From: Akkermansia muciniphila | Lineage (GTDB): Bacteria; Verrucomicrobiota; Verrucomicrobiia; Opitutales; Opitutaceae | DNA: 64,000 nucleotides | Direction: 5' to 3' | Assembly (NCBI GenBank): GCA_945888375.1 | Contig: CAMCZZ010000019.1 | Span: forward strand, 1 to 64,000 | Translations under genes and position numbers: made by a program | Part shown: positions 1 to 64,000 of the stretch, piece by piece | Position numbering within the stretch: the stretch's first letter is position 1 | Layout: each line of letters opens with the position of its first letter | The notes under the pieces: model-generated | Told to the model about the DNA's origin: nothing | What the model saw: only the letters and a program-made list of their open reading frames with translations | The model's database searches: none

Positions 1-56
1 AGCATCTGCTCGCGCGCGTCGCTCATCTTCTCTACTTTCTTCTTCTGTCGGGTCAT
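1..56 (-). CDS. possible 5' end of a gene running off the window (hypothetical)
   Basis: An open frame starts at an ATG (56-54) and runs off the left edge without a stop. It would encode a very basic N-terminus (MTRQKKKVEK, then MSDAREQM). An alternative ATG lies at 26-24. It is divergent from tgt. Only 18 codons are visible, there is no recognisable domain and no Shine-Dalgarno site, so this is weak support for a gene. The ATG sits inside one arm of a 12-bp perfect inverted repeat (47-58 / 109-120). Confidence 0.35.
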   Translation of the reverse strand, partial: MTRQKKKVEKMSDAREQM

Positions 57-120
57 GGTCGGTTCCTTGTTCGTTTGTGGTTTAGGTTTGGTCACCAAAA
101 CCACCCTTCCATGACCCGAC
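47..120. repeat. nested inverted repeat in the divergent intergenic region before tgt
   Basis: GTCGGGTCATGG at 47-58 is repeated as its exact reverse complement at 109-120. Between them lies a second imperfect dyad around 88-103 (TTTGG TCA CCAAA core). The outer arms both contain ATGACCCGAC, read in opposite directions. It may be an operator or a structured leader; no protein partner can be named from sequence. Confidence 0.5.
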
Positions 121-255
121 CTTTTGCTGAACTTTTAAGACACTACCGCTCTCTTTCCGCTAACCAGCCCGGCCCGTCGCGAAAGCGGGCTTGGCTTGGT
201 CCGCTCCGCCGCGTAACACCGCGCGCCGACGCCGGCACCCCGGCCCGGCCGCCGC

Positions 256-2307
256 ATGTCCCGCCTCTCCTTCACCCTCGAAAAAACCGCGCCCGCCTCC
301 AAGGCCCGCGCCGCCCGCTTCCGCACCGCCCACGGCGAGGTCCGCACTCCCGTCTTCATGCCGGTGGGCACCCAGGCCACGGTAAAAAACATGACCGTCG
401 AGGGCCTGCGCACCCTCGACGCCCAGGTGCTGCTGGCCAACACCTACCACCTGCTGCTGCGCCCCGGACCCGAGGTGTTTAAGAAATTCGGCGGCATCCA
501 CCGCTTCATGAACTGGGACCGTCCGGTGCTGACCGACTCCGGTGGTTTTCAGATTTTCTCGCTCCCGGATTCCCGGCAAATGACCGAGGAGGGCGCCCGC
601 TTCCGCAGCTACGTCGATGGCGAGCTGTGTTTCCTCTCCCCCGAGACCAGCATCGAGATGCAGCGTGCCATCGGCAGCGACATCATGATGGTGCTCGACC
701 AGTGCATCCCCTCCACCGCACCGCACGCCGAGACCGAGGCCGCCATGCACCTGACCCATCGCTGGGCCGAGCGCTCCCTGCGCGCCCGCGGCGACTCCCC
801 CCAGGCCCTCTTCGGCATCGTTCAGGGCGCCTGCCACCCCGACCTGCGGAAACGCAGCGCCGAGTTCCTCCGCGCCCTGCCCTTCGACGGTCTCGCCATC
901 GGCGGGCTCGCCGTCGGCGAAACCCACGCCGAGCGTTACGATTTTACCGATCTGGTCACCGGCTACCTCCCGGAAAACCTGCCCCGCTACCTCATGGGCG
1001 TGGGCACACCGCTCGACATCCTTGAAGCGGTGCACCGCGGCGTGGACATGTTTGACTGCATCATCCCCTCGCAACTCGCCCAGCGCGGCACGGCCTTTAC
1101 CTCCCACGGCAAGATCCACTGCCGCCGGGCCGTGTATAAGTTTTCCGAGGAACCGCTCGACGCCCGGTGCGGTTGCCATACCTGCCGCAACCACCCCCGC
1201 GCCTATATCCACCACCTGATCAAGAGCGACGAGACCCTCGGTTGGCAGTTGCTCGCGCACCACAACATCGCGTTTTACCAGCGCCTGATGGCCGAAATCC
1301 GCGCGGCTATTTTTGACGGCACTTTCGCCGCCTACCACGCCAGGCAACGCCTAGAACTTTCGCGCGACGACGAGGCCAATCCGCCCGTGCACCCCGCCCC
1401 GGCCAAAATCCGCCGCGCACCCCGCTTGGGCGATTACGAGATCCAGACTTCGCCGCAGGGCTTTTCCAGCATCCGCCAGGTCAGCTCGGGCGAAGTCATG
1501 CACTCGGTATCCGCCCCCGCCGACGAGGCCGAACGGCTCTACGTCGCGCAATCCCGCCTGGGCGAACGCCTCCGCCGCCCCGCCGACACCGAGACCTACC
1601 CGCTGGTGCTCTGGGACGTCGGCCTCGGCGCCGCCTCCAATGCCATGGGCGCGCTCCAGCGCGCCGAGGCTGAACTCGCCGCTGCCGGCGCGACCGGCAC
1701 ACGCCCCCTGCACCTCGTGAGCTTCGAGCGCGACCTCGACCCGCTCGAGCTCGCCGCGCGGCACGCCTCGCACTTCCCCCACTTGCGCCACCGCGCGCCC
1801 CACACGCTGCTCCGCACGGGGCACTGGCGCCGCGAGGACGGGCAGATCGAGTGGCACCTTTTACGGGGGGATTTCCTTGATCTTTTCGAGTCCGCACCCG
1901 CGCCGGATATCGTTTTTTACGACCCCTTTTCGAGCAAGACCGACACCGCGCTCTGGCAGGCCGCAGTGTTTGCCCGCCTCCACTGCCACTGCCGGCCCCG
2001 CCCCGCAGCGCTCTATACCTACTCGGCGGGCACCGGCGTGCGCGCCGCACTGCTGCACGCGGGGTTTTTCGTGGCCGAAGGCGTCGGCACCGGCCCCAAA
2101 GCTGCCACCACCATCGCCTACACCACTCGACCCGATGGCGTGGAGGCCACGCGCCTGCTCGGGCCGGATTGGCTCGTGCGCTGGCGACGCAGCGGCTCGA
2201 AATTCCCAGCCGACCTGGCACCAGAAGGCCATCCCGACTTCGAACGCACGATCGAGCAGCACCCCCAATTCGCAAAGCCGGCCGGCGATAAAGGCGTCAC
2301 CGGCTGA
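256..2307 (+). CDS. tgt: tRNA-guanine(34) transglycosylase fused to an MnmC-like methyltransferase domain
   Basis: Residues 1 to about 370 are a bacterial Tgt, which exchanges G34 of GUN-anticodon tRNAs for the queuosine precursor preQ1. Visible: the DSGGFQ motif with catalytic-type D94, nucleophile-type D267 in MFDC, and the zinc site C305-x-C307-xx-C310 followed by a His about 25 residues on. The usual PTRxARxG loop after the nucleophile reads PSQLAQRG here. Residues about 390-650 are a Rossmann methyltransferase like the MnmC methylase half (DUF752): SAM motif I DVGLGAASNAMG (D454) and DPF at 556-558, matching the DGFxP position of MnmC. The FAD oxidase half of MnmC is absent. At 683 residues it is nearly twice a normal Tgt. 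The start is an ATG with a C-rich leader. The 3' end overlaps the convergent protease gene by 11 bp. The Tgt assignment is firm; the methyltransferase substrate (nm5U34) is inferred from family. Confidence 0.93.
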   Translation: MSRLSFTLEKTAPASKARAARFRTAHGEVRTPVFMPVGTQATVKNMTVEGLRTLDAQVLLANTYHLLLRPGPEVFKKFGGIHRFMNWDRPVLTDSGGFQIFSLPDSRQMTEEGARFRSYVDGELCFLSPETSIEMQRAIGSDIMMVLDQCIPSTAPHAETEAAMHLTHRWAERSLRARGDSPQALFGIVQGACHPDLRKRSAEFLRALPFDGLAIGGLAVGETHAERYDFTDLVTGYLPENLPRYLMGVGTPLDILEAVHRGVDMFDCIIPSQLAQRGTAFTSHGKIHCRRAVYKFSEEPLDARCGCHTCRNHPRAYIHHLIKSDETLGWQLLAHHNIAFYQRLMAEIRAAIFDGTFAAYHARQRLELSRDDEANPPVHPAPAKIRRAPRLGDYEIQTSPQGFSSIRQVSSGEVMHSVSAPADEAERLYVAQSRLGERLRRPADTETYPLVLWDVGLGAASNAMGALQRAEAELAAAGATGTRPLHLVSFERDLDPLELAARHASHFPHLRHRAPHTLLRTGHWRREDGQIEWHLLRGDFLDLFESAPAPDIVFYDPFSSKTDTALWQAAVFARLHCHCRPRPAALYTYSAGTGVRAALLHAGFFVAEGVGTGPKAATTIAYTTRPDGVEATRLLGPDWLVRWRRSGSKFPADLAPEGHPDFERTIEQHPQFAKPAGDKGVTG

Positions 2308-3928
2308 TCACTCCGGTCTTGCGGTTGTTGGCCGGATTCTGGTCGGTCAGCCCGGCCGGCGTGACGAGTTGAAACCGCACCGTCAACTCGCCCGCACTCG
2401 TGAACGCGGTCCGATCGAGCGGCACCTCCACTCCTGCGGACGCACCGGGCGCCAGCGCGGGCACGGCATAGCCTGAAAGCTCGCCGCCCGTGCTCGCCTC
2501 GAGGGCCAGCCCGGCGACCGTTTGCGCGCCCTGGTTTTGCACGACGACCGTGACCGTTTCCCGCGCGGGGTCATAACTTTGGCTGGTGATCGCCGGATCC
2601 ACCCGTCTCGTATCCGCCCGGGCGAGTGCCCAGCCGAGATTGACGCTGCCGTTGCCATAATCGGGGTCGGCGCCGGCCTCGCCACCGTCGTTGGCATGCG
2701 TGGTGAGGATGTCAGCCGCCTGGAGCGGGGTAAGGCCGGGGGCTTGAGATAACACCGCCGCGATCGCCCCTGCCACCACAGGTGCGCTGGCCGAGGTGCC
2801 GCTGAAACCCACCCGCGTGCCACCGAGTCCAGCGGTCTGCACCGCGTAGCCGGGCGCGGTGAGTTGCAGACTCGCGCCGGAGTTGGAGAAAATCGCCTGC
2901 CGCCCAGCTGCGTCCACCGCCCCGACCGAGACCACCCCGGGATAGGCGGCGGGCCAGGCAAGCCGGGCCGCTTGGTCGTTACCGCTCGAAGCTACCACGG
3001 CCACCCCGGCGGCGAGCGCATAGTCCACGGCATCGCCGAGCACGGCGTTGGTGGCATAACCTCCGAGGCTGATGTTAATGACCTGCACCCCGGCGTCCAC
3101 CGCTGCAAAAATGCCCTGAGCAAGGGCGAAAGCATCGCTGGCCCCGTCCGCCCCCGTCACCCGGATGCTCAGCAGACCCGCCCCCGGAGCCACCCCCCGG
3201 GCATCCGCCGAAGCCCCGGCCGCCAACGCAGCCACCGCCGTGCCGTGCCGGGCAGCGTCGCCACCGGCGAGCACGCCGTAACCGACATCCAAATACCTGA
3301 GCCGGGCCCCGAAGGTGACGTCGGCGGCGCTGCCACCATCGAGCACGGCGATGGTCACGCCCGTGCCCCAGCCCGAGTTGTCACCCTCGACTCCGAGTGC
3401 AGCGAGTAACCCGGCCCCGACCGGCACTCCGATCCGCGCCGCGCGCTCCTCAAGCGGAGGCGGATCGGCCGCCAAAATTGGATTGATGGTGACACCGGCG
3501 TAATCTTCGCCGCGGGAGCCCAGTTCGGCAACGAAAGCGGCATAATCGACTACCCGCACGCGCACGGCATTCAGCGCGTCGAGCCGGCCCAACACCGCGC
3601 AGCCGGCCGCGGCGGCGCGGCCCAGGAAGGCCCGGCGCAAGGCCTCATCCTTGAACGTCAAAACCGCCTCGTCCGCCCGGGCATCGGCGCGGTTAAATTT
3701 TTGGCGAAGCACGGCCGCAAAGGCCTCCCGATCGTCGGCGTCGAGTTCGTGCAGCGAGAATTCCAGCTCATCTTGGGAAGACGCCAAGGGCGGGATGACG
3801 CGGGCAGAGGTTGCGCCCGGCAATTGCGGCGGCCGGCGCCCAAACGCACAGCCGCGCAAACCCAACACCGCCAAGCTGGCAACCAGCAGGGCCGAAAGCG
3901 CGAGGCCGGGGGGAGGGGTGCGTTTCAT
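2297..3928 (-). CDS. S8 family subtilisin-like serine protease, exported
   Basis: A 543-residue peptidase S8. The catalytic triad is visible as D197 (VLDGG), H228 (RHGT) and S379 (GTSASAP), with oxyanion N317 (SGND). The N-terminus has a hydrophobic signal segment (residues 8-26) ending at Cys27; the LRGC sequence is only a partial lipobox, so lipoprotein anchoring is possible but unproven. Residues about 45-165 look like a propeptide/inhibitor-type region. After the catalytic domain (to about 430), residues 440-543 form a CARDB-like beta domain (VVVQNQGAQTV, DQNPANNRKT). It is a single gene, convergent with tgt. Substrate is unknown; a role in periplasmic or surface protein turnover is inference. 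Confidence 0.9.
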   Translation of the reverse strand: MKRTPPPGLALSALLVASLAVLGLRGCAFGRRPPQLPGATSARVIPPLASSQDELEFSLHELDADDREAFAAVLRQKFNRADARADEAVLTFKDEALRRAFLGRAAAAGCAVLGRLDALNAVRVRVVDYAAFVAELGSRGEDYAGVTINPILAADPPPLEERAARIGVPVGAGLLAALGVEGDNSGWGTGVTIAVLDGGSAADVTFGARLRYLDVGYGVLAGGDAARHGTAVAALAAGASADARGVAPGAGLLSIRVTGADGASDAFALAQGIFAAVDAGVQVINISLGGYATNAVLGDAVDYALAAGVAVVASSGNDQAARLAWPAAYPGVVSVGAVDAAGRQAIFSNSGASLQLTAPGYAVQTAGLGGTRVGFSGTSASAPVVAGAIAAVLSQAPGLTPLQAADILTTHANDGGEAGADPDYGNGSVNLGWALARADTRRVDPAITSQSYDPARETVTVVVQNQGAQTVAGLALEASTGGELSGYAVPALAPGASAGVEVPLDRTAFTSAGELTVRFQLVTPAGLTDQNPANNRKTGVISR

Positions 3929-4208
3929 CGGGTGAGGCGGTGAGCTCGAAGCCTGGAAGACGGCACCGTGAACGGAAAGACGTTATCCAGGGCCTTGCAG
4001 TTACCCCCAGCCAAGAGATAAGCACGGAAATCGCGCTTATCCCGGCGGAATACCGCACAAGCTTTTGAGTCGACGAGTCGGTGCGGAGTCCCCGGCCTGC
4101 ACTTGGAAGGTGCTGCCCGCAGGTGACGCGGCGAGGCGGCGGTTAGCAGGTTTTCCCCGACGACCCGCCATAAGCCCGGTATCCGAATTCAGTTAGCTTG
4201 GACCCTGT
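3929..4208. other. intergenic region without a gene, containing a small dyad
   Basis: These 280 bases between the protease start and the chemoreceptor stop hold no credible gene. One near-perfect dyad is present: GATAAGC at 4017-4023 and GCTTATC at 4035-4041. It lies about 90 bp upstream of the protease start and could be an operator for that gene (inference). Nothing else was recognised. Confidence 0.4.
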
Positions 4209-5669
4209 CTATGCTCGTCCAGCCAACGTAGCGAGTTGCTCCACAACATCTCGCAGGCGCCTGGTCTGGGCGCTCAACTCTTCCGCCGAACTAGCCGTGC
4301 GCTCGGAAGAGGCGGCGTTTTCCTGAGTTACCTGATCCACTTGAGTCACGGCACCACCGATTTGGGAAATGCCTACGCTTTGCTCCTGGCTAGATGTGGC
4401 AATGGACGAAATCAATTCATCGACTTGCCGCACTTGGTCCAAAATAAGCGCAAACGTCGCCTCAGCCGTATCTCCTAAACGTCGGCCCTCGGCGCCTCGA
4501 CTTACGGATTGTTCAATCAGCGAGGTCGATTCACGGGCCGCTTCGGAGGCTCGACGGGCCGGGGCACGCACCTCGTCGGCGACGACCGCAAAGCCGCTAC
4601 CCGCATCGCCAGCCCGCGCGGCTTCTACCGCTGCATTCAGTGCCAGGATATTCGTTTGAAATGCGATCTCGTCGATCGTTTTGACGATACGCCCTACCCC
4701 AGCGGAAGATTCCGCCAGCGCAGCCAAGGCGAGATTCAGCTTACGGATTTGATCGGCCCCATCCTCGGCCGCGCGGCGCGTGCGCCCGGCCACAGTCTTG
4801 GCTTCACCGGCGCTTTCGGAATTTTTACCGGACATGGACCCCATTTCTTGCAAGGTCGCACTGGTTTCTTCCAAGGCCGCAGCCTGCTTACTGGTTCCAT
4901 CCGCCAGGCCATGGCTGGCTGAAGCCACCTCCGACGCCGCCGAATTGGTGTCTTCTGCAATCGTAGAAAGCTCTCCAGCGGAGGCACGTATCCTGCCGAG
5001 TAAACTGGAGGTCCGGACCGCCACCAAAAGGGAGAGGATGCCGCCCAGGATGACCGCGCCTACAAGCAGGGCCACAACTAGACGAGTTGCGGTTTTATTG
5101 CGCTCCACCGTGGTGGCATATTCCTCTGCGGCCACCCGCAACTGTAAATCGCATAGCTGGGTGATTTTTTCAGTGACCGGATCTATCACACTATACAATT
5201 CGCCGTCATAGGCATCCAAAAGACCTTTGGCAGTGTCATTTTGGCGCTGCTTTAAAAAGGTGAGCAATTTTTCAATCGCCGCATTCGCCGGAACATACAT
5301 CTCAGTTAGTTCCCCAACCATCTTCTTCTCCTCTTCCGTTAAGGTCGTGGCGAGGTAAGCATTCCAATTTTTAGTGATGCGCTCCTGTGCTATATTAACA
5401 CCCTCACTGACTTGACTGCCTTTAAATAGACCAGCATTACCTTTATTCACGGCATCGATGATAAAAACCGCATAATCATCAGATATACATTTGAGCTGTT
5501 GCAGGGGAACAACGCGGTCTTGATAAACAGTAGCCAATCCTTGCTCCGCACTACGCAAGGCATAGAGGCCTTTGTATCCAATAACACCAGCCATAACCGT
5601 CACAATTAAAGTCGGCAAAACATACTTCACCAAACCCGACAAGTTTTTAAAAAAATTGCGTGAATTCAT
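4209..5669 (-). CDS. methyl-accepting chemotaxis protein
   Basis: A 486-residue chemoreceptor. It has an N-terminal membrane segment (about 14-36), a periplasmic four-helix-bundle-type sensory region (about 40-190), a second membrane segment (about 193-215), a short HAMP-like linker and a coiled-coil signalling domain to the C-terminus. The conserved hairpin tip [18 protein letters not shown] is present and would bind CheA/CheW. Just after the tip, the usual ADEVRNLAQRSA reads [12 protein letters not shown]. No che genes are nearby, so it is an orphan receptor with unknown ligand. The leader immediately upstream is AT-rich (TTAATTAAATTATAAA) and has no Shine-Dalgarno site. Confidence 0.95.
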
Positions 5670-6241
5670 ATTTTATAATTTAATTAATCTAAACCATCGT
5701 TGAGGTTTTATAGAAAGAGTTGGCGTCGCGTCGGGGGTAGCGAAAATGAAAAAACAAGTGGAATTGAACTATCCAAAGTAGTCATGAAATTAACTCATGG
5801 ACGCATCGTCACAAATCGATGACGACTTTAGGTCTTGAGCTGAAAATCTCGAATTCCGCCCTGAAGACCTCTTTCCTTTGCAAGTGTCTGCCATAAATCA
5901 ATTTACGAGAAAAAAATTGTCCAGAAGAGCAAAGCATCCATCACACCACCAAAAAAACGCAAATTGCCCCCCCACCGGCCAGCACCTTGCCGCACTCGGT
6001 GAAGCCGGGCACCCGGGACAAGGCGATTTCCGGTTGGTTGGGAGATCTAGTCCCACCAAGGAGTCAGGACCAAATCGCGCTTCGGTTTAAATAGAGAGAC
6101 GCCAAAGCACTTAAAAGGGACGATCCTCTTGGGGCAAGCCATGGAGCGATGACGAACACTCGCGAGAGAAAAACCGGCATCCCCAAAGTTGCCTTCAAAC
6201 TGGTCTGGAGCCAACGAGACAAGTCAATAAAAGGCAGCGGC
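5670..6241. other. long AT-richer intergenic region, no credible gene
   Basis: The region holds the chemoreceptor promoter side and the tail of the phosphate operon. Short open frames occur on both strands (5878-6090 plus, 6064-6306 minus), but their compositions (basic, Pro/His-rich; overlap with the neighbouring gene) do not look like proteins. A small dyad, CGTCA...TGACG, occurs near 5809-5826. No RNA gene or repeat family was recognised. Confidence 0.4.
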
Positions 6242-6532
6242 TTATTTAGCCGGAGCAGGCGGACCGGCGTAAAAAGGGGCGAGGGTCTGAAGATGACCTT
6301 GCACAATGGATGAGATCGTGGCGCCGGGAAGGGCCCCCTTGTGCAGTTCGAAAATCGCGACCAACAGGGCGAGTTCTATATCTACCTTACGCGGACTGAC
6401 CGCTTTCATCTCGCGTAAAATTTCCAGTGCCTTTTTTTCGGCCTGTTTATAATCGATAAAATTACGATCGGATGGCTCGGCGCTCATCAATAAAAGATTA
6501 AAGGGAACGTGTTCGCAAATCTTACCCGCCAA
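6242..6532 (-). CDS. small conserved-looking hypothetical protein at the end of the pst operon
   Basis: Begins 21 bp after the phoU stop, same strand, so it is probably co-transcribed as the last gene of the phosphate operon. It encodes up to 96 residues, mostly helical and charged, with no signal peptide, membrane segment or recognised domain. The first start is TTG (6532); an ATG at 6487 (MSAEPSDRNF) would give 81 residues and may be the true start. It ends in a Pro/Ala tail. Function unknown; position suggests a link to phosphate response. Confidence 0.6.
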   Translation of the reverse strand: MAGKICEHVPFNLLLMSAEPSDRNFIDYKQAEKKALEILREMKAVSPRKVDIELALLVAIFELHKGALPGATISSIVQGHLQTLAPFYAGPPAPAK

Positions 6533-6553
6533 ACAAAGGGAAACGTCTGAACC

Positions 6554-7234
6554 TTAGCTGGAGAGCCCGGTTTTCTTTAAGCTTTCCTCGTGACGAATAT
6601 CCTGAGCCTCGCTCAAAAATACCGTCTCCTCCGCGATGTTAGTGGCGTGATCGGCGATACGTTCCAAACCTTTGCTAATGAACATCAACTCGAGGGCACG
6701 AGTAATGGTGCCCGGTTGTTCCACCATAAAGCTGCTGAGTTCCCGATAAAGTTGGCGGTTTATGGTATCAACCTCCATGTCACGTTTGACAACAGCTATG
6801 GCCTTCTCCTTGTCGGCATGGATAAAGCAATCGAGGGCCGCCCGAAGCATCTCGATAGAGATAGTGCCCATGCGAGGAATGTCCACGTAAGGCTTGAGCG
6901 GAGGTTCACTCGCGAGTCGAATAGCGCGTTTGGCAATATTGGTCGCCTCGTCGCCAACGCGTTCGAGGTCATGCGATGCCTTCATCCCGACAATCACCAA
7001 CCGAAGCTCGGTCGCGACCGGAGCGCGAAGGTTCATATACCGAATAGCCTCTGTATCGATGGCTTTTTCCAAATCATCCAATTCATCATCGGCCGCGATA
7101 ACCCGCTCGGCTAATTTCACATCACCGGTCACCAGCGCCTGGAGCGCATCACGCACTTGGCGCACCGCCACTTCGCCCATACGCAGCAAATCCGAGCGGA
7201 AGGTTTCTAATTCAGAATCAAAATAACGTTTCAT
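6554..7234 (-). CDS. phoU: phosphate transport system regulator PhoU
   Basis: A 226-residue PhoU with two three-helix repeats. Each repeat carries an acidic metal-binding-type signature: DDELDDLEKAID near residues 48-60 with MKASHDLERVGDEATNIAKRA near 83-103, and MFISKGLERIADHATNIAEE near 183-202. PhoU links the Pst transporter to PhoR-type signalling and limits phosphate uptake. It follows pstB in the same direction, separated by 125 bp that contain a heptamer repeat element. No phoB/phoR pair is in the window. Confidence 0.96.
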   Translation of the reverse strand: MKRYFDSELETFRSDLLRMGEVAVRQVRDALQALVTGDVKLAERVIAADDELDDLEKAIDTEAIRYMNLRAPVATELRLVIVGMKASHDLERVGDEATNIAKRAIRLASEPPLKPYVDIPRMGTISIEMLRAALDCFIHADKEKAIAVVKRDMEVDTINRQLYRELSSFMVEQPGTITRALELMFISKGLERIADHATNIAEETVFLSEAQDIRHEESLKKTGLSS

Positions 7235-7254
7235 GGCGGCAGGGAAAATTTCAG

Positions 7255-7343
7255 GTAGTGAGTAGCGGGCAGCGGGTAGTGGCCAGCGGAAAATGGGTGC
7301 GGCGATTCGAGATGCACGCTACTCACTACCCGCTGCTCGCTAC
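7255..7343. repeat. heptamer-type inverted repeat element, copy 1 (pstB-phoU gap)
   Basis: The left arm 7255-7282 is four 7-bp units (GTAGTGA, GTAGCGG, GCAGCGG, GTAGTGG). The right arm 7318-7343 is the same kind of array on the other strand (reading down: GTAGCGA, GCAGCGG, GTAGTGA, GTAGC). The spacer is about 35 bp. Related copies lie at 39200-39281 and 43698-43784. The transcript would fold into a long imperfect hairpin between pstB and phoU. Confidence 0.85.
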
Positions 7344-7359
7344 ATTTATCGGTTTGTCA

Positions 7360-8259
7360 TCAACCAAAGCGACCCGAGACGTAAGCTTCAGTCTGGGGAT
7401 TCTTGGGATTCATAAAAATATTATGGGTGGCGTCGAATTCGATGAGTTTGCCCATATAGAAAAAAGCCGTGCGATCCGAACAGCGCGCGGCCTGCTGCAT
7501 GGAGTGCGTAACGATGATGATGGTAAACTGTTTCTTCAATTCGTGGATCAACTCCTCCACCTTCGCCGTGGCAATAGGATCAAGGGCGGAGCAGGGCTCG
7601 TCCATCAGGATGACCTCAGGCTCCACCGCGATGGTGCGGGCAATACAAAGACGCTGCTGCTGGCCGCCCGAAAGCCCCAGACCGGACTCATGGAGGCGGT
7701 CCTTCACTTCATCCCAAAGGGCGGCCCCGCGGAGGGACTTTTCCACCACCTCGTCTAGCTTGGTCTTGCTTTTCACGCCCTGAATGCGAAGGCCGTAAAT
7801 GATGTTTTCGTAAATCGATTTGGGGAAAGGATTGGATTTCTGAAAAACCATACCCACGCGCTTACGCAACTCAATAGGGTCCACCGAGGGGCCGTAGATA
7901 TCAATATCGCGTATCTTGATCGCGCCGCGCTTGACGGCAGTGCCATCGATCAAATCGTTCATGCGGTTCAGACAGCGCAACAGGGTCGATTTACCACATC
8001 CGGAGGGCCCGATGAAGGCGGTGACACGACGATCGGGAATCTCGATGTTAATATCAAAGAGCGCCTGTTTAGCACCGTAGTAGAAATCCAGATTTCTGAC
8101 ATCAATCAACGTGGGGACGGGTTCCGCATCGTCTTTTGGCGTGGCCCGGAGGGGCATCGCAAGCGAGCGTGTAGGCGCGGCGGCGGCGGGAGATGTGTTT
8201 TCCATAAACGCGACGGAGGAAGGAGAGCTGGGCGAAGAAGAGATTGAGGAAGAAGACAT
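7360..8259 (-). CDS. pstB: phosphate ABC transporter ATP-binding protein
   Basis: The ATPase of the high-affinity phosphate importer. Visible: Walker [10 protein letters not shown], signature [16 protein letters not shown], Walker [14 protein letters not shown], and the PstB-typical ENIIYGLR and [17 protein letters not shown] segments. The frame extends upstream to GTG codons that overlap the pstA stop (8286/8283), and a further ATG lies at 8205. The ATG at 8259 is used here, giving 299 residues; the first roughly 45 residues are low-complexity Ser/Ala/Pro and not part of the fold. Membrane-associated on the cytoplasmic side with PstC and PstA. Confidence 0.95.
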
Positions 8260-8279
8260 GCGGTAAAACGACAAACCGG

Positions 8280-9359
8280 TCACCACTGATAACGACCGCG
8301 AAGTTTATTGCGAAGCAGGATGGAGCTTCCGGCGATCAGAGCGACGAGCCCCAAGAATACAAAAGCCGTGCCGTATTGCACGCCTTGGGTGTATTCGTTT
8401 TGGGGTATTTTGGAGGAAACGACATAGATATGATAAGGTAAGGCCATCACGCCTTGGAAAAAGAAATCACCGAACTTGGAGACCTCCCAAGGCAGTTTGT
8501 CGCGCACCACATAGGCGGCGGTAAACATGATCGGCGCCGTCTCCCCCGCGACGCGAGCGATGCCCAAAATGGAAGAGGTGAGAATGCCGGGCAACGCGTA
8601 AGGGAGCACATTTTTACGAATGGTCTGCCATTTGGTCGCTCCCAGCGCGAGGGAGCCTTCGCGAAAGCCCTTGGGCACCGCCTTTAACGCTTCCTCGGAG
8701 GCCGTAATAACCACCGGTAATACCATGAACGCCAAGGTAAACCAGCCCGCCATCAGGGAGACATTCCAATCAAAAAAGAGCACAAACATCGCGAAGCCAA
8801 AGAGACCGAAAACGATGGAAGGCACCCCCGCTAGATTAAGAATGGCGAGCCGGATAAAACGCACAAACACACTGTCGCGGGCGTATTCACTGAGGAAAAT
8901 CGCCGAGGAAACCCCCAGGAGAAGCGCAATCGTCATTGCACCCAAAACCAGCAACACCGTGCCCACGATACAGGGCCAAATACCACCGGCAGCGTAAACA
9001 TAACTAGCTGCCTTGAACTCTGGCACAGGCCGACCCTCGGCCGTGGCCCGAGCGGTCTCGGCCTCACGGTAGCTCCGATACTCTTTATCGCCCATCTCTC
9101 GCTTTACCCCATCCTGCTCAAACACATAAAGGCTCTCCGGCGCCTCAAAAAGAAAGGTGTTAGTAACATACGGAAACTGCTCAAGGCTGCGAAATGAGTT
9201 GGTAACCGCCGGCAACCCCTTGAGGCAGATGTTTCCAATCACAAATACACCCGACAATAATATGGCATAGGTGGCAGCGCGAAAGACCCAAGCGATGGTG
9301 CTCTCGCAGCGACGCTGAAACCCGCGACGCGGGGCAAAAGAATGAGGAAGGGCTGTCAT
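8280..9359 (-). CDS. pstA: phosphate ABC transporter permease PstA
   Basis: A 359-residue inner-membrane permease with about six hydrophobic segments and the MetI-like permease motif ([20 protein letters not shown]). Between the first membrane segment (about 30-50) and the second (about 128-150) there is an enlarged hydrophilic stretch of about 75 residues ([17 protein letters not shown] onward) that ordinary PstA proteins have only in short form. It lies 14 bp after pstC. The TGA stop overlaps the possible GTG starts of pstB. Confidence 0.94.
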
Positions 9360-9373
9360 GACGAGCGTGGCAC

Positions 9374-10993
9374 TTAGCCGATGGAAACCTTGTATTTACG
9401 CACAATTTTCTGAGCAAAATAATTGAGAATCAACGCGATAAAGAACAGGAGCAAACCCACAACGAAAAGCGCGCGATAATGAATGCCACCCGGTTCAACC
9501 TCGCCCATCTCTTGGGCAATTATACCTGTCATGGTATGGACCGGTTGGGTGACGACCCCGAGCCCGGCGGTAAAATCAGGGATGGCGATCCGGTTGCCCG
9601 CACAGAGCAAAACCACCATCGTCTCGCCGATCACTCGGCCAAGCCCAAGGAGAATAGCGGAAACGATACCGGATAAAGAAGCCGGCACGATAATACGAAT
9701 GATAGTCTGTAAACGGCTCGCGCCTAGGGCGTAAGATGCTTCCTTAAAGGCCCTCGGAACGTTGTTAATCGCATCCTCGGCCAAAGTAAAAATTGTCGGC
9801 ACGGCGATGAGACCGAGCAAGCAACCCGCAGTAAGCGCGTTGAGACGCTCGGCGAACGGAAAACCCGGCACCCAGGAGAGAAACGACCACCCCGAAGCGA
9901 TGCGTAAAAATTCGCCCAACACCGCGATTCCAAAAAAACCCAAAACCACCGAAGGGATGGCTGAGATAAATTCGATAGCCGGCTTAATCACGCGCTGCTC
10001 AACCGGTGAGGCAAGCTGGTTCACATAGATGGCTGCCCCCACGCCGAGCGGAACCGCCAAAACCAAGGCAATCAACGACACCAACATCGAACCGGCAATC
10101 AAGGGCATAGCCCCATACCAATCCTGCCAAAAACTCGCCGTCAGCCACTGACGACCGAAGATAAAGGCACTGAAGGATTGCGACAGGGGCACCGGAACGG
10201 TCGCATCCCAAGACTGCATGGAGGCCAAGGTCTCCGGAAAAGAGGCGATGAACGCCCGGGTAAGTTCCTGAAAGCGCCCCAGACGTGCCGACAGTTCAGG
10301 ATCAGGCAGGGCCGGAGGAGCTGCGACTAACTCCTCCAAGGATTTGGAGAAGCTCGCACTTGCCTCCGCATAAGCCGGCAAAGTGGAGGTAATGACCGCG
10401 ACTTCGACCGGAAAATCAATCGGTAAAATCTCCACTGCCGCGGCTTCATCCTTCTTACCGGCGGCCAGTAACTGGCGGCGTTTTTCGGCTAAGTTCTGGT
10501 TTTCCAAATGGCGTGCCTTGATGTCCGTCGCGAGTTCGCTCAGCTCAGACAATTGCTCACGAATGGATGCGGATGCCCGCGCAAAGCGTTCTGCATAAAG
10601 ATCAAATTCCTTTAAACGGGCACTGGCCTCTTTGGCCGGCAAGCCGACTTGCACCGTATAATATTGGTGAGTGCGGAGTCTTACATCCGCGAGATAACGC
10701 GACAGGGCGGCGTGGTCTTTTTCCTGCTGACGCCCCAGATCGACATACTCCAATCCCGCCAGCCGGTAAATGGTGATGTTATCCCGATTCTGTCCAAAGA
10801 AACTCGAACCCTCACGAAAGAGGAAAAAAGTAATCAGCCCCAGAATGATAACCGCCACCAGGGCGTTTCCACCGAAAAACCATTGGATGCACTCATCCCA
10901 GGTTAAACCCAAGAACTGGGTTCGCTCCTTTTGTATTCGAAAAGAAGTTGCGGTGGAATCAACGACAGACGTCTCAGTGGACTCGGGCGGCAT
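9374..10993 (-). CDS. pstC: phosphate ABC transporter permease PstC with a large periplasmic insertion
   Basis: A permease partner of PstA. The ATG at 10993 (MPPESTETSV) is chosen because the longer open frame (to 11071) would begin inside the terminator hairpins after pstS. The product is 539 residues against about 300 for a usual PstC. TM1 (about 45-65 of this product) is followed by about 220 hydrophilic residues, largely helical and coiled-coil-like, before the permease core. The core has the EAA-type loop EDAINNVPRAFKEASYALGAS and ends at KIVRKYKVSIG. The insertion is predicted to face the periplasm, by topology only. Confidence 0.92.
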   Translation of the reverse strand: MPPESTETSVVDSTATSFRIQKERTQFLGLTWDECIQWFFGGNALVAVIILGLITFFLFREGSSFFGQNRDNITIYRLAGLEYVDLGRQQEKDHAALSRYLADVRLRTHQYYTVQVGLPAKEASARLKEFDLYAERFARASASIREQLSELSELATDIKARHLENQNLAEKRRQLLAAGKKDEAAAVEILPIDFPVEVAVITSTLPAYAEASASFSKSLEELVAAPPALPDPELSARLGRFQELTRAFIASFPETLASMQSWDATVPVPLSQSFSAFIFGRQWLTASFWQDWYGAMPLIAGSMLVSLIALVLAVPLGVGAAIYVNQLASPVEQRVIKPAIEFISAIPSVVLGFFGIAVLGEFLRIASGWSFLSWVPGFPFAERLNALTAGCLLGLIAVPTIFTLAEDAINNVPRAFKEASYALGASRLQTIIRIIVPASLSGIVSAILLGLGRVIGETMVVLLCAGNRIAIPDFTAGLGVVTQPVHTMTGIIAQEMGEVEPGGIHYRALFVVGLLLFFIALILNYFAQKIVRKYKVSIG

Positions 10994-11011
10994 ACGATGA
11001 AGGGCGATTGG

Positions 11012-11081
11012 AAAAAGGGCGCGCCGGAGGCGGCGCCTAAAAAGCGAGAGGGCTGCCCGACCTTGCGTCAAGCAGCCCTCT
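11012..11081 (-). terminator. tandem hairpins between pstS and pstC (partial terminator / attenuator)
   Basis: On the minus strand a perfect 10-bp stem (AGAGGGCTGC with GCAGCCCTCT, 81-72 / 56-47 of 11000) with a 15-nt loop is followed by five Ts. A second stem, GGCGC/GCGCC (11037-11033 / 11022-11018), follows and is again followed by T5 (11016-11012). Both lie inside the pst operon after the pstS stop. This is the usual place where read-through is reduced so that the binding protein is made in excess of the membrane parts (inference). Confidence 0.7.
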
Positions 11082-11106
11082 GTTACGGTCAGGTGTCCGG
11101 CTGAAA

Positions 11107-11919
11107 CTAGTTGGCTACCGGAATGAAACCGACCTTTTCCACAATTTTCTGACCGACCGGACCGAGCGTAAATTCGATGAATTTAGCGGCATCTCCGGCC
11201 GGTTCACCGTTGGTGTAATAATAGGTGGGGCGAGCGTAAGGGTAGGATTTGGACCAAATCTCTTCTTGGGTGGGCAGATGGCCGTCAATGGAGGTAACAT
11301 GAATACCGGGCTCTTTGAGGTAGGCCAGGCCCACATAACCAATTCCGTTGGGATTACCCGCCACCTCAGAGACAATTTGCTCGTTACCCGCGAGTTTCTG
11401 GGAGGAGACCGCGTAGTCCTTCTTGCTCATGGCCAGCTCCTTCCAATCCGAATAGGTGCCAGAGGAAGTGTTGCGGGTGTAAACCGAGATCGCCCCGGCC
11501 GTGCCACCGACTGCCGACCAATCAGTCACCTCGCCGGTGAAAATCTGCTCCACTTGAGTCTTCGTCAACTGCTTGAGGGGATTGTTCAGATGCACAATCA
11601 CCGCCATTCCGTCGTAGCAAACAATCGTGGACTTCAAGGCGATGCCCTTGGCGGAGGCAGCTGAAATCTCCGTCGCCTTGGCCTTGCGCGAAGACATGGC
11701 GATATCCGCCGTGCCGCTGGAGATCGCCGTGATCCCGGTGGTCGACCCTTCCGCAGCAATCTCAAACGAGAAACTGGGATTGGACGCTTTAAATTCCTCC
11801 GCCAGCGTCGGAACGAGCTTAGCACCGAGTGTATCGGAACCTTTGATCACCAGCTTTTGAGCCGACAAGTTAACTACGGACGCAAAGGTCGCGAGTGCGA
11901 TAAGAAGAGGTTTTTTCAT
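11107..11919 (-). CDS. pstS: phosphate ABC transporter substrate-binding protein
   Basis: A 270-residue periplasmic phosphate-binding protein. It has a signal peptide (about 1-20, cleavage near LSAQ), followed by KLVIKGSDTLGAKLVP, and the phosphate-site segments GSTTG (about 59-63), SSRKAK and YTRNTSSGTYSDW. It is the short PstS type found in many non-enteric bacteria. First gene of the minus-strand phosphate operon. Upstream lies a possible Pho-box-like sequence and downstream the tandem hairpins. Confidence 0.95.
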   Translation of the reverse strand: MKKPLLIALATFASVVNLSAQKLVIKGSDTLGAKLVPTLAEEFKASNPSFSFEIAAEGSTTGITAISSGTADIAMSSRKAKATEISAASAKGIALKSTIVCYDGMAVIVHLNNPLKQLTKTQVEQIFTGEVTDWSAVGGTAGAISVYTRNTSSGTYSDWKELAMSKKDYAVSSQKLAGNEQIVSEVAGNPNGIGYVGLAYLKEPGIHVTSIDGHLPTQEEIWSKSYPYARPTYYYTNGEPAGDAAKFIEFTLGPVGQKIVEKVGFIPVAN

Positions 11920-11990
11920 GAGACTGGAGAGAATCTAGAAAGGTGATTTACGGCACAAGGTCAGCCATCTAGGTGTTACTTTCATGTGAC

Positions 11991-12017
11991 GCGAAAATAC
12001 GTGTCATAACATTTTTA
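11991..12017. promoter_or_regulatory. possible Pho-box-like half-sites upstream of pstS
   Basis: About 85 bp before the pstS start the plus strand reads GTGAC-N12-TGTCATAACATTTTTA. TGTCATAA resembles one half of the PhoB box (CTGTCATAAATCTGTCA, from enteric bacteria). The second half is poorly matched. The location fits phosphate regulation, but the match is weak. Confidence 0.25.
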
Positions 12018-12069
12018 AACCGCTAAAGTTTATCAGCCTTTGGACGACAAAGGGGCACACCAGCAAAAG

Positions 12070-12951
12070 CTATTTACCCACGAGTTCGTCGACGACGGGA
12101 TGAGGAAAACGCCGGCTTGGTGTGATCGCATAAAAGGTTTCGCGGAGCTCGGGCATAAGATGGGTTTCCACCAGTTCACCTCGCTCAATTTCATCGCGCA
12201 CGACCACTGGCGGCACCAGCGCCAGCCCGCCGCCTTCTCGCGCCAGCAAACGCAGCATGGCCATGTCATCCACCTCCGCAATCACCCGCGGACGCACCCT
12301 TGCCGCCGCAAGCAAACGATCGAAACCCGCGCGTGTGTTGCTCTCCAGACTCGGCAAGATCACCGGCACGTCCCCGAAACCCGCGGGAAACTTAAGCCGA
12401 CGCTTTTTCCAATGTGGCACGCCCACCAGCGAGACCGCTTGCTCCGCAAGGAGATGATTTTGCCAGGGTGTGCCCACATCCCGCCGGAAGGCCTGGTCGG
12501 ACAACACCATATCCACCTGATGGGTGTGTAGCATCACCATGAGTTCGCGCAAAGCGCCCGAACGCACCACCAGCTCGACTGACTCCCGGCCAAGCACAGG
12601 CCGCAGAAACTCGATTAAAAAATTTCGCGAAAGGGTCGCCACCGCGCCCACCCGGAGGATCTGCCGACCGCCGCGGGGTCGGTGCTGCATCAAATCCATC
12701 AACTCCTCGCCGGTCCGCCCGATCGTCTCCGCATACTCCAGTGCCAGACGCCCTGCTTCGGTCAGGGCCAGCCCGCCTCGTTCCCGGGTAAACAAGGCAT
12801 GCCCCAGGCTCTGCTCCAGCTGCTTCAGTTGAATGCTCAGCGCCGGCGTGGAAAGGTTCAGTTTCTCGGCCGCGCGCGTCAGACTGAGCTCGCGCGCGAT
12901 CACCCGGAAATACCGCAGATGGTGATAATTTAAAAACGGCATCGCGACCAT
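12070..12951 (-). CDS. LysR family transcriptional regulator (NhaR/CbbR-like)
   Basis: A 293-residue LysR protein. The N-terminal winged HTH (about 5-65) shows NYHHLRYF and SLTRAAEKLNLSTPALSIQLKQLEQ; the NYHHL opening is typical of the NhaR-like branch. Residues about 95-290 are the ligand-binding domain. It is divergent from the bicarbonate-transporter gene across an 86-bp gap that contains a TTAA-rich dyad with T-N11-A spacing. It is therefore the probable regulator of that transporter. Starts ATG at 12951 or 12942 (MPFLNYHH). Confidence 0.92.
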   Translation of the reverse strand: MVAMPFLNYHHLRYFRVIARELSLTRAAEKLNLSTPALSIQLKQLEQSLGHALFTRERGGLALTEAGRLALEYAETIGRTGEELMDLMQHRPRGGRQILRVGAVATLSRNFLIEFLRPVLGRESVELVVRSGALRELMVMLHTHQVDMVLSDQAFRRDVGTPWQNHLLAEQAVSLVGVPHWKKRRLKFPAGFGDVPVILPSLESNTRAGFDRLLAAARVRPRVIAEVDDMAMLRLLAREGGGLALVPPVVVRDEIERGELVETHLMPELRETFYAITPSRRFPHPVVDELVGK

Positions 12952-12955
12952 TTAG

Positions 12956-12972
12956 GTTAATTTTAATTTAAC
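12956..12972. promoter_or_regulatory. candidate LysR-type operator between regulator and transporter
   Basis: GTTAA (12956-12960) and TTAAC (12968-12972) form an inverted repeat with a 7-bp centre, containing the T-N11-A pattern of LysR boxes. It lies 5 bp from the regulator start and about 65 bp from the transporter start, so it could serve autorepression and activation. Confidence 0.45.
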
Positions 12973-13037
12973 TCCAAGTTTCAAAACCTGTAATCGGCTA
13001 AAAGGCATACCTGGATTAATATCCAGACCTCCACCGT

Positions 13038-14024
13038 ATGCATCCTGCCGATCTCGCCGCCAACCTGCTGTCCCCGCCTATCCTGCTTTTTCTGCTCGGC
13101 TTAGCCGCCACGCTTCTGCGCAGCGACTTGGAGATTCCGCCCGCAGCCGCGAAAACGCTTTCGTTGTTCCTTCTCTTTGCCATCGGCTTCAAGGGCGGTG
13201 TTTCCCTGGCCCAGAGCGGGCTCGGTGCCGGGGTTATCGCCACACTAGGCGCGGCCGCCCTGGCCTCCGTGGCGGTGCCGCTATGGACATTTTTCGCCCT
13301 GCGCCGTCGCCTAGGCGCGGCCAACGCCGCCGGCCTCGCGGCAACCTACGGTTCGGTCAGCGCGGTGACTTTCATCACTGCGACCGGCTACCTTACCCTT
13401 CACGAAATCCCCTATTCCGGCCACTTGGTCGCGGCGATGGCCTTGATGGAATCCCCGGCGATTCTCGTGGGCGTGATACTCGCGCGACGGTTCGCTTCCC
13501 CCGGCGCACCCGGTGCCCCCCGGCCCATGATTGACTGGCGCCACCTTGGACGGGACGCCTTGCTCAATGGCTCCGTCTTCCTGCTGCTCGGCAGCCTGCT
13601 GATCGGCTTCGTATGCGGGCCGGTCCGCGCCGCGCCCCTGAAACCTTTCATCGATACCCTTTTTCCCGGCCTGCTCGCCCTGTTTCTACTCGATTTGGGT
13701 ATCCTCGCCGGCCGCCGCCTCGGCGACCTGCGGAGCTTGGGGGCACCCATCGCCGCGTTCGCGTTTATCGCCCCCCTGATCAACGCCACTCTGGGCCTAG
13801 CCCTGGCCGCGTTGCTGGGCCTGTCGCGCGGGGACGCTTTTTTGCTCATCACCCTTTGCGCCAGTGCGAGCTACATCGCCGTGCCCGCCGCACTCCGCAT
13901 CGCCCTGCCGGAGGCTAACCCAGGCATCTATGTAACGCTATCGCTCGCGTTGACCTTTCCCTTTAACATCCTGTTGGGCCTGCCGCTTTATGCGGCGGCG
14001 GTCTCCGTGCTGCCCGGCATCTAA
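13038..14024 (+). CDS. sodium-dependent bicarbonate transporter family permease (SbtA-like)
   Basis: A 328-residue polytopic membrane protein with about ten hydrophobic segments in two inverted halves. Its segments match the SbtA/DUF897 family: FAIGFKGGVSLAQSG in the first half, TYGSVSAVTFITA in the middle, LLDLGILAGRRL, and CASASYIAVPAALRIALPEAN near the end. SbtA proteins import bicarbonate with sodium. No SbtB (PII-like) gene lies beside it, which is common outside cyanobacteria. Paired divergently with the LysR gene, which suggests inducer-controlled expression. The transported ion is inferred from family. Confidence 0.88.
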   Translation: MHPADLAANLLSPPILLFLLGLAATLLRSDLEIPPAAAKTLSLFLLFAIGFKGGVSLAQSGLGAGVIATLGAAALASVAVPLWTFFALRRRLGAANAAGLAATYGSVSAVTFITATGYLTLHEIPYSGHLVAAMALMESPAILVGVILARRFASPGAPGAPRPMIDWRHLGRDALLNGSVFLLLGSLLIGFVCGPVRAAPLKPFIDTLFPGLLALFLLDLGILAGRRLGDLRSLGAPIAAFAFIAPLINATLGLALAALLGLSRGDAFLLITLCASASYIAVPAALRIALPEANPGIYVTLSLALTFPFNILLGLPLYAAAVSVLPGI

Positions 14025-14032
14025 GCAACGCC

Positions 14033-14830
14033 TCAGCCGCTCAAAAACGCCCCGACCGCCGCACAAAATTCCGCCCGCGTCTCCATGTGCGGGTTGTGTC
14101 CCGCCGTCGCGATCGTCTCGATACGCGCCTTCGGAAACCGCGCCAGGATACCCGGCAGGTCGGCGTCCTCAACATAACGCGACCGTCCGCCCCGCAAAAA
14201 CAGTGCGGGCCCCGCAAAACCCTCGCCCGCCGCCAGGGGGTTTGCTTCCAACGCGGGCAACGCTGCGGTGAGCGTCGGCAGGTTGACGAGCCAGCGCCAC
14301 CCGCCCGCCGCATCCTGTTCCAGATTGGTCGTGAGAAATTTCCGCATGCCCCAATCCGGCACCCTCCCCTCCATTTTCAACTCCGCCTCGCCTCGCGAAC
14401 GCAATTCGGCCAGACACAATTCATTCATCGCGGCGAATTCCGCCCGGTGGCCGTGCGAGAGGTAGGCCTTGGGCGCGATATCCACCACCACCAAACGCCC
14501 CACCCGCTCCGGATGCCGGCAGGCCAGCGCCAGGGCGACCTTGCCGCCCAGACTGTGCCCCATGAGATCGACCGGGCCAGATAAGTTGACCGCCAGCCAA
14601 GCCAGGACATCCGCGACCAGCGCATCGTAGTCCATGCGGTCGCTCCAAGGCGATTTACCGTGATTGCGCAAATCCAGCGCCCGCACCGCCCGGCCACCCG
14701 CCGCCCCGGCCAGACCCACGCCCGCGCTCTGCCAGTTGCGGCCCGAACCGAGCAAGCCGTGCAGCAGCACCAAGGGCCGCCCTGAACCGCCCAATTCACG
14801 CACAAATAAATTAACCGTGTGGTCAGCCAT
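14033..14830 (-). CDS. alpha/beta hydrolase (YbfF-like esterase)
   Basis: A single-domain alpha/beta hydrolase. HG oxyanion motif LLHGLLGSGRNW, LDLRNHGKSPW after the second strand, the nucleophile elbow GHSLGG, and a late His in TAGHNPHMETR give a plausible Ser-Asp-His triad. The family resembles E. coli YbfF-type acyl-CoA/ester hydrolases. The frame is open to 14887, but the ATG at 14830 (MADHTVNLFV) gives a 265-residue protein that starts at the first beta strand and is preferred. Convergent with the transporter. Substrate unknown. Confidence 0.88.
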   Translation of the reverse strand: MADHTVNLFVRELGGSGRPLVLLHGLLGSGRNWQSAGVGLAGAAGGRAVRALDLRNHGKSPWSDRMDYDALVADVLAWLAVNLSGPVDLMGHSLGGKVALALACRHPERVGRLVVVDIAPKAYLSHGHRAEFAAMNELCLAELRSRGEAELKMEGRVPDWGMRKFLTTNLEQDAAGGWRWLVNLPTLTAALPALEANPLAAGEGFAGPALFLRGGRSRYVEDADLPGILARFPKARIETIATAGHNPHMETRAEFCAAVGAFLSG

Positions 14831-15002
14831 GACCGAGAACCCAAAACGCCCGCCCCTCCCGCGCGCAATCTCCGCTTTGTATGCCATGCGAGGTCCCCCT
14901 CGGGTCGCCAGGCCCAGACCCTCGGTCTGGGATTGTCACCATGGCCGGGGCCTCTGCACGCTGAAGCCGTTTCCCCCTCGCGCATCCGTCCTCCGCCTCC
15001 CC

Positions 15003-16124
15003 ATGAAATTCGTTTTCCCGTTCTGGTCCGCTGCCCTGCTCGGGCTCGCCACCGCCCTGACCGCCGAACCGATCAAAGTCGGCGAGATTGCCTCCCTCAC
15101 TGGCAAGGAAGCCGCCTTCGGCCAATCCTCACACAAAGGCACCGTGCTCGCGGTGGAACAACTTAACGCCAACGGCGGCGTGCTCGGCCGCCCTTTGGAG
15201 CTCCTGTCCGAGGACAACCAGTCCAAGTCCGGCGAATCCGCCACCGTCGCCCGCAAACTTTTATCCCGGGCAAAAGTCGTCGCCCTGCTCGGTGAGGTCG
15301 CCTCCAGCCGCTCGCTGGAAATGGCCCCCATCGCGCAGCGCGCCAGAATCCCGATGATCTCGCCTTCCTCGACCAACCCGAAGGTTACCGAGGTCGGCGA
15401 CTACATTTTCCGCGTGTGCTTCATCGACCCCTTCCAAGGCACGGTGATGGCGAAGTTCGCCAGGGAAACCTTGAAAGCCCGCCGCGTGGCCGTTCTCACT
15501 TCCGTCTCCTCCGCCTATTCGGTCGGACTGGCCAAGTATTTTAAAGAACGCTTCGCCGCCGACGGCGGGGAAATCGCGCTGGAGCAGAAATTCGCGGAGG
15601 GCGACAAGGACTTCAAAGCCCAGCTCACCGCCGTTCGCGCCGCCGGCGTGGACGCCATCTTTGTGCCTGGTTACTACACCGAGGCCGCCCTGATCTCCCG
15701 TCAGGCCCGCGAACTCGGCCTCACCCTCCCGCTCTTCGGCGGCGATGGCTGGGAAGCCCCGCAGTTGATCGAGATCGGCGGCCAGGCCGTTGAGGGCACC
15801 TATTACTCGACCCACTACTCGCCCGAAGACACGGCGCCCGCCGTGCAGGCCTTCGTCGCCGCCTTCCGCGCCCGCTGGAACGGCGAGACGCCCGACGCCA
15901 TGGCCGCCCTCGGCTACGATTCCGCATTCGTCCTGGCCGACGCCATCAAGCGCGCCGGCTCCACCGAAGGCCCTGCCCTGCGCGACGCCCTCGCCGCGAC
16001 CACGGGTTTCGCCGGCGTCACCGGCACGACCAACATGGACCCCGCCCGCAACGCCTCCAAGTCCGCCGTGATCGTCACAATCAAGGGCGGCCAGTTTAAG
16101 TTTGTGCAGAGCGTAGCCCCCTGA
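15003..16124 (+). CDS. livK: branched-chain amino-acid-type ABC transporter substrate-binding protein
   Basis: A 373-residue periplasmic binding protein of the Leu/Ile/Val (type I fold) family. Signal peptide 1-21 (MKFVFPFWSAALLGLATALT), then IKVGEIASLTGKEAAFGQ, VEQLNANGGVLGRPLEL, GEVASSRSLEMAP and SPSSTNPKVTEVGDYIFRVC. The ATG at 15003 is chosen because the signal peptide begins there; the frame is open further upstream. First gene of the livKHMG-DUF2264-livF operon. The ligand could be an amino acid, amide or urea-type solute; the sequence alone does not decide. Confidence 0.93.
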   Translation: MKFVFPFWSAALLGLATALTAEPIKVGEIASLTGKEAAFGQSSHKGTVLAVEQLNANGGVLGRPLELLSEDNQSKSGESATVARKLLSRAKVVALLGEVASSRSLEMAPIAQRARIPMISPSSTNPKVTEVGDYIFRVCFIDPFQGTVMAKFARETLKARRVAVLTSVSSAYSVGLAKYFKERFAADGGEIALEQKFAEGDKDFKAQLTAVRAAGVDAIFVPGYYTEAALISRQARELGLTLPLFGGDGWEAPQLIEIGGQAVEGTYYSTHYSPEDTAPAVQAFVAAFRARWNGETPDAMAALGYDSAFVLADAIKRAGSTEGPALRDALAATTGFAGVTGTTNMDPARNASKSAVIVTIKGGQFKFVQSVAP

Positions 16125-16143
16125 TCTGCCGGCCTCCCCGCTC

Positions 16144-17034
16144 TTGACTGAATTTCTCCAACAGCTGGTCAACGGACTCTCCCTCGGCGCGATCTACGCG
16201 CTCCTCGCCCTGGGCTACACCATGGTCTACGGCGTCCTGCGGTTCATCAACTTTGCCCACTCGGACGTGTTCATGGTCGGCGCGTTTGCCGGCCTATATC
16301 TCGCTCCGCTTGCCCCCGGCGGTTCCATTCTGGGCGGACTGCTGGTCGTCAGCGGCGCGATGCTCGCCTCCGCTCTGCTCGGGGTCACCATCGAGCGACT
16401 CGCCTACCGCCCGCTGCGCCAGGCCCCCACTCTGAACGTCCTGATCACCGCGATCGGCGTGTCTTGCCTGCTCCAGTCGGCGGGGCAATTGATCTTCGGC
16501 GCCGCCCCGCGCTCCTTCCCGGTCATTTTCCCGGCCCGCGCGCTGTCCGTCGGCGGCCTGGATTTCTCCAGCAATCAGGTGGTCGTGCTGGTTTCCGCCG
16601 CCGCCCTCGTAGTCGGGCTGCGCCTGATCGTCTTCCACACCCGCATGGGCGCGGCCCTGCGGGCTGTCTCGCAAAACCCCCGCGCCGCCCGGCTAATGGG
16701 CATCGATAACGACGTGGTGATCCGCTTCACCTTCGCCCTCGGGTCCGCCCTCGCCGGGGCCGGCGGCGTGCTCTATGCGGTCAACTATCCCACCATCGAC
16801 CCGCTCATGGGCGTGCTACCCGGACTGAAAGCCTTTGTCGCCGCCATCTTGGGCGGGATCGGCAGCATACCGGGAGCCGCCCTCGGGGGCCTCCTGCTTG
16901 GCCTCGTGGAGACCTTTGTCGGCGGCAGTGCATACTCGACCTATAAAGACGCCATCGCCTTCGCCCTGCTCATCCTCTTCCTGCTCTTCCGACCAGCCGG
17001 TCTGCTCGGCAAGGCCCGCGTCGAAAAAGTCTGA
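16144..17034 (+). CDS. livH: branched-chain amino-acid-type ABC transporter permease LivH
   Basis: A 296-residue membrane permease with a TTG start (LVNGLSLGAIYALLALGYTMVYG follows). About eight hydrophobic segments and the family loop RMGAALRAVSQNPRAARLMGID are visible, and it ends RPAGLLGKARVEKV. Located 19 bp after livK. Together with LivM it forms the channel. Confidence 0.94.
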   Translation: MTEFLQQLVNGLSLGAIYALLALGYTMVYGVLRFINFAHSDVFMVGAFAGLYLAPLAPGGSILGGLLVVSGAMLASALLGVTIERLAYRPLRQAPTLNVLITAIGVSCLLQSAGQLIFGAAPRSFPVIFPARALSVGGLDFSSNQVVVLVSAAALVVGLRLIVFHTRMGAALRAVSQNPRAARLMGIDNDVVIRFTFALGSALAGAGGVLYAVNYPTIDPLMGVLPGLKAFVAAILGGIGSIPGAALGGLLLGLVETFVGGSAYSTYKDAIAFALLILFLLFRPAGLLGKARVEKV

Positions 17035-17167
17035 TGCGAAACCATATCTTAAAAGAAATGGGTAAAGCTATATTGAGGAAAATCAGCCGCCGCCCGCCAC
17101 CCGTTTCCCGGCCTTTCCCTTAAACCTCCCCCCAGCCTTCCAAATTCGCTCTTCCGCATCCCGGCAA

Positions 17168-18118
17168 ATGCGCCACCCGTTTTTCTCTCTCCTTCTCGCC
17201 CTCGTCCTCGGCGGCATCGTATCCGCCCTGAGCGATCGCATCGACCCCTACAACCTCGACGTGCTGATCGGGGTCGGGATCAATGTTGTGCTGGCGGTGT
17301 CGCTCAACCTCATCGCCGGCCACACCGGACAGTTTTCCCTCGGGCACGCCGGATTCATGGCGGTGGGCGCCTATGCCGCGGCCGCCGTGACGATTTTTCT
17401 CGGCCCCCGCCTGCTGGGCGACGCCGCTGCGCCCGGCGGCCTGGCCGAGAACGCCCTGTTCGGCGGCGCCCTGCTAGCCGGTGGGCTGGCCGCCGCCGCC
17501 ACCGGGCTGCTCGTCGGCATCCCCTCCCTCCGCCTGCGGGGCGACTACCTCGCGCTCGTCACGCTGGGCTTCGGCGAAATCATCCGCGTGCTGCTGCAGA
17601 ACTTCGAACCCCTCGGCGGGGCCCTCGGCCTCAACGGCATCCCGGCCTACACCACCGTGGCCTGGGTCGTGACGGCTGGCGCCGCGACCATTTTCACCGT
17701 CGGCTGCCTCGTGCGCTCGAGCTACGGACTGGGTTTCCTCGCGGTGCGCGACGACGAGATCGCCGCGTCCGCCGCCGGGCTCGACCCCGCCCGCTACAAG
17801 GTCGTGGCCTTCACCGTCGGCGCGTTTTTCGCCGGTATCGCAGGGGGCCTGTTCGGGCATTTCAAGATGACCATCACGCCTTCGGGCTTCGATTTTTCCC
17901 GCAGCATCGAGATCGTCGTCATGGTCATCCTCGGCGGGCTGGGTAACACCATCGGGGTGGTTCTCGCCGCGGTGCTGCTCACCTTGTTGCCCGAGTTCCT
18001 GCGGCCGGTGGCGGAATACCGGCTCGTGCTCTACTCCCTCCTCCTGATCGGGTTGATGCTCGCCCGGCCCCAGGGGCTCTTCCGCTTCCGCACCCCGCGC
18101 CCCGCGCCCCGCGCCTGA
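17168..18118 (+). CDS. livM: branched-chain amino-acid-type ABC transporter permease LivM
   Basis: A 316-residue second permease. Typical LivM features are NVVLAVSLNLIAGHTGQFSLGHAGFMAVGAYAAA near the start, RGDYLALVTLGFGEI in the middle, the loop AVRDDEIAASAAGLDPARYK, and the end LARPQGLF. It follows a 133-bp gap after livH that is locally AT-rich (17040-17085) and contains no gene. Its stop overlaps the livG start (TGATG). Confidence 0.94.
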   Translation: MRHPFFSLLLALVLGGIVSALSDRIDPYNLDVLIGVGINVVLAVSLNLIAGHTGQFSLGHAGFMAVGAYAAAAVTIFLGPRLLGDAAAPGGLAENALFGGALLAGGLAAAATGLLVGIPSLRLRGDYLALVTLGFGEIIRVLLQNFEPLGGALGLNGIPAYTTVAWVVTAGAATIFTVGCLVRSSYGLGFLAVRDDEIAASAAGLDPARYKVVAFTVGAFFAGIAGGLFGHFKMTITPSGFDFSRSIEIVVMVILGGLGNTIGVVLAAVLLTLLPEFLRPVAEYRLVLYSLLLIGLMLARPQGLFRFRTPRPAPRA

Positions 18119-18909
18119 TGCCAACCCCGCTGCTCCAAATCTCGCAGGCCACCGTCCGCTTCGGCGGCCTCACCGCCGTGGATGCCCTCGACCTAACCCT
18201 AGGCGAGCGCGAGCTGGTCGGCCTGATCGGTCCGAACGGGGCCGGAAAAACCACCGCGTTCAACCTCATCACCGGGCTCTACGCACCCGTGTCCGGCACG
18301 GTTTCCTTTGCCGGCCGCCCCCTCGCCGGACTCCCCCCCCACCGCATCGTCGCCGCCGGGATCGCCCGCACGTTTCAAAACATCCGTCTCTTCGGCTCGC
18401 TGAGCGTGCTCGACCACGTGCGCGTCGCCGGAAATCTCCACCGTGCAACCGCGCCTTGGCAGGCGCTGCTTCGAGGTCGGGCGTTCCAGGAAAACGAGGC
18501 CGCCATGACCCGCCGCGCGGAAGAATTGCTGGCCCTGTTTAACCTCGAGCGTTTTCGCGATCTCCCCGCCCGCAGTCTGCCCTACGGCGAACAACGCCGG
18601 CTTGAGATCGTGCGCGCCCTCGCCACCCGGCCTCGCCTCCTGCTGCTCGATGAACCCGCCGCCGGCTTGAATCCACAGGAGAAAATTGAACTGGTCGCCC
18701 TGATCCAGCGCGTGCACCGGGAGTTCGATCTGACCCTCTTGCTGGTCGAGCACTCGATGAAAGTCGTGATGGGCGTCTGCCAGCGCATCGCGGTGCTCGA
18801 TCACGGTAAAAAAATCGCCGAAGGCCCACCCGCTGCCATCCGCCGCGACCCCGCCGTGATCGAGGCCTACCTCGGCCCCGACCAGGCCACCGCGCTTTTC
18901 CACCACTGA
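18118..18909 (+). CDS. livG: branched-chain amino-acid-type ABC transporter ATPase LivG
   Basis: A 263-residue ABC ATPase. Walker A GPNGAGKTT, signature LPYGEQRRLEIVRAL, Walker B LLLLDEPAAGLNP, and the LivG-type ARTFQNIRLFGSLSVLDHV. The start codon overlaps the livM stop by one base, pointing to translational coupling. Cytoplasmic partner of LivF. Confidence 0.95.
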   Translation: MPTPLLQISQATVRFGGLTAVDALDLTLGERELVGLIGPNGAGKTTAFNLITGLYAPVSGTVSFAGRPLAGLPPHRIVAAGIARTFQNIRLFGSLSVLDHVRVAGNLHRATAPWQALLRGRAFQENEAAMTRRAEELLALFNLERFRDLPARSLPYGEQRRLEIVRALATRPRLLLLDEPAAGLNPQEKIELVALIQRVHREFDLTLLLVEHSMKVVMGVCQRIAVLDHGKKIAEGPPAAIRRDPAVIEAYLGPDQATALFHH

Positions 18910-18938
18910 CCGCCACGCCCTCCCCTGCCCCCCAAGCC

Positions 18939-20195
18939 ATGCCATCCCGCCGAACCTTCCTGAAAACCTCCGCCGCCGGCCTGCTGGCCGGCGCCGCCGG
19001 CCACGTCGCCCAGGCGGCATCCACGGCCCTCTCCGTCACCACCACCGCCGATCCGCGCTCGCTTTGGTGCGCCCTAGCTATCCGCTTGGCCGATCCCGTG
19101 CTCACCGCGCTCGCCGCCCGCCGCCTCAAGGCCACCATGCCGGTGGAATCGGCCCCGGGCATCAAAGACCGCCCCGACGTCACCCACCTCGAAGCCCTCG
19201 GACGCTTGCTCGCCGGCCTCGCCCCCTGGCTGGAACTTCCCGCCGCTTCCTCCCCCGAAGGCGTCGAGCGCGCCCGCCTCGCCGCCCTCGCCCGCCTCGC
19301 GATCGACGCCGCCACCGATCCAGCCTCGCCGGATTTCCTCAACTTCACCAAAGGCGGCCAACCCCTCGTGGACGCCGCTTTCCTGGCTCAGGCCCTGCTC
19401 CGCGCCCCCGTCGCGCTCTGGCAAGCCCTCGAATCCCGCGTGCAGGCCAACGTCATCGCCGCCCTGGTATCCACCCGCCCCATCCCGGCCGGCGAAAACA
19501 ACTGGAAACTTTTCGCCACCACCGTCGAAGTCTTCCTCCACCGCGCCGGCGCCGGTCGCGACGACGCGAGGCTTTTCGAGGGCATCGAAAAACACGCCGC
19601 GTGGTATGTCGGCGACGGCACCTACGGCGACGGCCCCGAGTTCCATTGGGATTACTACAACGCCTTCGTGATCCAGCCCATGCTGGTCGAGGCCCTCGAT
19701 GTCGTCGGCGAAGAGAACCCCTCGCTGAAAACCTTCCGCGATAAATCCCGGCAGCGGCTCGCCCGCTACGCCGCCGTCCAGGAACGGATGATCGCGCCCG
19801 ACGGGTCCTTCCCGGTCCTCGGCCGCTCCATCGCCTACCGCTGCGGCGCCTTTCAAGGCCTGGCTCTCGCCGCCCTCCGCGGCACCCTGCCGCCCGGTGT
19901 TTCCGCCGCCCAGGCTCGCGTCGCCCTCACCGCCGTGATCCGCCGCACCCTCGAGGCGCCCGGCACCTTTGACGAAAAGGGCTGGCTGCGCATCGGCCTT
20001 TCCGGCCATCAACCCGCCCTGGGCGAGCGCTACATTTCCACCGGCAGTCTCTACCTTTGCAGCTTCGCCTTCCTGCCACTCGGCCTGCCGGAGACTGACT
20101 CCTTCTGGACCGCTCCCGCCGAGAAGACCACGTGGGAAAAATCCTGGTCCGGCGAAAACCTGCCTGCCGACAAGGCTCTGCCCAAGGCCCACTAG
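18939..20195 (+). CDS. DUF2264 family protein with Tat-type signal, inside the liv operon
   Basis: A 418-residue protein. The N-terminus SRRTFLKTSAAGLLAGAAG is a twin-arginine export signal. The rest matches the DUF2264 family: NNWKLFATTVEVFLHRAG, WYVGDGTYGDGPEFHWDYYN, and RSIAYRCGAFQGLALA are conserved-looking blocks. The aromatic-rich helical repeats suggest an (alpha/alpha) toroid fold like that of glycan-active lyases and hydrolases. Here it lies between livG (29 bp) and livF (13 bp), so it is almost certainly co-transcribed with the transporter. Function unknown; exported, folded in the cytoplasm first. Confidence 0.85.
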   Translation: MPSRRTFLKTSAAGLLAGAAGHVAQAASTALSVTTTADPRSLWCALAIRLADPVLTALAARRLKATMPVESAPGIKDRPDVTHLEALGRLLAGLAPWLELPAASSPEGVERARLAALARLAIDAATDPASPDFLNFTKGGQPLVDAAFLAQALLRAPVALWQALESRVQANVIAALVSTRPIPAGENNWKLFATTVEVFLHRAGAGRDDARLFEGIEKHAAWYVGDGTYGDGPEFHWDYYNAFVIQPMLVEALDVVGEENPSLKTFRDKSRQRLARYAAVQERMIAPDGSFPVLGRSIAYRCGAFQGLALAALRGTLPPGVSAAQARVALTAVIRRTLEAPGTFDEKGWLRIGLSGHQPALGERYISTGSLYLCSFAFLPLGLPETDSFWTAPAEKTTWEKSWSGENLPADKALPKAH

Positions 20196-20208
20196 GCCAC
20201 CCGCCACC

Positions 20209-22322
<2,114 letters not shown>

Positions 22323-22348
22323 ACCTGAGTCAGTCCCAGTCCCCCGAG

Positions 22349-22381
22349 CCCCGTCCCGCCTCGCGCGGGCCGGGGTTTTTT
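22349..22381 (+). terminator. intrinsic terminator after eno
   Basis: CCCCG-T-CCCGC (22349-22359) pairs with GCGGG-C-CGGGG (22365-22375) over a short loop and is followed by TTTTTT (22376-22381). The T-run reaches the stop codon of the convergent rnhB. Confidence 0.9.
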
Positions 22382-23168
22382 ACGCCCCGCCTTCCTCTTC
22401 GTCATCCGCCTCCAGCAGCCCGAGCTGCCCCGGATCGACCCGCGTGGCCATGAGCTTGCGTAAAAAGGTATCCCGATGCTCCGGGCAGCGCCCGAGCCGC
22501 AGCACTGCCGCGCGGTGCTCCTCCGTGCCGTAGCCCTTGTGCCCGGCAAATCCATAGCCGGGGTAACGCGCGTCGAGCTCGGTCAGCATGCGGTCGCGTT
22601 GCACCTTCGCGACGATCGAGGCCATCGCGATACAGAGCGAACGCCCGTCGCCCTGCACCACCGCGGTATGCGGATAAGGAAAATGCCGCAGCGCTAGGCC
22701 GTCCACGAGGATGCGCGCCCGCGCCGGCGGACGAAAGGCCGCCACCTCCTCCGGCGAGGAAAACAAGTCCGGCTCGCGCGGCGGCTCGGCAAAAGCCGAA
22801 GGCGGATAAATGCCCTCCAGCGCCCGCCGCATCGCGAGTTTGGTCGCACCGAGGATATTCACCCGCTCGATCTCCTCCACGCAGGCGTCGCCGACCGTCG
22901 CATGGATGTGCCCCTCCCCCGCCAGGGCCTCGAAATCTAGATAGAGCGCGTCGCGCTCGCCCGTCGTGAGTTGTTTCGAATCGTTGATGCGCCGGGCGTT
23001 TTCATCCGCCCAACGGCTTTCCAGGAACTTCCGCGTCACCAACACCGCCGCCGCCACCACCGGCCCGGCGAGCGCGCCGCGCCCCGCCTCGTCCACCCCG
23101 ATGAGCTCAGCGTTAGGGTCGAGGTGCTTCAGGTCAAAAGCCCTCAGCTGGCGTCGTTTCGCGGCCAT
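22380..23168 (-). CDS. rnhB: ribonuclease HII
   Basis: A 262-residue RNase HII that cleaves RNA in RNA-DNA hybrids and removes misincorporated ribonucleotides. The catalytic signature GVDEAGRGALAGPV (DE-D motif start) is at about residues 23-36, followed by INDSKQLT, and ASIVAKVQRDRM carries the later acidic-site region. There is an insertion of about 45 residues around 105-150 (PPSAFAEPPREPDLFSSPEE onward) that normal RNase HII lacks, and an acidic C-terminal tail. Lies 37 bp after the RNase HIII gene on the same strand. Confidence 0.94.
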   Translation of the reverse strand: MAAKRRQLRAFDLKHLDPNAELIGVDEAGRGALAGPVVAAAVLVTRKFLESRWADENARRINDSKQLTTGERDALYLDFEALAGEGHIHATVGDACVEEIERVNILGATKLAMRRALEGIYPPSAFAEPPREPDLFSSPEEVAAFRPPARARILVDGLALRHFPYPHTAVVQGDGRSLCIAMASIVAKVQRDRMLTELDARYPGYGFAGHKGYGTEEHRAAVLRLGRCPEHRDTFLRKLMATRVDPGQLGLLEADDEEEGGA

Positions 23169-23205
23169 TTAAATTTTTTGTCGCAGGTTTCGAAAAGGCG
23201 CTCGT

Positions 23206-24216
23206 TCACCACTCCTGCTTGGGCGGCGGCGGCCGCAACGGCAACTCGTTCAGTTTGCCCGCCTCGCTGACCACCTCGTAGGCGGTGCGGAAATGCAGCT
23301 TGGCAAACTCCCCCAGAGCCCGCGCGCCGAAGCGCTCGATGATCTCGCGCGCCTGGACCTTTACCGCTGCGCTCGCGCCCTTTTGCAGCTTCGCGCCGAA
23401 CTTGTCCGAGAGCGCCCGCATCTGGCGCACATACTCGGCCCGCGCCACGATCGAGGCCGCCGCGACCACCGGGTCCTCCTCAGCCTTGGTCCGCATCCGC
23501 AGCTCAAAGCCCGCCACGCCCAGCTTCACCAGCTCGCGCTGCACCAGCGGCGTCTCGGTGAACTGGTCCAGCAGCCCCCACTTCACCGTCTTTTCCTTCA
23601 ACGCCTCCTGCAAGGCGCGCGCGTGCTGGAAGGCGAGGATCATGTTCTGGCTCCGAAACCGCGTCCCCATGAGCTGGTTGTATTGGACCATACTGGAACA
23701 GAGGATGGTCTTCGCCACCACCCCGGGCGTGCCCCGGATGAGGCGGTCGAGCTCGAGGATGCGCGCCTCGGTGATTTTTTTGGAGTCCTGCGCCCCCGCC
23801 GCCCGCCACGCCTCGATCATACTTTTCGAGCCAATCACCGTCGCCGCCACCAACGGCCCGAAAAAGTCGCCCTTGCCGGACTCATCCAGCCCCGCGTGCT
23901 CCTCAAACCAGTCCGGGTGCAGGACCTCGTCATATCCGAGCTTGGGCGCACCCGTGACCTCGGGCTCGAGGATCATGGTGACAAAGTCCTCCGTGCCCTT
24001 GCCCGCCACGACCAGCTTCAGGCTCTCGTAGCCGGTGACGTTTACCCTAGCCGCATCGTTGCGGAAACCGAAACGCGCATAAGCCACCTCGACCGCCTCC
24101 CAGCCCCGGGCGGACAAGAGCCGGCCCAGCTTGGTCATCTGCTCGTCGCTCAGCTTGAGCGTGTAGCTGGCCAGCTTTTTGGGGGCGTCATCGGCGGCGG
24201 CGGGTTTCTTCGGCAT
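23206..24216 (-). CDS. rnhC: ribonuclease HIII
   Basis: A 336-residue RNase HIII. An N-terminal TBP-like substrate-binding domain (DUF3378; YTLKLSDEQMTKLGRLLSARGW) precedes the catalytic domain with GLDESGKGDFFGPLV, DSKKITEARILEL and ASIVARAEYVRQM. The ATG at 24216 (MPKKPAAADD) is used; the frame is open upstream into the mutY leader. Neighbouring rnhB encodes the other type 2 RNase H, so this organism has both. Divergent from mutY. Confidence 0.93.
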   Translation of the reverse strand: MPKKPAAADDAPKKLASYTLKLSDEQMTKLGRLLSARGWEAVEVAYARFGFRNDAARVNVTGYESLKLVVAGKGTEDFVTMILEPEVTGAPKLGYDEVLHPDWFEEHAGLDESGKGDFFGPLVAATVIGSKSMIEAWRAAGAQDSKKITEARILELDRLIRGTPGVVAKTILCSSMVQYNQLMGTRFRSQNMILAFQHARALQEALKEKTVKWGLLDQFTETPLVQRELVKLGVAGFELRMRTKAEEDPVVAAASIVARAEYVRQMRALSDKFGAKLQKGASAAVKVQAREIIERFGARALGEFAKLHFRTAYEVVSEAGKLNELPLRPPPPKQEW

Positions 24217-24319
24217 CAACGGGGAAATTGAACGCGTCGCCGCGCCAAATCCCGCCAAAAACACCGCACCCGCAAACAAAGCTTCCGACCGCCGCCTTTT
24301 CCTGTCCCTTGATACCACC

Positions 24320-25363
24320 GTGGGTTCCCCTCTCTCCGCTCCCGAAGACTTTCGCGCCGCCCTCCTCACTTGGTATCGCATCCATCACCGTCCCCTGCCC
24401 TGGCGACTGGAGCCCTCCCTCTACCGCACCGTGGTGAGCGAGTTCATGTGCCAGCAGACCCAGGTGAAAACCATGCTGCCCTACTTCGCCCGCTGGCTGG
24501 AAGCGCTCCCCGACTTCACCGCCCTCGCCGCCGCCTCCGAGGCCGAGGTGGTAAAACTCTGGGAAGGCCTCGGCTACTACACCCGCGCCCGCAACCTCCA
24601 CAAACTCGCCCGCGCCCTCGTCGCCCTGCCCGCCCCGCCCCGCGACCCCTTAGCTTGGCGCGAGCTGCCCGGCATCGGCCCCTACACCGCCGCCGCCATC
24701 ACTAGCATCAGTTTCGGCGCTCCCGCTGCCGTGGTGGACGGCAATGTCGTGCGCATCCTGACCCGCCTCACCGCCGATGCCTCCGCCTACCGCGATACCA
24801 CCGCCGCCGGCAAGGCCCTCACCCCTCTCGCCGACGCCCTGCTCAACCACGCCGAACCCGGCGACCACAACCAGGCCATGATGGAACTGGGCGCCACCGT
24901 CTGCCACCGCCACCAACCCCTCTGCACCGTCTGCCCGGTCCGCGCTTTTTGCGCTGCCGCCCGCGCCGGCGAACCCGAAGCCTACCCCCGCCTCGCCGCG
25001 AAAAAAATCGAGGCCGTCACCGTGCTCCGCGCCTGGTGCCGGCGACCGAGTGACGGCGCCCTGCTCCTCCACCGCACCGATCCCGCCGCGCGCCGTCTCG
25101 CCGGACAACACGAGTTGCCCTCCGCCGCCCAACTCGGCGTCGCCCCCGCCACCCTCACCGCCCAGCCGCTGCTCGCGGTTAAAAAGCGCGGGATCACCCG
25201 CTTCGCTTTCACCGAGCCCATCTACGCCCTGCCCGCGGAGACCTTGCCCCCCACCCCGCCCGCAGGTCTCGTCTGGGTTCCACCCGCGGACCTCGAAACG
25301 ATTCTGCTCTCCGGCCCCCACCGCCGCTGGGTGCGGGAATTGCTCGCTCGCCCCGCCGCTTGA
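24320..25363 (+). CDS. mutY: adenine DNA glycosylase MutY
   Basis: Removes A opposite 8-oxoguanine. Visible: catalytic Glu region SEFMCQQTQVKTMLPYF, helix-hairpin-helix ELPGIGPYTAAAI, catalytic Asp in AAVVDGNVVRILTRL, and the Fe-S cluster motif C-x6-C-xx-C-x5-C (CHRHQPLCTVCPVRAFC). A C-terminal NUDIX-like domain follows (about residues 235-345). A GTG at 24320 gives 347 residues starting VGSPLSAPEDFRAALL and fits the family; no ATG is suitable. The C of MCQQTQV replaces the common L. Divergent from rnhC. Confidence 0.92.
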   Translation: MGSPLSAPEDFRAALLTWYRIHHRPLPWRLEPSLYRTVVSEFMCQQTQVKTMLPYFARWLEALPDFTALAAASEAEVVKLWEGLGYYTRARNLHKLARALVALPAPPRDPLAWRELPGIGPYTAAAITSISFGAPAAVVDGNVVRILTRLTADASAYRDTTAAGKALTPLADALLNHAEPGDHNQAMMELGATVCHRHQPLCTVCPVRAFCAAARAGEPEAYPRLAAKKIEAVTVLRAWCRRPSDGALLLHRTDPAARRLAGQHELPSAAQLGVAPATLTAQPLLAVKKRGITRFAFTEPIYALPAETLPPTPPAGLVWVPPADLETILLSGPHRRWVRELLARPAA

Positions 25364-25402
25364 CCCGGCAGCCTTCCCCTTTCCCCCTAAAAACACCCCG
25401 CC

Positions 25403-25927
25403 ATGAACCCTCCCTACTTTCTCCTCGAAGACGGCCGCATCACCGGGCCGCATAGCCTGGAGGTGTTGCGACAAAAGGCCGAGATCCACGTTATCTCGGC
25501 GGATACCCCCATCCAGCCCGCGTCGCTCCCCGAAGCCGCCTGGCGTCCGCTGCGCGAGGATCGCCCCCTGCACGCATTTCTCTTCCCCGCCCGGCCCACC
25601 CTCAGCCTTGGCAAAGCCCAATACACCTCGGCCAATACCCCCGGCGACGCCGCCTCCGCCCCCGTGGACGTCTTCGCCATGCTGCGCGACAACGCCGCGC
25701 GCCAAAACGCCGCCGAACGCGATGTCCCGCTCCCGCCTCTTCCCCCCCGCGGCAAGCGCCGTAACCGGGATTTCCTCGTCGTCGCCATCGGCGGCGACGC
25801 CCTCGCGCTCGGACTCTGGCTTTGGGGTGGATGCAATATCGTCCACGGCATCTTTGTCCTCTCCCTAATCGTGATGCTGACGCTGAGCCTTTACTGGGTC
25901 CTTTACCACGTGCTGGACCCCTATTGA
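25403..25927 (+). CDS. GYF_2-like domain membrane protein, hypothetical
   Basis: A 174-residue protein. Residues 1-55 (YFLLEDGRITGPHSLEVLRQ, then AAWRPLRED) resemble the GYF_2-type fold common in membrane proteins of Verrucomicrobiota and Planctomycetes. A Pro-rich basic linker (about 105-123) is followed by two hydrophobic segments (about 125-145 and 147-168). Probably an inner-membrane protein with a cytoplasmic adaptor-like domain. No function can be assigned. It lies 40 bp after mutY. Confidence 0.75.
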   Translation: MNPPYFLLEDGRITGPHSLEVLRQKAEIHVISADTPIQPASLPEAAWRPLREDRPLHAFLFPARPTLSLGKAQYTSANTPGDAASAPVDVFAMLRDNAARQNAAERDVPLPPLPPRGKRRNRDFLVVAIGGDALALGLWLWGGCNIVHGIFVLSLIVMLTLSLYWVLYHVLDPY

Positions 25928-26007
25928 GGGCAGGCAACCCACGTCCGCATCCGCAGGGCATTCGCCATTGCCCGCCGCCGCCCAGCCACCACGTTTAACC
26001 GCAGGCC

Positions 26008-28059
26008 ATGTCCCACTCTTTCCCTCCCGCGCCGCCCTGCCTTGCCCACCGTGACCTCCGCGCCTCGGAGCTCGGCCCCGTCCCAACGCCCGCCGCCCTG
26101 CTCCGCCTCTACGCCTGGGCCGCCCTCGCGCGCCGCGCCGATAATCGTATCCTCGAGCTCTTCCGCCAAGGCCTCATCAAAGGCACCGTAACCGGGGGCC
26201 AGGGCAACGAACTCCTCATCGCGCCCCTCGCCCTCCTCGCCGAGAAGGCCATCGACGTCGTCTCCTTCACCCACCGCGATCTCGCCGGTCACATCGTGTG
26301 GAGCGGCCACCTCTGCGACCACCTGAACCAATACCTGGCCAACTCCGCCAGCCCCACCCAGGCCCGCGAAGGCAATATCCACCACGGCGATCCCGCCCAC
26401 CGCTCCCTGCCGATGATCTCGCATCTCGGCTCCATGCTGTCCCACGTCGCCGGCCTCACGGACGCCCAGCGCCGCGCCGGCCACCCCGCCGTGGGCCTCG
26501 CCCTCTTCGGCGACGGCGGCTCCTCCACCGGCGATATCCACGAGACCCTCAACCTCGCCGCCCTGCTCTCCCTCCCGATCGTTTTCGTGATCGAGAACAA
26601 CGCCTACGCCTACTCCACCCCGACCCGCGAACAATTCCCCGCCTCGGTCGAGCTTTGGCGCCGCGCCGCCGGCTACGGCATCGAGGGCCTGCGCGTGGAC
26701 GTCACCGGCGATCCCGTCGCCGCCGCCCAGACCTTCGCCGCCGCCCTCGAGCGCGCCCGCGCCGAGGTTCGCCCCATCCTGATCGAGGCCCACACCTCTC
26801 GCCTCCGCGGCCATGCCGCCTACGATACCTGCGACTACCTGACCGCCGCCGAGAACGCCGCCATCCAGGCCTCCGATCCCCTGCCCAAACTCCGCGCCCG
26901 CCTCGTTTCCGAAGGCCTCGCCGCCGAGCTTGAGGGGATCGACGCCGAACTCGGCGCCTGGGTCGAGGCCTGCATCCAGGTATCCCTCGCCCTTGCCCGG
27001 CCCTCTCCCGCTTCCCTCCCAGCCGATGCCTACGCGCCGGACGCCGCCCCCCTGGGTTGGAGCCCCTCCGTGAATTCCGAGCCCGGCACTCCCGTTACTT
27101 TCGCGCAAGCCCTCACCCTGGCCCATGGAAAAATCCTCCGCGAGCAGCCGGAATCCGTCCTGCTCGGACAGGATATCGGCGTCTACGGCGGCGCCTTCAA
27201 AGTCACCGAGGGCCTGCTCGCCCTTCACGGTCGTGCCCGCGTTTTCAATACCCCGCTGGCCGAGTCCGCCTGCACCGGCTACGCCATCGGCCTGGCCCTC
27301 GGTGGCCACCGCGTGATCGCGGAGTTCCAGTTCGCCGACTTCGTCACCGAGGCGATGACCCAGATCGCCCTTAACGCCGCCACCTACCATTTCCGCTCCG
27401 GTGCGAAAGTCCCGCTGGTCTTCCGCCTTCCCTGCGGCGGCGGCCTCACCTTCGGCTCCTTTCATTCGCAGGAGTTGGAGTCCGCCCTTCTTGCCTTCCC
27501 CGGCTTGAAAGCGCTCTACCCCTCCACCGCGCAAGACGCCTTCGACTGCCTGCTCGCCGCCTACGAGGACGAGAATCCCGTCCTGCTTTTCGAGCACAAG
27601 GCCCTCTACCGCCGCGGCAAACACTCGCTCGCCTGGAACCCCGCCTACCGTGATGTCTGGTCGCCCCGCCTCGTGCGCGCCGGCGCCCACGCCACTCTCG
27701 TGACCTACGGCGAAATGGTCCACCTCGCCACCGAGGCCGCCGCCTATCTCGAGTCCGAATACGAAAAATCCGTCGAGGTCTGGGACCTCCGCGCCCTCGC
27801 CCCGCTTCGACTGGAGGCCATCCGCGCATCCGTCGCCCGCACCCACCGCATCTGCGTCCTGCACGAGGGCCGCCGCACCCACGGCTTCGGCGCCGAGCTA
27901 GTTAGCCGCATCGTGGAGGAAAATTTCTTCGACCTCGAGGCCCCGCCCCTGCGCATCGCCTCCCTCGACCTGCCCGTGCCCTTCGCCCCCGAACTCGAAG
28001 CCGCCTACCGCCCCACCCGCGACGGCCTGATCGAAAAACTCGTCCCTTGGCTCGGCTGA
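26008..28059 (+). CDS. fused E1 alpha-beta subunit of a thiamine-dependent 2-oxoacid dehydrogenase
   Basis: A 683-residue protein. Residues 1-330 are the E1 alpha part with the TPP motif GDGGSSTGDIHETLN (G168-D169-G170) running to IENNAYA (about 197). Residues about 350-683 are the E1 beta part: VTFAQALTLAHGKILREQPE, GQDIGVYGGAFKVTEGL, FADFVTEAMTQIALNAATYHF, FLEHKALYR-type FEHKALYRRG, and the C-terminal transketolase-like domain. The architecture is that of branched-chain or pyruvate-type E1 enzymes that are normally two genes. No E2 (lipoyl) or E3 gene lies in the window, so the 2-oxoacid substrate cannot be fixed. Confidence 0.9.
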   Translation: MSHSFPPAPPCLAHRDLRASELGPVPTPAALLRLYAWAALARRADNRILELFRQGLIKGTVTGGQGNELLIAPLALLAEKAIDVVSFTHRDLAGHIVWSGHLCDHLNQYLANSASPTQAREGNIHHGDPAHRSLPMISHLGSMLSHVAGLTDAQRRAGHPAVGLALFGDGGSSTGDIHETLNLAALLSLPIVFVIENNAYAYSTPTREQFPASVELWRRAAGYGIEGLRVDVTGDPVAAAQTFAAALERARAEVRPILIEAHTSRLRGHAAYDTCDYLTAAENAAIQASDPLPKLRARLVSEGLAAELEGIDAELGAWVEACIQVSLALARPSPASLPADAYAPDAAPLGWSPSVNSEPGTPVTFAQALTLAHGKILREQPESVLLGQDIGVYGGAFKVTEGLLALHGRARVFNTPLAESACTGYAIGLALGGHRVIAEFQFADFVTEAMTQIALNAATYHFRSGAKVPLVFRLPCGGGLTFGSFHSQELESALLAFPGLKALYPSTAQDAFDCLLAAYEDENPVLLFEHKALYRRGKHSLAWNPAYRDVWSPRLVRAGAHATLVTYGEMVHLATEAAAYLESEYEKSVEVWDLRALAPLRLEAIRASVARTHRICVLHEGRRTHGFGAELVSRIVEENFFDLEAPPLRIASLDLPVPFAPELEAAYRPTRDGLIEKLVPWLG

Positions 28060-28101
28060 TTTTCCCGCTCCCCGCCCTGCGCCCCCTCGAATATTCTCAG
28101 C

Positions 28102-30876
28102 ATGGCCCTGCACCCCGCCTTCCCCGCCTCGCCCTACGCCCCGCTCCTACCCGAGCACCGCTGGTTTCCGGTTGACGAAGCCCTCCGCTCCCTCGCATAC
28201 GAAAAACTTCTTCCGCCTCTCGTAGCCAATCTCCGCCGCGAGGTTTACGCTTGGCGGGCCACAGCTTACGCCGGCGCTTCCGCCACCACCCGCGCGCTGC
28301 TTACCCACTGGTTCGAAACCGAGCACCTGCTCGAAACCGCCTCCGGCACGCTCGCCCCTTTCCGTTATTACTTCGCCCAACGCGAGGCCGTCGAGACCGC
28401 CATCTGGCTCCACGAGGTTCGCCGCGCCCGCGATAAATTCGACCTCATTCGCTTCGACTCCTCCGGCTCCGTTTCCGCCGGTATGTTCGCCGAGGACTGG
28501 CCGCGCTACGTCCTCAAGCTCGCGACCGGCGCGGGCAAAACCAAGGTCCTCTCCCTCCTCATCGCCTGGTCCTACTTCCACAAACTTTACGAGCCCGACT
28601 CCGCCCTCTCGCGCAACTTCCTGCTCGTCGCGCCCAACATCATCGTGCTCGACCGCCTCCGCGCCGATTTCGACGGGCTCAAAATCTTCTTCAACGACCC
28701 CATCCTGCCCGAAAACGGCGATGCCGGTCGCAACTGGCGCGACGATTTTCAACTCACGCTCCACCTCCAGGACGATGTCCGCATCCTCCGCCCGACCGGC
28801 AACCTTTTCCTCACCAACATCCACCGCGTCTTCCTCGGCGACTACATCCCGCCCTCCCTCGAAGACGACGATCTGAGTGACTACTTCCTCGAACCCTTCG
28901 GCGACAAACCCGCCGGCAAGACCACCGATTCCTCCGCCGACCTCGGCCAGATCATCCGAGAGATCGACGAACTCGCCGTCTTCAACGACGAGGCCCACCA
29001 CATCCACGACGAGCGCATGGCGTGGTTCAAATCCATCCAGGACATCCACCACCGGATGCTCCAAAAAGACCGCCGCCTCGCCCTCCAGATCGACGTCACC
29101 GCCACCCCGCGCCACGATCGCGGCGCCATCTTCGTCCAGACCGTCTCCGACTACCCGCTCGTCGAGGCCATCCACCAAAACGTCGTCAAACACCCCATCC
29201 TGCCCGACGCCGCCAGCCGCGAGAAACTCCACGAGAAAAAGTCCGCCATTTTCTCCGAAAAATACGATGACTACCTCCGCCTCGGCGTCGAGGAGTGGAA
29301 AAAATCCTACGCCGAACACGAGAAGCTGGGCAAAAAAGCCGTCCTCTTCGTCATGGTGGACGACACCAAAAACTGCGACGACGTCGGCGCCCACCTCCAG
29401 AAAATCTGCGCCGAACTCCAGGGCGCCGTCCTCATCATCCACACCAAGAAAAACGGCGAAATCTCCGACCGCCCCGCCAACTCCAAAGACCGCGAGGAAC
29501 TCGAACTCCTCCGCCGCCAGTCCAACGAGATCGACTCCTGGAAATCCCCCTTCAAAGCCATCGTCTCCGTCCTCATGCTCAAGGAGGGCTGGGACGTGCG
29601 CAACGTCACCACCATCGTCGGCCTCCGCGCCTACGCCGCCCAATCCAACATCCTCCCCGAGCAGACCCTCGGCCGCGGCCTGCGCCGCATGTATTTCGGC
29701 TCCGACGTGAAGGAAACCGTCTCCGTCCTCGGCACACCCGCTTTCATGGATTTCGTCGAGTCCATCCATAGCGAGGGCGTCACCTTCGAGCGCGTCAGCA
29801 TGGGCGGCGACTCCACCCGACAGGATTCCCTCATCATCGAGGTCGAGACCGACAACCCCGCCAAGGACCGCGCCACCCTCGACATCTCCCTCCCGCGCCT
29901 CACCCGCCGCTACCAGCGCCAGTTCCAAGACCTCTCCGCGCTCGACCCCGCCACCTTCGGCAACGCCAAACTCCCCCTCAAGCCTTTCACCCCCGCCGAG
30001 ACGCGCGAGATTGTTTTCAAAACCATGCTCGATTCCGAGGTGCACCACACCGTGCAGCTCGACGGCACCGGCCCCGCCGACTACCGCTCCGTCGTCGGTT
30101 TCTTCGCCCGTCAGCTCGTCGCCGACCTCCGTCTCGTCGGCGGCTACGATATCCTCTACCCGCGCGTCCGCGACTTCATCCGCGACCACCTGTTCACCTC
30201 CTCCCCCCTGGGAACGCCGAGCTCCAGCTCGGCCCTTCTGCCACCCGTGTCCGTCGATCTCGAAGACCCCGTCGTCCTGCGCAACCTCTCCGAGCCCGAG
30301 GTCAACAAGGTCCTCTTCGACGCCTTTAAGACCGCGATCAACACCCTCACCCTCCGCGACTCCGGCCCCGCCGCGCCCGAGGCCTCCGGCCCCCGCCACC
30401 GCCTCAGCGACACCCGCCCCTTCCGCACCGAGCACCGCCCCTGGGTCGCCGCCAAGAAATCCGTCTTCAACCGCATCGTGGGCGAGGCCCACGCCGGCGG
30501 CCTCGAGCTCTCCTTCGCCGCCTTCCTCGAAACCGCCCCCGACGTCCAAGCCTTCGCCAAGAACTACCTGGCCGTCGGTTTCCGTCTCGACTACGTCCGC
30601 GCCGACGGCGACCTCTCCACCTACACGCCCGACTTCATCGTCCGCACCGCCGACCGCACCGTCTGGCTGGTCGAGACCAAGGGCCGCGAAGAGCTCGACC
30701 TTCCGCAAAAAATGGCCCGCCTCCGCCAGTGGTGCGCCGACGCCACCACCGCCGACGCCGCCCTCACCCCGCCCGTGCGTTACGACTTCGTCTTCGTTGA
30801 CCAAGCCGGCTTCGAGAAACACCCGCCCGCCACCTTCGCCGGCCTCGCCGCCGCGTTCACGGAATACCGAGCCTAA
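28102..30876 (+). CDS. DEAD/DEAH helicase-nuclease, type III-like restriction subunit (Res)
   Basis: A 924-residue SF2 ATPase fused to a nuclease. Walker A TGAGKT is at 142-147, DEAH at 296-299, motif III-like VTATP near 330, and motif VI-like GRGLRR near 525. The C-terminus holds a PD-(D/E)xK site: PD at 843-844 and ETK at 858-860 (catalytic-type D844, E858, K860). This matches type III restriction subunits, which translocate or slide on DNA and cut it, acting with a Mod methyltransferase. It begins 42 bp after the E1 gene and is the first gene of the defence cluster, with a DUF3800 gene 10 bp downstream. Whether it needs the downstream methyltransferase is inferred from context. Confidence 0.9.
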   Translation: MALHPAFPASPYAPLLPEHRWFPVDEALRSLAYEKLLPPLVANLRREVYAWRATAYAGASATTRALLTHWFETEHLLETASGTLAPFRYYFAQREAVETAIWLHEVRRARDKFDLIRFDSSGSVSAGMFAEDWPRYVLKLATGAGKTKVLSLLIAWSYFHKLYEPDSALSRNFLLVAPNIIVLDRLRADFDGLKIFFNDPILPENGDAGRNWRDDFQLTLHLQDDVRILRPTGNLFLTNIHRVFLGDYIPPSLEDDDLSDYFLEPFGDKPAGKTTDSSADLGQIIREIDELAVFNDEAHHIHDERMAWFKSIQDIHHRMLQKDRRLALQIDVTATPRHDRGAIFVQTVSDYPLVEAIHQNVVKHPILPDAASREKLHEKKSAIFSEKYDDYLRLGVEEWKKSYAEHEKLGKKAVLFVMVDDTKNCDDVGAHLQKICAELQGAVLIIHTKKNGEISDRPANSKDREELELLRRQSNEIDSWKSPFKAIVSVLMLKEGWDVRNVTTIVGLRAYAAQSNILPEQTLGRGLRRMYFGSDVKETVSVLGTPAFMDFVESIHSEGVTFERVSMGGDSTRQDSLIIEVETDNPAKDRATLDISLPRLTRRYQRQFQDLSALDPATFGNAKLPLKPFTPAETREIVFKTMLDSEVHHTVQLDGTGPADYRSVVGFFARQLVADLRLVGGYDILYPRVRDFIRDHLFTSSPLGTPSSSSALLPPVSVDLEDPVVLRNLSEPEVNKVLFDAFKTAINTLTLRDSGPAAPEASGPRHRLSDTRPFRTEHRPWVAAKKSVFNRIVGEAHAGGLELSFAAFLETAPDVQAFAKNYLAVGFRLDYVRADGDLSTYTPDFIVRTADRTVWLVETKGREELDLPQKMARLRQWCADATTADAALTPPVRYDFVFVDQAGFEKHPPATFAGLAAAFTEYRA

Positions 30877-30886
30877 AGGCGCATCC

Positions 30887-31756
30887 ATGCACCTGGTCTA
30901 CTACGACGAATCCGGCGACGACGGCTTTCCGGCCGTGGCCTCTCCGCTTTTCGTCCTCGCCGCCGTCTATTGCCCCGACGGCGATTGGCGCCCGAATTTC
31001 GACGCCGTTCAGGCTTTCCGCCGCACGCTCGCCCACGAAGGTCTCCTTCCCTTCGACCTCGAACTCCACACCCGCGAACTCATCCTCAATAAAAATCCCT
31101 ACGCCCCGCACCGCATGCCCGACGTGCAGCGCTTGCTCATCATCGACCGTTTCTGCGCCCTTGTCGCCCGCTTGCAGCTTCGCTGCGTCGTGACCGCCGT
31201 CGTGAAACCGTGGGTGCGTGCCGCCGAGTTCGACGTTTTGGATCGCGCCCTGTCCTACTCCATTAACCGCATCGAGCTCGACCTCGGCGGAGGCGTCGCC
31301 CACCGCTACCTCGCCATCACCGACCAAGGCCGTGTCGCCAAAATGCGCCAGACCACCCGGTGCATGCAGCGAATAAACTACCTGCCCTCCCTGTTCGGCT
31401 CAGATTCCTACCGGCGCGAGGTTCGCGGCCTCATTGAAGATCCCCTGCCCAAGGATTCGCGAGAATCCCACTTCATCCAGATCGCCGACCTCCTCGCCTG
31501 CCTCTTTTCCTTCCGCGCCGCGCTCGAGACCGGCGTGGCCGCCCTCCCGCGCCGCGCCCCCGTCGAGCTTACCCCCGCCCGCATCGACGCCTGGCTGCAA
31601 ACCCTGCGCCCCGTGCTCAATCTCAAGGCCAGCAAGAAGCACCCCGAAGGCCTCGTCCTCATCCCTCAAAGTTCCGCAAACGACAAAGCGCCGACCCCTT
31701 GCGGAGCCGACGCCTTGAAAGTTACACCACCGACCGGCCATACAGCCGTTGAGTAG
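30887..31756 (+). CDS. DUF3800 domain protein
   Basis: A 289-residue protein that begins MHLVYYDESGDDGF, the DUF3800 hallmark, with acidic D7 and E8. Later come TDQGR and HFIQIADLLAC, whose Asp fits the RNase H-like acidic-site pattern of this family. DUF3800 genes are often found near restriction and other defence genes; a nuclease role is suggested by fold, not shown. It is set 10 bp after the Res gene and 54 bp before the methyltransferase, so the three are probably one transcript. The last roughly 35 residues are Pro/Thr-rich and likely disordered. Confidence 0.85.
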   Translation: MHLVYYDESGDDGFPAVASPLFVLAAVYCPDGDWRPNFDAVQAFRRTLAHEGLLPFDLELHTRELILNKNPYAPHRMPDVQRLLIIDRFCALVARLQLRCVVTAVVKPWVRAAEFDVLDRALSYSINRIELDLGGGVAHRYLAITDQGRVAKMRQTTRCMQRINYLPSLFGSDSYRREVRGLIEDPLPKDSRESHFIQIADLLACLFSFRAALETGVAALPRRAPVELTPARIDAWLQTLRPVLNLKASKKHPEGLVLIPQSSANDKAPTPCGADALKVTPPTGHTAVE

Positions 31757-31810
31757 TTCGCCGCTAACCAGACACACTCACCCTCGCTTTTCCAGATTTT
31801 TCTCCGACCC

Positions 31811-34129
31811 ATGTCCCGCCCTCCTTCTTCCGAACGCTACGAACTCTCCGAGCAGGAGAAGCGCAACCTCACCGCCCTCATCCAGGCCGGCAAACCCCTG
31901 CCCGAGCGCTACCGCTTCCTTCTCTTCGACGACAAACGCGAGGTCGAGCTCACCTGGGCTGGCAAAACCCGCGACGTCTGCACCGCCGTCCTCCCCTTCC
32001 AAACCCTCGAACACATCGACGAACCCCGCAAAGAGGCCAAAGCCGCCGACGAACTCGCCATCGACACCGGCGGCCGTCAGGTGAAGGGCTGGACCAACAA
32101 ACTCATCTGGGGCGACAACAAGCTCATCCTCTCCTCCCTCAAATCCGGCGCCCTCCGCCGCCAGATCGAGGACGCCGGCGGCCTCAAACTGATTTATATA
32201 GATCCACCCTTCGACGTCGGCGCCGACTTCTCCATGGACATCGAGATCGGCGGCGAAACTTTTCATAAAGAGCCGAATATCCTGGAGCAAATCGCCTACC
32301 GCGACACCTGGGGCCGCGGCGCGGATTCGTTCATTGCGATGATTTATGAAAGGCTGATTTTGATGAAGGATTTGATGACTGCCGACGCGAGCATCTACGT
32401 TCACTGCGATTGGCGGGTGAACAGCCATATCCGCTTGGCCATGGGTGAGATTTTCGGCGCTAAGAATTTCCGTAACGAACTCATTCGTATAAAATGTAAC
32501 CCCAAGAACTACACCACATCGAGCTTCGGTAATATTTACGATAACATCCTGTTCTTCACGAAATCCGAAACAACCACCCTGAATCGGATTTACGATGAGC
32601 GAGACGATGAACAGTCAGCCGACGACTTCCCGCAAATCGAAGTAGGCACAGGACGCCGTTACACAACTGTCGCGCTTCACGCTAAAGGTATACGAAATGG
32701 CCCAACAGGAGACGCATGGAGAGGCATAAAACCGCCTTCTGGACGTCATTGGGCATTCATTCCCGCCACCTTGGATCAATTGGATGCCGACGGATTAGTG
32801 GAGTGGTCGTCCTCTGGAAACCCACGACTTAAACGCTACGCAGACCAAGATGAGGGCAAAGCCGTGCAAACCATTTGGGAATATAAAGATCCCGGTGACC
32901 GCTCCGCTGATTATGCGACCCAGAAACCCGAAGCCCTGCTCGAACGCATCATCCAAGCCTCCAGCAACCCCGGCGACCTCGTCGCCGACTTTTTTTGCGG
33001 TTCCGGCACCACCGCCGCCGTGGCCGAAAAGCTCGGTCGCAAGTGGATCGCCACCGATCTCGGCAAATTCGGCATCCACACCACCCGCAAGCGCCTCATC
33101 GGCGTGCAGCGCGAACTCAAAGCCGCCGGCAAAGACTTTCGCGCTTTCGAGGTGCTCAACCTCGGCCGCTACGAACGCCAGGCCTACCTCAACCTCCCCG
33201 GCAACCTCACCGCCAAAAAGAAGGCCGAAGCCCTCGCCCGCAAGGAGCGCGAATTCCGCGACCTCATCCTCCGCGCCTACCGCGCCGCCCCGCTGGAAAA
33301 CGAGCCCTTCTTCCACGGCCAGCACGCCGGCCGCCTCGTCGTCGTCGGCCCCATCAACCTGCCTTTCGGCCGTCTCTTCATCGAGGAAGTCATCACCGAG
33401 TGCCGCAAACGCGGGGCCAGCCGGGCCGACATCCTCGCCTTCGAATTCGAGATGGGCCTCTTCCCCGCCGTCCTCGCCGAGTCCAAGGCCAAGGGCATCG
33501 ACCTCGCCCCCAAGACCATCCCGCCCGAGGTTTTCGACAAACGCGCGGTGGACAAAGGCCAGGTCCGCTTCGCCGACGTCGCCTACATCGAGGCCACCCC
33601 CCGCTACGATAAAAAAGACAAGCTCACCGTCGCACTCGAACTCACCGATTTCTCGGTCTATTACAGCCAAGGCTTCGTCGATGCCGTCACCGCCGAGCTC
33701 AAAGAGGGCAAAAGCGAGGTCGTCTGCCACGCCGGCAAGCTCATCAAGATCAACAAAGACAAACAGGGCATCGTCACCCAGGACATCCTCACCAAAAAGT
33801 GGACCGACTGGGTGGACTACTGGGCGGTCGATTTTAACTACGAAAGCCGCAAGGAGATCATCAAAGTCCCGCGCAACTTCGGCGTTTCCGGCGAGTTGCC
33901 CGGCGTCGCCACCGCCGACGGCCAGTTCATCGACTTCGAGGAACAGTGGACGGGCAATTACATCTTCGAAAACGAGTGGCAGAGCTTCCGCACCCGCCAA
34001 ACCCGCGACCTCGAACTCCGCACTGTCGCTCACACCTACGCCAAACCCGGCCGCTACACCGTCGCCATCAAGGTCATCGACATCTTCGGCAACGACACGA
34101 TGACCCTCGTGCCGGTTACGGTTGGCTAA
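31811..34129 (+). CDS. beta-class DNA methyltransferase, type III Mod-like, with C-terminal extension
   Basis: A 772-residue N6-adenine or N4-cytosine methyltransferase. Motif IV DPPF is at 131-134 and motif I DFFCGSGTT at 393-401, so the order is beta-class, as in type III Mod proteins. Residues about 220-370, between these motifs, are the expected target-recognition region, and the DNA there is clearly poorer in GC than its flanks. Residues about 430-740 are an extension not typical of classic Mod, and the last roughly 40 (YAKPGRYTVAIKVIDIFGND) resemble a PKD-type beta fold. Expected to protect host DNA from the Res nuclease. Target sequence unknown. Confidence 0.9.
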   Translation: MSRPPSSERYELSEQEKRNLTALIQAGKPLPERYRFLLFDDKREVELTWAGKTRDVCTAVLPFQTLEHIDEPRKEAKAADELAIDTGGRQVKGWTNKLIWGDNKLILSSLKSGALRRQIEDAGGLKLIYIDPPFDVGADFSMDIEIGGETFHKEPNILEQIAYRDTWGRGADSFIAMIYERLILMKDLMTADASIYVHCDWRVNSHIRLAMGEIFGAKNFRNELIRIKCNPKNYTTSSFGNIYDNILFFTKSETTTLNRIYDERDDEQSADDFPQIEVGTGRRYTTVALHAKGIRNGPTGDAWRGIKPPSGRHWAFIPATLDQLDADGLVEWSSSGNPRLKRYADQDEGKAVQTIWEYKDPGDRSADYATQKPEALLERIIQASSNPGDLVADFFCGSGTTAAVAEKLGRKWIATDLGKFGIHTTRKRLIGVQRELKAAGKDFRAFEVLNLGRYERQAYLNLPGNLTAKKKAEALARKEREFRDLILRAYRAAPLENEPFFHGQHAGRLVVVGPINLPFGRLFIEEVITECRKRGASRADILAFEFEMGLFPAVLAESKAKGIDLAPKTIPPEVFDKRAVDKGQVRFADVAYIEATPRYDKKDKLTVALELTDFSVYYSQGFVDAVTAELKEGKSEVVCHAGKLIKINKDKQGIVTQDILTKKWTDWVDYWAVDFNYESRKEIIKVPRNFGVSGELPGVATADGQFIDFEEQWTGNYIFENEWQSFRTRQTRDLELRTVAHTYAKPGRYTVAIKVIDIFGNDTMTLVPVTVG

Positions 34130-34144
34130 TTAACAAACTCAAAA

Positions 34145-35689
34145 ATGCCATATTTAAAGAAAGACGTAGAGGCCCTCCTGAAATTAATGTATTTTGGGGA
34201 TTCTGTAGCAGAAACCGATGACTTACTAGAAGCCGCCAAAATAGAAACATCTACCTTTGATGAGCTAATAAGGGATAACGTAGACTTGATACCAGGAACC
34301 AAAGGGTCTGGGAAAAGCGCATTATTTAGAATTGTAACAGAGTTCCTTCCGGGAGTTTTATTCGAGCACAACAGAGTTGTAATCGCTCATGGTGTCCAAC
34401 GGCACGGAGACTCGGTCTTTCACGCATTTCGCGATCAATTTGATAAATTTGATGAAAATCAATTCGTCGAATTTTGGTGCATATATTTAATCTCACTCGC
34501 GCACGAGCACTTCATCAAAGGCAAGCGCTACAGTGATTCCCTATCTTCCGCAAAAAAAGAAATCAAAGATTTCAAAGAAGCGTGTTTTCGAGCGAGGGTG
34601 CCTGAAATCGACAAGCCCAAATCTTTGGCAGAAGTCCTTGAATGGGTCATCCAAGTAGTTAAGTCGAATGCCCCCAAGTTATCTTATGAGATGCCGGACA
34701 ATACAGGGACGTTTGCATTGGATCTTTTCGGAAACCCTGCTGGATCAAATCCAGATTCCAGCAACAAGAAAGATAATAAAAAAATCACAGATGGGCTTCC
34801 ATTTTACGCGAATGAAATAAAAGAAAAACTAGAAGCTATTTTAACAAAAACAAATCTCAGCGTATGGCTAATGATAGATCGCCTAGATGAGATTTTCCCA
34901 AGAAGATCTGATCTCGAAAGAAAGGCCTTAAGAGGCCTTCTTCGCGCAACGAGAACATTTCAGTCAAAACGTATTCGAGTTAAAATATTTCTGCGTGATG
35001 ACATGCTAGAAAATCTGGTGTCTGGTGAGGGATTCACGGCATTAAGCCACGTCACATCTCGACAAGCAGATAGGCTCGAATGGACTACCGATCAGATATT
35101 AGCTCTAATTATTCGACGAATATTCGTCAACCAAAAGCTCAAGGAGTTTTTCGATGTAGACGAAGAAAAACTAAAGAAATCAAAAGATTACAGAGTGGAG
35201 CTTTTTAATAAATTATTCCCACCACAAGTGCATGGTGGTCCCAATCAAAGCAGCACAATCAATTGGATAGTAAGTCGGCTATCTGATGGCCGCGGAGTCG
35301 TCACCCCACGAGACGTGATTGATTTATTATCAAAAGCAAAACAGCACCATTGCGACGACATTACATCAAATAGCGATGGTCATACAGCCCATTTTTTCGA
35401 TTCCGCGTCCATAATTTACGGGCTAGAAGAAGTATCAAAAAAGAAAAGAGATACATACTTAAAAGCTGAATTTCCGCATATCTGGAAATATATCGAAAAG
35501 TTTGAAGGCGGCAAGACAGGCTATACAGAAGCCGCTTTGAAAAAAATAATCGGTTCAAACCACCAAGAAGTCACCAAGGACTTAATGGCGATTGGTTTTA
35601 TGGCTAAAAAGAAAAAAGGAGGTGCCTATATTTATTGGATACCTTATTTATATAGGAAGGCCTTAGACTTAAGCCAAGGAAATGAATAA
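34145..35689 (+). CDS. P-loop ATPase (Sll1717-like family), AT-rich
   Basis: A 514-residue protein with Walker A GTKGSGKS (51-58) and a Walker B-like LMIDRLDE (about 242-249), in a KAP/STAND-like P-loop arrangement. The family of the cyanobacterial Sll1717 protein fits best. The N-terminus (YLKKDVEALLKLMYFGDSVAE) and C-terminal basic region (MAKKKKGGAYIYW, a winged-helix-like end) are recognisable as ordered. Its base composition is visibly AT-rich, with many A-ending codons, unlike every neighbour, so it was probably acquired separately. It starts 15 bp after the methyltransferase. No biochemical role can be given; in this context a sensor or effector ATPase of defence is inferred. Confidence 0.8.
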   Translation: MPYLKKDVEALLKLMYFGDSVAETDDLLEAAKIETSTFDELIRDNVDLIPGTKGSGKSALFRIVTEFLPGVLFEHNRVVIAHGVQRHGDSVFHAFRDQFDKFDENQFVEFWCIYLISLAHEHFIKGKRYSDSLSSAKKEIKDFKEACFRARVPEIDKPKSLAEVLEWVIQVVKSNAPKLSYEMPDNTGTFALDLFGNPAGSNPDSSNKKDNKKITDGLPFYANEIKEKLEAILTKTNLSVWLMIDRLDEIFPRRSDLERKALRGLLRATRTFQSKRIRVKIFLRDDMLENLVSGEGFTALSHVTSRQADRLEWTTDQILALIIRRIFVNQKLKEFFDVDEEKLKKSKDYRVELFNKLFPPQVHGGPNQSSTINWIVSRLSDGRGVVTPRDVIDLLSKAKQHHCDDITSNSDGHTAHFFDSASIIYGLEEVSKKKRDTYLKAEFPHIWKYIEKFEGGKTGYTEAALKKIIGSNHQEVTKDLMAIGFMAKKKKGGAYIYWIPYLYRKALDLSQGNE

Positions 35690-35707
35690 TTATTCCAAAA
35701 CTTAAAT

Positions 35708-36706
35708 ATGAGCACAAACGCATGGATGGTCCGCGCCGGTGAAGGAGGCTCTTTAATTGAAGAGTTCGCGAAAGGCGTGGTCGCGGTCGGTTGGCACGAA
35801 CTGGGTCAATGGCAGGCCGCCAACATGGCGGAACTGCGCGACCAACTCGCTAAGGTGTATCCCGATCAAAAATCCGGCGCATGGCAAAATGCCGCCTCGG
35901 TCCTTTGGCGCTTCGTTCACACCCTCAAAGTCGGCGACGCGATAGTAACCTTTGATCGACAGCGTCGCGAATACTGGCTCGGCGAAATCACTGGCGACTA
36001 TCGCTACGAGCCGGGCAAGGTGCCCGAGCATCCTCATATCCGTTCGGTCAAATGGGCCGGGCGTGTCTCGCGCGATCTTCTTAAAGTGGATTCGCGCAAC
36101 TCTCTTGGCAGCACCCTCACCCTCTTCGTTGTGAGCGACGAAACTCTACAAGATCTCAAAACTGCCGCGACCAGCAAGACCACCGTGGAAGCCCCGGGCG
36201 GCCTGACTGACAAAAAAGAGCAACTCGACCAGTCTAACCGCGACGTGGAGGAGGCGTCCCGCGAGTTGATCGAGGACCGCATTCTCCAACTCGATCCCTA
36301 CGACATGCAGGAGTTGATCGCCGCCGTCCTCCGCGCCATGGGCTACCGCACCCGCGTCTCCCCGCCCGGCTCAGACCGCGGCGTGGACGTGCTTGCTTCG
36401 CCCGACGGCCTCGGTCTGCAAGAGCCGCGCATCAAAGTGGAAGTGAAGCATCGCCCCAATACAGCCATCGGCTCCCAAGACGTCCGTAGTTTCATCGGCA
36501 GCCTCCGCACAGGCGACCGCGCACTCTACGTGAGCACCGGCGGTTTCTCCAAAGAAGCCAAATACGAAGCCGAACGCGCCAACCACCCCATCACCTTGAT
36601 CGACCTCGCCGATCTGGCCGGCTTGGTGACCGATTACTACGAGCAATTCGACTCCACGGGTCGCGCACTGATTCCTCTCAAGAAAATCTACCGCCCGGCG
36701 GACTGA
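35708..36706 (+). CDS. Mrr-type restriction endonuclease with N-terminal PUA/EVE-like domain
   Basis: A 332-residue protein. Residues 1-120 (WMVRAGEGGSLIEEF, VVAVGWHELG, GDAIVTFDR) resemble the PUA/EVE-like N-terminal domains used by modification-dependent restriction proteins to read altered bases. Residues about 205-330 are an Mrr_cat nuclease: DRGVD (D227) followed by EVK (E245, K247), the PD-(D/E)xK core, with SFIGSLRTGDRALYVSTGGFS. It starts 18 bp after the ATPase gene and ends the cluster. A modification-dependent cut of foreign DNA is the likely role, by domain architecture only. Confidence 0.87.
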   Translation: MSTNAWMVRAGEGGSLIEEFAKGVVAVGWHELGQWQAANMAELRDQLAKVYPDQKSGAWQNAASVLWRFVHTLKVGDAIVTFDRQRREYWLGEITGDYRYEPGKVPEHPHIRSVKWAGRVSRDLLKVDSRNSLGSTLTLFVVSDETLQDLKTAATSKTTVEAPGGLTDKKEQLDQSNRDVEEASRELIEDRILQLDPYDMQELIAAVLRAMGYRTRVSPPGSDRGVDVLASPDGLGLQEPRIKVEVKHRPNTAIGSQDVRSFIGSLRTGDRALYVSTGGFSKEAKYEAERANHPITLIDLADLAGLVTDYYEQFDSTGRALIPLKKIYRPAD

Positions 36707-36809
36707 AACGGGGTAACCTCCCCTTCTCACCCCTACGCCCTGTCCTATTTCTTTCAGCTCTCACTTTAGCTCTCCTATCTACCTAACGCCAGCCGCCGCC
36801 CCTCCCCTC

Positions 36810-37310
36810 ATGCACCACCTCCCCGACTCCCGCTGGGCCGCCATCAAGCTCTTCGCCATGGACGTCGATGGCATCCTCACCGACGGCACTGTCCACATCT
36901 CCTCCGACGGCACCGAGACCAAGCAGTTCTCCATCCTCGACGGCATGGGGCTCGTTCGCCTCGCCAAACACGGCATAGCCACCGCTTGGATCAGCGGCCG
37001 CCCCTCCGGCGCCACCACCGCCCGCGCCACCGAGCTAAAAATCCCCCACCTCGTCCAGGGCCGCACCGATAAACTCGACGCCCTCCAGGAACTCGCCGCC
37101 CAGCTCGACCTCGGCCACGATCAGATCGTTTACATGGGTGACGACGATATCGACGCCCCCGCCATCCAATGGGCCGGCCTCGGCGTGACCGTCCCCGACG
37201 CCATGCCCGCCGCCCTCGCCGCCGCCGACTATCTCACCGCCCGCCCCGCCGGCCGCGGGGCCGTGCGCGAAGTGTGTGAACATATCCTGCGCGCCAAGAG
37301 TCTCAGCTAG
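36810..37310 (+). CDS. kdsC: 3-deoxy-D-manno-octulosonate 8-phosphate phosphatase (KdsC)
   Basis: A 166-residue C0-type HAD phosphatase. Catalytic DVDGILTDG (DxDxT/V motif) near residue 18, the second motif SGRPSG, Lys of motif III in TDKLDAL, and motif IV YMGDDDIDAP. KdsC releases phosphate to give KDO for LPS inner core. The downstream LptC-like, lptA and lptB genes support an LPS role. Starts ATG at 36810; a second in-frame ATG (MDVDG) is inside the motif and less likely. Confidence 0.92.
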   Translation: MHHLPDSRWAAIKLFAMDVDGILTDGTVHISSDGTETKQFSILDGMGLVRLAKHGIATAWISGRPSGATTARATELKIPHLVQGRTDKLDALQELAAQLDLGHDQIVYMGDDDIDAPAIQWAGLGVTVPDAMPAALAAADYLTARPAGRGAVREVCEHILRAKSLS

Positions 37311-37330
37311 GTCACCCGCTTCTTACCATC

Positions 37331-37807
37331 TTGCTCCGCTTCTCCTCCAGTATCGCCCGCCTGACCTCCGGCCTTCTCCTTGCCACCGGCCTGCCCGCCG
37401 CGCCCCCAACCCCCGCCGCGCCCAAACCCGCCCCCCGGCTGGCCTCGACCGCGCCGGTGAAAAACTTCCGCCTGCCCACCTTCACCGACGAGGGCTTCCG
37501 CCGCACCATGCTCCGCGCTGGCGAGGCCCGCCTGCCCGATCCCGCCCGTATCGAACTCGTCGAGATGGAGCTCACCCTGTTTAACGGCCACGCCGATGAA
37601 GCCATCGACGCCATGCTCGCCGCTCCCTCCGCCCTCTTCCTGCCGGAAACACTCTTCGCCTCCGGCGCGGAGACCGTGCGCCTCGAACGCCTCGACCTCA
37701 CCGTCACCGGCGCCGATTGGAGCTACGACCACCCCGCCCGCCGCATCGTCATCAACCGAGAAGCCCACGTCATCCTCCGCGCCCCCATCGGCGACATCAT
37801 CAAATGA
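37331..37807 (+). CDS. LptC-like periplasmic protein (position-based)
   Basis: A 158-residue protein with a TTG start and a hydrophobic N-terminus (LLLATGLPAAP), then a Pro/Ala linker and a beta-rich body (RIELVEMELTLFNG, VRLERLDLTVTGADWSYDHPARRIVINREAHVIL). Its place between kdsC and lptA, and its short beta-strand repeats like the Lpt jelly-roll, suggest the LptC role in LPS transport. The sequence match is weak, so this is inferred from context. Its stop overlaps the lptA start (ATGA). Confidence 0.55.
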   Translation: MLRFSSSIARLTSGLLLATGLPAAPPTPAAPKPAPRLASTAPVKNFRLPTFTDEGFRRTMLRAGEARLPDPARIELVEMELTLFNGHADEAIDAMLAAPSALFLPETLFASGAETVRLERLDLTVTGADWSYDHPARRIVINREAHVILRAPIGDIIK

Positions 37808-38418
37808 GCCTACTCCGCCCCCGCCTCGCCGCCCACCTGCTCGCCTCCTTGGTCCTAGGTCCTGGGTCCTGGGTCCTGCCGGCGCAGGCCCAGCCCACGC
37901 CGGCCGTCCCCGCCCCCGTGCCCACCGAGCTGCGCAGTGAAAAACTGCAAATGACCTCGACCGACGACGAGACCACCGCCGTCGCCACCGGCAACGTCAT
38001 CCTCACCGGCACCAACCTGCGCATCACCTGCGACCAACTTACGCTCGTGGCCACCCGCATCGGCGACAAGGACGCCACCCTCGGCGCGGTCGAGAAGTTT
38101 AAATACATCCTCGCCACCGGCGATGTGCGCATCGTCCAGGGCGACCGCGAGTCCACCTCCCAACGCGCCGAGGTGTTTCCCCGCGAGGACAAGGTTGTGC
38201 TGAGCGAGGATCCCGTGATCCTCGACCACAGCAACGGCTTTGCCGGCGCCGGTGAAAAAATCACCCTCTTCCGCGGCAAACGCGAGGTCTTCATCGACAA
38301 ACCCCGCTTTACCGGCCCGCCCGTCGGCGACCTCGGCGCGACCGCCAAACCCCGCCCAGCCCCTCCCGCCACCACTCCCGCCCCGGGCGTCGTTTTTCCC
38401 AAAACCTCCGCAAAATAG
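37804..38418 (+). CDS. lptA: LPS export periplasmic protein LptA
   Basis: A 204-residue protein starting at the ATG that overlaps the preceding stop. It has a signal peptide (MSLLRPRLAAHLLASLVLGP, cleavage near AQAQ) and an OstA-type beta fold: SEKLQMTSTDDETTAVATGN, VILTGTNLRITCDQLTLV, GDVRIVQGDRESTSQRAEVF, NGFAGAGEKITLFRGKREVF. LptA bridges LPS across the periplasm. Part of the signal-peptide DNA is a four-unit heptamer repeat (37851-37878). The tail is Pro-rich. lptB follows at once. Confidence 0.9.
   Translation: MSLLRPRLAAHLLASLVLGPGSWVLPAQAQPTPAVPAPVPTELRSEKLQMTSTDDETTAVATGNVILTGTNLRITCDQLTLVATRIGDKDATLGAVEKFKYILATGDVRIVQGDRESTSQRAEVFPREDKVVLSEDPVILDHSNGFAGAGEKITLFRGKREVFIDKPRFTGPPVGDLGATAKPRPAPPATTPAPGVVFPKTSAK
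37851..37878 (+). repeat. four-unit heptamer tandem repeat in the lptA signal-peptide coding region
   Basis: GGTCCTA followed by three exact GGTCCTG units. Because the unit is 7 bp, loss or gain of one unit would shift the lptA frame. It codes for the residues around VLGPGSWVL. Confidence 0.9.
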
Positions 38419-38455
38419 CGCTCACCCCTCCTCGGCCCCCCCCTCCCACGCACCC

Positions 38456-39193
<738 letters not shown>

Positions 39194-39199
39194 GGGGAA

Positions 39200-39281
39200 G
39201 TAGCGGGTAGCGAGCATCCGTCACCTGGCTAATCGCCTCCCTTTTCGTCCTACTCGCTACCCACTGCCCGCTACTCGCTAC
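39200..39281. repeat. heptamer-type inverted repeat element, copy 2 (lptB-hprK gap)
   Basis: Left arm 39200-39213 has two units (GTAGCGG, GTAGCGA); right arm 39250-39281 reads, on the minus strand, GTAGCGA, GTAGCGG, GCAGTGG, GTAGCGA, GTAG. It fills nearly all of the 107-bp gap between lptB and hprK. Confidence 0.85.
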
Positions 39282-39300
39282 TTAAACCCTCCCCACGCCC

Positions 39301-40338
39301 ATGCCCCTCCCCAAGGCCATCCACGGCATCACCGTCGCGCATTTCCACGAGACCTACCGCGAAAAGCTGAAACTCGAGTTGCTCACCGGCCCGGAGGGCC
39401 TCCACCGCCTCATTCGCGAAGGCTCGATCAACCGTCCCTCCCTCGCCCTCACCGGCTTCTTCAAGTATTTCGCCAATAAACGTATCCAGGTCATGGGCGC
39501 CGCCGAGATGACCTACTTCCGCACGCTCCAGCCGAAGGAACAAACCCGCATCCTCGACGAGATGATCGACCGCCAGGTGCCCTGCCTGGTCCTCACGCGC
39601 AACTACCAGCCCACGCCCGCGATGCTGGCCGTTTCAACGGAGCGGAAACTGCCCATCTTCCGCACCGCGATGATCACCATGCATTGGGTCAATCTCGCTA
39701 CCCTCTGCATCGATAACGAGTTCGCCCCCGCCACCACCGTCCACGCCACCACCCTCGATATCCGCGGCATGGGCGTGATGTTGCGCGGCGAGGCCGGCGC
39801 CGGTAAATCCGAGTGCGCCCTCGCCCTGATCGAGCGCGGCCACTCGCTGGTGGCCGATGACCTCACCGTGGTAAAGCTGATCGACGAACGCGACCTGCTC
39901 GCCTCCGCGCGCCCCCTGAATCGCGGTTACATGGAGTGCCGGGGCATCGGCATCATCAATATCTCCGATATGTTTGGCGTGCACGCCGTGCGTTTGGACA
40001 AACGGCTCGACCTCGTCGTCACCCTCCGCGAATGGACGCCCGAGGTGGTGGAGGAGCGCACCGGCCTAGAGGAAAACTTCCACGAAATCCTCGGCCTCCA
40101 GGTCCCTCACTTCGAGCTCTTCGTCCGCCCCGGCCGGGACATGGCCCGCCTCGTGGAAGTCGCCGCCATGGTGCAGGCCCTCCGCCGCCTGGGTCACGAC
40201 CCGGCGCAAACGTTCAACGAACGTCTGATCGCCCACATGGCAGCGCAAGCCGCTCGCGAGCCAGAACGCATCATCCGGCCCGTCACCCGCACGCCCTTCA
40301 ACCCGCCTCCCGCCGCGGAAACACCGCCGACGGCCTGA
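39301..40338 (+). CDS. hprK: HPr kinase/phosphorylase
   Basis: A 345-residue HprK. Walker A GEAGAGKSE (163-171) and the HprK signature ECRGIGIINI (about 219-228), with the N-terminal domain seen as RIQVMGAAEMTYFRTL. HprK phosphorylates and dephosphorylates HPr-type proteins at serine. The C-terminus has a Pro-rich tail beyond the usual end. No HPr or PTS gene is in the window. It follows lptB, as PTS-Ntr genes do near lpt genes in proteobacteria, though rpoN and ptsN are absent here. Confidence 0.94.
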   Translation: MPLPKAIHGITVAHFHETYREKLKLELLTGPEGLHRLIREGSINRPSLALTGFFKYFANKRIQVMGAAEMTYFRTLQPKEQTRILDEMIDRQVPCLVLTRNYQPTPAMLAVSTERKLPIFRTAMITMHWVNLATLCIDNEFAPATTVHATTLDIRGMGVMLRGEAGAGKSECALALIERGHSLVADDLTVVKLIDERDLLASARPLNRGYMECRGIGIINISDMFGVHAVRLDKRLDLVVTLREWTPEVVEERTGLEENFHEILGLQVPHFELFVRPGRDMARLVEVAAMVQALRRLGHDPAQTFNERLIAHMAAQAAREPERIIRPVTRTPFNPPPAAETPPTA

Positions 40339-40510
40339 GCGCTGGCAAAGCAATTGCCCGGGTCACTTCGAGGCGGTTCGGCTGCACCTTTCAGTCTCGT
40401 CCTCCCTCGATATGCTTCCGCCGGCCCTCCTCGGTTCGCGCCGAAATCTGCCAGCCGGCTTCCCCCCGTTGCTCGCTTCCGGTTGCTAGATCCCGGCCGA
40501 GCGCGCTGGA

Positions 40511-41455
40511 TCAATCCCCGAACCAAGCCAAGGCCGCCGCCCGGTCCCGAGCGATTTGTGCCTTTAGCTCCTCCAGCCCGGAGAAACGTTGCTCGGGACG
40601 TAAAAACGCCAGCCACTCGACCCGCAGCCGATCGCCGACTGCAAACGGGCACTCCTCCAGCAGGTGAATCTCCAACAAAGGCTCCGAGCTGGTCTCGACG
40701 GTCGGACGCAAACCGTAATTCGCCACCCCGCTCCGGAGCTTATCGGATCCCTCCGCCCGCGTCACCGCGACCACGTAAACCCCGAACCGCGGACGCAAGT
40801 CAGGCGCCCAAGGCAGGTTCAAAGTGGGAAATCCGATTGTCCGCCCGAGCCGCTTGCCCCCCGCGACCACGGCCTCGCTGGCGTAGGCCGTCCCGAGCAA
40901 CACGTTCGCCGCATCGACGCGACCTTCGAGTAACAGCGCGCGGATCCGCGTGCTGCTGATGGGGTCGCCGTCGCCGTTGATGCGAGGCGCGCTGACCACG
41001 TGGAGCCCGTGTTTTTTCGCCTCCGCGACCAGCAGGGCCACGTCCCCGCGCCGCCCGCGCCCGAAGCGCCAGTTTTCACCGACATAAACGGTGTGGAGAT
41101 TTGGCAAATGAGCGCGGAGGTGCGGCAAAAGCTCCTCCGCTTCGATCCCGGCGAAAGTCGCGTCAAAAGGCTGCACCACCACCCCCGCCACCCCGAGCGC
41201 GAGCAAGGCCTCCACCCGCTGTTCACTATCCATGATGAGGCGCACCGGATCATCGGGCCGGAATAACCGGCTCGGATGCGGATCAAAGGTGAGGACCGCC
41301 GCCGACCCGCCGCTGCGCCTAGCCGAACGCGTGGCTGCCTCGATAACCGCTCGGTGCCCGAGGTGCACGCCGTCGAACATGCCGATGGCGAGGTGCAGAG
41401 GCCGCCGCCCGGCGAGCCCCCCGGCGCCTGCGAGACTGTTGAAAACCTTATCCAC
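40511..41455 (-). CDS. ribF: bifunctional riboflavin kinase / FAD synthetase
   Basis: A 314-residue RibF with a GTG start. N-terminal nucleotidyltransferase: AIGMFDGVHLGHRAV, FDPHP, and ISSTRIRALLLEG. C-terminal riboflavin kinase: GKRLGRTIGFPTLNL, GVYVV, NYGLRPTV, and a late Glu in LLEIHLLE. It makes FMN and FAD. Last gene of the minus-strand translation operon, separated from truB by a 102-bp gap filled by an inverted repeat. Confidence 0.95.
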   Translation of the reverse strand: MDKVFNSLAGAGGLAGRRPLHLAIGMFDGVHLGHRAVIEAATRSARRSGGSAAVLTFDPHPSRLFRPDDPVRLIMDSEQRVEALLALGVAGVVVQPFDATFAGIEAEELLPHLRAHLPNLHTVYVGENWRFGRGRRGDVALLVAEAKKHGLHVVSAPRINGDGDPISSTRIRALLLEGRVDAANVLLGTAYASEAVVAGGKRLGRTIGFPTLNLPWAPDLRPRFGVYVVAVTRAEGSDKLRSGVANYGLRPTVETSSEPLLEIHLLEECPFAVGDRLRVEWLAFLRPEQRFSGLEELKAQIARDRAAALAWFGD

Positions 41456-41471
41456 GAAAATCGGCAGGATC

Positions 41472-41549
41472 GCCCACGGAACACACAGTTGGACACGGAA
41501 GCGGTGGAATCGGATTTCTTTTCCGTGTCATTCCGTGTGTTCCGTGGGC
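41472..41549. repeat. long inverted repeat (second family) between truB and ribF
   Basis: GCCCACGGAACACAC-AGTTG-GACACGGAA at 41472-41500 and its near-exact reverse complement at 41521-41549 (24-25 of 29 bases pair), with a 20-bp loop. The DNA is different from the heptamer family. Such CCACGGAAyACACGGAA-type repeats are dispersed in other bacterial genomes. Confidence 0.85.
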
Positions 41550-41557
41550 CAAAAACG

Positions 41558-42292
41558 TCAGCCCAGCGCCACCGCCGGCGCCGCCTCATAGCCGGGCACG
41601 AGCGCGGCCTGCACCTCGGCGGGCGTCATTTTTTGCAGGGCTTCCAGCGTCACCGCACGATCCACATTGAGCGCGCCAGAGGAAATGCGTCGCAAGGCGC
41701 TCAGATGCGCACCGCAACCAAGTTTCTGCCCGAGGTCGTGCGCCAGGGTGCGGACGTAGGTGCCCTTGGTGCAGTCGACCGAGAAATCCAACGTGTCCGG
41801 AGGCGCCCAGCGGGTGAGGTCAAAGCGTTTCACGCGGATGAAACGCGGCTCACGCTCGATCTCCTCGCCGGCCCGCGCGCTCTTGTAAAGGGGCACACCC
41901 TTGATCTTAATCGCGGAAAACATCGGTGGCGTCTGATACTGGTCGCCGACCATCCCGCGCAGGGCCGCGCAGACCGCATCCTCGGTCAACTCCGGCACCG
42001 GTCGCGTCTCCAGCACGTCGCCCTCGGCATCTTGCGTATTAGTGACCTGTCCGAGTTTGACCGAGCCGGTGTAGGTCTTGTCCACGCTCATGAGATACTG
42101 CGAAAGCTTGGTCGCTTTGCCGAGGAGAAGAACGAGAAGACCGGTCGCCATCGGATCGAGCGTGCCGGCGTGGCCGACCCGCTTCATGTGCAGGATGCCA
42201 CGCACCCGGGCGACGACATCATGGGAAGTGTGGGCGGAGGGCTTGTCGATCAGCAGGACGCCGTCGTATTCAGCCAGAGCGGCGCGGATCAT
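41558..42292 (-). CDS. truB: tRNA pseudouridine(55) synthase TruB
   Basis: A 244-residue TruB. Catalytic Asp46 is in [17 protein letters not shown]; also [21 protein letters not shown], and [19 protein letters not shown]. It makes pseudouridine 55 in the T-arm of tRNAs. It lacks a full C-terminal PUA domain (bacterial family members are often longer), ending soon after the catalytic fold. Start codon overlaps the nrnA stop (ATGA). Confidence 0.95.
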
Positions 42293-43293
42293 AAACGGGA
42301 AGCGGCGACGGCCGCGATCTGCGCCTCCAAGGCGGCGCGCAGGCGGGGTAAAAAGTGTTCGAGCGGCTCACCTTTGACATTCAGGCCGGCGGCACAGGCG
42401 TGCCCCCCCCCGCCGAAGAGAGCGGCGAGTCGATCGACCCGTAAAACAGCGTCCTTGGCCCGCAGGCTGGCTTTGATCGCCCCGCCGCGCACCTCCACCA
42501 ACACACCGATCTCCACCCCCTCAATCGAGCGAGCGTAATCAACCAACCCCTCGGTATCCTCAACCGAGGTGCCCGTCTCCGCATAGATGCCATCAGGCAA
42601 CAAGCCGAGACACACCCGGCCGCCGGCAAAGGTCTCCAGTGAAGCGAGGAAGCGCTGCAAAAGCTGCATTTTGCCGAAGGTCTCGCGCTCATAGAGCTGC
42701 AGGCCCATCGCCGCCGGGTTTGCACCGGCCTCGACCAAGTCGGCCGTTAGGCGAAAGGTCCGCGCGGTGGTGGCGGAAAAACGGAATTGGCCGGTATCGG
42801 TGGCGATGCCGGTGAGCAAGGCGTTTGCGGTGGCGGCATCGGTCGCCATGCCGGCGTCCCGGGCCAGCCCGGCAAGGATCTCCGCCGTGGCCGCACTCGC
42901 CGTGTCTACGAGATTGATCGCGGCGAAACCGGGATTGGAGAGATGGTGGTCGATATTCCCCAGCGGGGCCGGAAAGGCCGCAGCGAAGGACTCGGTGGCG
43001 CGGTTGCGGTCGGCGCAATCGACGAAAATGGCGGCCCGCTCCTCGCTCAAGGCGACCGCGAGCGGGACAAACGGCGTATCCGTAACGAGAAACTCCAGCC
43101 TGCGCGGCACCGCGTCGGGATTGCAGCAGACGGCGTCGATCTCACGCGCGCGCAGCAGACGGGCGAGGGCCACTTGCGAACCAATGCAGTCGCCATCCGG
43201 CCTGGCGTGGCCGACCACGACCACGCGCTTTCCAGCACAGGCTCCCAGCAGAGAGGCGAAAGCTTCGCCTAGATGAGGATACAACAAGGCCAT
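42289..43293 (-). CDS. nrnA: DHH family phosphoesterase, NrnA-like (oligoribonuclease / pAp phosphatase)
   Basis: A 334-residue DHH-DHHA1 protein. Metal-binding motifs are [11 protein letters not shown] (D33, D35), [16 protein letters not shown], then the DHHA1 motif [12 protein letters not shown]. NrnA-type proteins degrade nanoRNA and 3'-phosphoadenosine 5'-phosphate. It lies between rbfA and truB, the usual place in nus-type operons. Confidence 0.93.
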
Positions 43294-43304
43294 GAAAAAA
43301 TCGG

Positions 43305-43685
43305 TCAGACTTCCGGCGGCGGCACCGGGGCCGGCACGACCGGCTTGTCTTTGGCCGCGATCTCGTCGAGCAAACCAAGGATGCGGTTGCCCCGCTCGGT
43401 GACGTTGTCGAGATGGTAAGTCAGCACCGGCATGTGCTTGAGAATAATGATGTCGCCCAAGGCCAGCCGCAGCTCGCGCGCGTGTTTACGGAGCCACTTC
43501 ATCCGTTCCGCGGCCACCTCGTCATCACCCGTCACCGAGACGAAGACCTTGCCCTCGCGCACGTCGGGCGTGACCTCCACCGCCGTGATGGTGATGGGGG
43601 CGGCGTCGGCGTTGTATTTGCGGCGCAGGAGCGCGCTCAGCTCACGCTGTAGCAACTCGTTAACACGCAGGGTTCGGGTGGACAT
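43305..43685 (-). CDS. rbfA: 30S ribosome-binding factor RbfA
   Basis: A 126-residue RbfA that helps 16S rRNA 5'-end maturation. RVNELLQRELSALLRRKYN opens the KH-like fold, followed by ITAVEVTPDVREGKVFVSVTGDD and MPVLTYHLDNVTERGNRILGLLDEI. A short Pro-rich tail ends the protein. 11 bp before nrnA; a heptamer repeat separates it from infB. Confidence 0.94.
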   Translation of the reverse strand: MSTRTLRVNELLQRELSALLRRKYNADAAPITITAVEVTPDVREGKVFVSVTGDDEVAAERMKWLRKHARELRLALGDIIILKHMPVLTYHLDNVTERGNRILGLLDEIAAKDKPVVPAPVPPPEV

Positions 43686-43697
43686 GGAAAATGAGAA

Positions 43698-43784
43698 GTA
43701 GCGGGTAGTGGATAGAGAATAGCGGGTCGAAGGGATAAGACGGCGGACCGGACTACGCGCTCCTCACTACTCGATGCTCGCTAC
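43698..43784. repeat. heptamer-type inverted repeat element, copy 3 (infB-rbfA gap)
   Basis: Left arm 43698-43725 has four units (GTAGCGG, GTAGTGG, ATAGAGA, ATAGCGG); right arm 43753-43784 reads on the minus strand GTAGCGA, GCATCGA, GTAGTGA, GGAGCGC, GTAG. It is the most diverged copy and lies inside an operon. Confidence 0.8.
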
Positions 43785-43791
43785 TTCACCC

Positions 43792-46398
43792 TTAAAGCGT
43801 GGCCCGCACCTTCTGGATTTCGTAGACCTCGATGAGGTCGCCGATCTCGTAACCGTTGAATTCGCCCAGCTTGATGCCGCACTCGAGGCCGGCGCGGACT
43901 TCGTTGGCGTCGTCCTTGAACCGCTTGAGCATGCTGACCTTGCCCTCGGCCACGATTTCCTTCTTGCGACGGATGCGGGCGTTGGCGTTGCGGGTGATCT
44001 TGCCTTCGGTCACAAGGCAGCCTGCCACAAAGCCCTTGGCCAGCGGGAAGGTGGCGCGGACCTCGGCGGCACCGAGCTTGATCTCCTTGAGGTCAGGCTC
44101 GAGCAGGTCGGCCATCATCTCCTTCACCTTGTCGGCGAGTTCGTAGATGATGCCATAGGTCTCGATCCGCACGCCGTGGTGCTTGGCCAACGGAGTGACG
44201 CCGTTCTCCAGCTTGGTATTGAAGCCGATGATGACGGCGCCGCCGGTGCCGGCCATGAGCACGTCGTTCTTAGTCACGAGGCCGACCTCGGTGGAAACAA
44301 TCTCAAGCTCGACCTTGGTGGTTTTGATGCCCTCAAGCACGTGGCGGACCGCTTCGGTGGAGCCGAAGACATCGGTCTTGATGATGACCTTGAGCACCTT
44401 CGACTGGTTCGCGGCGATGTCAGCAAAAAGCTGATCAACCGACATATTCTTGGGCGCGGCGGCGGCGGAAGTCTCTTCCTTCTTGATCCGGTTCTGCTCC
44501 TCTTCTGCGAGGTCTTCGGCGGCACGGGCGTTCTTGGCGACCTTGAACTGGGCGCCGCTATCAGGCGCACCGGACCAGCCGATGACCCGCACCGGCGCGG
44601 AGGGCGGGGCCTCCTTAATGTTGGCCCCCTTGTCGTCAAACATCGCACGCACTTTGCACCATTGGGCGCCGCATACCAGCGCGTCACCAATCTTCAAGGT
44701 GCCGCGCTGGATCAGCAGGGTGGCGAGAGGACCACGGCCGACATCGACCTGGGACTCGATGACGATGCCGCTAGCCTCGGCCTTCGGGTTGGCCTTCAGC
44801 TCCAGCACGTCCGCTTGCAGAATGATCATGTCGAGCAGATCGGACAAACCGGTGCCCTTTAGCGCGGATACCGGGACGGTGACGGTCTCCCCACCCCAAT
44901 CTTCGGCGGCGATATTGCGCTCCTGCATCTGTTGCTTCACGCGATCAAGATTCGCGCCTTTAACATCCATCTTGTTGACCGCGACCATGGTGGTGACGGC
45001 GGCGGATTGGGCGTGCTTGAGCGCCTCGTCCGTCTGCGGCATGAAACCATCGTCCGCCGCCACCACCAGAATGGCGACGTCGGTGACGGAGGCGCCGCGG
45101 GCACGCATTTTATTGAAAGCGGCGTGGCCGGGCGTATCCAGAAAGGTGATCTTACGACCCGAGTGCTCGATCTGGTAAGCGCCGATATGCTGAGTGATGC
45201 CGCCGGCTTCGCCGCTGGCGACGTTGGCCTTGCGGATGGCATCGAGCAAAGAGGTCTTGCCGTGGTCAACGTGCCCGAGGATGCACACCACCGGAGGACG
45301 CAGCGTGAGATTCTTGACCTCATCCTCCTCGAGTTGCTTCGCCTTGGCAGCCTCCTTTTCCTTTTTGGAAACTTGGGGAGGGGGACTCTCGCCACGGTGT
45401 TTGATTTCCAGCAGGAAACCATGCTTCTCGGCGACCTTGGCCGCCACTTGTTCATCAATCGACTGGTTGATCGAGGCGAAAATACCCGCCTCCATCAGCT
45501 CGGAGATCAGCTTGAAAGGTTTCAGGCCCAAGGTCGTCGCGAAATCGCGAACGATAATCGGAGGCTTGAGATGGATGATTTTAACCCCGCCTTCCTCGGT
45601 GATGGTGGCGGCGGCGGCAGGAGCGATCGCGGTCGAGGCAAAGCCCGGAGGGCGAGGCGCAGCGGAAGGGAAAGCAGGCAGAGCGCGCGGAGCCCCGGCG
45701 GCGGGCGGCGGAGTCGGGCTAGGCGGACGCGACGCGACGGGCACGGGCGCGGGAGCGGAGGGCGCGACCGGGAGAGGCGCGGCGACCTTGGGACGAACCG
45801 GCGGCGGCACGGAGACTGAAGAAGCCGCAGCGGGCGCAGCCGGACGTAAACCGGGCGTGGGCAAACCTGGCGCAGGGCGGGGTGCTGAAAAAGACGGAGG
45901 CGAAGCCGGACTCGATACGACCGGACGGGGAGCGCTCACCGGCGGCGTGATCGCAGGCGGGCGGGAAACCGGCGGAGCAGGCGGGGCACTCACCGGGCGC
46001 GGGGCACTCACCGGCGCGGGAGCTGAAACCACGGCGGGAGGGGGGACCGTGGCAGGCGCAACTGTTGGGGAGGCAGCAGCCCGGGCGCTCGCAGCCTCGT
46101 CAGCCAGGCGGGTGGCGGTCTCGGCCCGCTCGCGCACCACCTCGTCCATGGACTTGACCATCGGCACCTTGGAAGCGGAGGCCGCCGGCGCGGGGGGCTC
46201 GACAGGCTGCACCGGGGCGGCGACCGCAGGCGACTTGGCCGCCATATACTTCTCGAATTCCTCCATGTAGATCGTGCTCAGCGTGCTGGACACGGACTTG
46301 GTGTCGGCCGAGACGAACTTAAGCTCCTTCAGCAAGGCCAGCATGTCCTTGCCCTCCATATTGTAACGTTTGGCGAATTCGTGGATGCGGATGCTCAT
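43792..46398 (-). CDS. infB: translation initiation factor IF-2
   Basis: An 868-residue IF-2. N-terminal IF2_N helices ([18 protein letters not shown]), then about 220 residues of Ala/Pro-rich linker (about 60-275, with repeated SAPRPV units), a second IF2_N-like segment, and the G domain with G1 [11 protein letters not shown] (about 374), G3 DTPGHAAF, G4 NKMD and C-terminal domains II-IV. Guides initiator tRNA to the 30S subunit. Placed 48 bp after nusA. Confidence 0.97.
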
Positions 46399-46446
46399 TC
46401 GGGCGGCGGGCGTTGGAGGGATGAAGTAAAGTAAAAGACGGAGAGA

Positions 46447-47673
46447 TCAGGCGCCGGCCACGGTTTGCATGACGGCGGCGGCCTCTTCGGCGGAGAAGCC
46501 GGCCTCGACTAACGCATCCGCGTCCACGCCTTCGAAAGCGGCCGGCGAATTGATACCGATCGCGACAAGACGCTCAGCGAGGGGTTTTTCGAGACCAAAG
46601 GCCGTCACCAGAGACTTCACCGCTTGGGTCCGGGGGTCCACGACCTCGTTTTTGTGTTCCTCGATATCAATGCGCCAGCCGATGAGGCGCGAAGTCAGGC
46701 GGGCGTTCTGACCCTTCTTGCCGATGGCAATAGCCAGATCCTCGGTAGCCACACGGAGCAGGATACGCTTGCTGCGCTCATCCAGCACGATGTCACGCGG
46801 CACCGCAGGCTTCAACGCTTCCAGCACCATCTGCTTGGGGTCGGCGAACCAGTTGATGATGTCCACCTTCTCGCCATTCAACTCGCGCACGATGGTCTTC
46901 ACCCGCGCGCCGCGGGCGCCGACACAAGCCCCCACCGGATCGACTTTGGAGTCGGCGCTGGTGACGGCGATCTTGGTGCGATAGCCCGGCTCCCGGGCAA
47001 AAGCCTCGATCTTCACCGTGCCATCGGCGATCTCACCGACTTCCACCTCAAAAAGCCGCCAGACAAACTTGGGGCTGCCGCGGGAAAGAATCAGCTCCGG
47101 CCCGCGCGGCGTGCTCTCGATGGCGAGCAAGAGAGCGCGGATACGATCACCGGGCTGGTATTCTTCGCCCGGCACCTGTTCACGACCGGGCAGCACAGCC
47201 TCGGACTTTCCGAGGTCTATATAAATGTCATTGCGCTCTTTACGACGCACAGTCCCCGTCACGATGTTGCCGACACTGTCTTTGTAATCGTCATAAATAC
47301 GATCCTTCTCAAATTGACGCAGTTTCTGCATCACCGCCTGCCGGGCGGTCTGGGCGGCGATACGGCCGAGCTCGGCGGGATTGATTTCTTTATCCACCGT
47401 CTCACCGATTTGCGCGCCGGCCCGGAGCGCCTGGGCTTTTTCCACGGGAATTTCCTGCCGGGGATCACTAACCGAATCGACCACCTTCAAGACCGCCCAA
47501 GCCTTGAGCTGTCCGTTCTTGGGGCTGATTTCGATCTTCAGGTCCTGACCGGAATTCACGCCCCTGAGGGCGGCGGCCTTGATGGCGTTGACGATCGCCG
47601 CAATCATGTCGGGACGTGCGATGCCCCGTTCCTTCTCCATGTATTCTAGGACGGCGAGGATTTCTTGGCTCAT
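46447..47673 (-). CDS. nusA: transcription termination/antitermination factor NusA
   Basis: A 408-residue NusA. N-terminal polymerase-binding domain (about 1-125), S1 domain ([23 protein letters not shown], about 135-200), KH domains ([27 protein letters not shown] and [18 protein letters not shown], about 230-345), then a C-terminal helix-hairpin-helix tail ending in AVMQTVAGA that is shorter than the two-repeat tail of E. coli. Just upstream is a promoter with TTGACA and an intrinsic terminator 20 nt before the start codon. Confidence 0.97.
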
Positions 47674-47693
47674 GTGTTTCGAGTGTTAAGGGG

Positions 47694-47720
47694 AAAAAAA
47701 AAGCGGGCCGAAAGGCCCAC
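47694..47720 (-). terminator. intrinsic terminator in the nusA leader
   Basis: On the minus strand a GTGGGCC-TTTC-GGCCCGC hairpin (one G-T pair) runs straight into nine Ts (47702-47694). The nusA ATG is only 20 nt further on. It could end transcription from the DUF2851 gene and also attenuate the nusA operon. Confidence 0.85.
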
Positions 47721-47752
47721 TTCTTGAAAAGTGAACTGTAGTTGAGTCTGGC

Positions 47753-47781
47753 AGTAAGCGAAACGAGCAAAACTCTGTCAA
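47753..47781 (-). promoter_or_regulatory. candidate sigma-70-type promoter for the nusA operon
   Basis: The minus strand has a perfect -35 TTGACA (47781-47776) and, 17 bp on, a weak -10 CTTACT (47758-47753). The -35 overlaps the DUF2851 stop codon. Predicted transcripts would start near 47746 and contain the leader terminator. Confidence 0.45.
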
Positions 47782-49037
47782 GCCCCGCGCCCGCCCCGCG
47801 AAGCCACCGCGGCCAGCCACCCAAGCAGACCTTGCAAATGCCCTTGGGCCAAGGGGGCTTCCGGAGCGCCGCCAACTTCAAATTCCCGCGCCAAGCGCAA
47901 CAACTCCTCCGGTGCATCCCCCGGATTCCACAGCCGCCAGCGCTCCGCCCACCCCGAACCCGCCGGCTCCGCACCGGAACCAAACCGGGCCGCCAGTAAA
48001 GGAAGCACTGCATCGCATACCCAAGTATCAAAGCGGGTCCCGTTCAATGTGCCCCCGCAAATATCCTGCGAAAGGACCCTGCGCGCCAAACCAATGCCCA
48101 GTTGCCTGCGCCGGGAACGCAAGTCCGCCCTGCCCGCTGGGCCCGGCTCAACCGCCCCCCAAGAACCGCCGACCGCCGCCAACCGCTCCGGCCAGTCCGG
48201 CCTCGCCGCGACCCACTTCGCATATTGCGCGAGTCGCAAACGCGGTCGATTGGCCGGCCGCACCCCCGCATTTTGCCATGGCTCCGCCGGCGCACCCCAA
48301 GCCGCCTCGACCGAGACCTCTCCCGCCCGCCACGCCGCCAGCGGGAAACACTCGGCCACCGCGAGCATGGGTAACCGATTCGCCCGATAACCCAGCACCT
48401 CCAAAGCCGCCTGATGACACGCCTGCTCCCAACCCAAACACCCCAGTCGCTCGGCCGCGAGACGGACCTTGCTTTCCCAACGGCGCTCAGCCTGACGCGC
48501 CAGCTCGACGCGCAACACCGCCGGCGGCACCCCCGCAAGTTGCTCCCGCAAGAGGCTGTAGGGCCGACCCGCGATGCCCTCGACCGCCGCATCCTCCGCG
48601 TAGGCCTCCAAGTCGCGCTCCAGACGCGGCAATAACTCTAGGATGGGAATCCGCCGCCCATCCGCGCCCGCCGTCCATTCCCGCATGGAGGAAAACAGAA
48701 CCACGTGGAGCACCACCGAGTCGTAGGCCGGATCCTTGGCGTGCCCATGGGCATCCCAATCCGACACGCGCAAATGCACCTCGACCGCACCGCGCATCAC
48801 CTCCCGCGCCGCCCCCTCGCCCACCTCAAACTCCGCGTCCAGAAAGTCCGGCCCCGCCAGCCGGTTCCAGCGACCGCGCCTTAGCAACCGCAGCGCACGG
48901 CCATCCCGCAGGCAAAGATCGCGCCGGTCAAAATCACCCCGCGCCCAGATACGCTGGAGCAACCGCTCGGGAAACGAGAAAGCCCCGTGCAGCCCGGCCA
49001 GCTCCGCCACGACTGGCGATCCCGGAACCGCGCTCAC
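47778..49037 (-). CDS. DUF2851 family protein
   Basis: A 419-residue member of DUF2851, seen mainly in Bacteroidota and Verrucomicrobiota. Conserved-looking blocks: FPERLLQRIW near the start, NRLAGPDFLDAEFEV, GAVEVHLRVSDWDAHGHAKDPAYDSVVLHVVLF, EQACHQAALEVLGYRANRLPM. The EVHLRVSDWDxHGH region resembles a PD-(D/E)xK-type acidic/His core, but no function is established. A GTG at 49037 whose codon overlaps the NYN stop (GTGA) is preferred; the frame is open 40 codons further up. Confidence 0.82.
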   Translation of the reverse strand: MSAVPGSPVVAELAGLHGAFSFPERLLQRIWARGDFDRRDLCLRDGRALRLLRRGRWNRLAGPDFLDAEFEVGEGAAREVMRGAVEVHLRVSDWDAHGHAKDPAYDSVVLHVVLFSSMREWTAGADGRRIPILELLPRLERDLEAYAEDAAVEGIAGRPYSLLREQLAGVPPAVLRVELARQAERRWESKVRLAAERLGCLGWEQACHQAALEVLGYRANRLPMLAVAECFPLAAWRAGEVSVEAAWGAPAEPWQNAGVRPANRPRLRLAQYAKWVAARPDWPERLAAVGGSWGAVEPGPAGRADLRSRRRQLGIGLARRVLSQDICGGTLNGTRFDTWVCDAVLPLLAARFGSGAEPAGSGWAERWRLWNPGDAPEELLRLAREFEVGGAPEAPLAQGHLQGLLGWLAAVASRGGRGA

Positions 49038-49519
49038 CGCCCCGCTCCTTCCCCGCGCCAGCCCCGCTCCGCCTCCGCGTTGCCCAGCGTGACCTTCCGC
49101 GCCTGTCTCGTATCTGCAGTAGCAATGCGTCTGGACAGTCCCTCGGGGTCGCACCAAGCCGCGCCGGCCGCTTCCACGGTCACGCGCTCCGCCTGATCCG
49201 CCGTAGCGACCAGACAGGACCCCGGAGCAGCCGCCCGTCCAACAAGCTGCTCGATCACATCATCCGCCGTCATTCCAGCCGGCGTGTGCACACAGGCAAA
49301 AGCCTCCGAATCTCCCACCGTCTCGATCCGCAAGTCCTCGCCCCGGCCGTCAAAAACCACCGTCACCCGCCAAGCGGAAAAATCATGGAGCACCGCCAGC
49401 CGGCGCAGAAGCAGCGCCTTCGCCGCCTCGCGATCACGGCGCGCCAGCACACGCGTATCCGCCCACGCTTGGATCACGTTGGAGCCGTCAACAAGCAGAT
49501 GCGTCTGGGAGGCGGACAT
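49034..49519 (-). CDS. NYN domain protein (YacP-like)
   Basis: A 161-residue NYN (PIN-like) nuclease-fold protein. It begins MSASQTHLLVDGSNVIQAW, has VTVVFDGRGED in the middle and VATADQAERVTVEAAGA with DDVIEQL before it, giving the acidic cluster of the family (D in VDGSN, D in FDG, DD, D in TADQ). YacP/Rae1-type proteins cut mRNA on ribosomes in some bacteria. The ATG at 49519 is used. Overlaps DUF2851 by 4 bp, so the two are probably translationally coupled. Confidence 0.85.
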   Translation of the reverse strand: MSASQTHLLVDGSNVIQAWADTRVLARRDREAAKALLLRRLAVLHDFSAWRVTVVFDGRGEDLRIETVGDSEAFACVHTPAGMTADDVIEQLVGRAAAPGSCLVATADQAERVTVEAAGAAWCDPEGLSRRIATADTRQARKVTLGNAEAERGWRGEGAGR

Positions 49520-49614
49520 AGGGGCGACAGGACTCGCCCACCCTCGCCCGAAGGTTCCGACGCGGCAAGGCCGGAAGCGCTTGCGAATCCACGGACACCG
49601 CACTTGCTGTCGGC

Positions 49615-50454
49615 ATGAACCCCTCCTCGCTCGGCAAGCTCATCGGCACCTTTATTTTAATTTTGGTCCTAGTGGTCGGTGCCTCCCAGGCGACTTACGT
49701 GGTCGAGCCCGGCACCCGCGGTGTGTTGATTACGCTCGGCAAGGTTTCACCCGCGCCCTTGGTCGAAGGCTTTGGGACCAAATCCCCGTTCATCTCGCAC
49801 GTCCAACCGGTGCTCATCCGGCAGCAAACCCGCGACCTGCCCGCCGAGTGCTATTCGTCCGACCTCCAGCAGGTAAACATCCAGCTGCGCGTGCTGTTTC
49901 GCATTCCCGAAGCCTCCGTGGTGAAAATCTACCAGGACTACGCCGGCGACCCGTTCGACAGCCTCGTCGCGCCGCGCGTGCAGGAGGCTCTGAAAGAGGT
50001 TACCGCGATGCAAAGCGCCGAGCAGATCGTGAAAAAGCGCGAGGAGATCAAAACCCACGCCCTCGCCTCCACCCGCGACAAGTTGAACAATCTGCTCATC
50101 ATCGAGGATATCGTCCTGGAAAACATTACGCTCTCTAAGGAACTGGAAACCGCTATCGAGTCGAAGATGGTGCAGGAGCAGGAGGCAGCCAAGGCCCGCT
50201 TCACCCAGCAAAAATCCCAGATCGAGGCGGACACCGCCATCATCAAGGCCAGAGGCGAGGCCGAGGCCATCCGCATCCGCGGCGAAGCCCTGCGCGATAC
50301 GCCCGGGCTGATCCAGCTCCAGATCGTAGAAAAATGGGATGGCCGCACGCCTCTGGTCATCGGCGGAGCCGCAGGCGGCGAAAATGCGGGCACCAACTTC
50401 ATCCTTCCGCTCAACACCCTGCCCGCCGCTGCCGCTCCCGCCGTTCGTCACTAG
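49615..50454 (+). CDS. SPFH/prohibitin family membrane protein
   Basis: A 279-residue protein with one N-terminal membrane segment (GTFILILVLVVGASQ) followed by the SPFH domain (YVVEPGTRGVLITLGKV, QVNIQLRVLFRIPEASVVKIYQDYA) and a long coiled coil (about 165-230; EQEAAKARFTQQKSQIEADT). Prohibitin homologues form large membrane rings and often link to FtsH-type proteolysis; partner unknown here. A small membrane-protein gene follows 15 bp on. Confidence 0.9.
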   Translation: MNPSSLGKLIGTFILILVLVVGASQATYVVEPGTRGVLITLGKVSPAPLVEGFGTKSPFISHVQPVLIRQQTRDLPAECYSSDLQQVNIQLRVLFRIPEASVVKIYQDYAGDPFDSLVAPRVQEALKEVTAMQSAEQIVKKREEIKTHALASTRDKLNNLLIIEDIVLENITLSKELETAIESKMVQEQEAAKARFTQQKSQIEADTAIIKARGEAEAIRIRGEALRDTPGLIQLQIVEKWDGRTPLVIGGAAGGENAGTNFILPLNTLPAAAAPAVRH

Positions 50455-50469
50455 GAAGTCTCCTGCCCG

Positions 50470-50688
50470 ATGCGCAACGTAACCCCGCCCGCATCCCGCC
50501 CGCCCCGGCTTTTACGCGCCATCACGCTGGTGGCCGCCGTGGTCTTGATAGGCCTGCTCTGCCTGCTTTTTCCGCGTATGCTGGCCTTCGTCGAATTGGC
50601 CGCACGCGAACTGCGCTACCTCTGGTGGCTCGTGTTGCTCGCGGCCGCGGGCCTCTACTTTTTCTTTTTCTTCGGCCGGAAAAAATAA
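50470..50688 (+). CDS. small membrane protein, hypothetical
   Basis: Encodes 72 residues with two hydrophobic segments (about 16-38 and 47-67) joined by a short charged loop and a basic end (FGRKK). No family recognised. It lies between the SPFH gene and a glycosyltransferase gene in the same direction and is probably co-transcribed with them. Confidence 0.65.
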   Translation: MRNVTPPASRPPRLLRAITLVAAVVLIGLLCLLFPRMLAFVELAARELRYLWWLVLLAAAGLYFFFFFGRKK

Positions 50689-50699
50689 ACCCGTCCGCC

Positions 50700-51452
50700 G
50701 TGCCCTCCGCTCCCGGCGTCCTGTGTATCCCCGCCTTTCGCGAAGCGGATCGCCTGCCGCCTTTTCTGGAAGGCTTGATCGCGGTGCTCGCGCCCGGCCC
50801 GCATTTAATCCGCATCCAGATTGTGGACGACGGCTCGCCTGCCGAGGAGCGCGCACGGCTTTTCGCCGCTCTGAAACCCCGCGCATCCGGAGCCTGCAGC
50901 CTCGCCCCGCCCCTGGCCCTGCCCGCCAATACCCGCAAAGGCGGCGCCATCCTCGCCGGGTGGCGCGCCCATCCCGCCGCCGCCTGGTTCGCTTTTGTCG
51001 ACGCCGACGGCGCCGTGCCTCCCGCCGAAGTCCGCCGCCTGCTAGATCATGCGCTCGCGACACCGCCTCCGAGCGCCGCGTGTTTCGCCGTGAGACGTTC
51101 GGGCCCTTCAGTGCGCCGCGACGCGACGCGCGCGCTGGCCGGCCGGCTTTTCTCCGCCCTCGCCGAGCGGATCGCCGGCCGCAAACTCGACGACGTGCAG
51201 TGCGGCCTCAAATTCGTGCCCGCCGCCGCCTGGCGTGCACTTGATCCACAGTTACAGGGCTCCGGTCTTTGCTTCGATGTGGAACTCCTAGCCCGGCTCG
51301 CCCGCCTGCCTTGCCCGATCACCGAGTTTCCCATCGCCTGGGAAGAAAAAAACGGCGGCTCGATTCGTCTCTGGCCGGACGCCCCCCGCATGCTCTTCCA
51401 ACTAGCCCGCCTGAGTCGCATCCTCCCTGCTTATACCCTCCCGCCAAATTAA
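50700..51452 (+). CDS. GT2-like glycosyltransferase (dolichyl-phosphate mannosyltransferase-like fold)
   Basis: A 250-residue cytoplasmic GT-A-type protein with a GTG start. VLCIPAFREADRLPPFLEGL begins the Rossmann half, IVDDGSPAEE is the nucleotide-sugar DDG motif, ANTRKGGAILAGW and FAFVDADGAVPP give the DxD-type metal site, and DDVQCGLKFVPAAAW follows. The family transfers sugars to polyprenyl phosphates or glycans. No membrane anchor is visible. Substrate unknown; it lies 11 bp after the small membrane-protein gene. Confidence 0.85.
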   Translation: MPSAPGVLCIPAFREADRLPPFLEGLIAVLAPGPHLIRIQIVDDGSPAEERARLFAALKPRASGACSLAPPLALPANTRKGGAILAGWRAHPAAAWFAFVDADGAVPPAEVRRLLDHALATPPPSAACFAVRRSGPSVRRDATRALAGRLFSALAERIAGRKLDDVQCGLKFVPAAAWRALDPQLQGSGLCFDVELLARLARLPCPITEFPIAWEEKNGGSIRLWPDAPRMLFQLARLSRILPAYTLPPN

Positions 51453-51692
51453 ACCGTCCCCCCTTTCTCGGTTGGTTTTATTAACCGCCGTTTCCCCTCT
51501 CCTGCCCCAAAGAAACGGGAATACCCGCCCCCACCACAAGGTCCCCCTCTCGGGTCAGGCAAACTCCGGCCCGTCACCGGCCCGTTGCCCTGGAGGCGCC
51601 GATTGAACGGCATGAACACGGCTGCCGCGTGCGCTTCCAGATTATCTGGTTCGTGACCAGCGTGGAACTGAAAGCAGACCGCCGGGGCACGC

Positions 51693-52634
51693 TCACACCG
51701 ACCGGCCAGCCGTCGCGCGCTGACGGCTCAAGGCCCGGTAGCGGCGCGGCGAATAACCCATGGTCCGAGTGAAACAACGGGTGAAGTAAAAGGCGTCGGC
51801 GTAGCCCACCTCGGCGGCGATTTCCGCGACCGGAGTCTCGCTCGCCGCAAGCCGCTGGCAGGCGCGTTGCATGCGCTGGCGTTGCAGATACTCTATCGCC
51901 GAGCAACCGGTCAACTGGCGGAACAATTGCGCGAAGCGCGGCACCGACAAGCCCGCCGCGGCCGCCAGTTCATCCAACCGGTAAGCCCGCGCGAATTCCT
52001 GGCGCAACCGCACGCGGATCGTCTCCACCCGGTCCAGCGTTGAACGCACCACCCCGCCCTCGGCCGCTAGCCGGGCCAGAATCGAGAACGATTGGCGCAG
52101 CGCGGACGCCGCCTCGACCTGACGGCGCTCATCGTAGCCCTCCTCCAAAATGGCGTGGACCCGATCTAGGCGCAGCGAACCCAAACGCCCCGGCCCCAGC
52201 TGGATCGTTTCGAGGCCAGCTCCGCACCAGGCGGCATGGCGCATCCAGCGCGCCGCTTCCTGGCCTTGAAAATGCGCATATGCGATCGTCCAGGGCCGGT
52301 CGCGGTCCGCCCCGTAGGCGTGCGGTGTATCGGCCGGCAACCAGAGCACGTCGCCAGCGTTCACCAACGACGTGCGCGCGCCGTCCGCCCCTCGCACCCA
52401 GCCGCGCCCGCGCAGACAGGCGACGATCAGGTGGGTCGGCGCGCCTGCGGGCCGGACGACCTCATGACCGGCGGCAAGCGGGAAAAACCCCGCGTCCGTG
52501 ACATGCAGTCCGGCCAGCAGGGGATGCCGCTCCGCAGCCCGCCGCGCCCTTTCAGGCAACACCACGAAATGCTCATGGGGAAACCCGTGCGGTTTGGTGA
52601 GCGGATCCTCCAGTTTTTTGCGCAAGCCATCCAT
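51693..52634 (-). CDS. AraC family transcriptional regulator
   Basis: A 313-residue AraC protein. An N-terminal cupin-like sensing domain (about 30-170; GAPTHLIVACLRGRGWVRG, NAGDVLWLPADTPHAYG) is followed by two C-terminal HTH motifs: LDELAAAAGLSVPRFAQLFRQ and TPVAEIAAEVGYADAFYFTRCF, then GYSPRRYR. The YADAFYFTRCF form is the typical second helix. Divergent from the DUF5107 gene across 52 bp, so it probably controls that gene in response to a sugar-like ligand (inference). The 240 bp downstream (to the glycosyltransferase stop) hold no gene. Confidence 0.93.
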   Translation of the reverse strand: MDGLRKKLEDPLTKPHGFPHEHFVVLPERARRAAERHPLLAGLHVTDAGFFPLAAGHEVVRPAGAPTHLIVACLRGRGWVRGADGARTSLVNAGDVLWLPADTPHAYGADRDRPWTIAYAHFQGQEAARWMRHAAWCGAGLETIQLGPGRLGSLRLDRVHAILEEGYDERRQVEAASALRQSFSILARLAAEGGVVRSTLDRVETIRVRLRQEFARAYRLDELAAAAGLSVPRFAQLFRQLTGCSAIEYLQRQRMQRACQRLAASETPVAEIAAEVGYADAFYFTRCFTRTMGYSPRRYRALSRQRATAGRSV

Positions 52635-52686
52635 GTAAACCGGACTAAAAGCATGTTAGAATAGTGCAACCTCATCCCCCTCCACC

Positions 52687-55600
52687 ATGTCCACTCCCGT
52701 GACCGTGCGCCGCGAAGCCCTCGTTCTGCCGACCTATCTCCCGGCCGCGCCCGATCCCAATCCGATGTTCTTGGAGAAACGCGTCTACCAAGGTTCAAGC
52801 GGACGCGTTTACCCGCTGCCCTTCACCGACCGCATCGCCGAAGAACCCGTGCCGCACGCCTGGGACGCCGTATGGCTGGAAAATGAATACCTCGCCATCC
52901 TGATCCTCCCGGAGCTCGGCGGACGCATCCACCGGATGCTCGATAAAACCAACGGCTACGACGTGATCTATCACCAGACCGTGATCAAACCCGCCCTCGT
53001 CGGTCTGGCCGGCCCCTGGGCGAGCGGCGGCATCGAGTTCAACTGGCCGCAACATCACCGGCCTTCGACTTTCATGCCCGCCGCCGTGGAAGTGGAGCAC
53101 GGACCCGGCGGCGAGATCACGGTCTGGCTTTCCGAGCACGACCCGATGGCGCGGATGAAAGGCATGCACGGGGTTTGCCTTCGCCCCGGCCGGGCGGTCC
53201 TTGAACTGCGCGCCCGGGTCTACAACCGCACGCCCGACGCCCAGACCTTCCTGTGGTGGGCCAACGTCGCCACCGAAGTCCACGGCCGCTACCAGTCCTT
53301 CTTCCCGTCGGACGCCACCTTCGTGGCGGATCACGCGAAGCGCGCCATGAGCACCTTCCCGCGCTGCTCCGGGCGCTACTACGGTGTCGACTACGCCGGC
53401 CGTGCCCGAGACGGCGTGCCGGCCACGGAACGGCCGCGCTTGTTCCAGCCGCCGGCGGATTGCCCCGCCGACGATCTGTCGTGGTATGCCAACATTCCCG
53501 TGCCCACCTCCTACATGTGCATGGGCACGCAACGGGATTTCTTCGGAGGCTACGACCACGCCGCCCAGGCCGGCATCGTGCACCTGGCCGACCACCGCAT
53601 CTCGCCGGGCAAGAAGCAGTGGACCTGGGGCAACCACGAGTTCGGCTACGCCTGGGACCGCAACCTCACCGATCCAGACGCGCGCGGCGTCCACCGGCCC
53701 TATATTGAGTTGATGGCCGGGGTTTACACCGACAACCAGCCCGACTTTTCCCACCTCCAGCCCGGCGAGACCCGCACCTGGACCCAACGGTGGTATCCGA
53801 TCCGCGCCATCGGCCCGGCCGACGAGGCCAACGCTGACGCCGCCGCGAGCCTGCGCCTAGATGGAAAGCGGGTCCGCCTCGGCGTCTCCGTTACGACCGC
53901 CTTCCCCGGCGCCCGTGTCACGCTGCTTCGACGTCGGGATGGCCGCGAACTCGCCGCCTTCGCGCGGGATCTTTCGCCCGCCGCCCCCTTTGTCACGGAA
54001 ACCCGAATACCCGGCGCCGAGCCGACGGATTTACTCCTCGTCGTCCACGACTCCGGCGGCCGTGAAATCCTGCGCCACGCCCCCGAGGCGCCCACCGCCC
54101 CGCCGAGCGCGGAGGCATTGGCGGCCCGGGCCGCGACCGAACCTCCCGCCCCGGCAGACGTAGCCGGCGCGGATGAGCTCTACCTGATCGGGCTGCATCT
54201 GGAGCAGTATCGCCACGCCACCCGCTGCCCGACGCTCTACTGGAACGAGGCCCTGCGGCGCGACCCCGGCGACTCGCGTTGCCAGCTCGCGCTGGGTCGC
54301 TGGCGCCTGCGCCGGGGCGAATTCGCCGCCGCCGAAGGCCACCTGCGGGCGAGCATCGTCCGGCTCACCCAACGCAACCCCAACCCCGCCGACGGCGAGG
54401 CGCATTACCAACTGGGCCGGGTGCTGCGGTTTCTAGGCCGCGACGCCGAGGCCGGCGACGCCTTCGCCAAGGCGGCCTGGAACCAGGCCTGGGCCGGCGC
54501 GGCACACCTCGCGCTCGCCGAACTCGAGGCGACCGCCGAACGCTGGCCGGCCGCGCTCGATCACCTGGAACGATCGCTCCGACTCGATACCGACCACCTG
54601 CGCGCCCGCGCCCTTCAAGTTATCGTCCTTCGAAAAATGGGCCGCGCTCCCGAGGCGACGCGCCGGCTGGAAGAGGCCGCCGCGCTCGATCCGCTCGATC
54701 CTTGGCTGCGCTGGCTGTCAGGCCGGACGTGGGCCGGAGACAACCAGATGCGTCTCGATATCGCCCACGATCTGGCGCGGGCAGGGTTGAGCAGCGAAGC
54801 GCTCGAGGTGCTTGCCACCGCCGTCCCTGAACCGCACTCGGGCACCACTCCGCTGGTCGCCTACACCCGGGGCTGGCTGCTTGAGCGTGCCGGCGACCGC
54901 CGCGCCGCCCGCGCCGCCCGCCGTGCAGGCGCCAAAGCCTCGCCGCAGTATTGTTTCCCCTGCCGCCTGGAGGAGATCGCCGTGCTCGAGTCCGCCATCG
55001 CCGCCGACCCGCGCGATGCCCGGGCGCCTTTTTTCCTGGGGCACTTACTCTACGATCGGCGCCGTCACCGCGAAGCCATCGCCCGATGGGAAAACGCGGT
55101 CCGTTTGGAGCCCGCCAACGCCGTCGCCTGGCGCTGCCTCGGCATTGGTCGTTTCAATATTCTCCGCCAGCCCGCCCGGGCCCGCGCCGCCTACGAGCGC
55201 GCCGTCGCCGCCGCGCCCGAGGACGCGCGGCTACTTTATGAACGCGATCAACTCTGGAAACGTCTGGGCGTGCCACCGGCGCGCCGTCTCCGGGCCTTGC
55301 AAAACCGCTCCGGACTGGTCGCCCGGCGAGACGATCTCACGGTGGAGTTTTGCGCGCTTTTGAACCAGACAGGGCACCCGCAGCTCGCCCTGGAGTTGCT
55401 GGCCGCACGGCGTTTTCAACCCTGGGAGGGCGGCGAGGGCCTGGCCCTTGGACAACATGTGAGCTCGCAAATCCAGCTCGGCCGGGCGGCGCTCGCAAAC
55501 GGCAGGGTCGGTGACGCGCTCCGTTCTTTCGAGCAGGCGAGCGAATGCCCGGAAAACCTCGGCGAGTCCCGCCACCTTCTCGCCAACCAATCCGAGGTGT

Positions 55601-56085
55601 TGTTTCACCTCGGGGAGGCAAAGGCGGCCGCCGGCGATCCTGACGGCGCCCGCTCCGCATGGACCGAAGCGGCGACCAGCCGGGGCGATTTTCAGGAGAT
55701 GAGCGTGCGCGCCTTCTCCGAGTCCACCTACTTCACCGCGCTGGCGTGGAAACGGCTCGGGCAGGCGACGCGCGCGACGCGCCTGCTGCGCGAGTTGCTG
55801 GCCTACGCGAGCAATTTGGAGAAGCAGGTAGCCAAGATCGACTATTTCGCCACCTCGCTCCCCACCTTGTTGCTCTTCGAGGAGGATCCGCAGGCGCGGC
55901 AGACGATCACCGCCCGCGTGCTGCAAGCGCAGGCCTGGCAGGGGCTGGGCCTTGGCCCCCGGGCCCGCGCAGCCTGGCGGGACGTGCTGCGCCTCGACCC
56001 CAACCACCCGCGCGCGGCCGAAGCGCTCGCCGGGATTTCGGAGCGTCCCCGGCCCAGACAAAGCATCCGCGCGGGGCGACGTTGA
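52687..56085 (+). CDS. DUF5107 domain protein with TPR repeats
   Basis: A 1132-residue protein. The N-terminal DUF5107 domain (about 20-330) shows [27 protein letters not shown] and [19 protein letters not shown], a galactose-mutarotase-like supersandwich. Residues about 480-1100 are TPR-type helical repeats ([36 protein letters not shown]). No signal peptide is seen, so it is probably cytoplasmic. The family accompanies carbohydrate-utilisation genes; a role in binding or handling a sugar or glycoside is inference. Partner of the divergent AraC gene. The first in-frame ATG is 52687. Confidence 0.88.
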
Positions 56086-56117
56086 CCGCAAGGGCTTCGC
56101 CTTGCACGGTGCGCGCC

Positions 56118-57647
<1,530 letters not shown>

Positions 57648-57720
57648 CCTACGGGCGGCAAACGCAAATTTTTCCATCGCCGTGAACGTGCACAACCGTT
57701 CATGGTTAACGCGCTTCTTT

Positions 57721-57808
57721 GGAAGGGTGGCAGAGTGGTCGATTGCTCCAGCCTTGAAATCTGGCGAACCGAAAGGTTCCGGGGGTTCGAATCCCTCCCC
57801 TTCCGCCA
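57721..57808 (+). tRNA. tRNA-Ser (anticodon UGA), with encoded CCA
   Basis: Acceptor stem GGAAGGG (57721-57727) pairs with CCCTTCC (57798-57804); then G and CCA (57806-57808). The anticodon loop CTTGAAA carries TGA; a long class II variable arm AACC-GAAA-GGTT follows, as expected for serine. T-loop TTCGAAT is canonical. The closing anticodon-stem pair is a C-T mismatch (CCAGC with TCTGG). Confidence 0.95.
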
Positions 57809-57970
57809 CTTTGAAACCAACTCCGTCCGGTCTGGATACCCAATCAACGGTCCGGACCCGGGTTGTTGCGGAAAGCCCCGCCCCTTCGTTCCCCGAAAGG
57901 AATCTTCTCGGCCAAGGTCGCAGAACCGGGGTTTTACCTTTTGACACCCTGCGGCCTGCGAATTGCATGA

Positions 57971-59029
<1,059 letters not shown>

Positions 59030-59094
59030 AGCGGGCAGTTATCGTCCGTATCCGGGCGCCAGCCCCATCCCCGGAAAGCCGCTCCTCCCGCACC

Positions 59095-59922
59095 GTGCCG
59101 CGCTTCGACCAAGCCCGCCCCCTTCTCACCCTGGGCATCGTGCTGCTGGTCTGGCTCATCCTGCCCACCACCATAAAACGCGCCACCCGCCTCGGCTTCT
59201 ACGAATTGCAGGCACCGGTCGATGTAGCCGCTTCTTACGCCCGCGATTTACAGGACTTCTGGTCGCAAAAAACCCGCACAAAAAACGAGCTGATCGAGGC
59301 TGCCCGCGATCTCGCCCGGCTGAACGCCTCCTACGAACTACGCCTTCAGGACGACGCCCGCCTGCGAAATGAGATCGCCCGCCTCGAAGAGTTGCTGCGC
59401 CTGCCTTCTTACGGCGATTTCCGCGCCGAGCCCGCGCGGGTGGTGCGAAGAGATTTTTCCGCTTGGTGGCAGCGTCTAGTGATCCGCAAGGGCGCCAACC
59501 ATGGACTCACCATCGGGGCACCCGCCATCTACAGCGGCGGCCTCGTGGGCCGCGTGTCCGAGGTCCATGCCCACACCGCCGTGATTGAACTGATTAGCAG
59601 CCCCGGCCTGCGCCTGGCCGCTGTCTTTGACGGCGACGACCGGCCCGTTAGCTTTCAAGGGGGTGTGAACGCACCGCTGCGCCCCGCCGAGGCCGTGCTC
59701 GAATACGTCCCGCTCGATGTCTTCGCCACCCCCGCCTCCCCCCGGCGCTTGGTGACTTCGGGACTGGGCGGCGTTTATCCCCCCGGCCTCTTTGTCGGCG
59801 AAGTCCTCACCCTGGAAGCCAGCACCGACGGGCTCTTTAAAACCGGCCGCGCCGTTCTCGATCCCCGCCTCGGACGCCTGAGCGAGGTCACTGTGCTGGT
59901 GCCGCTCGACCCCGCGCCGTGA
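59095..59922 (+). CDS. mreC: rod shape-determining protein MreC
   Basis: A 275-residue MreC with a GTG start. One membrane segment (about 9-26), a coiled coil (about 60-100; LARLNASYELRLQDDARLRNEI), and the periplasmic beta-barrel domain (VIRKGANHGLTIGAPAIYSGGLVGRVSEV, VTSGLGGVYPPGLFVGEV). It scaffolds the elongasome. Its stop overlaps the mreD start. Confidence 0.93.
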   Translation: MPRFDQARPLLTLGIVLLVWLILPTTIKRATRLGFYELQAPVDVAASYARDLQDFWSQKTRTKNELIEAARDLARLNASYELRLQDDARLRNEIARLEELLRLPSYGDFRAEPARVVRRDFSAWWQRLVIRKGANHGLTIGAPAIYSGGLVGRVSEVHAHTAVIELISSPGLRLAAVFDGDDRPVSFQGGVNAPLRPAEAVLEYVPLDVFATPASPRRLVTSGLGGVYPPGLFVGEVLTLEASTDGLFKTGRAVLDPRLGRLSEVTVLVPLDPAP

Positions 59923-60452
59923 TGCTCCGCGACTCACGCCAGGTCCTCGCCTTGCTGGCTTGCGCCGGCATCCTAAACGCGATCATCGCGCAGCTTAATC
60001 ACGCCCTTGCGCCGCTCGCCCTGACGATCTCCAGCCCCGGCTTGTTGATCGCCTTCGCCGCCCTGCGGTTGCCCGCCAAAACCGGACTCGCCGTGGTGCT
60101 TTGCTCCGGCCTCTGGCTCGACGCCACCGCCCCGACGCCTTTCGGCCGTCAGGCCGCACTGCTCGGCCTCGCCTTTGGTTTGCTGCATAATATCGCCCGG
60201 CGCCTGCCGCGCGAGGATGCCTTGGTTGGAGTGGTCTCGGCGCTCTTCACCAACCTCGCCCTGTTCGTATTGCTCGCTGTAATGGATCTCGGCGTCCTGC
60301 CCGATTCCGGCGCGGGGGCCCTGCGCCTGCTGGCTGACCTTATCGTATCCCAAGTGTTCACCACCCTGGCCGGACCGTGGTTTCTCGCCCTGCAAAACGG
60401 CCTGCTTTCTTTCGCCGGCACCCCGCCGCACAAAGGGCCCCGCCCCGTCTGA
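59922..60452 (+). CDS. mreD: rod shape-determining protein MreD
   Basis: A 176-residue inner-membrane protein with about five hydrophobic segments (ALLACAGILNAIIAQLNHAL, LLIAFAALRLPAKTGLAVVL, AALLGLAFGLLHNIARRL, LFTNLALFVLLAVMDLG). Sequence is poorly conserved in this family; the call rests on topology and position between mreC and mrdA. The ATG at 59922 overlaps the mreC stop; a GTG at 59919 is an alternative. Confidence 0.85.
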   Translation: MLRDSRQVLALLACAGILNAIIAQLNHALAPLALTISSPGLLIAFAALRLPAKTGLAVVLCSGLWLDATAPTPFGRQAALLGLAFGLLHNIARRLPREDALVGVVSALFTNLALFVLLAVMDLGVLPDSGAGALRLLADLIVSQVFTTLAGPWFLALQNGLLSFAGTPPHKGPRPV

Positions 60453-60454
60453 CC

Positions 60455-62440
60455 ATGGCCTTCGCCCCGCGCTCCTCCGCACCGGAACGCCCCGGCTCCA
60501 TGGTCGAGTCCCACCGCGGCTACGATCCACGCCTCTGGCTTTTTTACGGCCTGCTGGTCTTACTGCTGGCGGTCTTGACGGCTGGCCTAGGCTACCAACA
60601 ACTCGGTCGGACCGATCTGCATCGCGAACGCGAAACCGTGCAGAGCCAGCGCCGGGTCATCGTGCCAGGTCCCCGCGGCAACCTCTTCGACCGCGAAGGC
60701 CGTCTGCTGGTAGGTAACCGCCCCCGCTTCGCCGTCACCCTGAATCTGGACGAACTGCGCACCGAGTTTCGCCGCGAATACCTCCGGGTGCGCCGTAACT
60801 ACCGCGAAACCGGCGACAAGGATCTGCCCAACGCCACCCAACTGGAGAGAATCGCCCGCGTTTCCGTGGTTCAAAGCCACCTGCAGATCATTAATCGCAT
60901 CCTCGGCACTCGCGAAAAGGTGAATCCCGAAACCCTGGAACGCCACTACCGTCAGGCGCGTATCCTTCCTTTTATTCTGCTGGAGGACATAACCCCAGCG
61001 GCCTACTCCCGACTCCTGGAACAGTTGCCCGTCAACTCCCCCCTCCAAGTCTATGCCGCCTCCACTCGCGCCTATCCCCACGGCCGGCTCGCAGCCCACA
61101 CGCTCGGCTACACCGCCTCGGACGATGACCTCGCGGTGAACGAAGGACTCCCCGGCGCGGAGCTGACCACGTTTAAAATGCGCGGCTCGGTCGGCCGCCA
61201 GGGCCTGGAGGCGGCCCTGGACACCCGCCTCCAGGGTCAGGCCGGAGGCACCATCTACCGGGTCGATCCCGCCGGCTACCGCCTCCAGCCCGCACTGGAA
61301 AAACGCCGCCCCCTGCAGGGCGAGGATATCGTCACCAGTCTAGATCTGGACCTGCAACGCGCGGCGGAAACCCAGATGGCCGAGAACGGCCTGGCTGGCG
61401 CCGCCGTGGCCCTGGATATCCCCTCCGGAGAAGTGAGGGTGCTCGCCAGCCACCCCGATTATGACCTCAACGATTTCACTCCGCGCCTGACCGAAAAAAC
61501 CGCCTCCGGGATAAACGCCCAAGGCGCCTGGCTCAACCGCGCCACCCAGGGCCTCTACCCACCGGGCTCGACCTTTAAACTGGTCACCGCCCTCGCCGGC
61601 CTGCGCACCGGCCACATCCGACCCGATTCGCAGGTCGAATGCACCGGCACCTACCAGGTCGGAGGCCGCGTCTTTGTGTGTAACAACCACCGCGACCGCG
61701 GTATCCTCACCCTTTCCCAAGCGCTCGAAAAAAGCTGTAACACTTTTTTTTACCTCTACGGCCTCCAGACCGGCATCGACGCCATCGCGGCCGAGGCCCG
61801 GCTACGCGGACTGGACCGTCCGACCGGCATAGACCTGCCCCACGAAGCCCGCCACATGCTCGTCCCCGATCCCGCTTGGAAAGAAGCCCGACGCAGTGAC
61901 CGCTGGTTCCCCGGCGATACGGCCAACGTCTCCATCGGCCAGGGCGACCTCGCCCTCACCCCGCTGCAAATGGCCTGCCTCGTCGCCTCGCTGGCACGGG
62001 GCGAGACCCTCACCCGCCCTACGCTCCTTCATCAAAACACCCCCTCGAACCGCCCACAGCCTGTGGACGGGATCGCCCCGTCGGCTAGGGCGGCCATCCT
62101 CACAGGCATGGAAGCCGTCACCAACACCGGCACCGGTCAAATCCTCCAAACCCCCCGTTTCCGGGTCCCTGGCCTGAGAATAGCCGGCAAAACCGGCACC
62201 GCCCAAAAAGCCACCGCCCAAGGCATCCTGAATTTCGCTTGGTTCGTGGGCTTTGTGCCCATCGAAAACCCGCAAATCGCCGTCGCCGTGCTAGTCGAAG
62301 GAGACACCCCCGGCGAGGATGTCGCCGGCGGTCGCTACGCCGCCCCCGTGGCCGGGGCGATTTTTAGAGCCTGGGCGGATAAAACCGGCCAATACCCGCC
62401 GAACCATACGGCCACCCCCTCCCCCCCTAGCGGGGGCTGA
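60455..62440 (+). CDS. mrdA: penicillin-binding protein 2 (peptidoglycan transpeptidase of elongation)
   Basis: A 661-residue class B PBP. Membrane anchor (about 25-47), N-terminal pedestal (PRGNLFDREGRLLVGNRPRF), and transpeptidase with catalytic SxxK in PPGSTFKLVTAL, SxN in KSCNTFFYLYG, and KTG in IAGKTGTAQKATAQ. Dimerisation/head segments IYRVDPAGYRL and GLEAALDTRLQG. Works with RodA (not in this window) and MreBCD. ATG at 60455, 2 bp after the mreD stop. Ends in a Pro/Ser-rich tail. Confidence 0.95.
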   Translation: MAFAPRSSAPERPGSMVESHRGYDPRLWLFYGLLVLLLAVLTAGLGYQQLGRTDLHRERETVQSQRRVIVPGPRGNLFDREGRLLVGNRPRFAVTLNLDELRTEFRREYLRVRRNYRETGDKDLPNATQLERIARVSVVQSHLQIINRILGTREKVNPETLERHYRQARILPFILLEDITPAAYSRLLEQLPVNSPLQVYAASTRAYPHGRLAAHTLGYTASDDDLAVNEGLPGAELTTFKMRGSVGRQGLEAALDTRLQGQAGGTIYRVDPAGYRLQPALEKRRPLQGEDIVTSLDLDLQRAAETQMAENGLAGAAVALDIPSGEVRVLASHPDYDLNDFTPRLTEKTASGINAQGAWLNRATQGLYPPGSTFKLVTALAGLRTGHIRPDSQVECTGTYQVGGRVFVCNNHRDRGILTLSQALEKSCNTFFYLYGLQTGIDAIAAEARLRGLDRPTGIDLPHEARHMLVPDPAWKEARRSDRWFPGDTANVSIGQGDLALTPLQMACLVASLARGETLTRPTLLHQNTPSNRPQPVDGIAPSARAAILTGMEAVTNTGTGQILQTPRFRVPGLRIAGKTGTAQKATAQGILNFAWFVGFVPIENPQIAVAVLVEGDTPGEDVAGGRYAAPVAGAIFRAWADKTGQYPPNHTATPSPPSGG

Positions 62441-62635
62441 AACCACAAATAAGCCGGGTTCATGCAGTTGACCGGCGGAGCAGCGGGGTGGCATGGCGAG
62501 CGTAGTTTGATACGAACCAAGTAAAGGGCCCATCCGGGAAATCCATGGTTAACGTTCTAATTTTTAGGGCGATTTGCATTAGGAACGTCAAAGACCAGGC
62601 GGTCTTGACCGTCGCCCCCCCACCTCCCGCCGGTC

Positions 62636-62669
62636 AAAAAAAGCCCCCCGGTCTTTGGGACCGGGGGGC
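62636..62669 (-). terminator. intrinsic terminator after the beta-strand repeat protein gene
   Basis: A perfect 11-bp stem GCCCCCCGGTC / GACCGGGGGGC (62643-62653 / 62659-62669) with a 5-nt loop. On the minus strand it is followed by seven Ts (62642-62636). The 62441-62642 stretch otherwise contains no gene. Confidence 0.93.
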
Positions 62670-62700
62670 CGAGCTCAAACCGCGTCACAACAACTGCCGA

Positions 62701-64000
62701 TCAGGGCGTGGGCGCGGTGTAACCGACGGACAGACGCAGGAAGCGGCGGGGGTTGGTGGTCAGGTTTACGTCATCGGTGTAGGTCGAGGTCGTGCCCACC
62801 GTGTTAGTGGCGCCGGTGCCGGCGGCGAAGGCCGTCGTGCCAAGGGCGGAGGTGCCCTCGACCGTGTAGGTCAACGCGACGTCGGCCGTGGCCTTGCGCG
62901 GATAAGTTAGGGTCAGGAAGTTGCCGGAGCGACCGACCACCACGGGGCTGGCATTCGCCACCTTCGCGTTCGTATCAAGGGCATACTCTAGGATGTTGAC
63001 CAAACCGTCGCCATCAAAGTCCTCGGTATCGCCGGCCAGCACGGTGCCATCGTCGTCATAGACGCCGAATTGCTCGAAACGCCAGTTCTGCAGGGCGGTG
63101 TAAACCACGGCGGTGGGCGTAGCGGAGACCTCGGCGGAGTTACCGCTGGTGCCGAGGGCGTTGGCGGCCTCGATCAGGTAGTAGTAGGTCGTGCCATTGG
63201 TCAGACCGGTGTCCACATAGCTGGTCGCAGTGACGTCGGAAGCCACGGTGGCGTAGCCGCTGCCGGAGGTGGTGGAACGTTTGACGAGGTAGCCGGTGGC
63301 ATTGCTGCTGGCGGACCAAGTCAGGGAGACCTGGGCGTTACCGGCCGAGGCGGCCACGCTGCCGGGAACCGAGGGCAGCACGACGGCGGTCCCACCGCTC
63401 ACCTCCAACACGCCGGTGGCGGTGGTGAAGGTGTAGGATACCGCTCCGACCGTAGCCGTCCAGACACCGGAACCGGAAGCGGTTTCAGCGAGAGGAGTCT
63501 CGGTGCCGGAGGCTACGGCCGATACGGCGGTGAAAGCTCCTGCAGCGCCCGTGGCTTGGAACAGGGTGTAGGAACCGTCGTAAACGGTATCGAGGAAGTT
63601 CAGCTTGAGCGCGCCACCATAGGTAAGACCGCCAGCCGCCTCCACGCTCACGCCCGTGAACTTGTTCGCGGCGAAATCAAACTGGGTCGTCGCGCTGGCA
63701 CTCAGGGTCAGGGTGGCGGCCTTGGTGAAGGCCAGACGGCCGGTCAAAGTGCCCGTCGCATCAGGACGGAGGGAGCCGTTGATCGTGGTGACACCGCCCA
63801 GCTTTCCATTGCCAGCCAGAGTAGCTCCAGTGGCCACAGTGACAGCACCGGGTTCGGTGTTTTGATAATCAGTCCCCAGCACGCCCGTGGTGGGTTCAGT
63901 GAGGGAAATCACGTCATCGCACACTAAACTGGTCGGGTGGCGGCCGAAGGTCAAATCGACTCCGGCCAGGGTGTAATGGCGCTCGATGGCACCAAGTAGA
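62701..64000 (-). CDS. C-terminal part of a large autotransporter-associated beta-strand repeat protein (runs off the window)
   Basis: The reading frame is open to the right edge, so the gene starts beyond 64000; about 433 C-terminal residues are visible. First comes beta-strand repeat sequence (GAVTVATGATLAGNGKLGGV, TTINGSLRPDATGTLTGRL), the pattern of autotransporter-associated beta-strand repeats. Then an FN3 domain (SAGNAQVSLTWSASSNATGY, TNGTTYYYLIEAANALGTSG). The end has WRFEQFGVYDDDGTVLAGD, then DFDGDGLVNILEYALDT, a C-terminal tail common in exported proteins of Verrucomicrobiota. No membrane autotransporter barrel is present; likely a secreted or surface protein. Function unknown. Confidence 0.85.
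   Translation of the reverse strand, partial: LLGAIERHYTLAGVDLTFGRHPTSLVCDDVISLTEPTTGVLGTDYQNTEPGAVTVATGATLAGNGKLGGVTTINGSLRPDATGTLTGRLAFTKAATLTLSASATTQFDFAANKFTGVSVEAAGGLTYGGALKLNFLDTVYDGSYTLFQATGAAGAFTAVSAVASGTETPLAETASGSGVWTATVGAVSYTFTTATGVLEVSGGTAVVLPSVPGSVAASAGNAQVSLTWSASSNATGYLVKRSTTSGSGYATVASDVTATSYVDTGLTNGTTYYYLIEAANALGTSGNSAEVSATPTAVVYTALQNWRFEQFGVYDDDGTVLAGDTEDFDGDGLVNILEYALDTNAKVANASPVVVGRSGNFLTLTYPRKATADVALTYTVEGTSALGTTAFAAGTGATNTVGTTSTYTDDVNLTTNPRRFLRLSVGYTAPTP

Follow-up and report, generated by a model that had tools for sequence, protein, structure and literature searches.

A fusion of an altered Tgt with an MnmC2-like methyltransferase in two bacterial phyla and its candidate role in RNA modification

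The fusion gene and its distribution

The window, the whole 64,000-nucleotide stretch of DNA analyzed here, belongs to a 3.2 Mb host genome that is 99.5% complete and contains a gene joining a Tgt to a methyltransferase (Table 1). Its uninterrupted frame begins with an ATG codon, and as base 1 of the window is also base 1 of contig C19, the upstream neighborhood of the gene lies outside the contig. The sequence-only reading had described a complete Tgt followed in frame by an MnmC-like methyltransferase, and profile searches bore this out. Pfam TGT matched residues 16-363 (E = 1.6e-146), TIGR00430 scored 451.5 bits, above its cut-off of 306.75, and Methyltransf_30 matched residues 526-622 (E = 1.1e-10, 41.9 bits versus a gathering threshold of 22). 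Residues 389-683 searched alone gave 43.8 bits on Methyltransf_30, so that the second half does not lack a methyltransferase profile match, which would have counted against the reading. The MnmC2 model NF033855 matched residues 411-621 with 66.7 bits, or 69.3 bits for the domain alone, below its cut-off of 136. The motifs pointed out earlier, DVGLG at 454, DPF at 556 and PSQLAQRG at P271-G278, are all present. A frameshift or an internal start yielding two separate proteins was ruled out, as there is one frame and full-length homologues from other genomes cross the junction in the same frame. The whole-protein model (pTM 0.55) leaves the relative placement of the two halves poorly defined.

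Table 1. Positions in the window of the fusion gene, its domains and the residues discussed in the text
Feature	Coordinates	Strand	Basis or remark
Tgt-methyltransferase fusion gene	256..2307	+	683 aa; single frame, homologues fused in one frame
Tgt domain, residues 16-363	301..1344	+	Pfam TGT, TIGR00430, Foldseek, residue counts
Linker, residues about 364-388	1345..1419	+	Whole-protein model; pLDDT <50 at 379-385
MnmC-type methyltransferase domain and C-terminal extension, residues 389-683	1420..2304	+	Methyltransf_30; NF033855 below cut-off; model; fold
Nucleophile D267 (Z. mobilis D280)	1054..1056	+	Alignment with Z. mobilis chain; D in 52/52 fused or shortened copies
Altered loop PSQLAQRG, residues 271-278	1066..1089	+	Q273 and Q276 at the places of Z. 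mobilis R286 and R289
SAM motif D454-V-G-L-G	1615..1629	+	D454, G456, L457 and G458 invariant in 16 fused proteins and 23 fused domains
E491, equivalent of MnmC Glu-101 (SAM ribose)	1726..1728	+	Invariant in 16 fusions and 23 fused domains; aligned with MnmC
D556-P-F558	1921..1929	+	D556 equivalent to MnmC Asp-178 (proposed general base); D556 and F558 invariant in 16 fusions and 23 domains

A scan of named genomes returned nine relatives of the methyltransferase half. Six are full-length Tgt fusions (loci L003 and L005-L009), two (L004 and L010) are truncated by a contig end yet show the Tgt tail in frame, and L011 is a short MnmC2 that scores above the MnmC2 cut-off. The eight fused relatives are labeled as Verrucomicrobiota in six cases (Verrucomicrobia, Opitutaceae, Opitutae and Akkermansia) and as Oligoflexia in two. 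The survey of the Verrucomicrobiota that the sequence-only reading had called for found a match to the methyltransferase half in 73 of 288 genomes, including 11 full-length Tgt fusions and three with a shortened second half; L003 and G085 of this survey are probably one genome. Sixteen matches other than Tgt fusions were fetched, of which four are short proteins and 12, within L025-L040, are long frames devoid of a Tgt half. All five of these long frames scanned with Pfam have a radical-SAM half, and all three scanned with NCBIfam match MnmL/YtqA. Among the Bdellovibrionota, the phylum of G291, 152 of 290 genomes matched the methyltransferase half: 46 rows have a frame of at least 520 aa with a long match, four are shorter and look cut by a contig end, and three are shortened fusions. 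Here BLAST detected a Tgt half in 29 of the 30 loci L100-L129 and in L226; for the other rows it was deduced from frame length. G494 was rejected as a shortened-fusion genome because its frame ends at the contig end and the remainder lies on another contig. L003, L004, L010 and L089-L100, being duplicates, fragments or repeats of other loci, were left out of the later trees and residue counts. The Tgt-methyltransferase fusion is real; members of the Verrucomicrobiota have it, as do dozens of Bdellovibrionota genomes.

Around 17 fusion loci, one gene family was common to at least three (the window and two close relatives), and no other beyond the fusion itself; around 19 loci of standalone methyltransferases, two small families were each common to three. 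Pfam scans of the neighbors in two sets of ten revealed no queuosine or mnm gene. Twenty phage records matched the fusion protein, none over more than 80% of the query, and the ten matches listed cover the Tgt half only. No plasmid matched the methyltransferase domain, and no fusion match was confirmed in viral contigs.

An altered Tgt beside an ordinary one

The model of the fusion protein superimposes on Z. mobilis TGT with a Foldseek TMt of 0.94. Q273 and Q276 align with R286 and R289 of the Z. mobilis enzyme, whose numbering was counted along the alignment and agrees with V233, E235 and D280; the fusion protein thus lacks both loop arginines. In the RNA complex 1Q2R, R286 and R289 presumably contact U33 and U35. 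U33-G34-U35 has been described as the Tgt recognition unit (PMC4425180, PMC8136771), and Arg286, in helix alpha-B, as lining the cavity that connects the two R34/P35 pockets of the twisted Tgt dimer (PMC5395182). A literature search on R289 returned nothing. Arg stands at neither place in any of 52 fused or shortened copies, where position 273 is Q in 35, A in 12, S in four and K in one, and position 276 is Q in 47, K in three and E in two. Of 93 ordinary Tgts, 80 have R and 12 have K at the first place and 92 have R at the second, the remaining row being a fragment. The earlier suspicion that the altered loop might change substrate choice is therefore strengthened by its uniform lack of arginine.

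The rest of the active site is retained. D94, D148, C150, Q190, G217, E222 and D267 are kept in every filled row of the fused and shortened copies and V220 in 52 of 52; their Z. mobilis equivalents are the catalytic D102 and D280 and the preQ1 pocket, which we take to consist of D156, C158, Q203, G230, V233 and E235. The Zn ligands C305, C307, C310 and H336 (C-x-C-x2-C plus H) are likewise kept in all 52. C158 and V233 of Z. mobilis have been studied as determinants of preQ1 versus queuine specificity (PMC3660597). Covalent intermediates of other Tgts have been trapped with 9-deazaguanine (PMC13416341, PMC8136771). From the kept pocket, the Tgt half is predicted to exchange guanine for preQ1 (7-aminomethyl-7-deazaguanine), at an RNA site that would be selected by the changed loop and may not simply be the U33-G34-U35 set of ordinary Tgt.

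A tree of 84 Tgts was built by a quick method from an alignment without the loop columns. It unites all fused and shortened copies and the unfused variants in one clade (SH-aLRT 100) on a stem of 0.88 changes per site. The first branch of this clade comprises three unfused variants from G556, G481 and G402 (support 91) and its second branch all the rest (93); two long ordinary Tgt rows adjoin the clade. Verrucomicrobial copies stand at two places within it, which may point to lateral transfer.

The host genome encodes another Tgt on contig C1, 44% identical. In a 49-genome survey, an ordinary Tgt, with the loop checked in every case, was also found in 17 of the 19 genomes with a full or shortened fusion. 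In the other two, G289 and G290, the fused Tgt was found and an ordinary one was not, so that the fused enzyme may have to serve Q34 there too. The 30 genomes without the fusion have exactly one Tgt in 29 cases and none in G037; none has two. Among 49 Bdellovibrionota genomes, all 14 with a full fusion have a further Tgt (that of G467 being a fragment). Two Tgts alone are no marker of the fusion in this phylum, since 14 of its 31 genomes without the fusion also have two: nine have a PTKFARGG/PTKYARGG-type copy, three have unfused altered-loop variants, and the others are G304 and G295. As judged from gene content, the fused Tgt is an extra copy, mostly beside an ordinary one. A loss of Q synthesis does not account for the fusion, since QueA is present in 48 of the 49 genomes of the first survey; all 19 fusion genomes have it, and ordinary Q can thus be made in parallel.

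The methyltransferase half and the nm5U34 methylases

As a fold search with the whole model returned only Tgt structures among the best 50 matches, the methyltransferase half was modeled alone (pLDDT 93). Its best structural match is Aquifex MnmC2 (3vyw; VIA Z 24.6, rmsd 3.1, 242 aligned residues), followed by E. coli MnmC (3ps9; Z 21.6) and other MnmC entries, which also lead the Foldseek list. Spermidine synthases come below these at Z 17.5 or less. The half thus has the MnmC2 fold, and E491 and D556 are the equivalents of MnmC Glu-101, which binds the SAM ribose, and Asp-178, the proposed general base (PMC3648344).

In a tree of 78 methyltransferase domains, made by a quick method and including two long rows of unsure placement, the 29 fused domains form one group (98) inside a clade with SH-aLRT 100 and a stem of 1.31. 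This clade also holds 18 standalone proteins, 16 from Bdellovibrionota and two from the verrucomicrobial MAGs G289 and G290, and is separate from the bifunctional MnmC, the MnmL-fused and the lone MnmC2 groups. On NF033855, four Bdellovibrionota MnmC proteins scored 191.7-206.4 bits with their MnmC2 domains. The MnmL-fused or lone MnmC2-like domains from other Verrucomicrobiota reached 97.5-122.9 bits and, like the fused domain, stay under the cut-off. The methyltransferase groups differ from each other in the stretch that follows D556. By its fold and its predicted SAM and base residues, the second half is an MnmC2-like methyltransferase, and by the tree it lies outside the MnmC2 clade. These features also bear on the idea that this half acts, after preQ1 insertion, on a different atom or RNA position, or that it transfers a SAM-derived group other than methyl. 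The variable stretch after D556 and the spermidine synthases as next structural neighbors would fit that idea, but MnmC2 structures rank above the spermidine synthases and the fused domain retains the general base of MnmC, and we consider it improbable.

Several genomes carry the two parts in split or shortened form. G481, G402 and G556 have an unfused altered-loop Tgt (PTMYAQRG, PTMYAERG and PTKMAQQG, respectively) and, encoded on a different contig, a standalone methyltransferase; the methyltransferases of G481 and G402 fall within the fused-domain clade, and that of G556 is outside the tree sample. Such co-occurrence in one genome supports a functional link between the variant Tgt and the methyltransferase. 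The methyltransferase clade is nevertheless not tied to the variant Tgt, since in 11 genomes with a standalone relative a single Tgt was found, and all ten of these that were fetched have both loop arginines. In G187, G190, G199, G358, G373 and G461, the fusion is shortened and ends before the catalytic Asp; G461 has, beside it, a variant Tgt of unfused length (PSALAKRG). The missing remainder was found in no frame of the fetched stretches except for one chance-level match (E about 0.7). That these six genomes retain the first part only, without the catalytic Asp region, could mean that the methyltransferase half is mainly an arm binding RNA or a partner and that only the Tgt half matters. The invariance of the SAM-site and catalytic residues in 16 full-length fusions and 23 fused domains argues against this, and we regard such a role as very improbable.

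Under the sequence-only reading, the methyltransferase half is an MnmC2 that makes mnm5U34 in other tRNAs, and the fusion would serve only to share anticodon-arm binding or regulation. The MnmC2 fold and residues agree with this. We examined 44 of the 50 Bdellovibrionota fusion genomes (leaving out G292, G364, G387, G394, G543 and G545) for another such enzyme and found a further Methyltransf_30 protein above 40 bits in 38; G429, G311 and G384 had no other match and G314, G563 and G322 weak ones only. In 12 of the 44, the other protein is an MnmC of 628-677 aa, identified by profile scans in four cases and by BLAST in eight. The four scanned proteins all passed the MnmC2 domain cut-off and three of them the MnmC1 domain cut-off, which L200 narrowly missed (169.7 versus 174.2), and all scored below the cut-offs of the whole-MnmC models (e.g. 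472.9 versus 540); the remaining eight match the MnmC1 half of L201. A further seven genomes hold a lone MnmC2, which the tree places with MnmC (SH-aLRT 91). The remaining proteins among the 38, as far as examined, belong with the standalone relatives of the fused domain, except for that of G291, which sits on a long and unsure branch; the others are unclassified. Firm redundancy therefore amounts to 19 of the 44 genomes. In Bdellovibrionota, the fused domain is thus probably not the nm5U34 methylase.

The picture differs in the window's family. The check for separate mnmC genes, which found MnmC beside the fusion in the Bdellovibrionota, was negative here: MnmC1 and MnmM were not found in 15 genomes, MnmL was not found in 25, and no second Methyltransf_30 protein was detected in 25 except for a match of about 22 bits in G271. 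Across 34 genomes, the MnmC1 model TIGR03197 gave nothing over its cut-off; seven weak matches were not counted, including those in three genomes with a full or shortened fusion (G102, G125 and G190). MnmG, whose presence had likewise been named as worth checking, was found in 18 of 19 fusion genomes (the exception is G288) and in all genomes of the window's family that were searched. MnmEG can form nm5U with ammonia (PMC3648344), and this nm5U is a possible substrate of the fused domain in this family, where the nm5U34 reading survives because no other nm5U methylase was found. MnmM or MnmC in five of the six shortened-fusion genomes also suits that reading. Apart from the redundancy in Bdellovibrionota, it is opposed by G102, which holds a full fusion together with MnmM, by the score under the MnmC2 cut-off and the separate clade, and by its leaving the change in the Tgt loop unexplained. 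We therefore hold that reading to be unlikely on the whole, though compatible with what was found in the window's family.

A candidate modification of inserted preQ1 and its relation to known systems

MnmC2 methylates the aminomethyl group of nm5U, and the preQ1 in the product of Tgt bears the same group. We propose that the fused protein comprises an extra, specialized Tgt that places preQ1 in an altered RNA target and a methyltransferase that then transfers a methyl group from SAM to the nitrogen of the preQ1 aminomethyl group. The predicted product would be 7-(methylaminomethyl)-7-deazaguanosine, and methylation before QueA acts would possibly keep this preQ1 away from QueA. Insertion followed by methylation appears to be the most economical reading; it is quite possible, and we stop short of calling it probable. 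In the reverse order, the methyltransferase would methylate preQ1 or a different 7-deazaguanine as the free base, which the Tgt half would then insert. The joining of both activities in one protein would suit this order as well, and in Z. mobilis Tgt the side group that queuine carries on its aminomethyl nitrogen is directed at the uracil-33 subpocket (PMC3660597); the altered loop may be close to this subpocket. MnmC, however, has been described as acting on tRNA (PMC3648344), and the fused Tgt has the same pocket residues as ordinary Tgts, which makes methylation of the free base highly improbable in our judgment.

Insertion before methylation would give the fusion-bearing bacteria a nucleoside apparently new to this pathway. 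In a literature search on Tgt, MnmC, preQ1 methylation and fusions, covering titles and abstracts and few subscription papers, neither this protein nor an N-methyl preQ1 in RNA was found. Among the natural nucleosides of this pathway, the consulted part of a review names preQ0, preQ1, oQ, Q, GalQ, ManQ, GluQ and G+, and no N-methyl preQ1 (PMC7694415); the compound called m6preQ1 in the literature consulted is an O6-methyl compound. Our findings suggest that fusion-bearing bacteria may make a so far undescribed RNA base modification. That two phyla have a second wobble-type transglycosylase, and that one protein writes 7-(methylaminomethyl)-7-deazaguanosine outside the usual GUN tRNAs, is a possible but doubtful extension of this view. 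The proposal predicts a specific RNA nucleoside detectable by mass spectrometry and a new RNA target for a Tgt, and suggests that the module for N-methylation of the mnm5U aminomethyl group has been reused on a 7-deazaguanine. If found, the predicted nucleoside would become a new kind of modification. As the fused gene scores above the curated Tgt cut-off, it could pass as an ordinary tgt.

Compared with bacterial Tgt (TIGR00430), the fusion protein has the same fold, both catalytic Asp residues, the preQ1 pocket and the Zn ligands, but it is devoid of both loop arginines, forms its own clade, carries a C-terminal methyltransferase and is mostly a second copy. With the MnmC2 domain of MnmC, the fused domain shares the fold, the SAM motif and the equivalents of Glu-101 and Asp-178, and its EVMHS aligns with the N-terminal MnmC2 stretch. 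It differs in its score (66.7 bits versus 136), in its separate clade, in being joined to Tgt rather than to MnmC1 or MnmL, and in that 19 of 44 genomes have it together with MnmC or a lone MnmC2. The MnmL-MnmC2 fusions of other Verrucomicrobiota similarly join an MnmC2-type domain to a different wobble-base enzyme, but their N-terminal half is the radical-SAM MnmL/YtqA, and MnmL was found in none of 19 Tgt-fusion genomes. The nearest relatives found of the fused domain are the standalone methyltransferases of Bdellovibrionota, which share its clade (SH-aLRT 100) but are unfused and accompany either an unfused variant Tgt, as in G481, G402 and G556, or, in eleven other genomes, one Tgt.

Zinc ligands of ordinary and fused Tgts

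By residue counts, the two cysteines of the C-x-C zinc ligands were found in all 52 fused or shortened Tgts but in only 55 of the 93 ordinary Tgts. The ligands are present in the fused Tgt of the window and absent from the examined ordinary Tgts of its family, one of which is listed below.

Coordinates of the peptidase gene and of an ordinary Tgt
Feature	Position	Strand	Evidence
Subtilase-family peptidase	window 2297-3928	-	Peptidase_S8, E 3e-34
Ordinary Tgt, window's family, without C-x-C zinc ligands	L002:1516-2697	-	residue comparison

The subtilase-family peptidase gene is the immediate downstream neighbor of the fusion gene, in convergent orientation.

Shortened fusions and Lys-loop Tgts

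In six Tgt fusions (loci L022, L023, L024, L146, L148 and L149), the methyltransferase stops ahead of the catalytic Asp region, and these shortened fusions are scattered over several positions in the Tgt tree. A further group of Bdellovibrionota Tgts (L168, L173, L177, L178, L179, L183, L184, L186, L189, L196 and L197) carries the loop PTKFARGG or PTKYARGG, in which Lys replaces the first Arg; another Tgt always accompanies them in the genomes concerned.

MnmL/YtqA fusions

Other Verrucomicrobiota (L025, L028, L033 and similar loci) encode MnmL/YtqA with an MnmC2-like domain fused behind it, which is likewise a wobble-base fusion.
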